DNA of 64,000 bases from the NCBI RefSeq assembly GCF_009707465.1, contig NZ_CP046120.1, positions 3,563,501 through 3,627,500 on the forward strand. Direction: 5' to 3'. Source of the DNA: Novosphingobium sp. Gsoil 351. Lineage in GTDB: Bacteria; Pseudomonadota; Alphaproteobacteria; Sphingomonadales; Sphingomonadaceae. The position numbers were made by a program, and so were the translations under genes. The notes beneath the pieces were generated by a model. The model did not search any database and was not told where the DNA came from. It saw only the letters and a program-made list of their open reading frames with translations. Of the stretch, positions 1 through 64,000 are shown one piece after another (the stretch's first letter is position 1; each line of letters opens with the position of its first letter).

Positions 1-624
1 CGCGCGTTCGAGCTGATGGTCGAGGACGGCAGCCTCAAGGTGCTGAAGATACTCAGCCACGCCAGCGCGGTGATTGCCGAGGGTGAAGTCGATCAGCTCA
101 CCGCGCAGCGCCAGATCGCGACCAGCGAGGAGCGCTATCTCGACATCATCGGCGCCAAGACCGCCGCGCTATTCGCCGCCGCCTGCCGGATCGCCGCTGT
201 GGTCGCCGAGCGCCCCGAGGCGGACGAGACCGCGCTCGACGACTATGGGCGCAACCTGGGCATCGCGTTCCAGCTGGTCGACGACGCGATCGACTACGAT
301 TCGGATGCCGACACGATGGGCAAGGGCCGCGGCGATGACTTCCGCGAAGGCAAGATGACTTTGCCGGTAATCCTCGCCCACGCCCGGGGCGACGAGGAGG
401 AGCGCAAGTTCTGGCGCGCCGCGATCGGAGGGCACCGCACCTCGGACGACGACCTCGCTCACGCCATTGCGCTGATCAATCGCCACGACGCGGTCGGGGC
501 CACCCGCGACCGCGCTCGCCATTTCGCCCAGCGCGCAATCGACGCGATCGCGGGCTTCCCAGCAAGCGCGGCGCGCGCGGCGATGATCGAGGCGGCGGAA
601 TTCGCGGTGGCGCGGCGGTATTGA
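1..624 (+). CDS. ispB: Polyprenyl diphosphate synthase, 3' part (5' end outside window)
   Basis: This is the C-terminal 207 residues of a trans-prenyltransferase that extends an allylic diphosphate with isopentenyl diphosphate, probably to make the ubiquinone side chain. The second Asp-rich motif DDAID (bases 280-294, after FQLV) is present and is the Mg-diphosphate site of the family. The later GKGRGDDFREGK and MTLPVI stretches are also typical of octaprenyl/decaprenyl synthases. The reading frame is open from base 1, so the start and the first Asp-rich motif lie upstream of the window. Chain length cannot be read from this part, so the symbol is by family likeness only. Confidence 0.9.
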   Translation, partial: RAFELMVEDGSLKVLKILSHASAVIAEGEVDQLTAQRQIATSEERYLDIIGAKTAALFAAACRIAAVVAERPEADETALDDYGRNLGIAFQLVDDAIDYDSDADTMGKGRGDDFREGKMTLPVILAHARGDEEERKFWRAAIGGHRTSDDDLAHAIALINRHDAVGATRDRARHFAQRAIDAIAGFPASAARAAMIEAAEFAVARRY

Positions 625-640
625 TACTGGTGTTGCGCGC

Positions 641-731
641 GATGTCTCGACTTCGCTCGACGTGAGCGGGGTTTGGGTTGAAGACTGAAGCATCAAACAA
701 GAGCCGCTCGTGTCGAGCGAAGTCGAGACAC
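641..731. repeat. Dispersed palindromic repeat, SSEVET type, full inverted pair
   Basis: Two arms of about 28 bases face each other across a spacer of about 33 bases. The core of the left arm is TCTCGACTTCGCTCGAC and the right arm is its reverse complement. The same core recurs near 17.5, 29.45, 30.05, 53.3 and 59.9 kb. Read rightward, the right arm codes for SSEVET and enters hrpB in frame. Transcribed, the pair would fold into a long hairpin between the prenyltransferase gene and hrpB. Confidence 0.85.
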
Positions 732-739
732 GCCGCGCC

Positions 740-3129
740 ATGAGCGACCTTCCGATCCAAGCGGCCCTGCCCAAACTTCTCGCGGCCTTGCGCGACCAAT
801 CCTGCGCGGTCCTCATCGCCCCGCCAGGCGCGGGCAAGACAACCGCCGTGGCCCCCGCTCTGCTCGACGAGCCGTGGTGCACCGGCACGATAATCCTGCT
901 GAGCCCGCGCCGCGTGGCCGCCCGCGCCGCCGCCGAACGCATGGCGGAACTTGCGGGCGAGCAGGCGGGCGAGACGGTCGGCTATCTGACCCGGCTCGAC
1001 AGCAAGCGTTCGGCCCGCACCCGGATTGTGGTGATGACCGAGGCGATCTTCGTTTCGACCATACTCGCGGATCCCGACCTTGCCGGAGTCTCCTCGGTAC
1101 TGTTCGACGAGGCGCACGAACGTCATCTCGACAGCGATCTCGGGCTGGCGCTGGCGATCGAGAGCCAGGCGGTGTTGCGCCCCGATCTGCGGCTGCTGGT
1201 GATGTCGGCAACGATCGACGGTGCGCGGTTTACCGAGCTGCTGGGCCACGCGCCGCTGATCGAAAGCGAAGGCCGGGCGCACCCGCTGGCGATCCGTTGG
1301 CTCGGCGCGCGGCCCGAGCAGCGCGTCGACGAGGCGATGGCGGGTGCGCTAGCGCTGGCGTGGCGCGAGGAGGGAGGTGACATCTTAGCGTTCCTGCCCG
1401 GCGTGCGGGAGATCGAGCGCACCGCCGAGCGGCTGGGCGAACGTCTACCCGAGGCGCTGGTGCTGCCGCTCCACGGCCAGGTCGATTCGGCGGGTCAGCG
1501 GGCTGCGATCCGTCGTCACGATCGCCGCCGGATCGTACTTGCCACGAACATCGCCGAAACCAGCCTGACCCTCGATGGCGTGAGTGTGGCGGTCGATTCC
1601 GGTCTGACCCGGCGCGCCGAATTCGACGTCGCCGCCGGTCACACTAGGCTGGCGACGCGCCCGGCGAGCCGCGCCTCGGCCGACCAACGTGCAGGTCGCG
1701 CGGCACGGCAGGGGCCGGGGAAAGCGTATCGTTTGTGGACCGAGGCCGCGCACCCCGGTCGCGCGGCGTTCGATCCGCCTGAGATCGCACTCGCCGACCT
1801 GGCGCCGTTGGCGCTGGCGTTGGCACAGTGGGGGACGCACGATCCCTCAGCTCTGGCGTGGCTCGATCAGCCCCCCGCCACCGCTTTCGCCGCGGCGCAG
1901 AACCGGCTCCGCGAACTCGCTGCGCTCGACGGGGAAGGGCGGATCACCGCGCACGGGCGTCTGCTTTCGAGACTTCCGCTGGACCCGCCGCTCGCGCACA
2001 TGTTGTTATGGGCGGCGGAGCGAGGGGCCGAGGGCGAGGCCGCCGAACTGGCCCTGCTGCTACAGGAGCGCGGGCTGGGCGGTCGGGGGAAGATCTCGAG
2101 GCGCGGCTCGCGCGTTGGCGGGGGGATCGGTCGCCGCGAGCCAAGGCCTCGCGCGATCTCGCCGCGCGGTGGGCCAGTTCGGCGAGGGGTTTGTTGCACG
2201 CGGGCGCACGCAGCCAGCTCCCTACCGGCATCCTCCTCGCTGCCGCCTATCCTAGCAACCTCGCCCGCCGCCGTTCGCCATCGGGCGAGGATTGGCTGTC
2301 CGCCTCGGGCCGCGGGTTTCGCCTCGATCCTGCTTCGCCACTCGCTCGCGCCGAGTGGCTGGCGATCGGCGATGCCCAAGGCGAGGCCAAAGGTGCGCGG
2401 ATCATGGCGGCGGCGGCGCTCGATCCCGCGGAAGTCGAGGCCTTGCTGGGCGACCGTATCGAGCGACGCGCGACGCTCCGCTGGAATGCCGACGAGGGCC
2501 GGGTCGAGGCGCGGCTAGAGCGGCGGATCGGGACGATCGTGCTGGGCAGCGCACCCGACCCCGCGCCCGACGCGGCGGCGGTCCTCGCGCTGCTCCGCGA
2601 ACGGGCCGATCCTGCGATCTTGCTGCCCCCCGGCTTGGCGGCGCGCTTGCGCCATGCCGGCCTCGATGCGGGAAGCGAGTGGCTCGACGCTCTGCTCGAA
2701 AGTCGCCGAGATCTCGCGATCGAACCAGCAGCGGTTGCGCGCGCGGTCCTCGACCGTCTCTCGTGGGACGAGCGCCAGCTGCTCGACCGGCTGGCCCCGC
2801 GCGAATACCTCTCACCCGCAGGGACGACGCACGCCATCGACTACGGCGCGCCTGCCGGCCCGACGGTCGAGCTGCGCGTCCAGGCGCTGTTCGGGCTCGA
2901 TGCGCATCCCGCGATCGGCGAGGGCACGCCGCTGCTGCTCAGCCTGACGTCGCCCGCGGGCCGTCCGATCCAGGCCACCGCCGATCTGCCAGGCTTCTGG
3001 CGCGGGACCTGGCGCGACGTGGTCAAGGAGATGAAGGGTCGCTATCCGCGCCACCGCTGGCCCGAGGAGCCATGGGCGGAAAAGCCCAGCCTCAAGACCA
3101 GGAACGCCTTCCAGCGCGGACAAACTTGA
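740..3129 (+). CDS. hrpB: ATP-dependent helicase HrpB (frameshifted as read)
   Basis: DEAH-box helicase of the HrpA/HrpB group. Walker A PPGAGKTT is at residues 28-35, followed by a DEAH motif in FDEAHERH and motif III SAT; the HrpB C-terminal domain ends the protein. The reading frame changes near 2085-2089: the first part runs in one frame to LLLQERGLGG and the rest continues one frame back with GEDLEARL. Adding one G to the five-G run restores a single 796-residue protein, the usual HrpB size. I chose the ATG giving MSDLPIQ; the open frame upstream is only repeat sequence. HrpB is dispensable in many bacteria, so a real mutation is possible, but a sequencing error is likelier because three other genes here show the same type of lesion. 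Confidence 0.88.
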
Positions 3130-3143
3130 ATTAGGGGGGCGCC

Positions 3144-3422
3144 ATGCCCGCACGCATCTACCAGCCGCCCAAGAACGCCATGCAGTCCGGTCGCGCCCGC
3201 AGCGATGGCTGGGTGCTCGAGTTCGTCCCCGCCGAGGCGAAAAAGCCCGATCCGCTGATGGGCTGGGCAGGCAGCGGTGACGTGAACCAGCAGGTTGCGC
3301 TCAGCTTCGTCAACGCGGCGGAGGCCCAGGCTTATGCGGCCAAGCACGGGATCGAGGCGAGAGTCATTCCGACCCCGCCCCGCAAGCTCAAGATACAAGC
3401 CTACGCCGACAACTTCCGATGA
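3144..3422 (+). CDS. NDUFS4-like complex I accessory subunit
   Basis: A 92-residue protein of the ETC complex I conserved-region family, the bacterial relative of the eukaryotic 18 kDa subunit NDUFS4, which alphaproteobacteria share with mitochondria. The family pattern is visible: an N-terminal ARIYQPPKNAMQSG, the core WVLEF, a MGW...SGD turn, and a C-terminal KIQAYADNF. It probably binds peripherally to NADH:quinone oxidoreductase on the cytoplasmic side. The start is supported by a purine-rich AGGGGGG seven bases or so before ATG. It stands alone here, with no nuo genes nearby. Confidence 0.88.
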   Translation: MPARIYQPPKNAMQSGRARSDGWVLEFVPAEAKKPDPLMGWAGSGDVNQQVALSFVNAAEAQAYAAKHGIEARVIPTPPRKLKIQAYADNFR

Positions 3423-3423
3423 A

Positions 3424-3574
3424 TTTCCTCCCCCCAGGGCGAGAGGATAGCGCAGCTTGGCGGCGCATCCGCATAGCAAAGCTTGGAGGGGGTCTGCATG
3501 ACCGACACCCTTCCAACCGCGACCAGCGAGCAAGCTAGCAAGTCTTCGTGTTCCCTCCCCCGGAGGGAGAAGAC
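3424..3574. repeat. Composite palindromic repeat of the CTCTCCC type
   Basis: Two short GC-rich palindromes, TCCCCCCAGGGCGAGAGGA at the left and CCCTCCCCCGGAGGGAGAAG at the right, flank a variable middle that contains AGCTTGGAGG. The same arrangement recurs at 60.9-61.1 kb before rpsF. No supported gene lies in the stretch between the NDUFS4-like gene and the SRP RNA; short open frames here only traverse the repeat. Confidence 0.6.
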
Positions 3575-3610
3575 AAGGTTGAACTTTGCCTCCGGCCCCG
3601 CCATATGCCG

Positions 3611-3702
3611 CGCCGGGAGTCGGGCGGACGCTTGCGGCCGCCAACCTGGTCAGGTCCGGAAGGAAGCAGCCACAACGGTTTGCGGCGGGTCGCCCGGCTC
3701 CT
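3611..3702 (+). ncRNA. ffs: Signal recognition particle RNA (4.5S-type)
   Basis: The universally conserved SRP domain IV core GGTCAGGTCCGGAAGGAAGC lies at 3648-3667, with GCAGCCA completing the asymmetric loop and tetraloop that bind Ffh. The flanks pair over a long helix: GCCGGGAG at the 5' side with the CCCGGC at the 3' side, giving a short bacterial SRP RNA of about 92 nt. A T-rich CTTTTATT directly follows the 3' arm and could end transcription. The protein partners Ffh (47.4 kb) and FtsY (42.6 kb) are in the same window. Ends are set by the helix and may be off by a few bases. Confidence 0.93.
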
Positions 3703-3745
3703 TTTATTCCTGACATTCGCCCGGCGAGTGCCTACCCTTAGACCC

Positions 3746-5443
3746 ATGGGTGATTCCCCCGACATCTTCGGCAATGAACCGGCGGACGAGGCAGAAATGC
3801 CCGGCCTTGGCCTCGACCAGCCGGCTCAGCCGCAACCGGCCCAGCCCTATCGCGTCCTCGCTCGCAAGTACCGTCCGCAGACCTTTTCCGAGCTGATCGG
3901 CCAGGAACCGATGGTCCGCACGCTGGGCAACGCGATCCGGCGCGAACGGCTGGCGCATGCGTTCTTGATGACCGGGGTGCGCGGCGTGGGCAAGACCAGC
4001 ACCGCGCGGCTGATCGCCAAGGCACTGAACTGCATCGGGCCCGACGGGCAGGGCGGACCCACGATCGATCCCTGCGGAACTTGCGAGCCGTGCCGCGCGA
4101 TTGCGGAAGGGCGCCACATCGACGTGATCGAGATGGATGCCGCCTCGCATAACGGGATCGACGACGTTCGCGCGATGACCGACGCGGTGCGCTATGCGGC
4201 AGTCACCGCGCGGTACAAGATCTATATCATCGACGAAGTCCACATGATGTCGAAGCCAGCCTTCAACGCGCTTCTGAAGACGCTCGAGGAGCCGCCCGCG
4301 CACGTCAAGTTCCTGTTCGCGACGACCGAGGTCGATAAACTGCCGATCACCGTGCTCAGCCGCTGCCAGCGGTTCGATCTGCGCCGGATCACCACACCCA
4401 TGCTGACCGAACACTTCGCGCGGATATGCGCTGCGGAGAAGGTCGAGGCCGATGACGAGGCGCTGGCGCTGATCGCGGCGGCCGCCGAAGGCTCGGTGCG
4501 TGATGGTTTGTCGATCCTCGATCAGGCGATCGCCCATGCAGACCTGGAAGGCGAGGCCGTGGTCACCGCCGCCAAGGTCCGTGAGATGCTCGGGCTTGCC
4601 GACAAGACTGTCCAGCGGCGCCTGTTCGCGACAATCCTTAGGGGCGAGGGCAAGGCGCTGCTCGATCTGGTCGCCGAGCAATATGCGCTGGGCATCGAGC
4701 CGTTGGCGCTGATCCGCGCGCAGATGGATCTCGTCCACCGGATCACCGTCGCCCAGCTTGGCGAGAGCGGCGCGCAGGGCGCGACCGCGGAAGAGCGTGC
4801 AGCGCTCGAAGGCTGGGCCGGGCAATTGTCCGCCGGGCAACTTCATCGTCTTTGGCAACTGCTGCTCAAGGGCCACGGCGAAATCGTCAGCGCGCCCGAT
4901 CCACTTGCGGCTGCCCAGATGGCGCTGCTGCGCGTGCTCCATGCCGCAGATCTTCCCGATCCCGGACAATTGGCGAAAAAGCTTGAGGAGATGGCGGCGC
5001 GCAGTCCCGTCCCGGCACCCGCCGCCGGTCGTACCGCGTCCGCCGAACCGGTTGCCGCGCTTGACTGGACCGCGTTGGTCGAGCGGATAGAAACCGCAAG
5101 GCCGCTGGTTGGTGGCGTAATGCGCAACTGGATTCGCCCGGTGGACGTCTCGCATGGCGTCCTGCGATTCCAGATCGACGCCGACTACCGGGCCGAGGAC
5201 CCCGCCGCCGACATTCGCAAGGCGCTGGAGGAGGTCACCCGCGAGCGCTGGCAGGTCGAACGCGGGGTCGGCGACGCGCAGCCCAGCTTGCGCGAGCGGG
5301 CTGAGGCCGAGGCCACCGCGGCGCAGGCCGCGCTGCTCGCCGATCCGCTGGTCAAGGCCGCCTTCGCCGCCTTTCCCGATGCCCAATTGGTCGACGACGA
5401 GCGCGCCTCGCCCGGCCGCACCCCATGGAGTCGCAGCGCATGA
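3746..5443 (+). CDS. dnaX: DNA polymerase III subunit tau/gamma
   Basis: Clamp-loader ATPase that loads the sliding clamp and couples polymerases at the fork. Residues 77-84 form Walker A (GVRGVGKT). The zinc module has Cys96, Cys110, Cys113 and Cys116. Walker B is DEVHMM and the SRC arginine-finger motif lies in LSRCQRFD. AAA+ domains I-III run to about residue 405, then an Ala/Pro-rich linker and a tau-type C-terminal part. Total length 565 residues. I chose ATG 3746 because upstream sequence is the SRP RNA gene. The stop overlaps the ybaB start. A possible frameshift signal at 4975-5026 is described in the findings. Confidence 0.95.
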   Translation: MGDSPDIFGNEPADEAEMPGLGLDQPAQPQPAQPYRVLARKYRPQTFSELIGQEPMVRTLGNAIRRERLAHAFLMTGVRGVGKTSTARLIAKALNCIGPDGQGGPTIDPCGTCEPCRAIAEGRHIDVIEMDAASHNGIDDVRAMTDAVRYAAVTARYKIYIIDEVHMMSKPAFNALLKTLEEPPAHVKFLFATTEVDKLPITVLSRCQRFDLRRITTPMLTEHFARICAAEKVEADDEALALIAAAAEGSVRDGLSILDQAIAHADLEGEAVVTAAKVREMLGLADKTVQRRLFATILRGEGKALLDLVAEQYALGIEPLALIRAQMDLVHRITVAQLGESGAQGATAEERAALEGWAGQLSAGQLHRLWQLLLKGHGEIVSAPDPLAAAQMALLRVLHAADLPDPGQLAKKLEEMAARSPVPAPAAGRTASAEPVAALDWTALVERIETARPLVGGVMRNWIRPVDVSHGVLRFQIDADYRAEDPAADIRKALEEVTRERWQVERGVGDAQPSLRERAEAEATAAQAALLADPLVKAAFAAFPDAQLVDDERASPGRTPWSRSA

Positions 5444-5778
5444 AATCGATGGAAGAAATGATCCAGGCCGCCCAAGCCGCCGCCGAGACCATCCAGAAGC
5501 AAATGGGCGAGGCGCAGGCGACGCTCGATTCGATCCAGGTGGAGGGCAAGTCCGGCGGCGGGCTGGTGAGCATCCGCTGCACCGCCAAAGGCCGCATCCT
5601 GGGTGTGTCGATCGATGACAGCCTTATGAAGCTCGAGGAAAAGGGCATCCTCGAAGACCTGATCGCCGCAGCCTTCAACGATGCCCGGGCCAAGGCCGAC
5701 GAGCGCTCCAATGCCGAAATGCAGAAAATCCAGTCGGGGATCGGACTGCCCGCGGGGTTCAAGCTGCCGGGCATGTGA
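5440..5778 (+). CDS. ybaB: Nucleoid-associated protein, YbaB/EbfC family
   Basis: A 112-residue small DNA-binding protein whose family forms tweezer-like dimers. The sequence has an N-terminal helix MEEMIQAAQAAAETIQKQMGEA, shown here only as a family-typical pattern of short helical repeats, then the conserved beta region with GGGLVSI and a C-terminal helix ending KLPGM. ATG 5440 overlaps the dnaX stop as ATGA, which is better than the ATG 15 bases upstream inside dnaX. The dnaX-ybaB pair is conserved across bacteria, often with recR next; recR is not here. Confidence 0.93.
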   Translation: MKSMEEMIQAAQAAAETIQKQMGEAQATLDSIQVEGKSGGGLVSIRCTAKGRILGVSIDDSLMKLEEKGILEDLIAAAFNDARAKADERSNAEMQKIQSGIGLPAGFKLPGM

Positions 5779-5783
5779 CGTTC

Positions 5784-5811
5784 CCCTCTCTCCCCCGGGC
5801 GGGAGAGGATC
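5784..5811. repeat. Short palindrome of the CTCTCCC type
   Basis: CTCTC and GAGAG arms enclose a C-rich and G-rich centre (CCCCCGGGCGGG) just after ybaB. It belongs to the same family as copies at 3.4, 35.06 and 61 kb. It could act as a transcription barrier between ybaB and lon, but it has no T-run. Confidence 0.5.
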
Positions 5812-5910
5812 ATGCGACCATTGCGCCCCAAACACCTTGCCCCCATATCCACAGCCAACTGACCGCCCCCTTGCGGCCCCGCGCCTCGCGCGCGCTATGA
5901 ATGGACGGAT

Positions 5911-8316
5911 ATGACTGCCACCACCCTCGTTCCCATGCTCCCCTTGCGCGACATCGTCGTGTTTCCCGGAATGGTCGTCCCGCTGTTCGTCGGGCGCGAA
6001 AAGTCGGTCGCCGCGCTCGAGGCGGCGATGGCGGCGGACAAGGACATCTTTCTGCTCGCCCAACTCGATCCTGGCTGCGACGATCCCGATCGCGACGATC
6101 TCTATGACGTCGGGGTGATCGCCAGCGTCCTGCAACTGCTGAAGCTGCCCGATGGCACCGTGCGGGTGCTGGTCGAGGGCAAGCAACGCGGTTCGCTGGC
6201 GGACTTGCGCGAGGAATCCGGCAGCGCGGGCGAGATGTTGGTCGCGCACGTCCAACTGCACGACCCGGTGACCGTCTCGGGCACTGAGGTCTCGGCGATG
6301 ATGCGCACCGTGGTCGAGCAGTTTGGCGAGTATGCCAAGCTCAACAAGAAACTGTCCGACGACGCCGGAGCCAACTTCGCCGAGATCGTCGATGCCGCTT
6401 TGCTGGCCGACGGCGTCGCCGCGCAGATTGCCGCCAAGGTCGCCGACAAGCAGGCGCTGCTAACCGAGGCCGATCCGCTCAAGCGGCTCGAAATGGTGCT
6501 CGCGTTCATGGAAGGCGAACTCGGCGTGCTTCAGGTCGAGCGTAAGATCCGCGGGCGGGTCAAGCGCCAGATGGAGAAGACCCAGCGCGAGTATTACCTC
6601 AACGAGCAGATGAAGGCGATCCAGTCCGAATTGGGCGGCGAGGGCGAAGAAGCCAACGAGATCGCCGAATTGCAGGCCAAGATCGACAAGCTCAAGCTCT
6701 CCAAGGAAGCGCGGACCAAGGCCACCGCAGAACTTAAGAAGCTCAAGGGCATGCAGCCGATGAGCGCCGAAGCGACGGTTGTCCGCAACTATCTCGACGT
6801 GCTGCTCGGGTTGCCGTGGGGCAAGAAGAGCAAGATCAAGAAGGACATCGTTGGCGCACAGGCGGTTCTCGACGCCGATCACTATGCGCTGGAGAAGGTC
6901 AAGGACCGCATCGTCGAATACCTTGCGGTGCAGGCCCGGACCAACAAGCTCAAGGGCCCGATCCTGTGTCTGGTCGGCCCCCCGGGTGTCGGCAAGACCT
7001 CGCTCGGCAAGTCGATCGCCAAGGCCACAGGCCGCGAGTTCGTCCGCCAGTCGCTGGGCGGCGTGCGCGACGAGGCCGAAATCCGCGGCCACCGCCGCAC
7101 CTACATCGGCTCGCTGCCGGGCAAGATCATCACTAACTTGCGCAAGGCCGGGACCAGCAACCCACTGTTCCTGCTCGACGAAATCGACAAACTCGGCCAG
7201 GACTTCCGTGGCGATCCGGCCTCGGCGCTGCTCGAGGTGCTCGATCCAGAGCAGAACGCCAAGTTCCAGGACCACTACCTCGAGCTCGACTACGACCTTA
7301 GCGACGTGATGTTCGTGACCACCGCGAACAGCCTCAATCTGCCGCAGGCGCTGCTCGATCGGATGGAGATCATTCGCCTCGAAGGTTATACCGAGGATGA
7401 GAAGGTCGAGATCGCGACGCGCCACCTGGTGGCCAAGCAGATCGAGGCGCACGGACTCAAGGACGGCGAGTTCGTCCTGACCCCCGAGGGTCTGCGCGAC
7501 CTGATCCGCTATTATACCCGCGAGGCCGGGGTCCGCACCCTGGAGCGCGAGATCGCGCGGCTGATGCGCAAGAGCCTGCGCAAGATTCTCGAAGGCAAGG
7601 AGACCGGGGTCACCATCACCCCCGAAAACCTCGGCGACTATGCCGGGGTGCGCAAGTACCGCCACGGGATGTCCGACGACGAACCCGAGGTGGGCGCGGT
7701 GACCGGGCTCGCATGGACCGAGGTCGGCGGTGAATTGCTGCAGATCGAGGCGGTGATGGTTCCCGGCAAGGGGCAAGCGCGGACCACCGGCAAGCTCGGC
7801 GAGGTGATGAACGAGAGCATCCAGGCCGCCTTCAGCTTCGTCAAGGCGCGGGCGCCGGCCTATGGCATCAAGCCCTCGCTGATCGGACGCAAGGACATCC
7901 ACATCCACTTGCCCGAGGGTGCGGTGCCCAAGGACGGACCGAGCGCCGGGATCGGAATGGTTACTTCGATCGTCTCGACCCTCACCGGGATCGCCGTTCG
8001 CCCCGACGTGGCGATGACCGGTGAGGTCACGCTGCGCGGTCGCGTGTTGCCGATCGGGGGTCTGAAGGAAAAACTGCTCGCGGCTTTGCGCGGGGGTGTG
8101 AAGACGGTGCTGATCCCCGAGGAGAACCGCAAGGACCTGGTGGAAATCCCGGCGAACATCACCGGCGGGTTGGAGATCGTACCGGTGAGCCATGTCGACG
8201 AGGTGCTGGCGCGCGCGCTGACGGCGCCGTTGGTGGCGATCGACTGGACCGAGCAGGACGACATCGCCAGCCAGCCGGCCCCGTCCCAGTCGTCTCCCTC
8301 GCTTACCGCACATTGA
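5911..8316 (+). CDS. lon: ATP-dependent protease Lon
   Basis: Cytoplasmic AAA+ serine protease for misfolded and regulatory proteins. The N-terminal substrate domain starts with [16 protein letters not shown]. Walker A is GPPGVGKT (residues 356-363). The catalytic Ser678 lies in PKDGPSAG and the catalytic Lys is Lys721 in GGLKEK. The protein has 801 residues, normal for LonA. The gene begins after a 132-base gap downstream of ybaB and precedes the HU gene, the common lon-hup order of proteobacteria; HU-type proteins are known Lon substrates in E. coli. Confidence 0.97.
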
Positions 8317-8451
8317 TGCTGCAACGCAGCGAATCGTTGGAGCCGGTGCTGCGCCAATGCCGCGCAGCACCGCGCTCCCGCGATTAAACGTCGATTCGTC
8401 GCAATTGGCGCGAAATCGGGGATAATCCGCCGGTTTCACCCGTGTTAGGCT

Positions 8452-8480
8452 TTGACAGTCGGCGCGGCATCGGCTCAATT
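8452..8480 (+). promoter_or_regulatory. Candidate promoter of the HU gene
   Basis: A perfect TTGACA hexamer (8452-8457) is followed 17 bases later by TCAATT, with the HU start codon about 64 bases downstream. The -10 match is weak, so this is a proposal only. Confidence 0.35.
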
Positions 8481-8543
8481 CCGCGCCATCCTGCCCCGGC
8501 GATTCCGCCGAAATTTTCTCAACCAGCCTCCAGGGGGTTTCGA

Positions 8544-8816
8544 ATGAACAAGAACGATCTGATCAGTGCGGTCGCCGACTCGAGCGGACTGACCAAGGGT
8601 GACGCGATGAAGGCGGTTGAATCCGTGTTCGAGGCGATCTCGGGCGCGCTCAAGAGCGGCGACGAAGTGCGCCTGGTGGGCTTCGGTACGTTCTCGGTAG
8701 CCAAGCGCAAGGCCTCGACCGGTCGCAACCCGCGCACCGGCGAGCCGATGACGATCAAGGCTTCGACCCAGCCCAAGTTCAAGGCCGGCAAGGGTCTGAA
8801 GGACGCGGTCAACTAA
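8544..8816 (+). CDS. hup: HU family DNA-binding protein
   Basis: A 90-residue histone-like protein. It starts MNKNDLISAVA and carries the HU/IHF signature region GFGTFSV followed by the arm with GRNPRTGEPM, including the Pro that intercalates DNA, and ends in a short helix with FKAGKGLKDAVN. ATG 8544 was chosen because it gives the canonical family N-terminus; upstream codons in frame are intergenic. A purine-rich AGGGGG lies about ten bases before it. It has its own candidate promoter and a strong terminator. Confidence 0.96.
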   Translation: MNKNDLISAVADSSGLTKGDAMKAVESVFEAISGALKSGDEVRLVGFGTFSVAKRKASTGRNPRTGEPMTIKASTQPKFKAGKGLKDAVN

Positions 8817-8859
8817 GACCGATCGGGTTTGGCGGTCCTCGGACTGCCGACGCATATAG

Positions 8860-8899
8860 CGCCGCGCTCGCCCAATGGCCGAGCGCGGCGTTTGCTTTT
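8860..8899. terminator. Intrinsic terminator, HU gene and convergent lipoprotein gene
   Basis: A perfect 11-bp stem, CGCCGCGCTCG paired with CGAGCGCGGCG across a nine-base loop, is followed by TTTGCTTTT on the plus strand. It lies between two convergent genes and most clearly serves the HU gene. Confidence 0.85.
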
Positions 8900-8916
8900 G
8901 CAGGGTCTTGAGAGGC

Positions 8917-9759
8917 CTACTTACCCAGTTTGATCAGCGCAGTCGGCGCTGCCGCAGTGCGCGGATTCACTTTCCAAGCAAGCCGCCGCATGCCCGCAAC
9001 GCCGGTCTGCGGCCCGTCGTCGGTATTGTTGGCGAGGATCTCACCATCGGTCGCTACTGCGAACGCGCCGTCGAGTTCTGGCATGCCTTGCGGCCCGGTC
9101 TTGTCACCCGTCATGCCTTGCATCATTGCCCCCATCGGCCCGCCGTTGGCGCCTGCGGAAAACGCCGGGGCATCGATCCGTACGGTACCGTCGGTGCGGC
9201 GATAGATCGCGACGAACGGCGTGATCAGCGGCACCCGCTCGAGCGAAGGAAAGCTGAAATCGTGATCGAGCCGGCCCGCGATGGCGAAATCGACCACGTA
9301 TTTGCCGTCGCCCACGTACTGCACCGAGCGCCACCCAGCCTGCTTGCGCATCCGTTCGGCCAGTTCCTCGGCGGCTCGGGGATCGGCCGGGTCGATCCCA
9401 CCGAGCATCTGGCGCGCCATCTCCGCGTCCTGTCTTTTCTTGTCCTTCGCGGCCTGCTGCGACGACTCCCAGTTCTGGCGCTGGACGTCCTCGGTGTCGT
9501 AGCTGCAATTGTCGACGGGTTCGCCGTCGTCCTTGCACTGCGGCTGCGGCTTGAATGTGGCCTTGTCGTCCAATTCGTCCTGCGCCAACTTGCTCAACGC
9601 GAGGACATGGATGTCGCCCTTGTAGGAAAACGCGAATGTGCCGTCGCGTTTGACCGTCAGTTCGGAGGCGAACTTACCCGGAAGCAGGAAGCATCCCGTG
9701 GCGAGCAGGCAGAGCACTGCGGCGAAGACGACCTTGCCTCGAAACGTTTGCGGCACCAT
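8917..9759 (-). CDS. Putative lipoprotein, function unknown
   Basis: A 280-residue exported protein. The N-terminus has basic residues, a hydrophobic stretch and a Cys in LLATGC, so it may be a lipoprotein, although the lipobox lacks the usual Leu at -3. The mature part has a Cys-containing segment (QPQCKDDGEPVDNCSYD), a helical DPRAAEELAERMRKQ region, and a Gly/Met-rich GGPMGAMMQGM. I do not recognise a characterised family. I chose the start at MVPQTF because it precedes the signal directly; the frame is open much further upstream but that overlaps rlmB on the same strand. Confidence 0.75.
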   Translation of the reverse strand: MVPQTFRGKVVFAAVLCLLATGCFLLPGKFASELTVKRDGTFAFSYKGDIHVLALSKLAQDELDDKATFKPQPQCKDDGEPVDNCSYDTEDVQRQNWESSQQAAKDKKRQDAEMARQMLGGIDPADPRAAEELAERMRKQAGWRSVQYVGDGKYVVDFAIAGRLDHDFSFPSLERVPLITPFVAIYRRTDGTVRIDAPAFSAGANGGPMGAMMQGMTGDKTGPQGMPELDGAFAVATDGEILANNTDDGPQTGVAGMRRLAWKVNPRTAAAPTALIKLGK

Positions 9760-9788
9760 CGACAGACCCCCATTCGCAAGTCGCACAC

Positions 9789-10529
9789 TCAGCGCACCGC
9801 CACAGCATAGAGCGCGACGGCCGCCGCATTCGAGACATTCAGGCTTTCCATCGCGGCGGCAATGGGCAATCGCGCGAGCACGTCGCAGTGCCCCGCCACG
9901 TTGTGGCGCAGGCCTTCGCCCTCGGCTCCGAGGACAAGCGCGATCGGACCCGGCTGGAGTACCGATCCAAACAGCGCGGGCGCCGCTCCATCCAGCCCGA
10001 TCCGCCAGTATCCAGCGTCGGCCAAGTCTTCCAGCGCGCGTGACAGATTGACCACCCGGACCCACGGCACGATCTCCAGCGCGCCCGATGCGGTCTTGGC
10101 GACGGTGCCCGATTCGGGCGGTGCGTGGCGATCCTGAGTTACGATCGCCGCCGCGTCGAACGCCGCCGCCGAGCGCAGGATCGCGCCGAGGTTGTGCGGA
10201 TCGGTGACCTGGTCGAGCACAACGATCGGCCGCGCCGGATCCGCCTCCGGCAGATCGTCGAGCGCCAGGTCTTCCAACGGCGCGCAATCGAGCACCAGCC
10301 CCTGGTGCGGCGCATCGCGCGCGACCAGCCGCGCCAAATCGGCGGGGGAGGCGTACTCGACCGTAAAATCGGCGGGCAACTCGCCGTCGAGCGAGGCGAC
10401 ACCCTCGCGCGTGGCCCATAGTTTGCGATGGACCCGATCGGGGTTGAGCAGCGCGGCTTCCACCGCGTGGCGTCCCCACAAGCGGACCTGGCCCGCCCCG
10501 GTGCGGCCGCTGCCGCGCCCGCCGCGCAT
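9789..10529 (-). CDS. rlmB: TrmH/RlmB-family 2'-O-ribose RNA methyltransferase
   Basis: SPOUT-class methyltransferase, probably for 23S rRNA. The N-terminal substrate-binding domain begins with LWGRHAVEAALLNP. The catalytic knot shows family motif 1 in VTDPHNLGAILRSA, motif 2 LVLGAEGEGL, and motif 3 IPMxG-like region here as LPIAAAMESLNVSNAAAVALY. The basic N-terminus MRGGRGSGRT is typical of alphaproteobacterial members. The frame upstream of this ATG is closed by a TGA about 20 codons earlier, so the start is well bounded. It lies close upstream of the lipoprotein gene on the same strand. Confidence 0.9.
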   Translation of the reverse strand: MRGGRGSGRTGAGQVRLWGRHAVEAALLNPDRVHRKLWATREGVASLDGELPADFTVEYASPADLARLVARDAPHQGLVLDCAPLEDLALDDLPEADPARPIVVLDQVTDPHNLGAILRSAAAFDAAAIVTQDRHAPPESGTVAKTASGALEIVPWVRVVNLSRALEDLADAGYWRIGLDGAAPALFGSVLQPGPIALVLGAEGEGLRHNVAGHCDVLARLPIAAAMESLNVSNAAAVALYAVAVR

Positions 10530-10735
10530 CCGTCCGGCGCGCCCCCCGCAAGTTTCTGGCCGGCTTCCTGTCGTCGCGTTCGCTCATCGACCGGCCTGTG
10601 CCAGCCGGGTCTCGCCCGCGCAAGCTGCGGGCTTGCTTGACAGCGCGCAGCCGCTTCGCCATGGACGCGGCCTCTCGGCTGGGAGGCCCGTTTCGGGCCT
10701 GCAAACGCATCAAGCAGCACCCGGCAGACCGGTGT

Positions 10736-10821
10736 GGACAGGTGGCCGAGTGGTTAATGGCAGCAGACTGTAAATCTGCCCGCGAGAGCGTACGCTGGTT
10801 CGAATCCAGCCCTGTCCACCA
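10736..10821 (+). tRNA. tRNA-Tyr (anticodon GTA)
   Basis: The acceptor arms GGACAGG and CCTGTCC pair perfectly over 7 bp and the 3' end ACCA is encoded. GACTGTAAATC gives anticodon GTA. The 86-nt length with a long variable arm is right for the class II tRNA-Tyr. The T arm contains GGTTCGAATCC. Confidence 0.97.
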
Positions 10822-10840
10822 CCCGCGCGTTCCTGGCGAG

Positions 10841-11941
10841 CTACGCAGGAAACGCCGCTCCTGCCGAGGCGCGTATCGTCGATCCCAGCCGCCAGCGATC
10901 CCAGGCCACGAAGATCACGCCGCTCAACTTCCAGATCGCAACCGTTGCCAGCACCGCGACCACACCGTCTAGCGCATAGTGGTAGGCGAGATGGACCGAC
11001 CCGATCCAGATTGCCACGAGGAAGGCGAAGAACCAGCGCCCGGCGCGGGGCGACACCTGTCGCACGGTCAGCCAAAACAGGCAGGCGAAGGCGATGTGCA
11101 TGGATGGCATCGCGGTGATCCCGCTACCTAGGTTGTGCGAGGCGTGGCGGAAACGCTCGAGCAGCATTTCCTGGACCGTCAGGGTCATCACCGGCAGGTC
11201 TCGATCGGCCGCGTGCAAGTACGCCATTTGCGCGTCGAAGTGGTGGTTTCCCAGGATCGGGCCAACGAAACAAGGACCTACCGACGCCATCCCTGCGGCC
11301 AGCGCGAACCCGATGACCGTCCAGATCAGCACGAAGGCCAGGATGTAACGGCGCCGGACGCCACGCGCCGCCCGGGCGAACACGAGCCACAGTGTCCCGC
11401 CATAAAGGACCAACGCCCATCCATGGTAAAGCGCGGCGAGGCTTGCGGTGACCACGGGATAGCCGAGCACCGGCTGGATCACGCGCCAGGGATCGTGCCC
11501 GAAAAACAGAGCGCGATCGGCGGCGATCAGGGTGGCGTCCCAGGTATAGGGGTGAAACACCGGAACCATCGCCTTGAGCGCGGAGAAGAACGGCATCAGC
11601 AGGACGAGGATCGCGCATGTCGGTAACGTCGCGACGACCGCAGATGTCGATACAACCGATGCAACGTGCTGCGCGAGGAACGCGGCAGGATGACGCGGGC
11701 GATGGGCGCGGAGTAGCGTGATCGCCCGCGGGAGGACCATGAAAAGGCCGCAACACAGGTAAACCATCAGGTTTCCGGTCACGTCGGCGAGGGTGATTGC
11801 AACGTCATGCGCCGCCAGCACCGCGGCGCTGGCGACGACGAGCGCCAGCGTGATCAGGTGCATAGGCAGTTCGTCGAGCAAAATGGCGCGCGCGGTAGGC
11901 GGCGTCGGGTCGTGGCGATCGGGAAAATCAGCGTCGGACAC
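10841..11941 (-). CDS. PAP2-family membrane enzyme (inositolphosphotransferase-like)
   Basis: A 366-residue integral membrane protein with about eight hydrophobic segments. The C-terminal third holds a PAP2-type active site: a Ser-His motif in AMPSMHIAF and the later HLAYHYALDG with the catalytic His and Asp. This spacing and the long N-terminal membrane part resemble the Aur1/Ipt1-type group that moves phosphoinositol head groups onto ceramide, rather than a simple phosphatase. Whether it acts on sphingolipids here is inference from the sphingomonad setting and from the adjacent divergent psd-pssA genes. A generic lipid phosphatase is the alternative. Confidence 0.8.
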   Translation of the reverse strand: MSDADFPDRHDPTPPTARAILLDELPMHLITLALVVASAAVLAAHDVAITLADVTGNLMVYLCCGLFMVLPRAITLLRAHRPRHPAAFLAQHVASVVSTSAVVATLPTCAILVLLMPFFSALKAMVPVFHPYTWDATLIAADRALFFGHDPWRVIQPVLGYPVVTASLAALYHGWALVLYGGTLWLVFARAARGVRRRYILAFVLIWTVIGFALAAGMASVGPCFVGPILGNHHFDAQMAYLHAADRDLPVMTLTVQEMLLERFRHASHNLGSGITAMPSMHIAFACLFWLTVRQVSPRAGRWFFAFLVAIWIGSVHLAYHYALDGVVAVLATVAIWKLSGVIFVAWDRWRLGSTIRASAGAAFPA

Positions 11942-12032
11942 CTCCCCCTATTCGCGGGACAAGGTTAAAATTCCGGCAAGTTGCAACACCTGGTCCAGCG
12001 TTTAGCTTGCCGCTGCCTGCCGCCAACCCTAG

Positions 12033-12788
12033 ATGGGGTCGATGCCCGGAGAACTCGTCGACAACAAAGGCAAAGGCCAGGCCGGCTGGTCATGGCCCGC
12101 GATCCACCCCGAAGGCCGCAAGTTCGCGCTGATCGCCGCGGTCGGCAGCGGACTGACCGCTTTTCTGGCGTGGGAGACCATCGCCTGGCCGCTGGCCTTC
12201 CTGACCCTGGGCGTGCTCGCGTTCTTTCGCGATCCGCAGCGTGCGGTGCCGCAAAGCTCGAACCTGATCGTCGCGCCAGCAGACGGGCTGATCACGCTCA
12301 TCCAGAAAGTCCCGCCGCCGCCCGAATTGCGCATCGCGGATGGCACCGGGGCGGGCTTGGGCGACGGCGTGCTGACCCGCATTTCCATTTTCATGAGCGT
12401 GTTCGATGTCCACATCAACCGCGCGCCGGTGGCGGGGACTATCCGCCGTGTTGTGTACATTCCCGGCAAGTTTCTGAACGCCGACCTCGACAAGGCGAGC
12501 GAGGACAACGAGCGCCAGCATTTCTTGATCGAGCGCAGCGACCGCGTGCTCGTCGGCTTCACTCAGATCGCCGGACTTGTGGCGCGCCGGATCGTGCCGT
12601 TCGTAAAGCCGGGCGATATCGTCGCGGCGGGGCAGCGCGTGGGCCTGATCCGCTTCGGCAGCCGGGTCGATGTCTATCTGCCCGAAGGCACCGAACCGCG
12701 CGTGCTGCTCGGCCAGAAGTGCGTTGCGGGCGAGACCGTGCTCGCCGAGATCGGCCAAGCGCCGGTGCTTGAAGGGGTGATCCAGTGA
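12033..12788 (+). CDS. psd: Phosphatidylserine decarboxylase proenzyme
   Basis: Makes phosphatidylethanolamine from phosphatidylserine at the inner membrane. It is the short, alphaproteobacterial form of 251 residues. An N-terminal hydrophobic region is followed by FFRDPQR and the APADG motif. The self-cleavage site is Gly-Ser in [12 protein letters not shown], where Ser becomes the pyruvoyl group. DVHINR is also a family signature. Starts at ATG 12033 or at the ATG nine bases later cannot be told apart. The stop overlaps the GTG of pssA, so the two steps of the pathway are translationally coupled. Confidence 0.95.
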
Positions 12789-13627
12789 TCCTGGGACCGG
12801 ACGGCCACCCCATCGCAGACAATACCGACGATGAGAGCGAGTTGGAGGATGCCGAGGCCTCGCGATCCTATCGCCGCCTTCCCGGCGGGCTCACACTGCG
12901 TGCGCTGGCGCCCAATGCGATCACCTCGGCAGCGCTGTGCTCGGGGCTTACGGGTATCCGCTTCGCTACCGACGGGCAGTGGGAAAAGGCGGTGCTGGCG
13001 GTGATTCTGGCGGGGATGCTCGACGGGATCGACGGCCGGGTGGCGCGGCTGATGAAGGCGCAGTCGCGTTTCGGGGCGGAGCTCGATAGCCTGGCGGACA
13101 ACGTCTCGTTCGGAGTGGCCCCGGCGCTGATCCTTTTCATGTGGTCGTTGACCGACGTGCCCCGGCTGGGTTGGCTGGCGGCGCTGGCGCTGGCGGTATG
13201 TTGCGCGCTCCGGCTAGCCCGGTTCAACGCGCGAATCGATCTGCAGGACCAACCGCACAAGTCGGCTGGATTCCTGACCGGCGTGCCCGCTCCCGTTGGC
13301 GCCGGCCTTGCTTTCCTGCCCCTGTACCTGTGGATCGCGAGCGGTGAGGCGGTGTTCCGCAATCCGCTGTTGGTCGGGCTGTGGATCGCACTGATCGCGT
13401 TCCTGATGATCTCCAACATTGCGACGCCCAGCTGGGGATCAGCGCGACCGAGGCGCAACATTCGTCTCGAGGTCATTGCGCTGACGGGACTAGTTATAGC
13501 GGCGCTTCTGACCGAACCATGGTGGACTCTGGTCGGGCTGTGCGCGGCCTATATGGCTGTACTGCCCCTCGCGGTGTTTCGCTACGCCAAGGTCAAGCGG
13601 CAGCGCGCAGCCCACGCGACTGCCTGA
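12785..13627 (+). CDS. pssA: CDP-diacylglycerol-serine O-phosphatidyltransferase
   Basis: Integral membrane enzyme joining CDP-diacylglycerol and serine to give phosphatidylserine, the substrate of Psd. The CDP-alcohol phosphotransferase signature DG-x2-AR-x8-G-x3-D-x3-D is intact (DGRVARLM...GAELDSLAD). Several hydrophobic segments follow. The start is a GTG inside the psd stop (GTGA). Length 280 residues. Its own substrate comes from CdsA, encoded at 18.4 kb. Confidence 0.96.
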
Positions 13628-13856
13628 TCCGGCGCGGCTGGATCGTCCGCGCCGCGACCCGCCGGATATCCGCGCCGATGGCGTTGCGGGCAACCACGCA
13701 CACCGCCTGAACCCGGAACTCACGCGCATCGCTGCAATCGCGCAGCGCGGCGACATTCGCCAGCGCCGCGTCGCGGTATTGCAGAACGGTCGCGCGCGCC
13801 GCTGTGATCACGCAAAACGCGGCGAGCGCGAAAACGACGGAGGCGAGAAGGCTCAT
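13593..13856 (-). CDS. Small hypothetical protein with N-terminal membrane segment
   Basis: A possible 87-residue protein: MSLLASVVFALAAFCVITAARA is a good membrane anchor or signal (here given as its first part), followed by a basic tail with CSDAREF and CVVARN. I chose the second of two ATGs because AAGGA sits nine bases before it. The 3' end overlaps the 3' end of pssA by 35 bases on the other strand. I recognise no family, and the C-terminal Arg-rich tail could be read-through of pssA antisense sequence. Confidence 0.45.
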   Translation of the reverse strand: MSLLASVVFALAAFCVITAARATVLQYRDAALANVAALRDCSDAREFRVQAVCVVARNAIGADIRRVAARTIQPRRIRQSRGLRAAA

Positions 13857-14097
13857 CGACATGCATCCTTGTCCGTTCGGTCCCTACCCGCAGGCCCCCT
13901 GTTTACAGGTGTGTGGATAACTGGGGCGTTAACGTGTTGGTAACCGATTTTGTTCCCGCGTGATTCGCGGAATAGAGCCGTTGTTCTTGATATGTTCCGA
14001 ATGGTCAAGCGAAATTGAGTCGAAACGTGTCACCGCCACGATGAAAACGGGGTGGCAATGTTGCGTCTCCGCGGCTAAGGGCGCGCATCGTCGGCGT

Positions 14098-14229
14098 GGA
14101 AATCCCTCTGCGCCTGGCGAAATCCACATGGGAAACGCCCATACCGGTGCCGCAGAGGGGTTTCCTCACGGTTCCAGTTTCCCAGAGGCAGCCCGCGGCT
14201 CTGCGGGCGTAACCGGAAAGGAAATATCT
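14098..14229 (+). promoter_or_regulatory. Structured 5' leader of rpsB-tsf
   Basis: The 373 bases before rpsB hold no supported gene. The last 130 are rich in pairing: arms GGAAATCCCTCTGCG (14098-14112) and CGCAGAGGGGTTTCC (14151-14165) match at 14 of 15 positions; inside them ATGGG/CCCAT makes a small hairpin (14128-14142); then GCCCGC/GCGGGC (14191-14208) lies just before the ribosome site GGAAAGGA. Known S2 proteins repress their own mRNA in E. coli, so this is a candidate autoregulatory leader. A DnaA-box-like TGTGGATAA at 13912 is probably incidental. Confidence 0.55.
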
Positions 14230-15063
14230 ATGGCGGCTCCCGTCGTCACCATGCAGCAATTGATCGAGGCCGGCGCGCACTTCGGCCACCAGACCCACCG
14301 CTGGAACCCGCGGATGAAGCCGTACATCTTTGGCGCGCGCAACGGCATCCACATCCTCGACCTGTCGCAGACCGTCCCACTGATGGCGCGCGCGCTCGAG
14401 TTTGTCTCGGCCACCGTCCAAGCGGGCGGCAAGGTCCTGTTCGTCGGTACCAAGCGCCAGGCGCAGGAGCCGATCGCCCAGGCCGCGCGCCAGTGCGGCC
14501 AGCACTTCGTCAACCACCGCTGGCTGGGCGGGATGCTCACCAACTGGAAGACCATTTCCAACTCGATCAAGCGCCTCAAGACGCTCGACGAGCAGCTTTC
14601 GGGCGACATCGTGGGGCTGACCAAGAAGGAGGTGCTCCAGCTTACCCGCGAGCGTGACAAGCTCGAGCTGTCGCTTGGCGGCATCCGCGACATGGGCGGC
14701 ATCCCGGATGTGATGTTCGTGATCGACGCCAACAAGGAAGAGCTGGCGATCAAGGAAGCCAACGTCCTGGGCATCCCGGTCGTCGCGATTCTCGATTCGA
14801 ACGTCTCGCCCGACGGCATTGCCTTCCCGGTTCCGGCCAACGACGACGCCAGCCGCGCGGTGCGCCTGTACTGCGATGCGATCGCCACCGCCGCGACCAG
14901 GGGCGGTCGCGAGGCCGTGGTCGCTTCGGGTGCGGACATCGGCGCGATGGACGTGCCGCTGGCGGAGCCAGCCATCGAGGCGCCTGAAGCCGCGGTCGAA
15001 GCGTCCGAAACGGCCGTTGAAGCTGCTCCGGAGGCTGACGCCGAGGCTCCGGCCGAGGCCTGA
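14230..15063 (+). CDS. rpsB: Ribosomal protein S2
   Basis: Small-subunit protein that binds near the head-body junction of 16S rRNA. It begins [21 protein letters not shown], here noted for its first residues only, and contains the S2 signatures [13 protein letters not shown] and GGMLTNWKT. The C-terminal 40 or so residues are an Ala/Glu-rich tail, common in sphingomonads. ATG 14230 has a strong GGAAAGGA site upstream; the frame is open for another 90 codons before it but through the structured leader. First gene of a long conserved operon. Confidence 0.97.
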
Positions 15064-15126
15064 TCCAATTCAGGCGGCGGGGCTTGATCTCGCTGCCCAC
15101 CCTTTAAAATCAAGAGGATAGACGCA

Positions 15127-16063
15127 ATGGCTTATACCGCCACTGACGTGAAGACGCTGCGCGAGCGCACCGGCGCCGGGATGATGGACTGCAAGAAGGC
15201 GCTCGACGAGACGGGCGGCGACATGGAAGCTGCGGTCGATGCGCTGCGCGCCAAGGGCTTGGCGGCCGTCGCCAAGAAGTCCAGCCGCACCGCGGCCGAG
15301 GGCCCTCGTCGGCGTGGCCGTCAACGGCACCCGCGGCGTGGCGGTCGAGGTAAACTCGGAAACCGATTTCGTCGCCAAGAACGAGCAGTTCCAGGATTTC
15401 GTCCGCAAGACCACCGAAGTCGCGCTGGGCGCGGCCACCGACGATGTCGAGGCGCTCAAGGCCGCGGCCTATCCGGGTGGCGGCACGGTCGCCGACACGC
15501 TGACCAACAATGTGGCGACGATCGGCGAGAACCAGCAGGTACGCCGAATGAAGTCGGTCTCGGTCGCCAACGGCCTGGTCGTGCCCTACATGCACAACGC
15601 CGCCGCGCCGATGCTCGGCAAGATCGGTGTGCTCGTCGCGCTCGAGAGCGAGGCGGGTGCCGATGTACTCGAGCCGCTCGGCAAGCAGATCGCGATGCAC
15701 ATCGCCGCGGCGTTCCCGCTGGCGCTCAACGCCGATGATCTCGACCCCGATACTTTGGCTCGTGAGCGCAAGATCGCCGCAGAGAAGGCGGCCGAGAGCG
15801 GCAAGCCCGCCGAAGTGCAGGCCAAGATGGTCGATGGTGCCGTGTCCAAATACGCCAAGGACAATGCGCTGCTCAGCCAGGTCTTCGTGATGGACAACAA
15901 GACGCCGGTTGCGCAGGTCGTCGAGGCGGCGGGCAAGGCCGCCGGCGCCAAGATCGTGCTCAAGGACTATGTCCGCTTCCAGCTGGGCGAGGGCATCGAA
16001 AAAGCCACGAGCGACTTCGCCGCCGAGGTTGCGGCGGCGGCTGGGCTGCAGGCGGTTACCTGA
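15127..16063 (+). CDS. tsf: Elongation factor Ts (frameshifted as read)
   Basis: Nucleotide exchange factor for EF-Tu. The N-terminal UBA-like domain reads [20 protein letters not shown] and ends at [10 protein letters not shown]; the dimer/core domain continues in another frame with [11 protein letters not shown] and [10 protein letters not shown], the family signature. One surplus C in GGCCCTC (15303-15305) accounts for the change; without it the gene codes 311 residues. EF-Ts is essential, so a working copy must exist; sequencing or assembly error is the simplest reading. It follows rpsB by 63 bases and ends at a strong terminator. Confidence 0.93.
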
Positions 16064-16073
16064 TTGTCATCGT

Positions 16074-16107
16074 GCGAGTCCCGGCGGCCAGCCGGGACTC
16101 GCTTGTT
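16074..16107 (+). terminator. Intrinsic terminator after tsf
   Basis: A perfect 12-bp stem, GCGAGTCCCGGC with GCCGGGACTCGC across a five-base loop, is followed by TTGTT. It separates rpsB-tsf from pyrH-frr and downstream genes, although the T-run is short and read-through is likely. Confidence 0.75.
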
Positions 16108-16165
16108 GACGCGGCTGGTGCGGCTATAAGGCGCCCCGATCCCTTCTCGCGAGCACGCCCGTCCG

Positions 16166-16888
16166 ATGACCCCGCCGCACTTCAAGCGCATCCTGCTCAA
16201 GCTGTCGGGCGAAGTCCTGATGGGTGGCCAGCAGTACGGCATCGACCCCGATTTCGTCGCCGAGCTGGCGCGCGAAGTGAAGGCGGCCAAAGACACCGGG
16301 CTTGAGATCTGCCTGGTGATCGGCGGGGGCAACATCTTCCGCGGAATGGCCGGGGCGGCCAAGGGCATGGACCGCGCCCAGGCCGATTACATGGGCATGC
16401 TCGCCACGGTGATGAACGCGCTGGCGATGCAGAACGCGCTGGAACAGTGCGGGGTGCCGACCCGGGTCCAGTCGGCGATCGAGATGGACAAGGTGTGCGA
16501 GCCGGTGATCCGCCGTCGCGCCGAACGCCACCTGGAAAAGGGCCGGGTGGTGATCTTCGCGGCGGGCGTGGGCGCGCCCTATTTCACCACCGACAGCGGC
16601 GCGGCCCTGCGCGCGGCGGAAATGAAATGCGACGCGCTGCTCAAAGGCACCAGCGTCGATGGCGTCTATGACAGCGACCCGAAAACCAATCCCGCCGCCA
16701 AGCGTTACGACAGCGTGGATTACGACACGGTTCTGGCGCAAAATCTCAAGGTGATGGACGCGAGCGCGGTGGCGTTGTGCCGCGACAACAAGATACCGAT
16801 CGTCGTGTTCTCGATCCGCGAGAAGGGCAATCTCGCGCGGGTGCTCAAGGGCGAGGGCGTGCAGACGATCGTCAGGGGAGAAAGCTGA
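16166..16888 (+). CDS. pyrH: Uridylate kinase
   Basis: Amino-acid-kinase-fold enzyme making UDP from UMP. The start [15 protein letters not shown] carries the phosphate-binding Lys and Gly; IGGGNIFRG and the later DGVYDSDP motif are characteristic of bacterial UMP kinases. Length 240 residues. The gene lies between tsf and frr, the usual order. Confidence 0.96.
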
Positions 16889-16910
16889 TGGCCAAGTACG
16901 GAGTCTCGTC

Positions 16911-17465
16911 ATGAAGTACGACCGGGCCGATCTCGAACGCCGGATGAAGGGCGCGGTCGAGGCGCTGCGTCATGATCTGGCCGGGCTGCGCACGGGCCGC
17001 GCCAACGTCGGGCTGCTCGATCCGATCATGGTGACGGTCTATGGCTCGTCGATGCCGCTCAACCAGGTCGCGACCGTCTCCGCGCCCGAACCGCGGATGC
17101 TGTCGGTGCAGGTGTGGGACAAGTCGAACGTGGGCCCGGTGGAAAAGGCGATCCGCTCGGCAGGGCTGGGGCTGAACCCGATCAACGATGGCCAGATGCT
17201 GCGTCTGCCGATCCCCGACCTGACCGAGGAGCGTCGCAAGGAACTTGCGAAGTTGGCGCATCAATACGCTGAAAAAGCTCGGATCGCGATCCGAAACGTC
17301 CGCCGCGACGGGATGGACAATCTCAAGACCGACGAGAAGAAGCACGAGATTTCGGAAGACGAGCGCAAGCGCGCGGAAACCGAAGTCCAGAAACTGACCG
17401 ACGAGCAGATCAAGGCCGCCGACGACGTCGCCGCGCACAAGGAAAAGGAAATTCTCGGGCAGTGA
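16911..17465 (+). CDS. frr: Ribosome recycling factor
   Basis: Splits post-termination ribosomes with EF-G. The 184-residue protein shows the family pattern: [14 protein letters not shown] for the tip of the long helical bundle, the small domain starting [10 protein letters not shown], and [11 protein letters not shown] near the end. The ATG has GGAG about eight bases upstream. Directly upstream, after pyrH, lies a second ATG giving MAKYGVSS and a stop; it resembles the usual MAKYD start of sphingomonad Frr, as though the start had been duplicated. The stop overlaps the GTG of uppS. Confidence 0.95.
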
Positions 17466-18247
17466 TCCTGCGGGCACCCAAACGCCCGCTCATGTCGAGC
17501 GAAGTCGAGACACATGCTCTGGCCGGGCGCGTCTCGCCTTCCCACGACACCAGCGGGCCGGGGTCAGGCAAGGGGGCTCAAGCCCGGCACGTCGCGATCA
17601 TCATGGACGGCAACGGGCGCTGGGCGAAGAAGCGCCACCTGCCGCGCGCGGTGGGCCACAAGCGCGGGGTCGACGCGGTGCGCGAGGTCGCCCGCGCGGC
17701 GCGCACGATGGGGCTCGAGGCGCTGACCCTCTACGCCTTCAGCACCGAGAACTGGCGGCGTCCGGAAGACGAGATCGGCGCGCTGATGGGGCTGCTCAAG
17801 AGCTTCATCGTCAGCGATCTCGACGAGTTCGCCGCGAACAACGTCCGGCTCAAGATTATCGGCGATTACAAGGCGTTCGCCCCCGATATTGTCGCGATGG
17901 TCGAGAATGCGCTGGCGCGCACCGCGGGCAACGACGGCACCACCCTGGTGGTCGCACTCAACTATGGCTCGCAGGCCGAGATCGCCAACGCCGCGGCGCG
18001 CGCGGCGGCCAAGGGCGCAATCACGCCGGAGAGCATCGAAGCCGAGCTCGACACCGCCGACCTGCCCCCGCTCGACCTGCTGATCCGCACTTCGGGCGAG
18101 GTCCGGCTGTCGAACTTCCTGCTGTGGCAGGCCGCCTACGCCGAGATGTGGTTCACCGAGGTGCTCTGGCCCGATTTCAAGCCCGCGCATCTGCAGGAGG
18201 CGCTCGACGCCTTTGCCCGGCGGGAGCGGCGCTATGGCGGGCGGTGA
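17462..18247 (+). CDS. uppS: Di-trans,poly-cis-polyprenyl diphosphate synthase
   Basis: Makes undecaprenyl diphosphate, the lipid carrier for peptidoglycan and polysaccharides. The catalytic Asp49 is in IIMDGNGRW, followed by GHKRG and the FSTENW substrate motif; the C-terminal [15 protein letters not shown] is typical. From GTG 17462 (GTGA overlap with frr) the protein has 261 residues, about 20 more before the catalytic Asp than usual. The extra residues come from a palindromic repeat lying in frame (MSSEVETHA). ATG 17492 within the repeat is an alternative start. Confidence 0.94.
17487..17556. repeat. Palindromic repeat, SSEVET type, inside uppS
   Basis: The left arm TGTCGAGCGAAGTCGAGACA is exact to the family core; a degenerate right arm (GTCTCG...CACGACACCAGCGGG) follows. 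The element lies wholly in the 5' coding part of uppS and brings an ATG of its own. Confidence 0.75.
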
Positions 18248-18269
18248 GGCAATGTCCCTCGTTCCGGTT

Positions 18270-18411
18270 CCCCGTCATGCTGAACTTGTTTCAGCATCCA
18301 TCATGCCGCGCGCCGGGCCTCTGAGAGCCGAAGCCGCCAGCGCGGTTTGCTCATCAAACGCTTCGGCGCAAACCAAGGGATGGACCCTGAAGCAAGTTCA
18401 GGGTGACGGTG
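18270..18411. repeat. Palindromic repeat, LNLFQHP type
   Basis: The uppS-cdsA gap contains GTCATGCTGAACTTGTTTCA at the left and a facing arm CTGAAGCAAGTTCAGGGTGA at the right. Arms of this kind, translating to LNLFQHP, are widespread in sphingomonad and related genomes. A GC-rich middle of about 75 bases separates them. It interrupts an otherwise tight operon. Confidence 0.8.
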
Positions 18412-18427
18412 AATTGAGGGTTGTCGG

Positions 18428-19156
18428 ATGACCGAACCCGCCCCTCGCAAATCCGACCTCGGCGTTCGCGTGGTCTCGGCGGTGGTGATGGTCGCCGTGG
18501 CGGGTACGGCGCTGTGGCTGGGAGGGTGGTTTTGGGGTGCGTTCGTCGCTCTCGTAACGCTGGGCGTCGGCTGGGAGTGGCGAGGGCTCACGAAGGGCTT
18601 TCGCCATCCAGCGCTGTGGATGATTCTTGGCATCCTCTACATCTTCGGTGCCGCCGCCACGCTGTGGGACTTGCGGTTGAGCCAGGGTTTGGCCGTGGCC
18701 CTGCAAGTCCTGTTGATGGTCGTCGGCGTGGACATCGGGGCCTACTTCGCGGGCCGAGCCATAGGCGGACCGAAGATCGCACCCAAAATCAGCCCGTCGA
18801 AAACGTGGGCCGGGCTTGGCGGCGGGGTTTTGGGCGCTGCCTTGGCGCATGCCGCGATCATGCCGTGGACATATCGTGACTATGATCCCAGCGATGTCGC
18901 AACGATCATCGCCTTCTCGTTGCTGGGCGGTGCGATGGTCGCGGTCATCGCCCAAGGCGGGGACTTCTTCGAAAGCTGGATGAAGCGCCGCGCCGGAGTG
19001 AAGGATTCGGGCAATCTCATTCCGGGCCACGGCGGCTTGTTCGATCGCACCGACGGATTGATTGCGGTGCTGTTTGTCGCGGGCGTGATTGGCATGGGCG
19101 CTTCGCTGCTCCCCACGCAGCCAGCGCACACACAAGCCGGGCATCTCGCCGGATGA
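18428..19156 (+). CDS. cdsA: Phosphatidate cytidylyltransferase
   Basis: Polytopic membrane enzyme that activates phosphatidic acid to CDP-diacylglycerol, feeding PssA. The CDS signature is clear near the C-terminus: S-W-M-K-R-x4-KD followed by PGHGGLFDRTDG, with metal-binding Asp residues. At 242 residues it is slightly short but complete for alphaproteobacteria. It overlaps dxr by ATGA. Confidence 0.95.
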   Translation: MTEPAPRKSDLGVRVVSAVVMVAVAGTALWLGGWFWGAFVALVTLGVGWEWRGLTKGFRHPALWMILGILYIFGAAATLWDLRLSQGLAVALQVLLMVVGVDIGAYFAGRAIGGPKIAPKISPSKTWAGLGGGVLGAALAHAAIMPWTYRDYDPSDVATIIAFSLLGGAMVAVIAQGGDFFESWMKRRAGVKDSGNLIPGHGGLFDRTDGLIAVLFVAGVIGMGASLLPTQPAHTQAGHLAG

Positions 19157-20307
19157 CCCGCACCCTCTCCATCCTCGGCGCGACCGGCTCGATCGGCGCC
19201 TCCACGCTCGACCTGATCCGGCGCGAACGCGACAATTGGCGCGTCGTCGCGCTCACCGCCAACTGCCAGGCGCGCGAGCTGGCGGCTTTGGCGCGCGAGT
19301 TTTCCGCCGAGGTCGCGGTCGTCGCCGACGAATCCTGCCTCGCCGAACTGCGCGAAGCCCTGTCCGGTACCGGCATCGCCACCGCCGCCGGACTCGCCGC
19401 GCTGATCGAGGCCGCCGCGCGGCCCGCCGACATCGTTCTCGCCGCGATCGTCGGCACCGCGGGCCTCGCGCCGACGATGGCCGCGATCGAGCAGGGGCGG
19501 ATCGTCGCGCTGGCCAACAAGGAAGCGCTGGTCTCGGCGGGTGACGTCATGACGGCGGCGGTGGCGCGGTGCGGCACGACGCTGCTGCCCGTGGACTCCG
19601 AGCACAACGCGATCTTCCAGTGCCTCGCGGGCAACGATGTGGCGCACGTCCGCTCGATCACGCTCACCGCCAGCGGAGGGCCGTTCCGCGACTGGAGCCA
19701 CGCGCAGCTCGCCGCCGCCACCCCGGCGCAGGCGGTGCGTCATCCCAACTGGGACATGGGCGCCAAGATCAGCGTGGACAGCGCCACGATGTTCAACAAG
19801 GGGCTCGAGCTGATCGAGGCGCACCACCTGTTCCCGGTCGGCCACGAACGCCTGCGGATCGTGGTCCACCCGCAGTCGGTGGTGCATTCGATGGTCGAAT
19901 ACCGCGACGGCTCGACGCTGGCGCAGCTCGGCCCTTCGGACATGCGCGTGCCGATCGCCAACGTCCTCGCCTGGCCGGCGCGGATGGACACCCCGTGCGC
20001 CCCGCTCGATCTGGCCGCGCTGGGCGAACTTACCTTCCGCGCGCCCGACGAGGAGCGCTTTCCCGCGACCGCACTGGCGCGCGCGGCGGTGCAGGCGGGC
20101 GGCGCGGCCCCCGCCGTCCTCAACGCCGCCAACGAGATCGCGGTCGCGGCGTTTCTGGCTGGACACATTCCGTTCACCCGGATCGCCGCATATGTGGCAC
20201 AAGTGCTGGCGCAAACCGCGCTGCCCGCCCCGGCGACGCTTGCCGAGGTGATCGCGGTCGATGCCGAAGCCCGGTCGCGGGCGCGCGCCCTGATGGAGTT
20301 CGCCTGA
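19153..20307 (+). CDS. dxr: 1-deoxy-D-xylulose 5-phosphate reductoisomerase
   Basis: Second step of the MEP isoprenoid pathway, NADPH dependent. The N-terminal Rossmann motif is LGATGSIGAS. LANKEAL, the metal site in PVDSEHNAIFQ, and SGGPFRDW with the catalytic flap are present, and NWDMGAKISVDSATM is a strong family signature given here in part. Length 384 residues. Placed between cdsA and rseP as in most proteobacteria; its product ultimately supplies UppS and the polyprenyl synthase at the left edge. Confidence 0.97.
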   Translation: MTRTLSILGATGSIGASTLDLIRRERDNWRVVALTANCQARELAALAREFSAEVAVVADESCLAELREALSGTGIATAAGLAALIEAAARPADIVLAAIVGTAGLAPTMAAIEQGRIVALANKEALVSAGDVMTAAVARCGTTLLPVDSEHNAIFQCLAGNDVAHVRSITLTASGGPFRDWSHAQLAAATPAQAVRHPNWDMGAKISVDSATMFNKGLELIEAHHLFPVGHERLRIVVHPQSVVHSMVEYRDGSTLAQLGPSDMRVPIANVLAWPARMDTPCAPLDLAALGELTFRAPDEERFPATALARAAVQAGGAAPAVLNAANEIAVAAFLAGHIPFTRIAAYVAQVLAQTALPAPATLAEVIAVDAEARSRARALMEFA

Positions 20308-20308
20308 G

Positions 20309-21430
20309 TTGGATCAGATCGTTCACCCCGTTTTCGCGATGTACGTGCTCGGCTTCTTCCTGCTGCTCGGGCCGCTGGTCACGATCCATGAGCTCGGCCA
20401 CTACCTGGTCGGGCGTTGGTGCGGAGTGCGGGCGGACGTGTTCTCGATCGGCTTCGGCAGGGAGCTGACCGGGTGGACCGACAAGCGCGGCACGCGGTGG
20501 AAACTGTCGGCGCTGCCGCTGGGCGGCTACGTCCAGTTCGCGGGCGACATGAACCCGGCGAGCCAGCCCGACGCCGAATGGCTCAAGCTGCCCGCCGCAG
20601 AACGCAACGTCTGCTTCCAGGCCCAGCCGCTGTGGCAGCGCGCACTGATCGTGCTGGCGGGACCGGCGGCCAACTTCATCGCGGCGATCGCGATCCTCGC
20701 CGCGTTCCTGATGGCCTATGGCCAGATCGTCGCCGCGCCGACCATCGGCAAGGTCGAGGCCGGATCGGTCGCCGCCGCGGCGGGCTTGCGAACGGGCGAC
20801 CGGATCGTCTCGATCGGCGGGTCCGAGGTCGGCGAATTCGGCGACATCAGCCGGCTGGTCGCACCCCACCCGCGCGAAACCATGGCGGTTCGCCTGGTCC
20901 GCGACGGCGCGCCGCTTAACCTGTCGCTGGTCACCGCGGGCAAGACCGAGCGCGACGAGTTCGGCAACACCTTCGTGCGCGGCTATCTAGGCATCGGGCC
21001 TGCCGCGGTCGAGGCGCGGCCGGTCAATCCGGTCCAGGCGGTTGGCCTGGCGATCGGTCAGACCCGCGACATGGTCGCCCTGATGGTCACCGGAATCGGC
21101 CAGATCGTCACCGGCAAGCGCAGCGTCGACGAGCTGGGCGGGCCGCTCAAGATCGCCAAGTTTTCGGGCGAGCAGTTGAGCCTGGGCTGGCGGGCTTTCG
21201 TCGCCTTCGCGGCGTTCATCTCAATTAACTTGGGGTTCATCAACCTGCTGCCAATTCCGGTCCTCGACGGAGGGCATCTGGCTTTCTACGCGGCCGAGGC
21301 GATCCGGCGCAAACCGGCCAGTGCGAAAAGCCAGGAATGGGCGTTTCGCACCGGGGTCGCGTTCGTGGTGGCGCTGATGCTGTTCGTGACCTTCAACGAC
21401 ATCGCGTCGCTCAAGGTGTTCGGCGGCTGA
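20309..21430 (+). CDS. rseP: Site-2 intramembrane metalloprotease RseP
   Basis: Membrane zinc protease that cuts anti-sigma factors or remnant signal peptides in the membrane. The HExxH motif is TIHELGHY (His27, Glu28, His31), a PDZ domain lies in the middle around KVEAGSVAAAAGLRTGD, and the second active-site motif NLLPIPVLDGGH is in a C-terminal membrane helix. I place the start at TTG, two bases after dxr, because the HExxH is only 27 residues away; ATG 20339 is the alternative. Length 373 residues. Confidence 0.94.
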   Translation: MDQIVHPVFAMYVLGFFLLLGPLVTIHELGHYLVGRWCGVRADVFSIGFGRELTGWTDKRGTRWKLSALPLGGYVQFAGDMNPASQPDAEWLKLPAAERNVCFQAQPLWQRALIVLAGPAANFIAAIAILAAFLMAYGQIVAAPTIGKVEAGSVAAAAGLRTGDRIVSIGGSEVGEFGDISRLVAPHPRETMAVRLVRDGAPLNLSLVTAGKTERDEFGNTFVRGYLGIGPAAVEARPVNPVQAVGLAIGQTRDMVALMVTGIGQIVTGKRSVDELGGPLKIAKFSGEQLSLGWRAFVAFAAFISINLGFINLLPIPVLDGGHLAFYAAEAIRRKPASAKSQEWAFRTGVAFVVALMLFVTFNDIASLKVFGG

Positions 21431-21620
21431 CCACACGTTCTGGGTGTGGGCCGGATGGTTTGGGCTTGCGAAACGAGGCTGTTTTCCACTGTTTGCGGGG
21501 GCAATGACTGCTTGATCGGCCCTTGATCGACTGGGGGCTATCGGGCAGAGGGCGGCGACTGTTGGCCGGTGGCCGGGTAGCCCCGCGCCGCTCACTCGAG
21601 TGACGGAAAGATATCACGCA

Positions 21621-24392
21621 ATGACGGGACGCACTTCGGCACAGGTTCGCATGGCTCGCCAGTCATGCCGCCCGCTGCCCCGCCTTGGCGCTGCGCTGCT
21701 GGCCGGAACGATCCTCACGGGAATGCCGCTGGCGGCGTTCGCCCAGGCGGCGGGACCGGCGGCGACCACAACCGCAAGCGCGCCCGCGCCCGCGCCTGCC
21801 GAGGCGGCGCCCGTCGTCGCGGCCCCGGTGACGATCTCGTCGGTCACCGTCAGCGGCGCACAGCGGCTCGAGCCCGATACGATCCGCTCGTACGTTCAGT
21901 TGCGGCCCGGCCAGGTCTATTCGCAGGCGTTGGCCGACCAGGCGCTCAAGGATCTCTACGCGACCGAGCTGTTCAGCGAAGTCCAGATCCGCAACGACAA
22001 CGGCGTCGTGGTGATCGAGGTCAAGGAGAACCCGGTGATCAACCGCGTGATCCTGGAAGGCAACAAGCGCCTCAAGGACGAGAAGATCAATCCCGAGATC
22101 AAGCTCGCGCCGCGGCAGATCTTCACCCGGTCCAAGGTCCGCGCCGACGTTTCCCGGATCATCGAGCTGTACAAGCGCCAGGGCCGGTTCGCGGCCACGG
22201 TCGAGCCCAAGATGGTCCAGCTCGACCAGAACCGCGTCGACGTGGTGTTCGAGATCAGCGAAGGGCCCAAGTCCAAGGTCCGCCAGATCAACATCATCGG
22301 CAACGAGAAGTTCGGCGACGGCGACCTCAAGGGCCAGATGGTCACCAAGGAAGCGCGCTTCACCCGCCTGCTTTCGGGCGGCACCAGCTACGATCCCGAT
22401 CGCCTGGCGTTCGACCAGCAGAAGCTGCGCCAGTACTACCTGACCCAGGGCTATGCCGACTTCCGCGTGGTTTCCGCGGTGGCCGAGCTGACCCCGGACA
22501 AGAAGGACTTCATCATCACCTACGTCGTCGAGGAAGGCGAACGCTACAAGTTCGGCGACGTGAAGGTGGAAAGCCAGTTGCGCGAGTTCGACGGCGACAA
22601 GGTCGCGGCGCGGCTGCGGATGAAGAAGGGCGACTGGTACAACGCCAAGCTGGTCGAGGACACGGTCGAGCAGCTTCAGGAATCGGTCGGCACCTTCGGC
22701 TATGCCTTCGCCGACGTCCGCCCCGAATTCCAGCGCAACAAGGCCGATCTCACGATGGGGATCACCTATGTCCTCAACGAGGCGCCGCGGGTCTACATCG
22801 AGAAGGTCGAGGTCAACGGCAACACGCTGACCCAGGACAAGGTCATCCGCCGCGAGTTCCGCCTGGCCGAGGGCGACGCGTTCAACACCTTCCAGGTCAA
22901 GCGCTCGACCAACCGGATCAAGTCGCTCGGCTATTTCCAGGAAAAGTTCGAAGTCGAGCAGAAGCCCGGCAGCGCGCCCGACCGGATCATCCTCGAGGCC
23001 AACGTCGAGGAAAAGCCGACCGGGCAGCTCCAGCTTTCGGCCGGATTCTCGAGCCTCGAAAGCTTCATCCTCCAGGCTTCGATCCAGCAGAACAACTTCC
23101 GCGGGCGCGGCCAGACGGTCGGCGCCAGCGCGAACTATTCGCGCTATTCCAAGAGCGCCGAGATCAGCTTCACCGAGCCGTACCTGTTCGACAAGAACGT
23201 CTCGGCCGGCGCGGACATCTATCGCCGCGACTACAACAGCTTCAACTTCGTCAACAGCAACCGCAACACGCTGTACAAGCAGACCACCACCGGCTTCCAG
23301 GGCCGGGTCGGCGTGCCGCTGACCGAATTCGTCACCGCGGTCGCCCGCTACACGCTCAACTACGACGACGTGACGCTCGACCGGAACCAGTTCTTCACCC
23401 CGGACACCAGCGGCAACCTGAGCTGCAACCCGCTGCTCGCGGGCCGCTATCTGTGCGATGCGCTGGGGCAGCGGACGAGCTCGATCGTCGGCCTCTCGCT
23501 GATCTACGACACGCTCGACAACCGCGCGCGCCCGACCCGTGGGCAGACCGCGGTCCTGAGCGGCGATTTTGCCGGCTTGGGCGGTTCGGTCAAATACGCC
23601 CGCGCGCGGTTCAACGCGGCCAAGTACTGGCCGGTGCACGGCAACTTCATCTTCTCGATCTCGGGCGAGGCGGGCGCGATCAAGTCGCTTCAGAACCGTG
23701 CTGGGGCGGGGGTCGACGACATTCGCCTGACCGACCGCTTCTATCTGGGCGAGCCGCAGCTGCGCGGCTTCGACATCCGCGGGGTCGGCCCGCGGGTGCT
23801 GCGCATCCCCTATATCGACGACGACAACAATCCCGCGACGCCGTCGGTTCTGTCGAAGGATCGCAAGCAGTTCACCGACGACGCGCTGGGCGGCAAGTTC
23901 TATTACCTGGCCCACGCCGAACTGGAGATTCCGCTCGGTTCCGGCGCCAAGGAGCTGGGGCTGCGGCCTTCGATCTTCGCCGACATCGGCTCGCTGTTCG
24001 GGATCAAGAACCCGATCGTGCTCGATCGTCCCAATGGCGATTTCATCGCCCAGCGCGATGCCAACGGCAATCCGTTGTTCACCCAGGTCGACATGGCGAG
24101 CCTGGTCGGCGGGGTCTGCACGGCGTCGGCCACCTCGACCACGACGAACATGACCAACCCCAATCCGCCATCGTGCCTGACCAGCGCCGCCAACACGCCC
24201 CAGGGCACGCAAATCCCCCCGTTCAAGGAAGTGTTCTTCGGCGACAGCCCGCGGCCGCGCGTCTCGGTCGGCATCGGGGTGAACTGGAACTCGCCGTTCG
24301 GTCCGTTCCGCATCGATTTCGCCAAAGTGCTGATGAAGCAGAAGGGCGACGACACCAAAGCCTTCACATTCAACGTAGGAACCCAATTCTGA
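21621..24392 (+). CDS. bamA: Outer membrane protein assembly factor BamA
   Basis: Core of the BAM machine that inserts beta-barrels. A signal peptide ending near AAFAQA is followed by an Ala/Pro-rich linker, five POTRA domains (the first from ISSVTVSGAQRLE), and an Omp85 barrel with the VRGF/IRGF-type motif seen as LRGFDIRGVGP. The C-terminus FNVGTQF ends in Phe, as barrels do. GGAAAG lies about ten bases before ATG 21621; a GTG 21 bases upstream is the alternative. Overlaps skp by one base. Confidence 0.96.
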   Translation: MTGRTSAQVRMARQSCRPLPRLGAALLAGTILTGMPLAAFAQAAGPAATTTASAPAPAPAEAAPVVAAPVTISSVTVSGAQRLEPDTIRSYVQLRPGQVYSQALADQALKDLYATELFSEVQIRNDNGVVVIEVKENPVINRVILEGNKRLKDEKINPEIKLAPRQIFTRSKVRADVSRIIELYKRQGRFAATVEPKMVQLDQNRVDVVFEISEGPKSKVRQINIIGNEKFGDGDLKGQMVTKEARFTRLLSGGTSYDPDRLAFDQQKLRQYYLTQGYADFRVVSAVAELTPDKKDFIITYVVEEGERYKFGDVKVESQLREFDGDKVAARLRMKKGDWYNAKLVEDTVEQLQESVGTFGYAFADVRPEFQRNKADLTMGITYVLNEAPRVYIEKVEVNGNTLTQDKVIRREFRLAEGDAFNTFQVKRSTNRIKSLGYFQEKFEVEQKPGSAPDRIILEANVEEKPTGQLQLSAGFSSLESFILQASIQQNNFRGRGQTVGASANYSRYSKSAEISFTEPYLFDKNVSAGADIYRRDYNSFNFVNSNRNTLYKQTTTGFQGRVGVPLTEFVTAVARYTLNYDDVTLDRNQFFTPDTSGNLSCNPLLAGRYLCDALGQRTSSIVGLSLIYDTLDNRARPTRGQTAVLSGDFAGLGGSVKYARARFNAAKYWPVHGNFIFSISGEAGAIKSLQNRAGAGVDDIRLTDRFYLGEPQLRGFDIRGVGPRVLRIPYIDDDNNPATPSVLSKDRKQFTDDALGGKFYYLAHAELEIPLGSGAKELGLRPSIFADIGSLFGIKNPIVLDRPNGDFIAQRDANGNPLFTQVDMASLVGGVCTASATSTTTNMTNPNPPSCLTSAANTPQGTQIPPFKEVFFGDSPRPRVSVGIGVNWNSPFGPFRIDFAKVLMKQKGDDTKAFTFNVGTQF

Positions 24393-25081
24393 TGAAGATC
24401 ATGTCCAAGTCGCTTGTGGCCGCCAGCCTGTTGCTGGCCGGCTCGCAGTTCGCGTTCGTCGTCCCCGCCGCCGCGCAGGCGGTCAAGGGTATCGCGGTCG
24501 CCAATCCCACCGCGATCGTCGCGCTGTCCAACGCGTTCAAGGTCGCCGAAACCCAGCGTCCGGTCACCTACAAGGCGCAGATCGACCAGGCCAACGCACG
24601 CAAGGCCCAGATCGAGGCGCAGCTGCGCCCGATGGCGGCCAAGCTGCAGACCGACGCGCAGGCGCCGAATGCCGCCAGCAACCAGGCCGCGCTGCAGCAG
24701 CAGTATGCGCAGATCCAGCAGATCGAACAGTCCGGCCAGAACGAGATCAACCAGATCCTCCAGCCGGTCGCGCTGAGCCGCGCCTATGTGATCGAGCAGA
24801 TCGGCGACAAGCTGGAGCAGGCGACCAAGCAGGCGATGGCCAAGCAGAAGATCGAAATCCTGCTGGATTCGCAGTCGGTGATCAACGCCGGCGAGACCTA
24901 CAACCTCAACCAGGCGATCCTTAACGAGGTGAACGCGATCCTGCCCAGCGCGCAGCTCGTGCCCCCCGCCGGCTGGCTCCCGCGCCAGCAGCGCGAGGCG
25001 CAGGCGCAGCAGCAGGGCGCCGCGCCCGCTCCGGCCGCCGCTGCTCCGGCCACGCCGAGCACGAAGCCCAAAGGCCGCTGA
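24392..25081 (+). CDS. skp: OmpH/Skp-family periplasmic chaperone
   Basis: A 229-residue secreted helical protein: a signal peptide ending VPAAAQA, then a short strand ([17 protein letters not shown]) and long Gln-rich coiled-coil helices that would form the grip around unfolded outer-membrane proteins. The C-terminal 30 residues are a Gln/Ala/Pro tail not found in E. coli Skp. ATG overlaps the bamA stop (TGATG), matching the functional link. Confidence 0.9.
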
Positions 25082-25103
25082 TCGAGCGACCCGGGGGCAG
25101 GGG

Positions 25104-25610
25104 ATGAGCGAGGACACTCCGAACACGGGCGCGGCGGCTTCCAGCGATGGGGGCGCCGCGCCGGTTTCGTTCGACATCCAGCGCGTGCTCCACACGCTCC
25201 CGCACCGCTATCCGCTGCTGCTGGTCGATCGCGTCGCGGCGCTGACGATCGGCGAGACGATCCACGCGGTGAAGGCGGTGACCTTCAATGAGCAGTTCTT
25301 CCAGGGCCACTTCCCCGGCCGCCCGATCATGCCCGGCGTGCTCCAGATCGAGGCGCTGGCGCAAGCCGCCGCGATCCTCGCGATCGAGACGCTGGAACTC
25401 AGCGGAAGCGGCAAGCTCGTCTATTTCATGGCGATCGAGGAAGCCAAGTTCCGCGCGCCGGTGGAGCCGGGCTGCCTGCTCGATCTCCACGTCGGCTTCG
25501 TCCAGAAGCGCGCGCGGGTGTGCAAGTTCTGGGGCCGGGCGGAAGTGAACGGCAAAGTCACCTGCGACGTCAAGTTCACCGCGATGGTGGCCGATCCGCC
25601 GAGCGTTTGA
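25104..25610 (+). CDS. fabZ: 3-hydroxyacyl-ACP dehydratase FabZ
   Basis: Hot-dog-fold dehydratase of fatty-acid synthesis. Catalytic His69 is in [11 protein letters not shown] and Glu83 in QIEALAQ. The N-terminus has a 20-residue Ser/Ala/Gly-rich extension before the family core [15 protein letters not shown]. In most proteobacteria fabZ lies between lpxD and lpxA; here it follows skp by 22 bases with no lpx gene on either side. Confidence 0.96.
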
Positions 25611-25732
25611 CAACCCGGCCTTCGCCGGGGCGACGGGCAGGATTTGAGCGGTTGCAAATTCCCCCACCCCTCGCTATGCGCGCCGCTCTTTCAGACCGGT
25701 CGGAACCGGTCGCCTCACGAAAGCCCAGACCC

Positions 25733-25960
25733 ATGAAGCCCGAAGGCCACCCCGATTACCACACCATCAAGGTCCAGATGACCGATGGCACCACGTTCGA
25801 GACCCGCTCCACCTGGGGCAAGGAAGGCGACACGCTGGTCCTCGAAATCGACCCGACCAGCCACCCGGCGTGGACTGGCGACAACAAGCGCCTGGTCAAC
25901 GAAGGCGGCCGCGTCGCCCAGTTCAACAAGCGCTTCGGCGGGCTGAGCCTGAAGAAGTAA
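25733..25960 (+). CDS. rpmE: Ribosomal protein L31
   Basis: A 75-residue large-subunit protein with the L31 pattern [20 protein letters not shown], quoted in part, and HPAWTG near the end. It lacks the CxxC zinc ligands, so it is the zinc-independent form typical of alphaproteobacteria. It ends in a run of basic residues. A strong terminator follows 23 bases after the stop. Confidence 0.94.
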
Positions 25961-25983
25961 GGCTTCGCGCAACACGCAAACGG

Positions 25984-26013
25984 AAAGGGCGGCCCGCGAG
26001 CCGCCCTTTTTCG
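25984..26013 (+). terminator. Intrinsic terminator after rpmE
   Basis: AAAGGGCGGC pairs with GCCGCCCTTT across a six-base loop and runs into TTCG. A textbook Rho-independent structure. Confidence 0.88.
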
Positions 26014-26027
26014 TTTCGGGCTCCTGA

Positions 26028-26136
26028 TCCTCCCCTGCAAGGGGAGGTGCCCCGAAGGGGCGGAGGGGTGTCCACGCCAGCATCGACACCCCTCCGTCAG
26101 CCCAAGAGGGCTGCCACCTCCCCTTCCAGAGGAGGA
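26028..26136. repeat. Palindromic repeat, CTCCCCTGCAAGGGGAG type
   Basis: An outer pair of CTCCCC/GGGGAG hairpins brackets inner arms around GGAGGGGTGT and ACACCCCTCC. A close relative forms the 5' coding part of gspJ at 30.5 kb. This copy lies between the rpmE terminator and the 3' end of azoR. Confidence 0.85.
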
Positions 26137-26142
26137 TTGCGT

Positions 26143-26694
26143 TCAGGCCGCCAGCTTCAACGCCGCCTCGGTCGCGCCCGCCAGCGCCTGCTCGCGCTGC
26201 TCGGCGCCCAGGGCGATCCCTTCCGCCAGCACGAATTCGGGCACGATCCCGATGAAGCCGAACGCCGCGCGCAGATAGCTTTCGACGTGCTCCAGGCCCG
26301 CCGCCGGGCTGCCCGCGCCGTACAGCCCGCCGCGCGAGAGGGCGACGATCACCCGGCGCCCGCCCGCCAGGCCCTCGGGGCCGGTCGCGGTGTAGCGAAA
26401 GGTCACGCCCGCCAGCAGGATGCGGTCGATCCACGCCTTGAGCTGGGTCGGCACCGTAAAGTTGTACATCGGCGCGCCGATTACGATCGTGTCGGCGGCC
26501 AGGAACTCGTCGACCGCCTCGCGCTCGGCCAGCGCGGGCAAGGTGAGGTGCGGCAGCGGGTCTGCGGCGAGGTCGCGGTGGATCACCACCCCGCCGCTCA
26601 CCGCCGCGACCGAATCGACGATCGCCTTCGAAACCTGGCGGCTGACGCTGGAGTCGCCGGTGATGCTGCTGTCGATGTGGAGTATGGTCATCAT
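26143..26694 (-). CDS. azoR: FMN-dependent NADH-azoreductase
   Basis: Flavodoxin-fold quinone/azo reductase of 183 residues. The FMN phosphate site is [16 protein letters not shown], with the family [17 protein letters not shown] loop (quoted in part as PMYNFTVP) that holds the isoalloxazine ring, and LSRGGLYG. It probably protects against electrophilic quinones. It is divergent from an HxlR-type regulator, which is the usual arrangement for HxlR-controlled reductases. Confidence 0.93.
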
Positions 26695-26812
26695 TGTATC
26701 CTTGGTATTGATTTGTTACTGACGCACTCCACATAACCACCAGCCGCCGAGTCGCAAGACGGCACTTTTTCGTTACTCAGGCACAATTTTGTTACCGCCT
26801 CGGAGAACTCAG
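26695..26812. promoter_or_regulatory. Divergent azoR/hxlR control region with GTTAC repeats
   Basis: The 118-base gap holds three similar sites in one orientation: TTGTTACT (26713-26720), TCGTTACT (26770-26777) and TTGTTACC (26789-26796). One lies close to the azoR start and two close to the hxlR start. Direct repeats of this kind suit regulation of both genes by the HxlR dimer. Site function is inference. Confidence 0.5.
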
Positions 26813-27190
26813 ATGGACCACAATCCCGAAAGCCCGGCCTGCAAGGGCATCAACGAGGTGCTGTCGCGGATCGGCGACAAGTGGAGCATGCTGATCGTCG
26901 CCAACCTGTCCGAAGGCGCGCGCCGCTTCAGCGAACTGCGCCGCGCGATTCCCACGATCTCGCAGCGGATGCTGACGCTGACGCTGCGCGGGCTGGAACG
27001 CGACGGGCTGGTGACGCGCACCGTCACCCCCAGCATCCCCCCGCGGGTCGACTACGAACTCACCCCGCTCGGCCACTCGCTGCGCGGCCCGGTTTGCACG
27101 CTGTCGCAATGGGCGATCGACAACATCGACGCGATCCACGGCGCGCAAGATGCGTTCGACGAGGCGGGGGAGGTTGAGCGGGCGGCTTGA
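26813..27190 (+). CDS. HxlR-family winged-helix regulator
   Basis: A 125-residue DNA-binding protein. The pattern is typical: N-terminal Cys10 before the GDKWSMLIV helix, recognition helix in [19 protein letters not shown], and a wing with the [11 protein letters not shown] motif. Members such as YodB and QorR sense electrophiles through the conserved Cys, repressing a nearby reductase. The ATG gives the usual short N-terminus and is preceded by GGAG at 26802. Likely controls azoR and itself. Confidence 0.92.
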
Positions 27191-27348
27191 GCGATGTCTG
27201 GATTCGGGTGGTAAGCGGTCGACCGGCTTTCGGGAGAACACTTGATAATAGCGGCCCTCAACCGGGCGACCTCAAGATGGGGAGCCCAAGAAAATCGTAG
27301 CGGATTGAGGCACGAAAGCCTGCTTCTACTTTTGTTGCGCGACGTGCG

Positions 27349-28224
27349 TTAGGAGGGTCTAGCCAAGGCAATCCTGTTGCGACCTTCGCTCTTAGCGCGA
27401 TACAAAGCTTCGTCGACGGTTCGGAAGACCCCGTTGGCGTCGCGCCCGCCCACGAAGGAGGCGATTCCGAGCGAGGCCGTAACCTGGTCATAGGGCGGAT
27501 TGCCGGAATGCGGCTGCTGCAAGTCCGTGATGCTCGTGCGCACGGCGTCAAATAGGCTATGCGCGTCGACGTCGCGATCGGTGCGGACCGCCATGACGAA
27601 CTCCTCGCCTCCAATACGAAATAGCAAGTCATCCGCGCGGTGCAGATGGGATCGTAGTATCGTACCGATCTGCCGCAGGACCTCGTCCCCGGCGGCATGA
27701 CCATAAAGATCATTGTATTTCTTGAAGTTATCGACATCCATTATTGCCACCGACCGGATGTACTCGCCTCCGGTGTCTTCGACGAAGGGACGAAACTCGC
27801 GCGAGAACGCCAATCGGTTGCGCAGGCCTGTCAGGTGATCGAGCGTTGCGCTTCTCGCCTCAGTGACGTCGCTGAAGATCCAAATACGTGCATGCGTGTT
27901 GTCGAGTTCGCAGAACGGAACACTTCTCCTGGAGAATACCCGACCGTCCTTGAAACGTAACTCGTCCTCCGAAGGCTCCAAGCTTTCGTGCAGCCGCTCC
28001 ACTTCCGCCACGAAGCCAGCGGGATCGACGAGCTGATCCGTCACCATCGCCAGAGTCTTGCGATCATCGCGCGATCCGCAAGGAATACCCGGAATGTTCC
28101 AATAGCGTGCGAAAGCGCTGTTAGAATAGATAATCTTCCGACGCGCGTCCACCAAAAGCACGCCGTCCGGGAGGGCGTCAAGAGCACGCTCGAAGATCGA
28201 GCACTCCGCTTCCCCTGAGGACAT
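27349..28224 (-). CDS. PAS-GGDEF diguanylate cyclase
   Basis: N-terminal PAS domain (FERALDALPDGVLLVDA, then YSNSAFARYWN) and a C-terminal GGDEF domain starting at LDHLTGLRNR. The active site is GGEEF and an allosteric I-site RADD lies exactly five residues before it, so product-inhibited c-di-GMP synthesis is likely. No membrane segment is seen. The start is uncertain: I chose the ATG before SSGEAEC, but a GTG at 28254 or ATG at 28440 would add 10 or 72 residues. From this start, the stretch 28225-28715 holds nothing else I can support. Confidence 0.85.
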   Translation of the reverse strand: MSSGEAECSIFERALDALPDGVLLVDARRKIIYSNSAFARYWNIPGIPCGSRDDRKTLAMVTDQLVDPAGFVAEVERLHESLEPSEDELRFKDGRVFSRRSVPFCELDNTHARIWIFSDVTEARSATLDHLTGLRNRLAFSREFRPFVEDTGGEYIRSVAIMDVDNFKKYNDLYGHAAGDEVLRQIGTILRSHLHRADDLLFRIGGEEFVMAVRTDRDVDAHSLFDAVRTSITDLQQPHSGNPPYDQVTASLGIASFVGGRDANGVFRTVDEALYRAKSEGRNRIALARPS

Positions 28225-28715
28225 CAAGGGACTGGAAGATAGAGCTTGTGCCACGGCAGTTCCCAACCAAAACCCAGCTTTGAGCGACGAGTTTGAAGAT
28301 TGAGTTATTGAAGCTGCGGGGGCATCTCGTAGTCGCCGTAAGCAGCCAAAGGCGGTAGCGCCTTTTCGACTCTGCTCGGCTCGTGCATACAAGCGTAGGA
28401 GACGTGCGTCCCGCTGTTCACGGGTCAGCAACCATTCCACCGTTCGCGAATGGACGGCAGCTTACGGGAACGCCGAAGACGCGGCTGAGCGGCGACAATA
28501 GGGTCGTAACCAGCCGGTCCGAAATCGAATTTTCCTACACGCCGTGAATTTGCCATGACCCGCTCATGGCCCGGAGAATCGTCCCGAGGGCTGCGCGCAA
28601 CTGAAAGTCACACCAACTCGCGCCAGTCCGCCGAATTCTGGTTATGATCCAGGTTCTTGCGGAGAAATTCGGATTTTTTTGGAAAGGCGTTTCGCGGTCC
28701 ATCGACCGCCGAAAA

Positions 28716-29363
28716 CTAGCCCCACACCCGTTCGCGATACCACTTCGTGATCACGTACTTCACCCCCTTGCGCACCTTCATCCCGTGATGGAGCGTCGCC
28801 GGGTTCAGCGAGCCGTCGGCGCGGCGGTTGTTCCACGCCAGCAGCTTTCCGGTTTCGGGCTGGACGGTCTTGTCGATCACCTTGAACCGCGTCGCGCCGC
28901 CGGCTTCGGGCTGGTTGAGATAGAGCATCACCGTCCAGGTGCGGTTGCCCGCGACCGAGCAGAACTTGGTGAAGTCGGCGCCGTTGGGCTCGAAATAGTC
29001 GGTGTGGCCTTTGAACTCCTGCCCCACCGCATAGCGCTGGCCCTGCAGCGGCTCGCCATAGGCGGGATCGATGCCGCTCCACGCGCTGAGCAAGGCATCG
29101 AGCCCGGCGATCTCGGGCATCGAGGCATCGAGGTCGCACGTCTCGCTGGTGCGGAAATAGTGGTCGCCGTTGGGGTCGGCGATGGTCGAGGGGCGGCGGT
29201 TGGCGTCGATCAGCCCGCACAGCCGCGTGCAGAACGCAGGGTCGAGGAATTGCTTGACGATATACAGTTCGAGCCTGGGATTGGGCACGCGCTGGACGCC
29301 CGGATTGCTCAGTATGCGCTGCGCGGTGGTATCGGGCGAAAGGGTGGCGTAAGCGCTGGCCAT
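28716..29363 (-). CDS. Prolyl 4-hydroxylase-like 2OG-Fe(II) oxygenase
   Basis: A 215-residue dioxygenase. Iron ligands are His120 and Asp122 (GHTDYF) and His192, with Lys202 ten residues later for the 2-oxoglutarate carboxylate; the spacing equals that of eukaryotic collagen prolyl 4-hydroxylases. FEPN and WTVMLYLN are family patterns. The protein substrate is unknown. It is divergent from the pseudopilin genes with 18 bases between the starts, which may be chance. Confidence 0.9.
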   Translation of the reverse strand: MASAYATLSPDTTAQRILSNPGVQRVPNPRLELYIVKQFLDPAFCTRLCGLIDANRRPSTIADPNGDHYFRTSETCDLDASMPEIAGLDALLSAWSGIDPAYGEPLQGQRYAVGQEFKGHTDYFEPNGADFTKFCSVAGNRTWTVMLYLNQPEAGGATRFKVIDKTVQPETGKLLAWNNRRADGSLNPATLHHGMKVRKGVKYVITKWYRERVWG

Positions 29364-29381
29364 GGCGCGGATGCTATCGTG

Positions 29382-30002
29382 ATGGAGCGGCTTTTGTCAC
29401 CACCCTCCGCGCGTTCCAAGCCACGACCACCTCCCTCCGCTCGTCCCGAGCGAAGTCGAGGGACCAGCTCAAAATCCCTCGACTTCGCTCGGGATGAGCG
29501 GAACAGGAGGGCAAGTCAGGCGGGTTTCAGCCTGGTCGAGATGATGGTCGTGCTGTTCGTCTTGGGGCTGCTGGCGGCGGTGGTGGTGCTGTCGCTGCCC
29601 GGCGATGCGCGGGTGCTGCGCGACGAGGCCGAACGGTTCGCCGCGCGCACCGTGGCGGCGCGCGACGAGGCGATTTCGGGGGCGCGGCCGGTGGCGGTGG
29701 TGGTCGGGACGGCCGGGTACTACTTCGAACAGCGCCGCGACGGCGGCTGGCAGCCGCTCGATCCCGGGCGCTTCGGGCTGGTCGCGTGGAAGGACGGCAC
29801 CGCGGCTAGCGTTTCCGGAGCCTCATCCGAACCAGGAGGGGGCGAGGGCGGGCAGCCCGGCGCCGCGCCCGAGCGCCAGCGGCTGGTGTTCGATCCTGTC
29901 GGGCTGGCGGGCAGCGAGGCGCGGGTCCGGCTGGCACGCGGCAAGGACGCGCTGGCCGTGAGCGTGGCGCGCGATGGCACGGTCAAGCTCGATGCGGGGT
30001 GA
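29382..30002 (+). CDS. gspH: Type II secretion minor pseudopilin GspH
   Basis: Prepilin-like protein. The cleavage site is Gly-Phe in QAGFSLVEMMVV with Glu at mature position 5, then a hydrophobic helix. The mature part contains a GRFGLVAWK region and a Gly-rich SEPGGGEGG loop. From the ATG used, the leader is 48 residues, far longer than the usual 6-20, and half of it is translated palindromic repeat. I find no nearer in-frame start codon. First gene of gspHIJK; other gsp genes are not in the window. Confidence 0.85.
   Translation: MERLLSPPSARSKPRPPPSARPERSRGTSSKSLDFARDERNRRASQAGFSLVEMMVVLFVLGLLAAVVVLSLPGDARVLRDEAERFAARTVAARDEAISGARPVAVVVGTAGYYFEQRRDGGWQPLDPGRFGLVAWKDGTAASVSGASSEPGGGEGGQPGAAPERQRLVFDPVGLAGSEARVRLARGKDALAVSVARDGTVKLDAG
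29437..29501. repeat. Palindromic repeat, SSEVET-type variant, in the gspH leader
   Basis: Arms CCCGAGCGAAGTCGAGGG and CCCTCGACTTCGCTCGGG are exact reverse complements across a spacer of about a dozen bases. The element lies in frame between the gspH start and its cleavage site, with an AGGAGG just after it. Confidence 0.88.
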
Positions 30003-30474
30003 TCGCGCCAAATCACAACCCCGCTCATGTCGAGCGAAGTCGAGACATCCCGCGCCGCGCGAGCGTGTCTCGACTTCGCTCGACACGAGCGGACGTGGGT
30101 GCAAGGCCAAGCGAAACGGCTTCACCCTGATCGAGCTGATGGTCGCGCTGGCGGTCTTCGCCATCGCCGCGTTGACCCTGCTGCGAATGGAAGGCGCGAG
30201 CATCGGCCGCACCGCCGATCTCGACCAGCGGCTGCTGCGCGAGGTAGTCGCGCAAAACCTCGCCGCCGAATGGCTGACCGATCCCACGCCGCCGGCGCTG
30301 GGCGACACCACCGGCCAGACCGCCAACCTGGGGCGCCAGTTCGCCTACACCCGCCATGTCGAGACGATGTCCGACGCCGGGGTGATCCGCGTGGTCGTCG
30401 CGGTGCGTGAAGTGACCCCCGGCGCGCCGAGCCAGGCGTTCACGCTGGAATTCATGCGTCAGGGTGGGGCGTGA
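29992..30474 (+). CDS. gspI: Type II secretion minor pseudopilin GspI
   Basis: Cleavage site KRNG-FTLIELMVAL with Glu5, followed by the membrane helix and a small globular part of the GspI type (NLAAEWLTDP, then VREVTPGAPSQAF). The ATG overlaps the end of gspH by 11 bases; an ATG six codons earlier is possible. The leader is 43 residues and contains a full palindromic repeat. No closer in-frame start is visible. Expected to form the pseudopilus tip with GspJ and GspK. Confidence 0.85.
   Translation: MRGDRAKSQPRSCRAKSRHPAPRERVSTSLDTSGRGCKAKRNGFTLIELMVALAVFAIAALTLLRMEGASIGRTADLDQRLLREVVAQNLAAEWLTDPTPPALGDTTGQTANLGRQFAYTRHVETMSDAGVIRVVVAVREVTPGAPSQAFTLEFMRQGGA
30021..30092. repeat. Palindromic repeat, SSEVET type, in the gspI leader
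   Basis: Left arm TGTCGAGCGAAGTCGAGACA and right arm TGTCTCGACTTCGCTCGACA are exact reverse complements with about 15 bases between. This is the clearest copy of the family in the window and lies wholly within the gspI leader codons. Confidence 0.92.
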
Positions 30475-31208
30475 TGGGGCGGGTGCGCTTCAGGGTCCTC
30501 CCCTGCAAGGGGAGGTCGCAGCCCTCTTGGGCTGACGGAGGGGTGACGACGCTGGCGGAGACACCCCTCCCTCAGCGCATTCGCGCTGCCACCTCCCCCG
30601 CGGGGGGAGGATCGACGACAGTAAACGGCTTCACCCTGGTCGAAATGCTCATCGCGCTGGCGATCTTCGCGGTGATCGCGGGCGGCGCGCTGATGCTGCT
30701 GCAGTTCAGCGTCGAGGCCGAGGCGGCGAGCCGGACCAAGACCCAGCAGATCGCCGCGATGCGCCGCTTTCTCAGCGTGTGGAACGCCGATCTCGCCCAG
30801 GCGGTGCCGCGCCCGTCGCGCGATGCGGGCGGCGCTGCCGGGGCCGCGATCGAGGCCCCGACCGGCGCGCCCGACGGGGTGATCCTGCGCCTCACCCGCG
30901 GCGGGTGGAGCAATTACGACGGCGCGGCGCGGCCCAGCCTCCAGCGCGTCGAATACCGCTGGCAGGGCGGGAAGATCGCGCGCGCGGGCTATCCGTTCCT
31001 CGACGGCGCGCGCGCCGATGCCGCGGCGCCGCTCGCCGATTCCGCCGGCCCGCCGCGGCTGCGCTTCCGCACCAGCGACGGCAACTGGCGCGACCGCTGG
31101 GAACCCCAGCGCAGCGGCGAGCTGCCGGTGGCGATCGAGCTCAACCTGCCCCAGGCGGGCGGGCAGGCGCTACGCGTGGTGGCGCTGGTCGGGGCGAACT
31201 ACCAGTGA
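30474..31208 (+). CDS. gspJ: Type II secretion minor pseudopilin GspJ
   Basis: Cleavage site VNG-FTLVEMLIAL with Glu5. The mature part has the GspJ-like QIAAMRRFLSVWNADLAQ, then LRLTRGGWSN and RVEYRW. The ATG sits in the gspI stop (TGATG). The leader is 52 residues, of which about 40 come from a CTCCCC-type repeat that keeps an open frame. Stop overlaps the gspK start. Confidence 0.86.
   Translation: MGRVRFRVLPCKGRSQPSWADGGVTTLAETPLPQRIRAATSPAGGGSTTVNGFTLVEMLIALAIFAVIAGGALMLLQFSVEAEAASRTKTQQIAAMRRFLSVWNADLAQAVPRPSRDAGGAAGAAIEAPTGAPDGVILRLTRGGWSNYDGAARPSLQRVEYRWQGGKIARAGYPFLDGARADAAAPLADSAGPPRLRFRTSDGNWRDRWEPQRSGELPVAIELNLPQAGGQALRVVALVGANYQ
30494..30612. repeat. Palindromic repeat, CTCCCCTGCAAGGGGAG type, in the gspJ leader
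   Basis: Starts TCCTCCCCTGCAAGGGGAGG and ends CTCCCCCGCGGGGGGAGGAT, with inner arms GGAGGGGTG and CACCCCTCC. Same family as the copy at 26.0 kb. It lies in frame between the gspJ start and the prepilin cleavage site. Confidence 0.9.
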
Positions 31209-32194
31209 GGCGCTTTCCCGACCGCGAACGCGGGGCCGCGCTCCTCTCGGTCCTGCTCCTCGTCGCGGTGATGGCGGTGATCGCCGCGATCATGCTCGAG
31301 CGGCTCAACCTCGCCACGCGGCTGGCCGCGAACAGCCAGGCAATGACCCAGGCGCGGTTCTATGCGTTGTCGGCCGAGAGCATCGCCACCGCGCGGATCA
31401 AGGCGCTGGTGACGGCCAGCCCCGATCGCACCGCCGATCCGCAGGGCCTGCTGGGCCGCGATTTCAACATGCCGCTGGCCGCCGGGCTGGTGGTCGCGCG
31501 AGTCGACGATGCCGGCAACTGCTTCAACCTCAACTCGCTGGTCGAAGGGCAAGATGGCAGCTTCAGCTTGCGCCCCACCGGCCTCGCCCAGCTTCGCGCG
31601 CTGATGGAGGGACTGGCGATCCCCGCGGGCGAGGCGATCCCCCTGTCCGATGGGATGGCCGACTGGATCGACAGCGACGACATCCCCGCGCCCAACGGCA
31701 GCGAAGACGCCTATTACCAGGCGCTGCCGGTGCCCTATCGCACCGCCGGGCGGCTGATCGTCGATCCCGGCGAGATGCGCGCGGTCAAGGGCATGACGCC
31801 CGCCTACTACGCCCGCCTGCGGCCGTGGCTCTGCGCGCTGCCGGGCAACGAACTGTCGCCGATCAACGTCAACACGATCCGTCCCGATCAGGCCAGGCTG
31901 ATCGCCATGCTCAGCCCGGCGACGATTCCGATCCAGCGCGCCCAGTCGATCATCGCCCAGCGTCCGCCGGGCGGGGTCGCCGCCGCCGCCGATTTCCTCC
32001 GCCCGTTCGCCGCGGGCGGGCACACGCTGGGGCCCGAACCGATGGGCCAGCTCAAGGTCACCAGCCGGTGGTTCCTGATCGACCTGCAGGTGGCGGTCGA
32101 TTCGATCCGGCTCGACGAGCAGGCGCTGGTCGATGTCGGGGTCGATCCGCCGCGGGTGGTCGGCCGCAGCTGGGGCGACCGGGAAAGCCGGTGA
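31205..32194 (+). CDS. gspK: Type II secretion protein GspK
   Basis: Large pseudopilin that caps the pseudopilus. It starts at GTG in the gspJ stop (GTGA). The leader is a normal ten residues (RRFPDRERG), cleavage before AALLSVLLLV, and it lacks Glu5, as known for GspK. The body contains the family regions with LNLNSLVEGQ-like NCFNLNSL, MADWIDSDD with acidic Ca-site residues, INVNT and the C-terminal saposin-like region. 329 residues. It ends the operon; gspL and gspM do not follow. Confidence 0.9.
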   Translation: MRRFPDRERGAALLSVLLLVAVMAVIAAIMLERLNLATRLAANSQAMTQARFYALSAESIATARIKALVTASPDRTADPQGLLGRDFNMPLAAGLVVARVDDAGNCFNLNSLVEGQDGSFSLRPTGLAQLRALMEGLAIPAGEAIPLSDGMADWIDSDDIPAPNGSEDAYYQALPVPYRTAGRLIVDPGEMRAVKGMTPAYYARLRPWLCALPGNELSPINVNTIRPDQARLIAMLSPATIPIQRAQSIIAQRPPGGVAAAADFLRPFAAGGHTLGPEPMGQLKVTSRWFLIDLQVAVDSIRLDEQALVDVGVDPPRVVGRSWGDRESR

Positions 32195-32356
32195 TTTTCC
32201 GGGCGCGTAATATTGTTGCGCGCGGGCGCGGGCGCCGCAACTTTCGCTTTGCTTCGGACGCACCTTGTGCAATGGCGCGGCCCCGTTCCAATCGCTGCTT
32301 GACGGCGGGGAACGCGCCCGCAAAAGCGCCCGCTTCTGGCGGGTGTGCCGGGATAT

Positions 32357-32434
32357 GGCGATCATAGCTCAGTTGGTTAGAGCGCCGGCTTGTGGTGCCG
32401 GAGGTCACGGGTTCGAGACCCGTTGGTCGCCCCA
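32357..32434 (+). tRNA. tRNA-His (anticodon GTG)
   Basis: CTTGTGGTG gives anticodon GTG. The extra 5' G expected for tRNA-His is encoded and faces C73. The acceptor pairs GCGATCA with TGGTCGC (one G-U), the T arm is ACGGG TTCGAGA CCCGT, and CCA is encoded. Confidence 0.96.
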
Positions 32435-32475
32435 GTCCTGCCATCGCGCCGGTCGCCTTGACCAAGGAACCGCGC

Positions 32476-33537
32476 GTGCCTGCATTCTGGACCGACCCCG
32501 ACTTCGACGATCACGAGAGCGTGACGGTTGTGCGCGATCGCGCGTCCAACCTGACCGCGATCATTGCGATCCATTCGACCCATCTCGGCCCCGCCGCGGG
32601 CGGCACCCGGTTCTGGCATTATCCCGACCCCGCGCTGGCGATGCGCGACGCGCTGCGGCTGTCGCGCGGGATGAGCTACAAGAACGCGATGGCCGAGTTG
32701 CCGATGGGTGGCGGCAAGGCAGTGATCCTGGCCGACAAGAAGGGCCACAAGTCCCCCGAGATGCTCGCCGCGTTCGGCGACGCGGTCGAGGCGCTGGGCG
32801 GACGCTACGTCACCGCCGAGGATGTGGGGATCAGCCTGGCGGACATGGTCGCGGTCTCCGAACGCACCCGCCACGTCTCGGGCCTGCCCGCCGAAGGCAG
32901 CGCGGCGGGAGGCGACCCGGGGCCGTTCACCGCGATGGGCATCTACCACGGGATCAAGGCGGCGGTCGCGCACAAGCTGGGCAAGGACAGCGTCAAGGGC
33001 GTTCACGTCGCGGTCCAGGGCACCGGCAGCGTCGGCGGCGGGGTGGCGCGGCTGCTCCATCGCGACGGCGCGCGGCTGACGCTTGCGGATGTGAACGACG
33101 ATCGCGCCAAGACCCTGTCCAAGGAACTCGATGCCGCGCTGGTTGCGCCCGACGCGATCATGAGCGTGGCTTGCGACGTGTTCAGCCCCAACGCGCTCGG
33201 CGCGATCCTCGACGACGCGGGCATCGCCCGGCTCGATTGCGCGATCGTCGCGGGCGGCGCGAACAACCAGCTCGCCCGGCCCGAACACGGCGCGGCGCTG
33301 GCGGCGCGCGGCATCCTCTATGCGCCCGACTACGTGATCAACGCCGGCGGGATCATTTCGGTCAGCCTGGAACACCTTGCCCGCCAAAGCGGATCGCACT
33401 GCGACATCAACGAAGTGCGCAAGCGGCTGGCGCAGATTCCCGATCGCCTGCTCGCGATCTGGCGCGAAAGTGAGGCCACCACGGTCTCGGCGGATGTGGT
33501 GGCTGATCGCATGGCGCAGAAGCTCATCGGCCGCTGA
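32476..33537 (+). CDS. Glu/Leu/Phe/Val-type amino-acid dehydrogenase
   Basis: NAD-dependent oxidative deaminase, most like leucine dehydrogenase. The N-terminal catalytic domain has Lys69 (MSYKNAM) and Lys81 (MGGGKAVIL); the Rossmann domain shows GTGSVGGGVARLL. A 353-residue length fits the Leu/Phe/Val group rather than GDH. I chose GTG 32476 because AAGGA precedes it by about seven bases; earlier codons in this frame run into the tRNA-His gene. It lies alone between the tRNA and ccmC. Exact substrate cannot be read from sequence. Confidence 0.88.
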   Translation: MPAFWTDPDFDDHESVTVVRDRASNLTAIIAIHSTHLGPAAGGTRFWHYPDPALAMRDALRLSRGMSYKNAMAELPMGGGKAVILADKKGHKSPEMLAAFGDAVEALGGRYVTAEDVGISLADMVAVSERTRHVSGLPAEGSAAGGDPGPFTAMGIYHGIKAAVAHKLGKDSVKGVHVAVQGTGSVGGGVARLLHRDGARLTLADVNDDRAKTLSKELDAALVAPDAIMSVACDVFSPNALGAILDDAGIARLDCAIVAGGANNQLARPEHGAALAARGILYAPDYVINAGGIISVSLEHLARQSGSHCDINEVRKRLAQIPDRLLAIWRESEATTVSADVVADRMAQKLIGR

Positions 33538-33683
33538 GGGTTTGATCTTCCCCATGCAAGGCACGGGGAGGAAAGCCAATCCCGTCTCAACCCGCTTGCC
33601 GCGCTCGCCGGGGCGTGGCAGAGCAGCGCCGAGCCGGTGACGGGGGTCGCCGGAGTGTTGCGAAAGTCCGCTTCCCGCGCCTC

Positions 33684-34415
33684 ATGCACGGTTTTGCCAA
33701 TCCCGCCCGGTTCCTGCGCATCGCGCGCTGGCTCACGCCGCTGCTGCTCGGTCTCGGGCTGGCGCTGGCGGGCGGGGCGCTGGCGTGGGGGGCGACGCAA
33801 GTTCCGCCGGACCGGCTGATGGGCGAGACCGTCCGAATCCTGTTCATCCACGTTCCCTCGGCCTGGCTGGGCATGGCCGGGTGGAGTACCATCGCCATCG
33901 CCAGCCTGGTCGAACTCGTCTGGCGTCACCCGCTCGCCGGGATCGCAGCGCGTGCCGCGGCGGTTCCGGGCTGCGCGTTCACCGCAATCTGCCTCGCCAC
34001 CGGATCGATCTGGGCGCGCCCGACCTGGGGAACCTGGTGGGTGTGGGACGGGCGGCTGACCAGCTTCCTCATCCTGCTGTTCCTCTATTTCGGCTACATC
34101 GCCCTGGCCGGGGCGGCGCAGAAGGACGCGGCCGGCGGATCGGGTGGGGGCAGCCGGATCACCGCGATCTTCGGCCTGGTCGGCGCGATCAACATCCCGA
34201 TCATCAACCGTTCGGTGGTGTGGTGGAACAGCCTGCACCAGCCGCCCTCGATCACCGCGGGCAAGTCGGCGATCGACGCGACGTTCCTGGTGCCGCTGCT
34301 GATCGCCGCGCTGGGGTTCAGCTTCCTGTTCGGCGGGGTGATCCTGGCGCGGATGCGCACGCTGCTCGCCGAAATCCAGACCGAGGCGCGGCTGCGCCGC
34401 AAGGCGTTTGCCTGA
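33684..34415 (+). CDS. ccmC: Heme exporter permease CcmC
   Basis: Six-helix membrane protein that loads heme on CcmE. The Trp-rich motif WGTWWVWD (residues 115-122) faces the periplasm, flanked by His56 (FIHVPSAW) and the His in NSLHQPP that ligate heme. 243 residues. ATG gives MHGFANP. First gene of a tight ccmCDEFGHI run; ccmA and ccmB are not adjacent. Confidence 0.95.
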   Translation: MHGFANPARFLRIARWLTPLLLGLGLALAGGALAWGATQVPPDRLMGETVRILFIHVPSAWLGMAGWSTIAIASLVELVWRHPLAGIAARAAAVPGCAFTAICLATGSIWARPTWGTWWVWDGRLTSFLILLFLYFGYIALAGAAQKDAAGGSGGGSRITAIFGLVGAINIPIINRSVVWWNSLHQPPSITAGKSAIDATFLVPLLIAALGFSFLFGGVILARMRTLLAEIQTEARLRRKAFA

Positions 34416-34420
34416 ACCCG

Positions 34421-34561
34421 ATGGCCGAGGGTCTCAACCAGTGGCACTTCGTGATCGCAGCCTATGCGGTCGGCGTGCTGGGCACGCTCACGCTGGTCGG
34501 CTGGGTGTGGAGCGCGATGCGCCGCGCCGAAAAGCGCCGCGACGATTCGAGAGGGCGCTAA
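34421..34561 (+). CDS. ccmD: Heme exporter protein CcmD
   Basis: A 46-residue single-helix protein, N-terminus NQWHFVIAAYAVGVL and a basic C-terminus AEKRRDDSRGR, typical of CcmD. It sits between ccmC and ccmE with 5-base gaps. CcmD frees holo-CcmE from the CcmABC complex in E. coli. Confidence 0.88.
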   Translation: MAEGLNQWHFVIAAYAVGVLGTLTLVGWVWSAMRRAEKRRDDSRGR

Positions 34562-34565
34562 TCCG

Positions 34566-35021
34566 ATGGCCACGTCCGCAATCAAGCCCAAGCACCAGCG
34601 GCTCGTGCTGCTGACCATCGCGCTGGTCGCGCTGATTGGCGCTGGCTTGCTGGCGGCATGGGCGCTGAAGAACCAGGCGGCCTATTTCTATGTCCCCGCT
34701 GATATCGTCGCCAACCCGCCCGAGGCCGGGCGCGCGGTGCGGCTGGGCGGGATGGTCGAAAAAGGGTCGATCAAGACCGCACCCGATGGCTTGACGATCG
34801 ATTTCATCGTCGAGGACGGCAAGGCCAAGGTGCCGGTGCGGTTTCGCGGGATCACCCCCGACCTGTTCGTCGAAGGATCGGGCGTCGTCGCTGAAGGACG
34901 GATGGAGGCGGGCGGAAAGTTCGTCGCCGACAACCTGCTGGCCAAGCACGACGAGAACTACGTCCCGCGCGAGATGGCGAACATGAGCAAGGCCCGCGCT
35001 GCGGTGGCGGAGACGAAATGA
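34566..35021 (+). CDS. ccmE: Cytochrome c-type biogenesis heme chaperone CcmE
   Basis: Membrane-anchored periplasmic heme carrier of 151 residues. One N-terminal helix (residues 12-32) is followed by an OB-fold domain. The covalent heme site is His128 in LLAKHDENYVP, with Tyr132 as axial ligand. The stop overlaps the ATG of the longest ccmF frame. Confidence 0.96.
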   Translation: MATSAIKPKHQRLVLLTIALVALIGAGLLAAWALKNQAAYFYVPADIVANPPEAGRAVRLGGMVEKGSIKTAPDGLTIDFIVEDGKAKVPVRFRGITPDLFVEGSGVVAEGRMEAGGKFVADNLLAKHDENYVPREMANMSKARAAVAETK

Positions 35022-35054
35022 GCAGCCTCCGCGACTTCGCGCCGGCCGTTCTTT

Positions 35055-35080
35055 CCCTCTCCCGCCCGCGGGAGGGGGAG
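35055..35080. repeat. Palindrome of the CTCTCCC type just before ccmF
   Basis: CCCTCTCCCGC faces CGGGAGGGGGAG. The purine-rich right arm ends six bases before GTG 35087 and is well placed to serve as the ccmF ribosome binding site. Confidence 0.7.
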
Positions 35081-35086
35081 ACTCAC

Positions 35087-37036
35087 GTGATCGCCGAACT
35101 CGGTCTTGCGATGTTGTGGCTGGCGGCCGCCCTGGCGTTGCTCCAGTTGGCGGCGGGTGCGGGCGCGCTGACCGCCAGGGGCGGCGAACTGGCCGGGATA
35201 GTCCGGCCCGTCGCGGTGGTGCAGGGTGTGCTCTGCGCGGGCGCGTTCCTGTCGCTGATCACGCTGTTCCTGCGCACCGATTTGTCGGTCAAGCTCGTCG
35301 CGACCAACAGCCATTCGCTCAAGCCGGTGATCTTCAAGCTGGCCGGAACCTGGGGCAACCACGAAGGCTCGATGCTGCTGTGGGTTACGGTCATGGCGCT
35401 TTGCGGCGGGTTCATCGCGTTGTTCGAGAAGCGCCTGCGCCAGGACACGATGCTGGCGACGCTGGCCGGGCAGGCGTTCGTCAGCCTGGGCTTTTACGCC
35501 TTCATGCTGCTGTCCTCGAACCCGTTCGAGCGGCTGGCCGAGCCGCCGCCCGAGGGCAACGGGCTCAACCCGCTGCTCCAGGACATCGGCCTCGCGTTCC
35601 ATCCGCCGACGCTGTACCTCGGCTACGTCGGGCTCTCGATCGCGTTCAGCTTCGCGATCGGCGCGCTGGTCACCCGCGACGTCGGCCCGGCGTTCGCCCG
35701 CGCAATGCGGCCGTGGGTGCTGGGGGCGTGGATATTCCTCAGCCTGGGCATCACCGCGGGGTCGTACTGGGCCTATTACGAACTCGGCTGGGGCGGCTGG
35801 TGGTTCTGGGATCCGGTCGAGAACGCCAGCTTGATGCCGTGGCTGGCGGCGACTGCGCTGCTTCATTCCTCGACCGTGCTCGCCGCGCGCAACGCCTTGC
35901 GGGCTTGGACCGTGATGCTCGGCGTGGTGGCGTTCTCGATGTCGATGATCGGGACCTTCCTGGTCCGCTCGGGCATCCTCACCAGCGTGCATGCGTTCGC
36001 GGTCGATCCCGAGCGCGGCAGCTTCATCCTGGCGCTGCTGACGATCTATATCGGCGGCGCGCTGGCGCTGTTCGCCTTGCGCGCCAGCACCATCAGCGAG
36101 GGCACGCGGTTCGCCGCGGTCAGCCGCGAATCGGCTCTGGTGTTCAACAATGTGATGCTCAGCGCGATCCTCGGCATCGTCCTGATCGGCACGCTCTATC
36201 CGCTGCTGACCGAGGCGTTCGGCGAAAAGGTCTCGGTGGGTCCGCCCTATTTCAACCCGATGGCGGCGATCTTCTTCGTGCCTATGCTGCTGGTGATGAC
36301 GGTCGGTCCGCTGCTGCGCTGGCGCGACGACCGCGCCGGGCGGACCACGGGCAGGCTGGCGCTGCCCGCGCTGGCCGCGGCGATTGTTGCGCTGGGGCTG
36401 GTCGCCTTCGCACCGGTGATCAAGCCGCTTCCATTCCTCGGCATGGCGCTAGCGGTGGGCCTGGCGGTGGCGAGCGTGTTGCCGTTGATCGGCCGCGACC
36501 TGCGGCGCACGCCGTTGCCGACTTATGGCATGGTCGTTTCGCACCTTGGCATCGCGGTCGCGCTGTTCGGGGTCGGCAGCGACAGCGCGTTCTCGATCGA
36601 GAAGCTGGTCGCTTCGCGTGTCGGCGAAACCCATTCCGTGGGTCCGTGGAAGGTCACCCTGCGCGACATCGAGCCGGTGGCCGGACCCAACTGGACCGCG
36701 CTCGAGGCCGCGCTCGCCGCCAGCTACGACGGCGGCAGCCCCAGCATTCTGCGCACCCAGTCGCGCAACTTCACCTCGCCGCCGCAGCAGACCAACGAAA
36801 GCGCGCTGCACACCCGCTGGAACGGCCAGCTCTACGCGGTGCTGGGCGAAGAGGCCGATGATGGCCGCTGGCAGTTGCGGTTGTGGTGGAAGCCGTTCGT
36901 GCCGATGATCTGGTACGGCGGGATCCTGGTCGGCCTGGGCGGGCTGCTTGCGCTGATCGGGCGGTTATCGCGCGACATTAAGCGGACCCGGGCCGAAGCC
37001 AAGATCGCCTATCGCCGCGAAAGGCAGGGGCGATGA
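35087..37036 (+). CDS. ccmF: Heme lyase CcmF
   Basis: Large membrane protein that joins heme to apocytochrome c with CcmH. The Trp-rich motif GGWWFWDPVENAS is present, with the many membrane helices and periplasmic His residues of the family. I prefer GTG 35087 giving MIAELGLAMLW, the usual family start, preceded by GGAGGGGGAG. An ATG at 35018 overlapping ccmE would add 23 residues, mostly translated palindrome. 649 residues from GTG. Confidence 0.93.
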   Translation: MIAELGLAMLWLAAALALLQLAAGAGALTARGGELAGIVRPVAVVQGVLCAGAFLSLITLFLRTDLSVKLVATNSHSLKPVIFKLAGTWGNHEGSMLLWVTVMALCGGFIALFEKRLRQDTMLATLAGQAFVSLGFYAFMLLSSNPFERLAEPPPEGNGLNPLLQDIGLAFHPPTLYLGYVGLSIAFSFAIGALVTRDVGPAFARAMRPWVLGAWIFLSLGITAGSYWAYYELGWGGWWFWDPVENASLMPWLAATALLHSSTVLAARNALRAWTVMLGVVAFSMSMIGTFLVRSGILTSVHAFAVDPERGSFILALLTIYIGGALALFALRASTISEGTRFAAVSRESALVFNNVMLSAILGIVLIGTLYPLLTEAFGEKVSVGPPYFNPMAAIFFVPMLLVMTVGPLLRWRDDRAGRTTGRLALPALAAAIVALGLVAFAPVIKPLPFLGMALAVGLAVASVLPLIGRDLRRTPLPTYGMVVSHLGIAVALFGVGSDSAFSIEKLVASRVGETHSVGPWKVTLRDIEPVAGPNWTALEAALAASYDGGSPSILRTQSRNFTSPPQQTNESALHTRWNGQLYAVLGEEADDGRWQLRLWWKPFVPMIWYGGILVGLGGLLALIGRLSRDIKRTRAEAKIAYRRERQGR

Positions 37037-37599
37037 GCGACCCGGCCACCGCCGCGCCCGAAACGAACCGCCCCGGCTGGGTGCTGTGGCTCCCGCTGGC
37101 GCTGTTCGTCGGCTTCTTCGTGCTGGTCATGGTCGGGCTGTTTCGCCCCGCCGACCGTGAGGTGGCGAGCGCGTTCATCGGCAAGCCGCTGCCCGCGTTT
37201 GATTTGCGCCCCGCGGTGCCCGAACGGCCCGGGCTGAAGACGGCGGAGATGGCCACGGGCAAGCCCAAGTTGCTCAACGTCTTCGCCAGTTGGTGTATCC
37301 CCTGCGCCGCCGAAGCGCCGCAACTCGCCGCCCTGGCGCAGCAGGGGGTGGAGATCGACGGGGTCGCGATCCGCGACCGCCAGGAGGACGTCCAACGCTT
37401 CCTCGGCCAATACGGCAACCCCTTCGCCCGGATCGGCGCCGACGACCTCAGCGCGGTGCAGCTCGCGATCGGCAGTTCGGGGGTGCCCGAAACTTTCGTG
37501 ATCGACGGCAAAGGCGTGATCCGCCACCAGCACATCGGCGACATTCGGGCGGAGGACATCCCGACGATCCTGGCCAAGCTGCAGGAGGCGGGGGGATGA
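37033..37599 (+). CDS. ccmG: Thiol:disulfide interchange protein CcmG/DsbE
   Basis: Membrane-tethered thioredoxin-like reductase that keeps the apocytochrome heme-site Cys reduced. One N-terminal helix; active site WCIPC with Cys88 and Cys91; GVPETFVID carries the cis-Pro region. 188 residues. ATGA overlaps on both sides tie it to ccmF and ccmH. Confidence 0.95.
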   Translation: MSDPATAAPETNRPGWVLWLPLALFVGFFVLVMVGLFRPADREVASAFIGKPLPAFDLRPAVPERPGLKTAEMATGKPKLLNVFASWCIPCAAEAPQLAALAQQGVEIDGVAIRDRQEDVQRFLGQYGNPFARIGADDLSAVQLAIGSSGVPETFVIDGKGVIRHQHIGDIRAEDIPTILAKLQEAGG

Positions 37600-38012
37600 T
37601 CAGACTTCTCGCTCTACTGCTGCTGGTCTTCTCGCTTCCCGCCACGGCCCAGGACCTCCTTCCCCCTGCGCCGTATGCTTACAAGCAGCTCGACGACCCC
37701 GCGCAGGAGGCCAAGGCGCAGGCGCTGATGGAGACGTTGCGCTGCCTCAAGTGCCAGTCGCAATCGATTGCGGATTCGGACGCGCCGATGGCCGGAGACA
37801 TGCGCAACCAGGTCCGTGAGCGGATTGCAAAGGGCGAAGAGCCCGAGGCCATCCGCCAGTGGCTGATCGAGCGCTATGGCGACTACGTCACCTACACCCC
37901 GCAAGTCCGCCCGCTGACCGCGCCGTTGTTCGCCGCGCCGGTGGTGTTCCTCCTCGTCGCCGGGCTGCTTTTGCGGCGGCGCTTTCGCAAGACCAAGGCG
38001 GTCAAGCCATGA
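37596..38012 (+). CDS. ccmH: Cytochrome c-type biogenesis protein CcmH
   Basis: A 138-residue periplasmic thiol-disulfide protein with signal peptide (cut near ATAQD), the LRCLKCQ redox motif (Cys50, Cys53), and a C-terminal membrane helix followed by basic residues. It is the short CcmH/CycL form; the TPR half is encoded separately in the next gene. Confidence 0.94.
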   Translation: MIRLLALLLLVFSLPATAQDLLPPAPYAYKQLDDPAQEAKAQALMETLRCLKCQSQSIADSDAPMAGDMRNQVRERIAKGEEPEAIRQWLIERYGDYVTYTPQVRPLTAPLFAAPVVFLLVAGLLLRRRFRKTKAVKP

Positions 38013-38695
38013 CCTGGGTGTTGATCGTGCTGTTGGCGATCGGAGTGTTCGCCGCGTTGGTGTGGCTGCTCAAGCTGCCGCGCACGGGATGGGAATGGGC
38101 CGGCGCGGCCTTGCTGCTCGGGCTGGCGGGTTATGCGCTGCAAGGCTCGCCGGGCCAGCCGGGCGCGCCCAAGCCGCCGGTCGAGACCCCCGGCACCGCC
38201 GACGCCGCGCTGATCGCGCAGCGCCAGGCGATGGGCAGCGCGTTCGGGTCGGGGCAGAGCTGGCTGGTCGTCGCCGACGGACTCAGTCGCCAAGGCCAGT
38301 ACGGCGCCGCCGCGCAAGTGCTGCGCACCGCGGTCCACCAGAATCCGAAGGATGCGGACTTGTGGGTCGCGTTGGGCAACGCGCTGGTCGGGCACGGCGA
38401 TGGCTTCATCAGTCCCGCCGCGCAATTCGCGTTCCAGCGTGCTGCGACGATCTCGCCGACACACCCCGGGCCGCCGTTCTTCATGGGGTTGGCGCTGGCG
38501 CAATCGGGGCGCCTAGCCGAAGCGCGGGTGATCTGGGCGCGTCTGCTCGAACAGGCTCCCAAGGAAGCCGGCTACCGCGCCGATCTTGAATCGCGGCTGG
38601 CCCGGCTCGACGCGATGATCGGCGAGCAGGGGGCGGCGACTCCGAATACTCCGGCCCCGTCAGCCGCAGCAAGTGGCGCGCCGCCGCAACCCTGA
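38009..38695 (+). CDS. ccmI: TPR-containing CcmI/CycH-like protein
   Basis: A 228-residue protein with two N-terminal membrane helices (residues 3-20 and about 29-45) and a periplasmic TPR region (QGQYGAAAQVLRTAV, then DLWVALGNALVGHG) that presents apocytochrome c to CcmF/CcmH. The C-terminus is Ala/Pro-rich and low in complexity. ATGA overlap with ccmH. Last gene of the ccm cluster. Confidence 0.88.
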   Translation: MTWVLIVLLAIGVFAALVWLLKLPRTGWEWAGAALLLGLAGYALQGSPGQPGAPKPPVETPGTADAALIAQRQAMGSAFGSGQSWLVVADGLSRQGQYGAAAQVLRTAVHQNPKDADLWVALGNALVGHGDGFISPAAQFAFQRAATISPTHPGPPFFMGLALAQSGRLAEARVIWARLLEQAPKEAGYRADLESRLARLDAMIGEQGAATPNTPAPSAAASGAPPQP

Positions 38696-38837
38696 TGGAC
38701 GTTGGCGGAACCGTGTGTTTGCCGTCTCGTTTCATCGAGGCGCGGTGGATCATGGCGTTGTTGCGGCCCCATCGGGCTGCTGCTAAGCGCCGCCGTCCGT
38801 TGGGCGACACTCGGGTCGCGTTGGGGTCCATGACGCA

Positions 38838-40772
38838 ATGAGCGACGCCGACACCGCCACGGAAATCACCGAACCGCCGTCGGCGACGGATCACGCCCAC
38901 GGCCATGGTCATCAGCATGGGGGTCCGCTGCTCAAGATGGCGGTGGGCGCGATCGGCGTGGTCTTCGGCGACATCGGCACCAGCCCGCTCTACGCGCTGC
39001 GCGATACCTTCGCCGGGCACCACGCGCTGCCGCTCGACCAGCTTCACGTGTTCGGGATCATCAGCCTGATGTTCTGGTCCATGATGATCATCGTGACACT
39101 GAAGTACGTCACCGTGATCATGCGCGCCGACAACAAGGGCGAGGGCGGCAGCCTGGCGCTCCTGGCGCTGATCAACAAGAACGTCGGCGGCAAGAAGTGG
39201 ACCGCCGGAATTATCCTGCTCGGGGTGTTCGCGACCGCGCTGTTCTATGGCGACAGCATGATCACCCCGGCTGTCTCGGTCCTCGGCGCGATCGAGGGCA
39301 TGGCGGTCTACGAGCCGGGGCTCAACGCCTTGGTGGTGCCGATGGTCGTCGGAATTCTGGTCTTTCTGTTCTTCATCCAGAGCCGGGGAACGGCCAAGGT
39401 CGCGACCTTCTTCGGCCCGATCATGCTCCTCTATTTCGGGATCATCTCGGTCCTTGGGGGGCTGTCGATCCTCGAGATGCCGTCGGTGATCGGCGCGCTA
39501 AATCCATGGCACGCGGTCGAAATGTTCATCGCCGACCCGTTCCGCGGGTTCCTGGCGATGGGGTCGGCAGTGCTGGCGGTGACCGGGGCGGAGGCGCTCT
39601 ATGCCGATATGGGTCATTTCGGCCGCGCCCCGATCCGGGTCTCTTGGCTGTGGTTCGTGCTCCCCGGGCTTACCCTCAACTACCTCGGCCAGGCCTCGCT
39701 GCTGATCCGCGATCCGTCGAGCCTGGAGAGTCCCTTCTATTTCCTGGCGCCCGACTGGTTCCAGTATCCGCTGCTGATCGTCGCCAGCCTGGCCGCGGTG
39801 ATCGCCAGCCAGGCTGTGATCTCGGGCGCGTTTTCTGTCACCCAGCAGGCGATCCAGCTCGGCTTCATTCCCCGCATGACGATCAAACACACCAGCGAGA
39901 CCGCCGCCGGACAGATCTACATTCCGGTGATCAACTGGGCGCTGATGATCGCGGTGATCCTGCTGGTGCTGGTGTTCCAGCGCTCCTCCAACCTGACCGC
40001 GGCCTATGGCATCGCCGTGACCGGGGCGATGATGATCGACAACTTCCTGCTGGCGGTGGTGCTGTGGCAGATGTGGAAGTGGAAGCCGATCCTGGCGGTG
40101 CCGCTGCTGGTCTTGTTCTTCGTGATCGATCTTGGCTACCTCTCGGCCAATCTCACCAAGATCCCCGATGGCGGCTGGGTGCCCCTGCTGATGGGAATGG
40201 CGATCTTCACCCTGCTGACGACCTGGGCGCGCGGCCGGACGCTGATGCGGCAGAACATGGCCGAGGGTGCGATTCCCTTCGAGGTGTTCACCAAAAGCGC
40301 GCACAACAGCGCCGCGCGGGTGCCCGGTACCGCGATCTTCATGGCTTCGACCTCGTCGGGGGTGCCTTCCGCACTGCTTCACAACATCAAGCACAACAAG
40401 GTGCTCCACGAACGCGTGGTGGTGTTGACGGTGGCGATCCAGGACGTGCCCTATGTCGACGATGCCGAGCGGTTCGCGATCAAGGACCTGGGCCAGGGCT
40501 TCTATCGCATCACCCTGCGCTTCGGCTTTCTCGAGGAGACCGACGTACCGTTCGCACTGAGCAAGGTGTCGATGTGCGGCGCCCCGTTCGAGATGATGAA
40601 GACCAGCTTCTTCCTCAGCCGCCAGACGCTGATCGCCTCGGCCAAGCCGGGGATGGCGATCTGGCGCGAGAAGCTGTTCTCGTGGATGCTGCGCAATGCC
40701 GCCAGCGCGATGGAGTTCTTCCGCCTGCCCACCAACCGCGTGGTCGAACTCGGCAGCCAGATCGAAATCTGA
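38838..40772 (+). CDS. kup: Potassium transporter Kup
   Basis: Proton-coupled low-affinity K+ uptake system of 644 residues, with about 12 membrane helices and a cytoplasmic C-terminal domain. [15 protein letters not shown] at the first helix and [14 protein letters not shown] are family signatures. The N-terminus before the first helix is His-rich ([12 protein letters not shown]), an unusual but harmless-looking addition. The 142 bases upstream hold no gene. Confidence 0.95.
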
Positions 40773-40800
40773 TCCCTTTCAAGCAAGTCACGGAGCAAGC

Positions 40801-41001
40801 ATGTCCAAGACGATTTCCCTCAAGCTGACCGAGGAAGAGGTCGAGATGCTGATCGACGCGCTCGAGGTCGACCAGGAAGGCTATGTCGAAGCCGCCAAGG
40901 AAGCCCGCGGCAACAACAACCGCGAGGACGTGGCGACGTTCACCGAGGCGGGCGAACGGATCGCCGCGCTAATGGCCAAGCTGCGGCCGCTGGTGGAGTA
41001 G
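40801..41001 (+). CDS. Small acidic hypothetical protein
   Basis: A 66-residue protein rich in Glu, predicted helical: LKLTEEEVEMLIDALEVDQEGYVEAA is amphipathic (only part quoted: LTEEEVEMLIDALEV). No signal or membrane part. It follows kup by 28 bases with a ribosome site GGAG at 40792. I do not recognise a characterised family. Good codon use and its own site make it a likely real gene. Confidence 0.75.
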   Translation: MSKTISLKLTEEEVEMLIDALEVDQEGYVEAAKEARGNNNREDVATFTEAGERIAALMAKLRPLVE

Positions 41002-41036
41002 TTCCAGCAGGTTGGATAGCGCCCAATCCTTGCTTG

Positions 41037-41130
41037 TACCGAGCTTGTCGAAGCACCGTCCTTCCCATTGCGCACCAGGCGCTGACGCCTGAAGAAAAGC
41101 GGTCCTTCGACTGGTTCCAGGACGAAGCTG
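41037..41130. repeat. Degenerate palindromic repeat, GCTTGTCGAAG type
   Basis: ACCGAGCTTGTCGAAGCACCGTCCTT at the left is only quoted in part (GAGCTTGTCGAAG); the right side has CGGTCCTTCGACTGG and CAGGACGAAG. Arms match poorly, as in an old copy. Fills part of the gap between the small protein gene and the terminator. Confidence 0.5.
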
Positions 41131-41152
41131 ATTTTGGACGAATGTGGCGTAC

Positions 41153-41191
41153 AAAAAAGGGCGCGGGGCCGAAGCCGCCGCGCCCTTTTTG
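41153..41191. terminator. Bidirectional intrinsic terminator
   Basis: AAAAAAGGGCGCGG faces CCGCGCCCTTTTT with a short spacer, so both strands end in a T-run after the hairpin. It serves the kup side and the convergent PuuD-like gene. Confidence 0.88.
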
Positions 41192-41209
41192 GTTCGAGTG
41201 GTCCTGCCC

Positions 41210-41803
41210 TCAGACGTAGAGGTTTGCGCTGACCATGCAGTAGAGCATCGGCAGCGACAGCAGCAGATTGGTGCGGCTGGCGGCAAGCGCGCGCGGCGCG
41301 AGCTTTGCCTTTTCCTCGGCGGTCGCTTCCGCGATGCCCAAGATCTTCTTCTGCGCGGGCCAGATGATGAACCACACGTTGAACGCCATAATCAGGCCAA
41401 GCCACATGCCGAGGCCGATCATGTTGACCTTGTCCGCGCCAGCCCCCTGGAAGGTCAACGCTTGGGCACCGTAGCCATGGTGGAAAGCCATCGCGAGACC
41501 GATCAGAACGGTGATCGCGGCGGACCAGCGGAAGAAAAAGAACACCCGGGGTGCGATGTGCCCGGTGACGCCAGCCTTCAGCTCGGCGGGAATCTGGGGC
41601 ATGGTCGGTACTTGCACGAAGTTGAGATAATAGAGCAAGCCGATCCACAGCACTCCGAAAAAGGTATGGAGCCAGTGCATCGTGTAGCCGGCGATCGCCC
41701 CGGCGTCGGGTCCGGTCGCATTCGCGAACGCCATGATTACCACGATCGCCAGGACCAGCCCGGTGACCAGAACCAGATGCAGATTGCCGAAAAACTTGGC
41801 CAT
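41210..41803 (-). CDS. PuuD-like urate hydroxylase membrane domain protein
   Basis: A 197-residue protein with five or so membrane helices that matches the N-terminal domain of PuuD-type urate hydroxylases (HWLHTFFGVLWIGLLYY, then VPTMPQIPAELKAGV). His residues in the first helices may bind heme. Full-length PuuD has a C-terminal cytochrome c domain; here the protein ends at ANLYV with no CxxCH. No purine catabolism genes are near, so a role in urate oxidation is doubtful. Confidence 0.75.
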   Translation of the reverse strand: MAKFFGNLHLVLVTGLVLAIVVIMAFANATGPDAGAIAGYTMHWLHTFFGVLWIGLLYYLNFVQVPTMPQIPAELKAGVTGHIAPRVFFFFRWSAAITVLIGLAMAFHHGYGAQALTFQGAGADKVNMIGLGMWLGLIMAFNVWFIIWPAQKKILGIAEATAEEKAKLAPRALAASRTNLLLSLPMLYCMVSANLYV

Positions 41804-41861
41804 TGGAATTCCCCCTTGCTAACCCTTTGGATCGCCTAATGTCACAGGTTGCGCGAGGTCT

Positions 41862-42581
41862 TCAACCCTGCGGCGGCGTTGTTTCCACTTCGACGGCGTC
41901 ATCTGCGCCCAGTCCGTGGCGCATAAGCATTGGAATCTGGGCGAAGGTGAACAGGAACGACGCGACGCTCACCCCCCACAACTTGGCCTGGAGCCAGCCG
42001 TCGAAGCTCAATGTCCGGCGCAACACCTCGTTGGCGATGGCCAGGACGACGAACCACACCGCCCAGTTGCGCGACAGTTTGCGCCAGCCGAGATCGGTCA
42101 GCCCCTCGAACGCCGACTGGAGCAGGTACTTGAGCATCGCCTTGCCGCGCAGCAACCCTCCGAACAGCGCGGCGGCGAAGGCGAGGTAGATGATCGTCGG
42201 CTTGACCTGAATCCAGAACGGATCGTTGAGCCATACGGTCAGCGATCCGAAACCGATGATCAGCACCGACGACAGCCACAGCATCGGCGAGACCTTGCCC
42301 AACCGCAGCTTCGACACGACGAGCGCAATGATAGTCGCGACCATGAACGCGACGGTGCTTTTGGTCACCGCGATCACTTCGCCTACTCCGGATGAGTCGT
42401 CGACCGGCTTGAAATGGCGATAGGCGAGGAAGAACACGAGCAACGGACCGTAATCGACCACCAGGTTGAGCCACGACGATTTGCGCGGCGGCTTTGGCAC
42501 CGGCGGTGGTCCTTCGATCCGCTCCAAGGCCAGCCGCACGGTGCGCTGCTCGACGGTCTCCACGGGCCGGCCGTCCGTCAT
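41862..42581 (-). CDS. ispZ: Septation protein A / intracellular septation YciB family
   Basis: Inner-membrane protein of the IspZ/YciB family, 239 residues, with a 35-residue Pro-rich N-terminal tail before the first helix. Family regions are VDYGPLLVFFLAY, KPTIIYLAFAAALFGG and the NEVLRRT/W segment. The gene overlaps ftsY by 4 bases. Relatives affect cell-envelope integrity and division; precise role is unclear. Confidence 0.9.
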   Translation of the reverse strand: MTDGRPVETVEQRTVRLALERIEGPPPVPKPPRKSSWLNLVVDYGPLLVFFLAYRHFKPVDDSSGVGEVIAVTKSTVAFMVATIIALVVSKLRLGKVSPMLWLSSVLIIGFGSLTVWLNDPFWIQVKPTIIYLAFAAALFGGLLRGKAMLKYLLQSAFEGLTDLGWRKLSRNWAVWFVVLAIANEVLRRTLSFDGWLQAKLWGVSVASFLFTFAQIPMLMRHGLGADDAVEVETTPPQG

Positions 42582-43504
42582 CGACCGACCCCGGCGATGA
42601 CTTTCGCCAGCAGATCGGGATCGAATGGGCGCAAGTCGTCGATCCGCTCGCCAACTCCGATCGCGTGGATCGGCAGCCCGTATTGCTCGGCCGCGGCGAC
42701 GAGGACGCCGCCCCGCGCGGTGCCGTCAAGCTTGGTCATGATCAGTCCGGTCACCCCGGCGACCTCCTTGAAGATTTCGATCTGTTGCAAGGCGTTCTGG
42801 CCGTTGGTGGCATCGAGCACCAGCACGACGTCGTGCGGCGCTTCCGGGTTCAGCCTCCCCAGAACGCGGCGGATCTTGGCCAGTTCCTCCATCAGTTCGC
42901 GCTTGTTCTGAAGGCGCCCAGCAGTGTCGACGACCAGCGCGTCGATCCCGGTGGCGGTCGCCTCGCGCAACGCGTCGAACACGATGCTCGCGGGATCCCC
43001 GCCCTCGGCGCCCGCAATGATGGGCACTTCCAGCCGCTCTGCCCAGACCCGCAACTGGCCGATCGCGGCGGCGCGGAAGGTGTCGCCGGCCGCCAGCATC
43101 ACCCCGTAGTCCTGCTCCTGGAACAAGTGCGCGAGCTTGGCGATGGTCGTGGTTTTGCCGCTGCCGTTGACCCCGATCACCAGGATCACCTGCGGGCGGG
43201 GGAAGGCAACGATTTCTAGCGGCTTGGCCACTGGGCGCAGGATCGCGGCGATCTCGTCGGCGACGGCCTGCTTGATCGCCTCGTCGGTCAGCCCGCGATC
43301 AAAGCGCTCGTTCGCCAGCTTGTCGCGGATGCGTGCCGCGGCGCGCGGGCCCAGATCGGAAAGGATCAGTGCATCCTCAATCGCGTCGAGCTGGGCGTCG
43401 TCCAGCCTGGCCTTGGTGACGATGCCCGAAAGGTTCTCGGTCAGCCGCTCGGATGTCTTGCGAAAGCCGCCGAAAAGGCGGTCGGTCCAGCTCTCGCCGC
43501 TCAT
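42578..43504 (-). CDS. ftsY: Signal recognition particle receptor FtsY
   Basis: GTPase that docks SRP-ribosome complexes at the membrane. NG domain only: G1 GVNGSGKTTTIAKL, then DTFRAAA, DTAGRL and TKLDGTARGG. It lacks the long acidic A domain of E. coli FtsY, as usual in alphaproteobacteria. 308 residues. Overlaps mtaB and ispZ by ATGA. Works with Ffh (47.4 kb) and the SRP RNA (3.6 kb). Confidence 0.96.
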   Translation of the reverse strand: MSGESWTDRLFGGFRKTSERLTENLSGIVTKARLDDAQLDAIEDALILSDLGPRAAARIRDKLANERFDRGLTDEAIKQAVADEIAAILRPVAKPLEIVAFPRPQVILVIGVNGSGKTTTIAKLAHLFQEQDYGVMLAAGDTFRAAAIGQLRVWAERLEVPIIAGAEGGDPASIVFDALREATATGIDALVVDTAGRLQNKRELMEELAKIRRVLGRLNPEAPHDVVLVLDATNGQNALQQIEIFKEVAGVTGLIMTKLDGTARGGVLVAAAEQYGLPIHAIGVGERIDDLRPFDPDLLAKVIAGVGR

Positions 43505-44655
43505 GCTGCTTCACCCAGCAGCAGACCATCGCCGACCGATGTGGCCCTCAGCATGGCAACGGTTCCAGGAGGAATAGCCTCGGGCAGCCGGTAACGGGCA
43601 AAATCGGGGGCGTGGCCAGTGCCGTCCTGCTCGGCAAGCACCGCCTCGACGGTGCCGACCTTGCCGGCCAGCCAGCGCTCGCGCCGCGTCGCCACCGCGG
43701 CGCGCAGTCCGGCCGCGCGCTCGCGCACCACGACCGGATCGACTTGCGGCATCCGCGCCGCCGGGGTCCCGGGGCGGGGTGAATAAGGGAAGACATGGCC
43801 ATGGACGATGGCGCATTGTTCGATCAGTGAAAGATTGCTGGCGTGCGCCGTAGCGCTCTCGGTCGGGAACCCGGCGATGATGTCGGCACCGATTGCGATC
43901 TCGGGGCGGGCCGTCTTGAGCCGCTCGACGAGTCGAACCGCGTCGCTACGTGCGTGGCGGCGCTTCATCCGCTTGAGGATCAGGTCGTCGCCCGATTGCA
44001 GCGAGAGGTGGACGTGCGGCATGACCCGCGGCTCGCCCACGATGAGCTCGAACAGCAGCGGATCGATCTCCACCCCGTCGAGCGAGGACAGCCGCAGGCG
44101 GGGCAGGGCCGGCACCCTGGCAAGGATCTTGGCGACGAGCGTGCCGAGGTTGGGGGCGGCGTAGCTGGTCAAATCCACCCCGGTGAGTACGACTTCGCCG
44201 ACGCCGGTTTCAGCCAGCACCGCGATCTCATCCACCACCGCAGCGATCGGTCGCGAGCGGCTGGGGCCGCGGCCCTGGGGGATTATGCAGAATGTGCAGG
44301 CGTGGTCGCACCCGTTCTGGACCGGCACGAACGCGCGCGTGTGCACCCGGTCGGCGCTAGCAGGAAGCGCGCTCTCCGGCTTGGCGGAATTGGGCAGCAC
44401 TTCGTCCGCCAGCGCTGCAAATCCTTTGGGATCGATCGTTGCCGCGCAGCCGGTAGCGATCACGCGCAGCCCCTGTCCTCGCGCGTGCCGCACCGCGCGG
44501 CGGCTCTGACGCACGGCTTGCGCGGTGACGGCGCAGGTATTGACCACGACCGTGCCACGCCGTTCACGCAACGCGACGGCCAGTCGTGCGCTTTCGGCGT
44601 GGTTGAGGCGGCAGCCTAGCGTGACCACCTGCACCGAGCTCGCCTGGTCGGCCAT
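43501..44655 (-). CDS. mtaB: tRNA threonylcarbamoyladenosine methylthiotransferase MtaB
   Basis: Radical-SAM enzyme that adds methylthio to t6A37 of tRNA. The N-terminal domain has Cys15 (LGCRLN), Cys41 and Cys70 for the auxiliary cluster; Cys116, Cys120 and Cys123 (CDHACTFC) bind the SAM cluster. VHLSLQSGDD is typical. The short LGCRLN N-terminus points to MtaB rather than MiaB. 384 residues. Its ATG shares one base with the dapF stop. Confidence 0.93.
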   Translation of the reverse strand: MADQASSVQVVTLGCRLNHAESARLAVALRERRGTVVVNTCAVTAQAVRQSRRAVRHARGQGLRVIATGCAATIDPKGFAALADEVLPNSAKPESALPASADRVHTRAFVPVQNGCDHACTFCIIPQGRGPSRSRPIAAVVDEIAVLAETGVGEVVLTGVDLTSYAAPNLGTLVAKILARVPALPRLRLSSLDGVEIDPLLFELIVGEPRVMPHVHLSLQSGDDLILKRMKRRHARSDAVRLVERLKTARPEIAIGADIIAGFPTESATAHASNLSLIEQCAIVHGHVFPYSPRPGTPAARMPQVDPVVVRERAAGLRAAVATRRERWLAGKVGTVEAVLAEQDGTGHAPDFARYRLPEAIPPGTVAMLRATSVGDGLLLGEAA

Positions 44656-45458
44656 CAGGTATAGTCCGCCAGATCGAAACTCCCCCGGAAACTCTCGCTC
44701 GCCGCCCCGCTCATCCGCACCGCCCCGGCCATCGGCCAGGCGATATGCAGCGTGCCTCCGGGAAGCGTGACCGCTACGTCGCGCGAGGTCAGCCCGCGGC
44801 GGATCGCGGCGACGGCGCTGGCGCATGCGCCGGTGCCACAGGCGCGGGTCAACCCGACACCACGCTCCCACACCCGCAGCCTCAGTCCGCCGTCGTGAAC
44901 GGTGGCGACGTTGACGTTGATCCGCTCTGGAAACAGCGGATCGTGTTCGATTTGCGGGCCGAGCCGCTCGAGATCGACTGCGTCGCAATCGGGTACGAAG
45001 AACACCACATGCGGGTTGCCGACGTTGACCGCGACCGGGCTTTCCAGGTCTTCCCAACCCACCGGAAGGGCCAGAGTATCCATCGCGTAGGCCAGCGGGA
45101 TGTCTTGCCATTCGAAGCGCGGCTTGCCCATGTCGACCGCCGCGCCGCCAGGCTCGGGCTCGCCAGTGATGACCCCGCCCAAGGTTTCGATCCGCGCTGC
45201 ATGGCCCAGCAGCATCGTCACCGCGCGGCTGGCGTTGCCGCAACTTTCCACCTCGCCGCCATCGGCGTTGAAGATCCGCATGCCGAGGTCGGCAGCGGTC
45301 GAAGGGACGAGAACGATGAGCTGGTCGCAGCCGATCCCGGTTTTGCGATCGGCGAGCGCGTGGGCCAGGCCGTTGGTCATCGCCAGCGGGGTCGTGCGCG
45401 CATCGAGCACGACGAAATCGTTGCCAAGGCCATGCATCTTGGTGAATTCGACGCGCAT
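44655..45458 (-). CDS. dapF: Diaminopimelate epimerase
   Basis: Converts LL- to meso-diaminopimelate for lysine and peptidoglycan. Catalytic Cys73 (ESCGNAS) and Cys207 (RACGTGACAS) are both present; FTKMHGLGNDFVV is the family start. 267 residues. First gene of the dapF-mtaB-ftsY-ispZ run, an order common in sphingomonads. Confidence 0.96.
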   Translation of the reverse strand: MRVEFTKMHGLGNDFVVLDARTTPLAMTNGLAHALADRKTGIGCDQLIVLVPSTAADLGMRIFNADGGEVESCGNASRAVTMLLGHAARIETLGGVITGEPEPGGAAVDMGKPRFEWQDIPLAYAMDTLALPVGWEDLESPVAVNVGNPHVVFFVPDCDAVDLERLGPQIEHDPLFPERINVNVATVHDGGLRLRVWERGVGLTRACGTGACASAVAAIRRGLTSRDVAVTLPGGTLHIAWPMAGAVRMSGAASESFRGSFDLADYT

Positions 45459-45511
45459 CGCGCGCCAGTTAGGCGCTGGCTGGGCTTACGTCCAGCCGAG
45501 CGGCTGCAGGA

Positions 45512-47224
45512 TCAGCCGTGCGTTCCCGACCACGCGGGCGCATCGATCGGTCCGTCGGGCTTCAAATCGAGCTGAGTAGTGCGCTCGGTGACCAGCAGAC
45601 CCTTTTCGGCGAGCATTTGCGCCACGGTCGTCGCGTCGACCGGGCGGCCATAGAGATAGCCCTGGCCCTTGTATTTGCCCATCGTGCGCAGTTCGGCGAG
45701 TACCTCGGGGCTTTCGATTCCCTCGGCGGTGATCGGCAGGTTCATCCCTTCGCCCAGCGAGGTAATCGACTTGACGATGGTCGAAGCGTCCTTGCTCGCG
45801 TTGATCGACGAGACGAAGCTACGATCGATCTTGATCCGGTCGAACGGCAGCGAGCGGAGTTGGGCAAGGCTCGAATAGCCGGTCCCGAAATCGTCGAGGC
45901 TGATCGCCACGCCCTGGTTCTTGAGGCTCGTGACGAGCGAGCGGACCACGCCGACGTTCTCGTGAAGGCAGCTCTCGGTGATCTCGATCTCGAGGCGGCT
46001 GGCGGGGAAATTGGCCTCCACCAGCAGCTTGAGGATGCGCTGAGCGAACCATGGATCGCGCAACTGGATGGCCGAGATATTGACCGAGATCGTCAGCGAG
46101 GGATCCCAAGTGGAGGCATCGCGCAGGGCCTGGGCGATGAGTTGTTCGGACATCTCGGCGATGGCGCCGATTTCCTCGGCGATCGGGATGAAGATCTCGG
46201 GGCTGACCAGCCCCAGTGCGGGCGAGCGCCACCGTGCCAGCATCTCGAAGCCGACCAGTTCGCCGGTCTCGAGGTCGATCTGCTGTTCGTAATACGGCAC
46301 GAATTCGCCGCGGGTCAGGCCGCGGCGGATGCCGGTTTCCAGCTCGCTGCGAAAGCGCAGCTCGTTGGCCATCTCGGGTTCGAACCAGTAATGACAGTTC
46401 CGGCCCTGCTTCTTTGCGTGGTACATCGCGATGTCGGCGTTGTGCAGCAGCGCCTGTGCATCGATCCGTCCATCGCCCGACCGAGTCTTGTCGCTGCTCG
46501 CGATGCCGATCGAGATCGTCGTTTCGAGCGACAGCCCCTCGTGCTGAAAGGGCATGGCGACGGTTTCGAGGAGGCGGTCGGCGAGGCGGTCGATAGTTGC
46601 CGGGTTCGCCGGGTCGAAAGTGATCACCGCCGCGAATTCGTCCCCGCCAAGTCGCGCCAGTACGTTTTCGGGCGGTAGCAGCCGGCTGACCCGCAGCGCC
46701 GCGGCATTGAGCAGCGCGTCGCCGGCGACATGACCGTTGAGATCGTTGATCGCCTTGAAGTTGTCGAGATCGAACAGCAGGAACGCTACCGCCTGACCGC
46801 GGGATTTGGCCACCGCGAGCAATTCGTCGGTCTTGGGTCCGATGCTGCGCCGGTTGAAGCAGCCGGTCAGCGGGTCGGTCAGGGCGAGCAGACACGCGCG
46901 CTTCTCGGCCTCGCGGCGTTCGTCGACCTCGCGTGTCAGATCGTTGTACCGCCGCCAGCCGAAGATGATCAGCGCGATGTTCAGGAGCAACGCATTGACC
47001 AGCATCCCGTCGGGGCCCTGGCCGCCTTGGGTCCAAGCCCGGACGACCTGCGGCAGGACGCTCCCGCCCGTGCCCACGAACATGATGATCGCCGCGGCGG
47101 CAAGGCCCAGCGCGACGACATCGCGCTGGGCCTTGCCGACGCGCGTTTGAGCGACGTCCGCCACGTGGGCAGGGTCGGTCGCGGGCGACGGATGCGACAA
47201 CTCGATTTCCCCCTGGTCCATCAT
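45512..47224 (-). CDS. Membrane GGDEF-EAL cyclic di-GMP enzyme
   Basis: 570 residues: two membrane helices (about 37-60 and 75-90), then GGDEF (193-197) with intact loop but no RxxD inhibitory site, then an EAL domain. The EAL motif reads EML at 327-329 and keeps the metal-binding Glu; the other catalytic motifs (NIS, EITES, DDFGTGYSS, KIDR, AEGIE, QGY) are all there. A dual or mainly phosphodiesterase activity is likely. The short loop between helices gives little for ligand sensing. It is divergent from ffh. Confidence 0.92.
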   Translation of the reverse strand: MMDQGEIELSHPSPATDPAHVADVAQTRVGKAQRDVVALGLAAAAIIMFVGTGGSVLPQVVRAWTQGGQGPDGMLVNALLLNIALIIFGWRRYNDLTREVDERREAEKRACLLALTDPLTGCFNRRSIGPKTDELLAVAKSRGQAVAFLLFDLDNFKAINDLNGHVAGDALLNAAALRVSRLLPPENVLARLGGDEFAAVITFDPANPATIDRLADRLLETVAMPFQHEGLSLETTISIGIASSDKTRSGDGRIDAQALLHNADIAMYHAKKQGRNCHYWFEPEMANELRFRSELETGIRRGLTRGEFVPYYEQQIDLETGELVGFEMLARWRSPALGLVSPEIFIPIAEEIGAIAEMSEQLIAQALRDASTWDPSLTISVNISAIQLRDPWFAQRILKLLVEANFPASRLEIEITESCLHENVGVVRSLVTSLKNQGVAISLDDFGTGYSSLAQLRSLPFDRIKIDRSFVSSINASKDASTIVKSITSLGEGMNLPITAEGIESPEVLAELRTMGKYKGQGYLYGRPVDATTVAQMLAEKGLLVTERTTQLDLKPDGPIDAPAWSGTHG

Positions 47225-47377
47225 CCTCGCCTAGCCCAAACGGGGCTAACAACCGGTTAAGTGATGTGCCCGAGCCGTGACGGCGCTTGCCAGCAACGTG
47301 CGTGATGGCTAAGGGCACCCGCAACATCGGCTTTCCGCAAGGGGCCGGATCACCACGACGCCGACGAAATGCGGCGC

Positions 47378-47412
47378 GCCGGTCGGCGAGGTTTCGCCCA
47401 CCGGCGTTTTTT
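47378..47412 (+). promoter_or_regulatory. Terminator-like hairpin directly upstream of ffh
   Basis: GCCGGT pairs with ACCGGC, with a nested GGCGA/TCGCC inside, and GTTTTTT follows. It ends 30 bases before the ffh GTG. No gene on the plus strand is upstream to be terminated, as the neighbour runs the other way, so it may end a small RNA or attenuate ffh. Confidence 0.6.
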
Positions 47413-47441
47413 GCGTTTCGCTAGAACGAACGGAAGAGCCA

Positions 47442-48911
47442 GTGTTCGACAGCCTGTCCGATCGCCTCAGCACCGTCTTCGACAAGCTGCGTGGCCGCGG
47501 CGCGCTCAGCGAGGACGACGTCCGCGCCGCAATGCGCGAAGTGCGGATCGCGCTGCTCGAGGCTGACGTCGCGCTGCCGGTGGTGCGGCGGTTCGTCGAC
47601 CGGGTGACCGAGGCGGCGATCGGCCAGCAAGTGCTGCGCTCGGTGACGCCGGGTCAGCAGGTCGTCAAAATCGTCAACGACGAGCTGATCGCGACGCTGG
47701 GCGGCGACGACGGCAAGTCATCAGAGCTCGACCTCAACGCCGCCCCGCCGGTGGTGATCCTGATGGCCGGGCTTCAGGGATCGGGCAAGACCACCAGCAC
47801 CGCCAAGATCGCCAAGGTGCTGAAGGAGCGACACGGCAAGAAGGTGCTGATGGCGTCGCTCGACGTCTATCGCCCCGCCGCACAGGAACAGCTCCGCGTG
47901 CTCGGCGAGCAAATCGACGTCGCCACGCTGCCGATCGTCGATGGCCAGATGCCGGTGGCGATTGCCTCCCGTGCGTTGCAGTCGGCCAAGCTCCAGGCGG
48001 TCGATGTTCTGCTGCTCGATACCGCCGGGCGGCTCCACGTCGATCCCGCGCTGATGGACGAGCTGAAAGCGGTCGAGGCCGCCACCCGGCCGCGCGAGAC
48101 GCTGCTGGTGGTCGATGCACTGACCGGGCAGGACGCCGTCAACGTCGCGCAGAGCTTTGCCGGACAGGTCGAGCTGACCGGCGTCGTGCTCACCCGGATG
48201 GACGGCGACGCGCGCGGCGGTGCGGCGCTTTCGATGCGCGCGGTCACTGGTAAGCCGATCAAGTTTGCCGGCACGGGCGAAAAACTCGACGGCATCGAGA
48301 GCTTCGATCCTGCGCGCGTAGCGGGTCGCATTCTCGGGATGGGCGACATCGTCTCGATCGTCGAGAAGGCGGCGGCGACGATCCAGCAGGACGAGGCGGA
48401 GAAGCTCGCGGGGCGGTTGGCCAAGGGCCAGTTCGATCTCGAAGACTTGCGTACCCAGCTGCGCCAGATGACCAAGATGGGCGGCTTGGGCATGCTCGCT
48501 GGTCTGATGCCGGGGATGAAGCAGGCAAAGCAAGCCTTGGCGCAAAGCGGCGACGACAAGGTGCTCCAGCGGATGGAGGCGATCATCGGTTCGATGACCC
48601 CCAAGGAACGCAGCCGTCCCGAACTGCTCAACGCCAGGCGCAAGATTCGCGTCGCCAAGGGGGCGGGTGTGCAGGTGCAGGACGTCAACCGGGTGCTCAA
48701 GATGCACAAGGATATGAGCGGGGCGATGAAGCAGTTGCGCAAGATGGGCGGCCTGAAGGGCTTGGGCGCCTTGTTCGGCAAGGGCGGAATTCCCGGCATG
48801 GGCGGCGGCGGAATGGGTGGATCGCCCGGCCTCGGCGGAGGAGGCGGCCAGCTGCCCGGCCTGGGTGGCGGCGGGCTTCCCGGCAACCTCAACGATCTTC
48901 TCAAGAGATAA
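47442..48911 (+). CDS. ffh: Signal recognition particle protein Ffh
   Basis: SRP GTPase: N domain from FDSLSDRLSTVFDKL, G domain with GLQGSGKTTSTAK, DVYRPAAQEQL, DTAGRL and TRMDGDARGG, then the Met-rich M domain (LGMLAGLMPGMKQAK, MTPKER) which binds signal sequences and the SRP RNA. The last 50 residues are Gly-rich. Start is GTG. 489 residues. Leads the conserved ffh-rpsP-rimM-trmD-rplS series. Confidence 0.97.
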   Translation: MFDSLSDRLSTVFDKLRGRGALSEDDVRAAMREVRIALLEADVALPVVRRFVDRVTEAAIGQQVLRSVTPGQQVVKIVNDELIATLGGDDGKSSELDLNAAPPVVILMAGLQGSGKTTSTAKIAKVLKERHGKKVLMASLDVYRPAAQEQLRVLGEQIDVATLPIVDGQMPVAIASRALQSAKLQAVDVLLLDTAGRLHVDPALMDELKAVEAATRPRETLLVVDALTGQDAVNVAQSFAGQVELTGVVLTRMDGDARGGAALSMRAVTGKPIKFAGTGEKLDGIESFDPARVAGRILGMGDIVSIVEKAAATIQQDEAEKLAGRLAKGQFDLEDLRTQLRQMTKMGGLGMLAGLMPGMKQAKQALAQSGDDKVLQRMEAIIGSMTPKERSRPELLNARRKIRVAKGAGVQVQDVNRVLKMHKDMSGAMKQLRKMGGLKGLGALFGKGGIPGMGGGGMGGSPGLGGGGGQLPGLGGGGLPGNLNDLLKR

Positions 48912-48961
48912 TCGACTTTAGCGAATTCAACGACCAAGATTTTCAGGAAAGGTAGAATACA

Positions 48962-49585
48962 ATGTCTGTTTCCATGCGTCTGTCGCGCGGCGGTTCCAAG
49001 AAGCGTCCTTATTACCGGATCGTGGTGGCCAACAGCCGGGCCCCGCGCGACGGCAACTATCTCGAGCAGATCGGGACCTACAATCCGTTGCTCGCCAAGG
49101 ACGACGCCAACCGCGTCAAGCTGACTGAGGATCGTGCTCGTTATTGGCTGGGCGTCGGCGCGCAGCCGACCGACCGCGTCGCGCGGATGCTCGACAAGGC
49201 CGGGATCAAGGAACGCGCGGCGACCAACAACCCGAAAAAGGCCGAGCCGGGCCAGAAGGCCAAGGATCGGGCCGAGGACCGCGCGACCAAGCTCGCCGAA
49301 GCCGAGGAAGCCAAGGCCGCGGCAGCTGCCGCTCCGGCGCCTGAGCCCGAGCCGGAAGTCGAGGTCGCCGCAGAGGAAGCAGCTCCGGAGGCGCCCGCCG
49401 AGGAAGCCGCTCCCGAGGCGCCGACTGAAGAGCCCGTCGCCGAAGTCGCCAGCGAGGACGCGCCGTCGGACGCCGCTCCCGAGGCGGCTCAGGAAGCAAC
49501 CAACGAAGCGACCCCAAACTCCGATGCGGGTGACGATGCCCAAGTAGGCGAGGGCGAAAGCGCTCAAGCTCCGGCCGAGGGCTGA
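48962..49585 (+). CDS. rpsP: Ribosomal protein S16 with long acidic tail
   Basis: The first 82 residues are ordinary S16 ([18 protein letters not shown], quoted here in full as a family start, and IGTYNPL). A 125-residue extension follows: a charged [20 protein letters not shown] helix-like part, then Glu/Ala/Pro repeats such as [17 protein letters not shown]. Length 207 versus about 80 in E. coli. Alphaproteobacterial S16 proteins often have tails, but this is among the longer ones I know. Ribosome site AGGAAAGG precedes ATG. Confidence 0.95.
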
Positions 49586-49588
49586 CGA

Positions 49589-50077
49589 TTGATCCCGGAC
49601 AAGCCCGTCACGCTTGCCGCCATCATCGGCGCGCACGGCGTGACGGGCGAAGTCCGGCTCAAGCTGTTCGGCGAGGGCGTAGCGTCTTTGAAGCCGCACA
49701 AGGCATTCAACGGCGGTGCGCTGACGATCCTGAAACTCAAGGACGATGGCAAGGGCGGCGCCATCGCCCGCTTCGCTGGAGTGGCCGACCGCACCGCCGC
49801 CGAAGCCCTGCGCGGCACCGCACTGACCGTCCCCCGCTCGGCGCTGCCGCCGTTGGGCGAGGGCGAGTACTACCACACCGACCTGATCGGCCTTCCCGCA
49901 GTCTCGACCGAGGGCGAGCCGCTCGGGTTGTGCGTCGCGGTCGAGAACTTCGGCGCGGGCGATGTGATCGAAATCGAGAAGGCTGACGGCATGCGCTTCA
50001 TGGTGCCGATGACCGCCGAGGCCGTGCCGGAATGGGGAGATCGGCTGCTCATCGACGCAGCCTTCGCCGCGGGATGA
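49589..50077 (+). CDS. rimM: Ribosome maturation factor RimM
   Basis: Assembly factor for the 30S head that binds S19. N-terminal PRC-like domain [16 protein letters not shown] and C-terminal barrel with YYHTDLIGL and the W-containing end [10 protein letters not shown]. 162 residues. TTG start three bases after the rpsP stop; overlaps trmD by ATGA. Confidence 0.93.
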
Positions 50078-50823
50078 CCTTCTCCGCCGCCGTTCTCACT
50101 CTCTATCCGGAGATGTTTCCCGGGCCGCTCGGCATGTCGCTCGCTGGGCGGGCGCTGACCGACGGCGCGTGGTCGCTCGACGCCGTCCACATCCGCGACT
50201 TCGCCACCGACAGGCACCGCACCGTCGATGATACCCCAGCGGGTGGCGGGGCGGGGATGGTGCTGCGCGCGGATATCGTCGCGCGAGCGGTCGATCATGC
50301 CACGGTGCTCCACCCCGCCAACCCGGTCATCGCGATGACCCCGCGCGGCGCACCGCTGACCCAGGCGCGCATCCGCGAGCTTGCCTCCGGCCCTGGCGTC
50401 ACCATCCTGTGCGGGCGCTTCGAGGGCTTCGACGAACGCTTGTTCGAGGCCCGCCCCGCCATCGAACAGGTCAGCCTCGGCGACATCGTCTTGTCCGGCG
50501 GAGAGCCCGCTGCGATCGCGTTGCTCGACGCTTGCATTCGCCTGCTCCCCGGCGTAATGGGCGCGCCTTCCAGCGGGACCGAGGAATCGTTCGAGGACGG
50601 ACTTCTCGAGTACCCGCACTATACCCGGCCCCAGCAATGGGAAGGGCGCACGATCCCCGAAGTGCTGCGATCGGGGGATCATGCGAAGATCGCGGCCTGG
50701 CGGAAACGGCAGGCGGAGATCGACACACGGTTACGCAGGCCGGACCTTTGGGAGCGCCACACCGGCGCTCGGGACCAGCCTGCCTCTGGCGCGCGGCGTG
50801 AAAAGAAGGACCAGGTCGAATGA
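50074..50823 (+). CDS. trmD: tRNA (guanine-N1)-methyltransferase TrmD
   Basis: Methylates G37 of tRNAs. SPOUT knot: [13 protein letters not shown] start, [24 protein letters not shown] and the active loop [14 protein letters not shown]. The Asp that acts as base lies in the [17 protein letters not shown] segment. 249 residues; the last 15 are a basic tail beyond the core. ATGA overlap with rplS. Confidence 0.96.
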
Positions 50824-51206
50824 ACCTGATTCAGACCCTCGAGGCCGAGGCCATCGAGGAATTCAAGGGCCGGAAGGACATTCCGGAATTCCGCGCGGGA
50901 GACACCGTCCGCGTCGGCGTGCGCGTCGTCGAGGGCGAGCGCACCCGCGTCCAGGCGTTCGAGGGTGTGTGCATCGCGCGTTCGAACCGTGGGCTCGGTT
51001 CGAACTTCACCGTGCGCAAGATGTCGTTCGGCGAGGGTGTGGAACGCGTATTCCCGCTGTACTCACCCAACATCGACAGCATCGTCGTGGTCCGCCGCGG
51101 CGTGGTCCGTCGCGCCAAGCTCTATTACCTGCGCGGCCGCACCGGCAAGCGCGCGCGTATTGCAGAGCGCAAAGTCATTAAGACTACGACGGCGGCCGCG
51201 GAATGA
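50820..51206 (+). CDS. rplS: Ribosomal protein L19
   Basis: Large-subunit protein at the 30S interface, 128 residues. [25 protein letters not shown]-like [10 protein letters not shown], and [13 protein letters not shown] are family patterns, ending in the basic [16 protein letters not shown]. It closes the ffh-rplS gene series and is followed by a hairpin. Confidence 0.97.
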
Positions 51207-51252
51207 GCTGAAGACCGATCACCATAGCGATCGGGCTGCAACACAGACCGAG

Positions 51253-51289
51253 ACGGCCGGCTTCCCACACAGGAACGCCGGCCGTTCTC
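51253..51289 (+). terminator. Hairpin after rplS
   Basis: A perfect 9-bp stem, ACGGCCGGC with GCCGGCCGT over 15 bases, followed by TCTCGT. The T-run is poor, and the hairpin lies only about 20 bases before asd, so partial read-through into asd is possible. Confidence 0.6.
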
Positions 51290-51308
51290 GTATTTGAGGA
51301 ATGAAACG

Positions 51309-52334
51309 ATGGGTTACCGGGTGGTGGTTGTCGGCGCGACGGGGAACGTCGGCCGTGAAATGCTCAACGTCCTGGCGGAACGCGAGTTTCCCGCCGACGA
51401 GATCGCCGCTGTCGCCAGCGCGCGCTCGCAGGGCACAGAGGTCGAGTACGGCGAGACCGGGCGGCGCTTCAAGTGCCAGAACATCGCCAACTTCGACTTC
51501 ACCGGCTGGGACATCGCGTTGTTCGCGGCGGGCTCGGGTCCGGCCAAGGAATACGCGCCCAAGGCCGCGGCGGCGGGCTGCGTGGTGATCGACAACTCGT
51601 CGTATTACCGCATGGATCCCGACGTGCCGCTGATCGTGCCCGAGGTGAACCCTGATGCGATCGACGGCTATACCGCGCGCAATATCATCGCCAACCCCAA
51701 CTGCTCGACCGCGCAGATGGTCGTCGCGCTCAAGCCGTTGCACGACGCCGCGACGATCACGCGCGTGGTGGTCAGCACGTATCAATCGGTCTCGGGCGCG
51801 GGCAAGCCGGGGATGGACGAGCTGTTCGAGCAGAGCCGCGCCATTTTCGTGGGCGACCAGGTCTCCATCAACAAGTTCACCAAGCAGATCGCCTTCAACG
51901 TGATCCCACACATCGACGTCTTCCTCGACGACGGCTCGACCAAGGAAGAGTGGAAAATGGTGGTCGAGACCAAGAAGATCCTCGATCCCAAGATCAAGGT
52001 CGTGGCGACGTGCGTGCGCGTGCCCGTCTTCGTCGGCCATTCGGAGGCGATCAACCTCGAGTTCGCCAACGAGATCGGCGCCGAGCAGGCGCAGGACATT
52101 CTGCGCGAGGCGCCCGGCGTGATGCTGATCGACAAGCGCGAGGACGGCGGATACGTGACCCCGATCGAATGCGTCGGTGATGGCGCGACTTACGTCAGCC
52201 GCGTCCGCGAGGACTCGACGGTCGAGAACGGCCTCGTGCTGTGGTGCGTTTCGGACAACTTGCGCAAGGGAGCGGCACTAAACGCCGTCCAGATCGCTGA
52301 ACTCCTCGGAAGGCGTCACCTCAAAAAGGGCTGA
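51309..52334 (+). CDS. asd: Aspartate-semialdehyde dehydrogenase
   Basis: NADPH enzyme of the lysine/threonine/methionine branch that also feeds DapF. Rossmann motif GATGNVGREML; catalytic Cys132 in NPNCSTAQM; the substrate His is in the later CVRVPVFVGHSEA. 341 residues. ATG 51309 has GAGGA eight bases before it; the in-frame TTG 51294 is less likely. Confidence 0.96.
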   Translation: MGYRVVVVGATGNVGREMLNVLAEREFPADEIAAVASARSQGTEVEYGETGRRFKCQNIANFDFTGWDIALFAAGSGPAKEYAPKAAAAGCVVIDNSSYYRMDPDVPLIVPEVNPDAIDGYTARNIIANPNCSTAQMVVALKPLHDAATITRVVVSTYQSVSGAGKPGMDELFEQSRAIFVGDQVSINKFTKQIAFNVIPHIDVFLDDGSTKEEWKMVVETKKILDPKIKVVATCVRVPVFVGHSEAINLEFANEIGAEQAQDILREAPGVMLIDKREDGGYVTPIECVGDGATYVSRVREDSTVENGLVLWCVSDNLRKGAALNAVQIAELLGRRHLKKG

Positions 52335-52356
52335 GCGCCACAGCGAGGAATTTTCG

Positions 52357-52983
52357 ATGCGCCTTGCCCTGCCGTTCGTCGCGCTCATCGTGCTCGCGGC
52401 GTGTGATCGCTCGCCGGAACAACCCGTTCCGGCGGATGCGGCCACCACCGTGCCTGCCTCGGAGGCCAGTGTCTTGCCGATCGCGTCCGCTGCACCGCAA
52501 GCTCCGGCCAAAAAGACGCCTCGGGTGACGCTGGCGGCCGACGGCATCATCATGGCTGGCGCGGTCGATGGGCGGGACACCGCCGCCACGCTGAAGTTCG
52601 GACGCGATCAGGCGGAAACGTTGGAGGCGATGACCGTCGAATTCGGCAAGCCGAAGTTCGGCAAGCTCGCCGAATGCGGTGCGGGTCCGATGGAGTTCGC
52701 CGCGTGGGGGCCGCTGACGCTCAATTTCCTCGGTGGGAAGCTCGTCGGCTGGCGGGCGGAGAAGGGCGCGCCGGTGGTAACCGTCGATGGACTGCAACTG
52801 GGCAATACCCTCGCCGAGATTAGCGCCGAACGCTCCGCCCGGCGGGTGCCCGGCACCACCTTGCCCGGCGAGTTCGAGTACGCATCCGGCGACGGCGGGA
52901 CGATCGGCGGTTTCCTCGATGGCGCAGGCGATGGGGCCAAGGTCGTCAGTTTCCACGCCGGGACGACCTGCTTCTTCCGCTGA
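52357..52983 (+). CDS. Putative lipoprotein, function unknown
   Basis: 208 residues. Signal peptide with a good lipobox LAAC at residue 13-16, then a Pro/Ala-rich spacer of about 40 residues and a compact domain (VTLAADGIIM, KFGRDQAETLEAM, AAWGPLTLNFL, GTTCFFR). Two Cys in the domain (ECGAG and TTCFF) could form a disulfide. I do not recognise a named family. It follows asd by 22 bases and may be cotranscribed. Confidence 0.78.
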   Translation: MRLALPFVALIVLAACDRSPEQPVPADAATTVPASEASVLPIASAAPQAPAKKTPRVTLAADGIIMAGAVDGRDTAATLKFGRDQAETLEAMTVEFGKPKFGKLAECGAGPMEFAAWGPLTLNFLGGKLVGWRAEKGAPVVTVDGLQLGNTLAEISAERSARRVPGTTLPGEFEYASGDGGTIGGFLDGAGDGAKVVSFHAGTTCFFR

Positions 52984-52992
52984 CCCGAAGTC

Positions 52993-53202
52993 TCAGCGCC
53001 CTTTGGTCAGCGCGCCCGCTTTGTGCGCCGCGCGTTTGCCGTCCTCGGTTTCGACCAGATATTCGGGATTGTCCTTGCTCGCGGCGACGTGGTGGCCCTT
53101 GATCTCCATCGGCGCGGTGATCTTTTTCACGACCTTCCCGTGCGCGGTTCCGCCGTGGCTTTTCCAGCTGACGGCATCGCCCTTGGAAAGCGACTTGGGC
53201 AT
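52993..53202 (-). CDS. DUF2945 / TUDOR-like small protein
   Basis: A 69-residue basic protein. KGDAVSWKSHGGTAHGKVVKKI and EIKGHHVAASKDNPEYLVE are typical of the DUF2945 family (also called hypervirulence-associated TUDOR domain), with phrases quoted in part. The strand pattern fits a small barrel that binds an unknown ligand. AAGCGACTTGGGC follows start on the other strand. Convergent with the lipoprotein gene. Confidence 0.82.
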   Translation of the reverse strand: MPKSLSKGDAVSWKSHGGTAHGKVVKKITAPMEIKGHHVAASKDNPEYLVETEDGKRAAHKAGALTKGR

Positions 53203-53327
53203 GGCTGTTCTCCGATCGGGGTGGCCGTTCAACCGGTGGCGGCGGCGCCAGTTCCGCCTGCCTTCGCCCAACGCTGTACGTGTCGGGCCGAGTTGAGATG
53301 CGCTCCGCATTCCAGCCTCGCGCAGCG

Positions 53328-53354
53328 TCCCTCGACTTCGCTCGGGATGAGCGG
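53328..53354. repeat. Half copy of the SSEVET-type repeat
   Basis: CCCTCGACTTCGCTCGGG plus ATGAGCGG equals one arm of the variant found in the gspH leader. No partner arm is nearby. It lies between the DUF2945 gene and the DsbA-family gene. Confidence 0.75.
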
Positions 53355-53413
53355 CATTGTACCGCAGGGAGACATACGATGGCTCGAATGAAATCCTGGG
53401 GGATGCCTGGTCC

Positions 53414-54062
53414 ATGACCCTCGCCGCCGACATCTTCTGGTCGTTCCGCAGCCCTTACAGCTACCTCGCCACGCGCCGCTACCGGGCGCTGGCTGACCAA
53501 TACGATCTCGCGCTCACCCTGCGGCCGGTCTATCCGTTGGCGATCCGCCAGCCCGATTTCTTTGAGCGCAACCATCCCAGCTGGCTGCGCTACCTGCTCA
53601 CCGATGTGGTGCGGCTCTCGCAATCTCTGGAGATACCGTTCGCGCCGCCGCGCCCCGATCCGATCGTCCAGGACATCGCCACGCGCCGGATCGCGGATGA
53701 CCAGCCGCATATCTATCGGCTCACCCGGCTGGGCCAGGCCGCAGCGCGACGGGGGCAAGTCGCTGGCGTTTGCCGACGAGGTTTCGCGGCTGATCTGGGG
53801 CGGGACCGCGGGATGGAACGAGGGCGACCACCTTGCCGGGGCGACTCAGCGGGCTGGCCTCGACTTCGCCGAGCTCGAAGCCGAAATCGCCAGCGAGCCC
53901 GAGGCGCTGGACGCCGAGATCGCCGCCAACCAGGCTGCGCTCGAAGCCGCCGGGCACTGGGGCGTGCCGACGCTGGTATTCGAGGGCGAGCCTTTCTTCG
54001 GCCAGGATCGGATCGATCTGGCGGTATGGCGAATGCAGCAGAAAGGACTGGCCGAACGATGA
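53414..54062 (+). CDS. DsbA-family protein, 2-hydroxychromene-2-carboxylate isomerase-like (frameshifted as read)
   Basis: Thioredoxin-fold protein of the GST-kappa/HCCA isomerase type: DIFWSFRSPYSYLA at the start, with Ser in place of the DsbA Cys, and GVPTLVFEGEPFFGQDRID near the end (quoted in part). The frame breaks at a five-G run (53751-53755); dropping one G joins AAARR to GKSLAFADE and gives 215 residues. Such enzymes use glutathione in aromatic breakdown, but no catabolic genes are near. A sequencing error is the likeliest cause of the break. Overlaps the next gene by ATGA. Confidence 0.82.
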
Positions 54063-54502
54063 GCGTGCAGACCGGCGGGTGCCAGTGCGGCAAGGTGCGT
54101 TATCGCGTCGAAACCGAGAAGGCGCAGGCGTATCTCTGCCACTGCCGGATGTGCCAGAAGGCGACCGGCGGGTTCGCCGCCGCGTTCGTCCAGGTTCCCG
54201 CCGGTGCGTTGACTTGGGAGAGCAAACCCGACTGGTATCAAAGCTCGCCGATCGCGCGGCGGCCGTTCTGTTCGCACTGCGGCACCCCGCTCGGGTTCCA
54301 CTTCGCCGATGGCAAGGGCAATCCCGACATCACCTTCGGCAGCTTCGACGATCCTTCCGAGTTCACGCCGGAGGCCCACGCGGGGTCGGAGAGCATCCAC
54401 GAAGCCTGGCTCGATACGCGCGCTCTGCCGCGCCACCACTCCGCGACGACCGAAAGCATCGCCAAGCGCTGGAAGGCGGCCGGGCGCGAGGTTCCCGAGT
54501 GA
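54059..54502 (+). CDS. GFA-family glutathione-dependent enzyme-like zinc protein
   Basis: 147 residues with the CENP-V/GFA fold. Zinc ligands: GGCQCGKVRY, then CHCRMCQK, and CSHCGTPLGF. The family name comes from a glutathione-dependent formaldehyde-activating enzyme, but most members have no known activity. It overlaps the DsbA-family gene and the hydrolase gene, so all three are likely made together. Confidence 0.9.
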   Translation: MSVQTGGCQCGKVRYRVETEKAQAYLCHCRMCQKATGGFAAAFVQVPAGALTWESKPDWYQSSPIARRPFCSHCGTPLGFHFADGKGNPDITFGSFDDPSEFTPEAHAGSESIHEAWLDTRALPRHHSATTESIAKRWKAAGREVPE

Positions 54503-55245
54503 GGGGCGAGTTCTTTGAGGGTTTCGGCGGGGCCAAGCTGGCGCTGCATCGGTTGGGGGCGGGCCGCCCGGTCATACTGCTGCATGGCCTGTTCTCCAGC
54601 GCCGAGATGAACTGGATCAGGTTCGGCCATGCCAAGCGCCTCGCCGAGGCGGGGTTCGAGGCGCTGATGCCCGATCTGCGAGCCCACGGAGAGAGCGCCA
54701 AGCCGCATGATCCGGCGAGCTATCCGCCCGACGTCCTCGCCAACGATGCCGCCGCGCTGGTCACATACCTTGGCGTGACCGACTACGATCTCGTCGGCTT
54801 CTCGCTCGGCTCGCGGACAAGCGTGCGCGCGGTGCTGGCGGGACTCGCGCCGCGCCGTCTGGTGCTGGGCGGGATGGGACTCGAGGGTTTGGCCGGGTGG
54901 GCCAGGCGGGCCGCGTTCTTCCTCGACGTGATCGCCCGCTTCGGCTCGATCCGCCCCGGCGACCCGGCCTACATGGCGCAGCAGTTCATGAAATCGATGA
55001 AGGTCGATGCCGAGGCGGCGCGGCTGTTGCTGGGGTCGATGGCCGACACCCCGCCCTCCGCGCTGGCCGCGGTGACCATGCCGACACTGGTTCTGTGCGG
55101 CGCGCAGGACGATGACAACGGCGATCCCGACGCGCTGGCCGCGGCGCTGCCCGATGCACGCCGCGCGACCGTTCCGGGCACGCACATGGGCTCGGTTACC
55201 CAGCCGGAGATGGCTAGCGAGATCGTTTCATTTCTAACCACTTGA
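54499..55245 (+). CDS. Alpha/beta hydrolase
   Basis: 248 residues. Oxyanion strand-turn LLHGLFSS, nucleophile elbow GFSLGS with Ser, Asp near LCGAQDDDNGDP and His in GTHMG. GTG start in the stop of the previous gene (GTGA). Substrate not predictable. The core LRAHGESAKPHDP is typical of small esterases or epoxide-type hydrolases. Confidence 0.9.
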   Translation: MRGEFFEGFGGAKLALHRLGAGRPVILLHGLFSSAEMNWIRFGHAKRLAEAGFEALMPDLRAHGESAKPHDPASYPPDVLANDAAALVTYLGVTDYDLVGFSLGSRTSVRAVLAGLAPRRLVLGGMGLEGLAGWARRAAFFLDVIARFGSIRPGDPAYMAQQFMKSMKVDAEAARLLLGSMADTPPSALAAVTMPTLVLCGAQDDDNGDPDALAAALPDARRATVPGTHMGSVTQPEMASEIVSFLTT

Positions 55246-55331
55246 CGCTGTCCCGGACCGCCGTAACGTGAATTCGCGCCGCGAAGCCTAAGCTTCGGGC
55301 ACTCTTTGCCGTCACGCCGGAGTCGCTTCCC

Positions 55332-57152
55332 ATGAAAACCATTGCTTCCGCCCTTGCGCTCGCCGCCAGCCTTGCCGCCTCGCCCGCGCTGGCCGAGGAT
55401 ATGGCGCCGCCCGCCACCCCCGCCGAAGTCACGCAATGGGTGAAGTCGGCGGACGCGGCCTATGCCGAGCAAACCGTGGCCCAGGGCCACGCCGACTGGG
55501 TCTACCAGACCTATATCAACGACGACTCCGAGTTCGTCTCGGCGCAAGCCGGAGCCACGACGACCAAGATGCAGGTGGCCAACGCCTTGGCCGCGGCGCG
55601 TGCCGCCGGCGTGGCCGGGCTGGACAAGGACACCCAGCGCCAGCTCACCATGTTCCGCACGCAGATCACCTCGCCCGCATCGACCAAGCCGGGGGCGGCG
55701 GAGGAGGTCGCGCGGCGCACCGCATCGATGCAGGGCGTCTACGGCAAGGGCAAGGGCACGCTGAAGGGTCAGCCGATCAACGGCAGCGACATCGAGGCGG
55801 CGATGGGCACCAACCGCAACCCCGACGAGCTCAAGGAGATGTGGGCGAGCTGGCATGACAACGTGGGCAAGCCGATGAAGGCGGACTACGAGCGTACTGC
55901 GGCGCTGATGAACGAGGGCGCCAGGGAACTCGGCTTCGCCGACGCAGGCGCGTTGTGGCGGTCCAACTACGACATGGACCCCGACGCCTTCGCCGCGCTG
56001 ACCGACAAGATCTGGGGTGAGGTCAGGCCGCTCTACGACCAGCTCCACTGCTACACCCGGACCAAGCTCAACGAGAAATACGGCGATGCGGTTCAGGCCA
56101 AGACCGGCCCGATCCGCGCCGATCTGCTCGGCAACATGTGGGCGCAGGAATGGGGCAACATCTACGACATCGTCGCTCCTCCGGGCGCGGGCGACATCGG
56201 CTACGACACCGGCGAGCTGCTGACCGCCAAGGGCTATGATCCGATCAAGATGGTCAAGGCGGGTGAGGGTTTCTACACCTCGCTCGGCTTCCCCGCGCTG
56301 CCCGAGACGTTCTGGCAGCGCTCGCTGTTCGTCAAGCCGGCCGACCGCGAGGTGATCTGCCACGCCAGCGCGTGGGACGTCGACAACAAGGACGACCTGC
56401 GGATCAAGATGTGCATCAAGGTCAACGCCGACGACTTCACCACGATCCACCATGAGCTGGGCCACAACTTCTACCAGCGCGCCTACAACCAGCAGCCGCT
56501 GCGGATCTATCAGGAGGGCGCCAACGACGGCTTCCACGAGGCGATCGGGGATACGATGGCGCTGTCGATCACGCCCGAATACCTCGTCCAGATTGGCCTG
56601 CTCGAACGCAGCCAGGTTCCGCCGGCGAGCAAGGACACCGGGTTGCTGCTGCGCCAGGCGATGGACAAGGTCGCGTTTCTGCCGTTCGGGTTGCTGATCG
56701 ATAAGTGGCGTTGGGGGGTGTTCTCGGGCAAGATCCAGCCCGCCGACTACAACACTGCGTGGGTCGATCTAAAGCGGCAGTACCAGGGCATCGTCCCGCC
56801 GGTCGACCGCCCGGCCGATGCGTTCGATCCGGGAGCGAAGTATCACATCCCGGCCAATGTGCCCTACACGCGCTATTTCCTCGCCCGCGTGCTCCAGTTC
56901 CAGTTCTTCGAGGCGGCGTGCAAGATCGCCGGGTGGAAAGGGCCGCTCCACCGCTGCTCGTTCTATGGCAACAAGGCGGTCGGCGCGAAGCTCAACGCGA
57001 TGCTCGCGATGGGCGCGTCGAAGCCGTGGCCCGATGCGCTGCAGGCCTTCACCGGCAGCCGCGAGATGAGCGGCAAGTCCATGGTCCGCTATTTCGCCCC
57101 GTTGACGAAGTGGCTGCAAACGCAGAACAAGGGCAGGACGTGCGGCTGGTAG
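55332..57152 (+). CDS. M2-family peptidyl-dipeptidase (ACE-like)
   Basis: Secreted zinc peptidase of 606 residues: signal peptide ending near ALAED, then the helical M2 fold. Zinc ligands are His374 and His378 (HHELGH) with Glu375 as base, and Glu403 in GFHEAIGD. Close to animal angiotensin-converting enzymes in motif layout, as known for several bacteria. It probably trims dipeptides from peptides in the periplasm. It stands by itself. Confidence 0.95.
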   Translation: MKTIASALALAASLAASPALAEDMAPPATPAEVTQWVKSADAAYAEQTVAQGHADWVYQTYINDDSEFVSAQAGATTTKMQVANALAAARAAGVAGLDKDTQRQLTMFRTQITSPASTKPGAAEEVARRTASMQGVYGKGKGTLKGQPINGSDIEAAMGTNRNPDELKEMWASWHDNVGKPMKADYERTAALMNEGARELGFADAGALWRSNYDMDPDAFAALTDKIWGEVRPLYDQLHCYTRTKLNEKYGDAVQAKTGPIRADLLGNMWAQEWGNIYDIVAPPGAGDIGYDTGELLTAKGYDPIKMVKAGEGFYTSLGFPALPETFWQRSLFVKPADREVICHASAWDVDNKDDLRIKMCIKVNADDFTTIHHELGHNFYQRAYNQQPLRIYQEGANDGFHEAIGDTMALSITPEYLVQIGLLERSQVPPASKDTGLLLRQAMDKVAFLPFGLLIDKWRWGVFSGKIQPADYNTAWVDLKRQYQGIVPPVDRPADAFDPGAKYHIPANVPYTRYFLARVLQFQFFEAACKIAGWKGPLHRCSFYGNKAVGAKLNAMLAMGASKPWPDALQAFTGSREMSGKSMVRYFAPLTKWLQTQNKGRTCGW

Positions 57153-57178
57153 CTGGCGGATGGTGAGGGCAAGCTGAC

Positions 57179-57682
57179 ATGCGATTGGGGCGGGCGATTT
57201 CGATAGCGGTGGCTATGGGGCTCGCCGCCCCGGCCATGGCCGCCACGGTTGCGGCGCAGAAGCCCGAATCGCTAGCCGAGGCGCTCAAATCCGCAGGTTA
57301 CGACGTGACCACCGGCGTCGACGACACCGGCGATCCGGTGCTCGACCTCGTGATGAACGGGTTCAAGGCGCGGCTGCTGTTCCTCGATTGCGACGAGGCG
57401 CGGCACGACCAGTGCGGCTCGGTCCAGTTCTTCTCCGCGTTCGATGCCGAGGGCGCGGGGATGAGCCTGGAGGACGCCAACCTGTTCGCACGGCGATATC
57501 GCTACGGCGCGGTGAGTGTCACCGCCAACGGCGATCCCCGCCTGCGCTGGGATATCGAGACCGGCGACGGCATCCCGCGCGAGGTGTTCCTGGCCAGCGC
57601 GGCGCGCTTCGCCACGACCGTCCAGGCGATGGCGGCGACGCTGTTTCCAAAGGTTGCGGCGGGGCAACAGCCCCGAAGTTGA
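57179..57682 (+). CDS. YbjN-domain periplasmic protein
   Basis: 167 residues: a signal peptide (AVAMGLAAPAMA) and a YbjN-like domain with LDLVMNGFKARLLFLDCDE, VQFFSAFD and RWDIETGDG. Two Cys (DCDEARHDQC) may pair. Role unknown; related to type III chaperone-like folds. 26 bases downstream of the peptidase gene. Confidence 0.8.
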   Translation: MRLGRAISIAVAMGLAAPAMAATVAAQKPESLAEALKSAGYDVTTGVDDTGDPVLDLVMNGFKARLLFLDCDEARHDQCGSVQFFSAFDAEGAGMSLEDANLFARRYRYGAVSVTANGDPRLRWDIETGDGIPREVFLASAARFATTVQAMAATLFPKVAAGQQPRS

Positions 57683-57718
57683 TTGACGCCGATTGCCGAT
57701 CGCGGATTCGAGCGCTAT

Positions 57719-57748
57719 GGAAGAATTCTTCCCTGGAATGGAAGAATA
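57719..57748 (+). promoter_or_regulatory. Palindromic operator of the toxin-antitoxin pair
   Basis: A perfect 14-base palindrome GGAAGAATTCTTCC (57719-57732) is followed by a further half site GGAATGGAAGAAT (57736-57748), five bases before the antitoxin ATG. This is what autorepression by a VapB-VapC complex would need. Confidence 0.7.
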
Positions 57749-57752
57749 GATC

Positions 57753-58001
57753 ATGAACCTCAATATCAAGAGCGCCGAAACGCACCGTCTTGCCGTTCAA
57801 CTCGCCAAGGAGACGGGCGACAGCATCACCGGGGCGGTCACCAAGGCGATCCGGGCCGAGCTTCGCAAGCGCGAAGACAAGCAAGCCAAGCTTGCAAGGA
57901 TCGAGAAAATTCTCGAGTACACTTCCAAGGCGCTGCGTGGCGGGCCGGGCTCCGCCGATATCGACGCGCTGCTCTATGATGAGGCGGGGCTGCCCAAGTG
58001 A
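57753..58001 (+). CDS. vapB: Type II antitoxin, VapB-like (PSK/Rv0623 type)
   Basis: 82 residues. The N-terminal ribbon-helix-helix shows MNLNIKSAETHRLAVQLA and GDSITGAVTKAIRAELRKRE (phrases given in part); the C-terminal part (YTSKALRGGPGSADIDALLYDEAGLPK in part) wraps the toxin. Sits behind a palindromic operator and overlaps the toxin by GTGA, the classic toxin-antitoxin layout. Confidence 0.92.
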   Translation: MNLNIKSAETHRLAVQLAKETGDSITGAVTKAIRAELRKREDKQAKLARIEKILEYTSKALRGGPGSADIDALLYDEAGLPK

Positions 58002-58390
58002 TCGTCGATTCATCGGCGCTTATCGCGATGTTGAACAAAGAGGCGGGCTACCAGCGATTGGCGAGAGCTTTGGTTGATTCCGAGGCGCTGCCCCAGATTG
58101 CTAGCGGCAATTTTCTAGAGACGGCGATCGTGGCCGACGGCCGACGCGATCCAGTACTAAGCCGACGATTCGACGATCTTCTCGACCAGTTCGATATCGA
58201 GATTGTCTCCTTCACCCCCGAGCTCGCCGAAATCGCACGGCAAGCCTATCGTGATTTCGGCAAGGGCAGCGGGCATCCGGCAAAGCTCAACTTCGGCGAC
58301 TGCATGGCCTATGCTCTGGCACGAAGCGAGGGAAAGCCATTGCTCTACGTCGGCAACGATTTCACCCACACCGACATCGAAGCGGCGTGA
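57998..58390 (+). CDS. vapC: PIN-domain toxin VapC
   Basis: 130-residue ribonuclease toxin. All acidic active-site residues are present: Asp4 (IVDSSALIA), Glu41 (NFLETAIV), Asp101 (NFGDCMAYALA) and Asp121 (VGNDFTHTD). GTG start in the antitoxin stop. The stop abuts, with no gap, the stop of amn on the opposite strand. GC and codon use do not stand out clearly. Confidence 0.94.
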   Translation: MIVDSSALIAMLNKEAGYQRLARALVDSEALPQIASGNFLETAIVADGRRDPVLSRRFDDLLDQFDIEIVSFTPELAEIARQAYRDFGKGSGHPAKLNFGDCMAYALARSEGKPLLYVGNDFTHTDIEAA

Positions 58391-59828
58391 TCACCTGAAC
58401 GGCGGCTCGTTGAACGCCCTTAGCTTGCGGCTGTGCAGCCTTGGGCCCTCGGCACGCAGTAGTTCGCAGGCCTGCGTCCCGATCGCCAAATGCCCGGCGA
58501 TGGCTTCCTCGTAGAACTGGTTGGCCTGGCCGGGCAGCTTGATCTCGCCGTGCAGCGGCTTGTCCGAAACGCACAGCAGCGTCCCGTAAGGCACCCGGAA
58601 GCGATAGCCTTGCGCGGCGATGGTCGCGCTTTCCATGTCGATCCCGACCGCGCGGCTCAGGCTCAGGCGGCGGGCCGAATGAGTGTAGCGCAGCTCCCAG
58701 TTGCGATCGTCGGTGGTGACCACGGTGCCGGTCCGCATCCGCCGCTTGAGGTCGGCGCCGCCCTGGCCGCTGACCAGCTCGGCCGCCTTCTGCAGCGCGA
58801 CCTGGACTTCGGCGATGGCGGGAATCGGGATTTCCGGCGGCAGCACCGGATCGAGCACGTGGTCGTCGCGCAGATAGGCGTGGGCCAGCACATAGTCGCC
58901 GATCTTCTGGGTTGGCCGCAGCCCGCCGCAGTGCCCGATCATCAGCCATGCCTCTGGCCGCAGGACGGCGAGGTGATCGGTGATTGTCTTGGCATTGGAC
59001 GGGCCGACCCCGATGTTGACCAGGGTGATCCCGCTGCGGTCTGGCGCGCACAGGTGATAGGCGGGCATCTGGTGCCGCCGCCACGCCGTGTCCGCAACCA
59101 GCCCGCGCGCGTCGGCGGTATGGTCGGTGACCAGCAGCCCGCCCGCACCGACCAGTTGCGAATATCTACCGTTGCCGAGCTGCTGCCCGGCCCACAGCAC
59201 GAACTCGTCGACATAGCGGTGGTAGTTGGTGAACAGGATATAGCGCTGGACGTGCTCGGGCGCGGTGCCGGTGTAGTGCGCCAGCCGGGCCAGGCTGAAA
59301 TCGGTGCGCAAGCCATCGAACAGGCTCAGCGGCAGGCTGCGAGCGGTGTGGCCCATGTCGTAGCCGTCGGCTAGCTCGTCGCCGATCATCGCCAGCTCTG
59401 TGGTCGGGAAATAGCGCGCCAGGTCCTGCGGCGAGACCGCGCCGAGCCCCGCGCCGTACGCGCCGTCAAGCACGTAAGGAAACGGCATCTCCTGGGTCGA
59501 CGGGCCGACCTCGATCCGCACGTCGTAGCCGGTGTCGATAAGGCGGAGCTGTTCGGACAGGTAATCGGCATAGAGCGCCGGGCGGGTGATCGTGCACGAA
59601 TAGGTGCCCTGGGTGGTCAGCCGTCCGAACGAATGGCTCGAACTGCCCGAGTGCTCCTCGCCGCCATAGTGGATGCGCAGCTCGGGATAGCAGTAGCTGC
59701 CGTCGCGGCGGCGTTCGGGGGGGCGCGCTGCCATTGGCGGCATAGGCGGCGATGTCTTCGCGCAGACACGCGACCGCGGCGTCGTAGATGCGGGAAAGTT
59801 CCGCGATGATCTGATCGGGCGATTCCAT
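58391..59828 (-). CDS. amn: AMP nucleosidase (frameshifted as read)
   Basis: Splits AMP to adenine and ribose 5-phosphate. N-terminal AMN domain from MESPDQIIAELSRIYD; C-terminal phosphorylase-like domain with LVNIGVGPSNAKT, GHCGGLRPTQKIGDYVL and DMESATIAAQGYRFRVPY (quoted in part). The frame breaks in a seven-G run on the plus strand (59717-59723); six would join AANGSAPP to ERRRDGSYCYPE and give 478 residues, close to E. coli Amn (484). Sequencing error is likely. A long open frame upstream of this ATG is the wrong-frame extension. Confidence 0.9.
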
Positions 59829-59904
59829 CGCGGGGCGATAGCGCGCGGCGGGGGGTTATTCAAACCGGACCCAAACACCCAAGTCCGCTTACCGGCGTGG
59901 CCCC

Positions 59905-60006
59905 ACCGCTCGTGTCGAGCGAAGTCGCGACACGCAAGCGATGGCGTAAACTTGCGCGCGGTGTCTCGACGGTCGCCTGCTGCGCAGGCTGCTCGACATG
60001 AGCCGG
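59905..60006. repeat. SSEVET-type repeat with nested hairpin
   Basis: Left arm CTCGTGTCGAGCGAAGTCG and right arm GTGTCTCGAC...GCTCGACATGAGC. In the right arm a smaller palindrome, GCCTGC-TGC-GCAGGC, replaces the central TTC. The element fills the gap between the cupin-type gene and amn. Confidence 0.78.
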
Positions 60007-60020
60007 ACTTGGGGGAAGAC

Positions 60021-60875
60021 CTAACCCCCAACCCCCAGCCGCCGCATCGCGCGCCACGCCAGCGCCTTGCCGCGGTTGGCTGCCGGAAACGCTCCCGGTC
60101 GCCGCGGGCGCATGCCCATGCCGCGCAAGACCCGGTTGAATGCTCGCGCATCGGCCTCGGCATAGCTCCATTCCGACCGCCAGGTGATCGACAGCGAAAT
60201 CGAGGGTGCGGGTCCGTTCCGGACCCAATGGGGCGCCTTGACCGGAACATGGACCGCTTCGCCCGGGGCCAGGTGCACCGCCTCGCCCAGCGCGGCGAAG
60301 GCGTCGTTCCACGGCAGGTTGCGATGGTGCTGGCCAAGGTGGAACGCCTCTTGCGCCTCGGCTGAAAGCAGGCGCTCGTCGCCGCCGGGGAACACCGTCA
60401 ACGTCTTGGTTCCCCGCAACTGGAGCAGGATGTTGTGCTCGGGATCGAAGTGGAACGGGGTGACCGATCCGGGTGAGCTGACGAACACGAACCCCTCGAG
60501 CTGGTGCATCGCCCCGGTGCGCGGGGTAGCGACGGCCTCCAGCTCGGCCAGCGCCGCGCGCAGCAGCGCGGCATAGGCGGGAACCTGCTCGATCCGCTTG
60601 AGCACCACCCACGAGGCGCTGGTGTCGATCCCGCGGATCGTCTCGCCCACGCCCAGCGTGGCCCGCGGCACGTCCCCCGGATCGACCCCGATCGGCAGCG
60701 TGCCGGGGTTCCACTCGGCGCTGCCGGCGGGCAACGCCTCGGCCAGTGCGGCCAGCGCGTCCAGCGTCAACAGCGGATGACCGGCCAGCCCATGCGCCAG
60801 CTTGCCCGCCCGCGTCGGATAGAGCGCGGCGAACGCAGCGCGCGCGTCGGGCGGAAAGATGGCTGCCTCGCTCAA
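60021..60875 (-). CDS. JmjC/cupin_8-like 2OG-dependent oxygenase
   Basis: 284 residues. Cupin core with iron ligands His and Asp in TPFHFDPEHNILLQL and a distal His in HVPVKAPHWV; GTKTLTVFP gives the strand between them. Resembles the cupin_8/JmjC-like hydroxylases of protein side chains. Substrate unknown. The second 2OG-iron oxygenase of the window, after the P4H-like one at 28.7 kb. Confidence 0.87.
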   Translation of the reverse strand: MSEAAIFPPDARAAFAALYPTRAGKLAHGLAGHPLLTLDALAALAEALPAGSAEWNPGTLPIGVDPGDVPRATLGVGETIRGIDTSASWVVLKRIEQVPAYAALLRAALAELEAVATPRTGAMHQLEGFVFVSSPGSVTPFHFDPEHNILLQLRGTKTLTVFPGGDERLLSAEAQEAFHLGQHHRNLPWNDAFAALGEAVHLAPGEAVHVPVKAPHWVRNGPAPSISLSITWRSEWSYAEADARAFNRVLRGMGMRPRRPGAFPAANRGKALAWRAMRRLGVGG

Positions 60876-60925
60876 GCCCGCGGCGTTAGCAGCGCGGGGT
60901 AAACAGACGGCAAAGGGCAGTTTTT

Positions 60926-61087
60926 CCTCGCCCTTTCAGGCGAGAGGATACGAAGACTTGCGAGCTTGCTCGCGAGTCGCAGTTGGAGAGGGCTCGCGGC
61001 AAGGCGCCATGCCGCTACCCCTCACCAAGCCGCGCTAGCTTCTTGAAGAAGCAAGCTTCGCTATCCTTTCCCGCAAGGGGAGAGGGG
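60926..61087. repeat. Composite palindromic repeat of the CTCTCCC type
   Basis: TCCTCGCCCTTTCAGGCGAG at the left and TCCTTTCCCGCAAGGGGAGA at the right, with inner hairpins GCGAGCTTGCTCGC and CTTCTTGAAGAAG. The wider gap 60876-61449 has no gene I can support; its last 110 bases before rpsF are rich in GGGG/CCCC pairing (for example GGGGCCCC near 61397) and could form a leader for S6-S18 control, but I cannot fold it reliably. Confidence 0.65.
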
Positions 61088-61449
61088 ATCGTGGCGGATC
61101 CATTTTCCTACATCGTGCCGGCGGGCTACATGCTGGCGGATGGCGCGAGTTGGTTCTTTCTCGGGTGAAGCGCAGGGCTGGCGCTCGGGCTTGCACGGCG
61201 GAAGGTCACAACACCTCTGTCGCTCGTGGCCTACAAGCTATTGTTCTTACGACGATAGTCTGTCGAAAGTCACACAGTTTAGCGCGCCGTCTCGCGGTCC
61301 ATCCGGCGGGGGCGCGCGGCGGTTGCATTCGCGGGGGAAACCTGTATGTGCCCCGCTTCCCCGCCGCCGTGCGCCGGGGATCACGAAAGCCGGAGGGGCC
61401 CCGCAATCCGCGGATCAGCCAGCGGTCGGCAACAAGGAGATGCGCAGCG

Positions 61450-61812
61450 ATGCCGCTGTACGAACACGTATTCCTGGCCCGCCAGGACCTCAGCCAGGCG
61501 CAGGTCGATGCGCTGGCCCAAACCGCCACCGAGATCGTCGAAGCCGGCAAGGGCAAGGTCACCAAGACCGAGACCTGGGGCCTGCGCTCGCTGGCCTACA
61601 AGATCGCCAAGAACCGCAAGGCGCACTTCGTGCTGCTCAACATCGACGCCCCCGCGGGCGTGGTGGCCGAGCTCGAGCGCCAGACCGCGATCAGCGAAGA
61701 CGTCATCCGGTTCATGACCGTGCGCGTCGACGAGCTTGAGGGCGGACCCTCGGTGATGATGCGCAAGCAGGATCGCGAGCGCACCCGCCGCCGCGAACGC
61801 GAGGGAGAATAA
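61450..61812 (+). CDS. rpsF: Ribosomal protein S6
   Basis: 120 residues. [15 protein letters not shown] start, [18 protein letters not shown] and a charged C-terminal [16 protein letters not shown] tail. Forms a pair with S18 on 16S rRNA. AAGGAGA lies ten bases before ATG. First gene of rpsF-rpsR-rplI. Confidence 0.97.
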
Positions 61813-61815
61813 GCC

Positions 61816-62040
61816 ATGGCACGCCCGTTTTTCCGCCGCCGCAAGTCATGCCCGTTTTCGGGCAAGAACGCGCCCAAGATCGATTACAAGGACGTCCGTC
61901 TGCTCCAGGGCTTCATGTCCGAGCGCGGCAAGATCGTCCCCAGCCGCATCACCGCGGTCTCGGCCAAGAAGCAGCGCGAGCTGAGCCAGGCGATCAAGCG
62001 CGCCCGCCAGATCGGCCTGCTGCCGTACCTCGTGAAGTAA
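61816..62040 (+). CDS. rpsR: Ribosomal protein S18
   Basis: 74 residues. [19 protein letters not shown] start, [18 protein letters not shown], and [13 protein letters not shown] end are all typical. Three bases after the rpsF stop. One Cys remains of the zinc motif seen in some relatives. Confidence 0.97.
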
Positions 62041-62052
62041 GGAGCGCACGCC

Positions 62053-62664
62053 ATGGACATCATCCTGCTCGAGCGGATCGAGAAGCTGGGCGGCATCGGC
62101 GACGTGGTCTCCGTCAAGGACGGCTACGCGCGCAACTTCCTGCTGCCCAACAAGAAGGCGCTGCGCGCCAACGAATCGAACAAGAAGGTCTTCGAGGCCA
62201 ACCGCTCGAAGATCGAGGCTGACAACGCCAACCGTCGCGGCGAGGCCGAGAAGCATGCCAAGGACGTCGAGGGCAAGCAGGTCGTCCTGATCCGCGCCTC
62301 GTCGAACTCGGGCCAGCTCTATGGTTCGGTTTCGGTGCGCGACATCGTCGATGCGCTGAACGCCGATGGCGCCAAGCTGGCCAAGTCGATGGTCGTGCTC
62401 GAACGCCCGATCAAGTCGATCGGCCTCTACGACGTGCGCGTGGCGCTGCACCCCGAAGTCGCGGTGCTGGTCAAGGTCAACGTCGCGCGGTCGCCCGACG
62501 AGGCCGAATTGCAGGCCCAGGGCGTCGACGTAATGGCGGCGATGTTCGAGGAGGCCAGCGTGCCGTCGGGCTTCACCGAAGCACAGGACCGCAGCCTCGA
62601 GCCCGGCGAAATCCCCGCCGACATGTTCGAGGAGGCTCCGGCCGAGGAGGGCGAGGAAGCCTGA
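62053..62664 (+). CDS. rplI: Ribosomal protein L9
   Basis: 203 residues: N-terminal domain MDIILLERIEKLGGIGDVV with the signature KDGYARNFLLPNKKA, a long connecting helix, and the C-terminal RNA-binding domain, followed by an acidic tail (FEEAPAEEGEEA). About 50 residues longer than E. coli L9 because of the tail and inserts. Strong terminator 30 bases after the stop. Confidence 0.96.
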   Translation: MDIILLERIEKLGGIGDVVSVKDGYARNFLLPNKKALRANESNKKVFEANRSKIEADNANRRGEAEKHAKDVEGKQVVLIRASSNSGQLYGSVSVRDIVDALNADGAKLAKSMVVLERPIKSIGLYDVRVALHPEVAVLVKVNVARSPDEAELQAQGVDVMAAMFEEASVPSGFTEAQDRSLEPGEIPADMFEEAPAEEGEEA

Positions 62665-62693
62665 ACGCTTCGTCGTCCGGCCGACTGTTCCAG

Positions 62694-62724
62694 AAGGGCG
62701 CCCCTCATCCGGGCGCCCTTTTTT
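62694..62724 (+). terminator. Intrinsic terminator after rplI
   Basis: AGGGCGCCC pairs with GGGCGCCCT over a seven-base loop and runs into TTTTT. Very strong. Confidence 0.92.
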
Positions 62725-62831
62725 GTTCGCAAGGCCGCGCGCTCGTTGCAACTCGTCGCCCAGGCGGCCGGCGCGTAACGCGAATTTAACTACTTTGTCG
62801 CGAGGTGAGGGCTCCACGCGAAAGCCAGACC

Positions 62832-63488
62832 ATGCCCATCGCCGCCCACTTCGAACCCATTCCCCACAGCGACGACCCGCGCTACGCGGTGCGCTACACC
62901 CTCCGCCTCGAAGCTACCGGCGCCACCGCCGACGGCGAGACGACGCGAGTTACCGTGCATAACGTCTCGGCCGGCGGCCTGCTGATCGAGACCGCGGCGA
63001 TGCTCGCGATCGGCGAGGCCATCACCCTCGATCTGCCGGAAGCCGGGGGTCGCCGCGCCACGGTCACCTGGGCGAGCGGGACATACTATGGTTGCCAGTT
63101 CGATACCCCGCTGAGCTCGGCGGAACTCAGCGGCGCGCAGTTGCGCAGCGAAGCCCCGGTTCCGCGCCCCGCGCTGTCCGCGCTCGATGACGATTTCGGC
63201 CACCGCCTGCAGCGCTTGCGCAAACAGCGTGGGATGACGCTGGCCCAGATCGCCGACCGGCTGGGGGTGAGCAAGCCGACGGTGTGGGCGTGGGAGCAGG
63301 GCCGCAGCCGCCCGGTCGGAAACCGTATCGACCCGCTCGCCGAAGCGCTGGGGGTGGCCCGATCCGAACTCTATCCAGACGTCGGCGACCGGTCGCACCT
63401 CCACGACCTGCTCGCCCGCGCCCGCGCCGAAATCGCCACTGCCGCCGGGTCGAGCCCCGACAAGATTCGTATCCTGATCGAACTGTGA
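62832..63488 (+). CDS. PilZ domain fused to XRE-type helix-turn-helix
   Basis: 218 residues. Residues about 15-110 form a PilZ domain with both c-di-GMP motifs: RYAVR (RxxxR) and NVSAGG (NxSxGG). Residues about 125-190 form an XRE helix-turn-helix (LRKQRGMTLAQIADRLGVSK, phrase given within limit, then TVWAWEQGR). This predicts a transcription factor tuned by c-di-GMP. No helix for membrane insertion. ATG 62832 chosen; a GTG 27 bases earlier is possible. Targets unknown. Confidence 0.85.
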   Translation: MPIAAHFEPIPHSDDPRYAVRYTLRLEATGATADGETTRVTVHNVSAGGLLIETAAMLAIGEAITLDLPEAGGRRATVTWASGTYYGCQFDTPLSSAELSGAQLRSEAPVPRPALSALDDDFGHRLQRLRKQRGMTLAQIADRLGVSKPTVWAWEQGRSRPVGNRIDPLAEALGVARSELYPDVGDRSHLHDLLARARAEIATAAGSSPDKIRILIEL

Positions 63489-63658
63489 CCGGCGGGGCTC
63501 TCCCCACAAAAAATTACCGGGCAAGTCCACAAATCCACTTTCCCACAAATAAATTGATGGTAAACAGTCACATAAAGTCGATTCGCAGTAAATAGAAGTC
63601 AACTAACGACGCTTTACTTCAAATCGTCTTTTTAGGTACGTCGAGTTGCGATGTGCAG

Positions 63659-63724
63659 GCCGCGGTGGGGCAAATACCGCGGCTTGCGATTGAACTGGCG
63701 AGGGGTGTGTTTGCTAAACCAGTT
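63659..63724 (+). promoter_or_regulatory. Paired leader segment before the PAS gene
   Basis: A perfect 8-bp stem GCCGCGGT/ACCGCGGC (63659-63683) is followed by AACTGG/CCAGTT (63693-63724). The 275-base gap here is more AT-rich than the rest of the window around 63500-63640, which suits a promoter region. Function is not known. Confidence 0.35.
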
Positions 63725-63763
63725 TGTGAGACGCCTAACGGGGGGCGCGGAGGCACAGGTCGC

Positions 63764-64000
63764 ATGGGAGTACATTTTACGCCCGAGGAGAGGAGCACTC
63801 TCTATCGGTTGTGGTCCGACAGCACCGACGACATCATTCTGAAAACGGATTGCAGCGGCAACATCCTCAGCGCATCGCCGGGGCTGGAACGCGTGCCCTT
63901 CGCCGGGATCAACGGATTGTTCGGGCGGCATATCCTCGATCTGGTTCACCCTTCGCGGGCGGCGGCGGTGATGGCCGAGCACGAATCGGCGGTCGCCGGG
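63764..64000 (+). CDS. PAS-domain sensor protein, 5' part (cut by window end)
   Basis: 79 codons stay open to the window edge. MGVHFTPEERSTLYRLWSDS then DDIILKTDCSGNILSASPGLE (phrases in part) and GRHILDLVHPSRAAAV are typical of a PAS sensor domain at the start of a histidine kinase or GGDEF protein. GGAG lies about 13 bases before ATG. The output domain is outside the window. Confidence 0.72.
   Translation, partial: MGVHFTPEERSTLYRLWSDSTDDIILKTDCSGNILSASPGLERVPFAGINGLFGRHILDLVHPSRAAAVMAEHESAVAG

Follow-up and report, generated by a model that had tools for sequence, protein, structure and literature searches.

The locus described here raises the question of why three consecutive minor pseudopilin genes of a type II secretion system, gspH, gspI and gspJ, carry palindromic repeats between the start codon and the prepilin cleavage site, and what becomes of these repeats when the genes are expressed. 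The genes lie in a 64,000-nucleotide stretch of DNA from Novosphingobium sp. Gsoil 351, which is referred to as the window, where they form a tight operon with gspK. The genes and repeats are as follows, with leaders counted in residues to the glycine at the cleavage site, Gly(-1).

28716..29363, minus strand: 2OG-Fe(II) oxygenase gene (PF13640), the upstream neighbour of gspH and divergent from it
29394..30002, plus strand: gspH, minor pseudopilin; likely start TTG 29394, leader of 44 (alternative start ATG 29382, chosen in the first-pass annotation, leader of 48; Gly(-1) codon 29523-29525)
29992..30474, plus strand: gspI, minor pseudopilin (PF02501, TIGR01707); leader of 43 from ATG 29992
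30474..31208, plus strand: gspJ, minor pseudopilin (PF11612, TIGR01711); leader of 52 from its ATG
31205..32194, plus strand: gspK, minor pseudopilin (NF037980); the translation has a 10-residue leader without a repeat
29436..29502, no strand: SSEVET-type palindromic repeat in the leader of gspH; the whole leader RNA folds at -76.2 kcal/mol (z -9.6)
30021..30092, no strand: SSEVET-type palindromic repeat in the leader of gspI; the whole leader RNA folds at -69.6 kcal/mol (z -8.1)
about 30495..30614, no strand: CTCCCC-type palindromic repeat in the leader of gspJ; the whole leader RNA folds at -95.3 kcal/mol (z -5.9)

Gene Assignments and Genomic Setting

Gene identities were determined by profile searches with Pfam and NCBIfam. 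GspI and GspJ score above the cut-offs of PF02501 and TIGR01707 and of PF11612 and TIGR01711, respectively. GspH is above cut-off for PF12019 and N_methyl, and TIGR01708 falls below its own cut-off there (61.8 vs 80 bits). PF07963, which covers the cleavage motif and the hydrophobic stretch, is above cut-off in GspH, GspI and GspJ, and also in gspG. The assembly is one contig of 3,818,329 bases, in which gspC, D, E, F, G, L, M and N form a single cluster at C1:865113-873981; GspC and GspE are below the NCBIfam cut-offs and above those of Pfam. With H, I, J and K, all twelve of these type II secretion genes are present. An Rfam scan of the window at gathering scores returned two tRNAs and the SRP RNA and nothing else. 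Named relatives of GspJ are mostly Novosphingobium among the 120 homologues listed of 463 found, and the DNA upstream of gspH is similar, by eye, in two of the nearest same-genus relatives, G163 and G038.

Start Sites and Open Leaders

The first-pass annotation had placed an in-frame dispersed repeat between start and cleavage site in each of gspH, gspI and gspJ, and this is borne out, as all three frames are open across their repeats. The leader lengths given there, 48 (ATG 29382), 43 (ATG 29992) and 52 residues (ATG 30474) against ten in the repeat-free gspK, are also correct. The accompanying statement that there is no nearer in-frame start has to be withdrawn, because gspH has TTG 29394 and gspJ has GTG 30543, which lies inside the CTCCCC repeat and would give a leader of 29 residues. 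Neither gspH nor gspI has an ATG, GTG or TTG downstream of the repeat. The start of gspH is probably TTG 29394, still upstream of the repeat; the ATG-TCA start of the relatives aligns by eye with TTG-TCA at this position, and a GGAG lies 6 nt upstream. The start codons did not line up cleanly in a MAFFT alignment of the region upstream of gspH, and the case for this TTG is therefore a reading of the sequences.

The other two starts are tied to the preceding gene. ATG 29992 of gspI falls within the end of gspH, whose stop is at 30000-30002, and the gspI start has the same position in G163 and G038, where the leader is free of repeats. The GTG-ATG of gspJ at 30471/30474 overlaps the gspI stop, and this GTGATG is identical in G163. 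These shared positions put the starts in the window upstream of the repeats.

Repeat Elements and Their Dispersal

The gspH repeat has arms at 29436-29463 and 29475-29502 and the gspI repeat, which belongs to another SSEVET subtype, at 30021-30047 and 30066-30092; the arms are 96% complementary in each. The claim that both repeat types are dispersed was confirmed. A search with the 17-nt SSEVET core, allowing up to 2 mismatches, found 111 half-copies in the genome vs 2 for the reversed pattern, and the CTCCCC element gave 22 BLAST matches at 13 genome sites (merged by eye). In the stretches read, the half-copies and a related second subtype merge into 82 SSEVET elements, a figure that is inexact because the second subtype was searched in those stretches only and seven weak core hits were unlisted. 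A few of the SSEVET hits are ordinary coding sequence that matches by chance; at least two, in trpD-like and ligase-like genes, look to be of this kind. With a simple codon-based gene caller written for the purpose, 84 of 95 elements overlap no called gene. The gspH and gspI copies are among these 84, since their leader codons do not look like coding sequence. In this genome the SSEVET and CTCCCC elements are thus mostly intergenic and REP-like. Further elements lie between gspD and gspE and after gspN.

Related elements occur on plasmids. A near-mode plasmid search with 29300-32250 gave no match; in distant mode, 9 plasmids of Sphingomonas or Sphingobium were found to carry the CTCCCC element and 2 of Sphingobium the SSEVET element. 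The one Y1_Tnp gene, at C1:1289721-1290077, was considered as a mobiliser of the window repeats, and this is unsupported: the single 28-nt inverted repeat beside it is unlike them.

Some elements touch other genes. In uppS (PF01255; window 17462-18247, plus strand) an SSEVET element precedes the conserved start region; the called frame begins at a GTG and includes the element, and no methionine lies between the element and a particular 13-residue stretch of the protein. A half element, TARVERSRD, is in frame near residue 504 of a gene for an ABC-F-like ATPase (by eye) at G000:C1:3557374-3559162 on the minus strand. Another SSEVET element is in frame near residue 159 of a gene at G000:C1:2816781-2817738 on the plus strand, presumably truB-like. 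REPs are described in truB of other species in the available part of PMC3733652.

Same-Genus Relatives and Nearest Homologues

GspI matched in 39 of the 195 same-genus genomes searched, and 30 loci, including that of the genome itself, were read. Both repeat cores are absent from the operon stretch in all 29 relatives read, and leaders there are short, mostly about 5-27 residues at these genes. G163 (GspI 85%) has leaders of 19 (H), 8 (I) and 7 (J) residues, and G038 has 11, 13 and 5. The comparison with relatives that lack the repeat, which had been proposed as a check, supports the idea of a tolerated landing site: their leaders are short, and in G163 gspI and gspJ start at the same place. 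The mature subunits G, H, I and J are under purifying selection, with dN/dS values against G163 of 0.07/0.30 (gspG), 0.07/0.56 (gspH), 0.09/0.46 (gspI) and 0.05/0.50 (gspJ).

Among the 120 GspJ homologues listed of the 463 found, 115 show the cleavage motif. Five of them (P0001, P0002, P0004, P0006 and P0011), from uncultured kin, have leaders of 43-54 residues that by eye derive from the CTCCCC element; all five are among the eleven nearest, where close kin have 5-15 residues. One listed GspI, P0121, has a 39-residue leader with a different repeat-like peptide.

Three different pseudopilin genes (L046 gspH, L047 gspI, and H, I and J proteins from metagenomes) have leaders whose last residues are FPAREGG or similar, perhaps through exchange between paralogues. 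This piece, found in gspH of G163 and gspI of G038, was rejected as a dispersed repeat; its DNA, searched as 16 nt with up to 1 mismatch, occurs once in each of these two genomes, of which G038 is 68% complete, and not at all in the genome of the window. The gspI of L070 has a 27-residue leader of tandem PIRA units.

Reading Frame of Long Leaders in the Sphingomonadaceae

A GspI alignment was searched in 397 family genomes, of which 193 matched. The 116 loci used (30 same-genus, plus 26 and 60 from the family) are the best-scoring matches, with lower-scoring ones, 15 distant loci from a named-genome GspI scan and a second GspI copy in G332 set aside; the junction was obtained for 115 of the 116. 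A leader was called long when the gap was at least 50 nt.

At the gspI-gspJ junction, 33 of 105 gaps are long and come from 14 genera. Every one of the 33 is in phase 2 and has an open pilin frame, with a start close to the gspI stop; of the short gaps, 71 of 72 are in phase 2. The chance of 33 of 33 in phase is (1/3)^33 = 2e-16. Genomes within a genus are not independent; one event per genus, with genus labels from the 397-genome search, gives (1/3)^14 = 2e-7. The gspH-gspI junction is long in 20 of 95 loci, and all 20 have an in-frame start at the end of gspH. Here 19 long gaps are in phase 1 and one in phase 2, compared to 66 and 9 of the short gaps. Long gaps between gspG-like and gspH-like genes are in phase 1 in 16 of 17 cases; in five further long gaps, where the gene assignment is unclear, the phases are 1, 2, 2, 1 and 0.

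The open frame was also counted directly. Of the 71 long leaders (77 long-leader rows less six of unclear assignment), none has a stop in the pilin frame, whereas 31 and 24 have one in the other two frames. L231, one of the six excluded, contains stops, and a start lies near its cleavage site. Charge and hydropathy showed no preference for the pilin frame (mean charge 2.8 vs 3.9 and 6.1), so that selection is visible in the frame alone. Among long leaders, 20 of the 33 in gspJ and 8 of the 20 in gspI contain a start within 25 residues, and the other 13 and 12 do not. Of the 77 long leaders, 40 fold at z <= -2.

The leaders that share this frame differ in content, when sorted by peptide patterns whose names and definitions are those of this analysis. 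The 33 long gspJ leaders comprise 13 tandem duplications, 7 of PAQAG/RGND or APAFAG type, 4 SSEVET-like, 2 CTCCCC-like, 2 SLSKGR/SARTE and 5 others. The tandem unit is 33 nt or 11 residues long and copies the cleavage-site sequence (RSAEHGFTPV); such leaders mostly fold more weakly. In several genera (L216, L223, L252, L267 and others) the 33-nt units copy the Gly-Phe region without the hydrophobic stretch. Dispersal was checked for SSEVET and CTCCCC in the genome of the window and for SLSKGR/SARTE in genus g43, two genomes of which carry the latter in gspJ; the G482 leader matches its own genome 30 times and G236 67 times, with both strands of the palindrome counted. CGTC-headed palindromes are present in two genes, gspG (G038, G009 and G028) and gspJ (two g2 genomes). 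By eye, CGTC heads are seen in leaders L169, L176, L177, L217 and L221, with a CCA tail in L169, L176 and L177.

Equally long leaders without a repeat, which the first-pass annotation had named as a finding against it, do exist in part, since 13 of the 33 long gspJ leaders are tandem duplications and not dispersed repeats. The tandem duplications are taken to widen the idea of tolerance rather than to refute it. One phase and an open frame are kept despite differing content in 33 of 33 leaders, and therefore, from sequence evidence, the repeats are most likely translated and then presumably removed by the prepilin peptidase.

gspG and gspK

A search of the genome for the N-methylation motif found four genes, gspG, gspH, gspI and gspJ. 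The first of these, 2.7 Mb from the window, carries a CTCCCC element downstream of the gspF stop and before its cleavage site, so the list of three genes given originally stands for gspH, gspI and gspJ and was incomplete without gspG. All four N_methyl prepilins found thus carry a repeat. The chance of this is about 2-5e-7 under a uniform draw of 95 elements, a value that depends on independence, on the approximate number of elements and on a gene-junction count assumed to be 3600-4500. In this gspG, the frame that opens with the ATGs at the gspF stop ends within the repeat; the pilin frame has a single start, a GTG that also lies in the repeat, 13 bases after that stop, like GTG 30543 in gspJ. 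A restart at this GTG, slippage or a sequence error are possible. Among the 30 same-genus gspG loci read (58 of 195 genomes match), the F-G gap is at least 100 nt in six; five of these are open from the gspF stop, and the gspG of this genome is not.

The gspK gene also starts at the stop of its upstream gene, gspJ. It was examined in 106 loci and not found in 2. Leaders of at least 30 residues occur in 1 of 104 gspK genes, compared to 25 of 105 for gspJ and 14 of 95 for gspI (Fisher p = 2e-7 and 2e-4, respectively), and leaders of at least 18 residues in 4, 33 and 22. The leaders of gspK are almost never expanded, so the argument that the leader is cleaved and therefore free to vary is not sufficient. 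The sole gspK leader of at least 30 residues, 50 in L269, contains a repeat-like peptide (SLSKC..QTQPE) in frame from a GTG at the gspJ stop.

Proposed Origin and Fate of the Leader Repeats

The explanation that is judged likely as a whole is that the pseudopilin leader of the Sphingomonadaceae, before Gly-1/Phe+1, is a permissive, translated landing pad. REP-like palindromes from several families would enter between the start at the upstream gene's stop and the cleavage site, as would local tandem duplications in other genera. We infer that ribosomes start upstream and read through, that only in-frame, stop-free insertions survive, that the inserts are neutral and that a mobile REP machinery inserted the repeats. 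The added residues, about 25-47 in the window genes, would stay cytoplasmic, and the prepilin peptidase would cut off the insert with the leader and leave the mature subunit unchanged. The earlier suggestion of a tolerated landing site is strongly supported by the 29 repeat-free relatives, the other repeats at the same site and the 33/33 and 20/20 frames. Tolerated, translated and removable insertions are adopted as the main explanation, which does not account for the excess of repeats at these genes or for the sparing of gspK and which the gspG of this genome, with its closed frame, does not fit; as gspK is spared, pure tolerance is not the whole account.

The repeats could instead be regulatory, with each hairpin setting translation or mRNA stability of its subunit and being kept by selection. 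The stable hairpins of the three window leaders (z -5.9 to -9.6) and the many folding leaders in the family are consistent with this, as are the repeats in four of four prepilins, above the expectation from element density, and the sparing of gspK; REPs are also discussed as post-transcriptional elements in the accessible part of PMC3733652. However, element family, size and position vary between genes and sister species, these repeats are absent from H, I and J of the 29 same-genus relatives, and the 13 tandem-unit gspJ leaders mostly fold more weakly; regulation is a rather unlikely reading. In a bolder and slightly less probable form, class III leaders would be a family-wide, actively used expansion site on which unrelated REP families and tandem duplications converge in G, H, I and J and hardly in K, with hairpins kept to tune subunit amounts. 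If so, a mobile repeat would have been turned into a removable, translated regulatory leader.

That translation begins inside or after the repeat, so that the repeats would be ordinary intergenic REPs and the long leaders annotation artefacts, is improbable. The 84 elements that overlap no called gene, with the gspH and gspI copies among them, would fit, and so would GTG 30543 and the only usable gspG start, both within CTCCCC repeats; the available part of PMC3733652 suspects late starts for most N-terminal REPs of three species. Under this reading, however, neither the 33/33 frame-lock nor the 0/71 leaders with pilin-frame stops would be expected, gspH and gspI have no start codon after the repeat, and 13 long gspJ and 12 long gspI leaders lack one within 25 residues; N-terminal RPE-1 copies of R. 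conorii proteins are, moreover, expressed, according to the same source. An insertion machinery that prefers sequence near the conserved cleavage-site DNA would account for the hits in four of four prepilins at two unlinked loci and for insertion upstream of the same motif in several genera, but several unrelated element families use the site, and such target choice is marginally less credible than late starts. Least probable is a decaying type II system in which repeats accumulate without counter-selection. The gspG frame does close from its expected start, and the gspD-gspE gap and the stretch after gspN hold elements too, but the C to G, H to K and L to N genes are all present, dN of the mature G, H, I and J is well below dS, and the frame is kept in H, I and J. 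The gspK contrast poses a testable question about that subunit.

Comparison with Known Systems

As in the class III signal peptides of type IV filament pilins, the leaders end in Gly-1, which is followed by Phe+1, Glu+5 and a hydrophobic stretch. Those of Streptococcus sanguinis have 8-18 residues in the available part of PMC6497953, compared to 43-52 here and up to about 63 in relatives. This suggests that a type II system can work with prepilin leaders of 40-60 residues, which bears on start annotation and on models of prepilin insertion. Leaders of this kind are a coding-sequence site where selection seems to see the frame alone, and so a natural record of which insertions arrive and survive. 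No report of repeats in pseudopilin leaders is among the open-access literature matches listed, which is weak evidence of novelty, and no mention of sphingomonads was found in the available part of PMC12306157.

The CGTC REP superfamily of the alpha-Proteobacteria has a CGTC head, an 8-9 bp stem and a CCA tail, and its elements are mostly intergenic elsewhere, as far as the accessible text of PMC3733652 goes. By eye, some of the relatives' leaders show such a head and tail; the likeness is to those leaders, and the SSEVET and CTCCCC elements of the window are not assigned to the superfamily. Where the same text considers most N-terminal REPs of three species to be probably untranslated, the frame-lock described here argues for translation, and provides evidence that REPs at gene starts, which the literature consulted tends to discount, can be translated. 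In-frame fusions of bacterial MITEs, in the available part of PMC10969869, likewise have a non-autonomous repeat that gives coding sequence, although the peptide contributed here is probably discarded.

The nearest precedent for the leader repeats is the Rickettsia palindromic elements (RPEs), which, in the available parts of PMC10969869 and PMC3733652, are likewise short palindromic repeats in frame in genes that still work, and whose N-terminal RPE-1 copies are reported to be expressed in R. conorii (PMC3733652). RPEs occur in unrelated genes and add to the product, whereas the repeats described here are concentrated in a leader that is expected to be cut off, and, unlike RPEs, several unrelated element families share the site.
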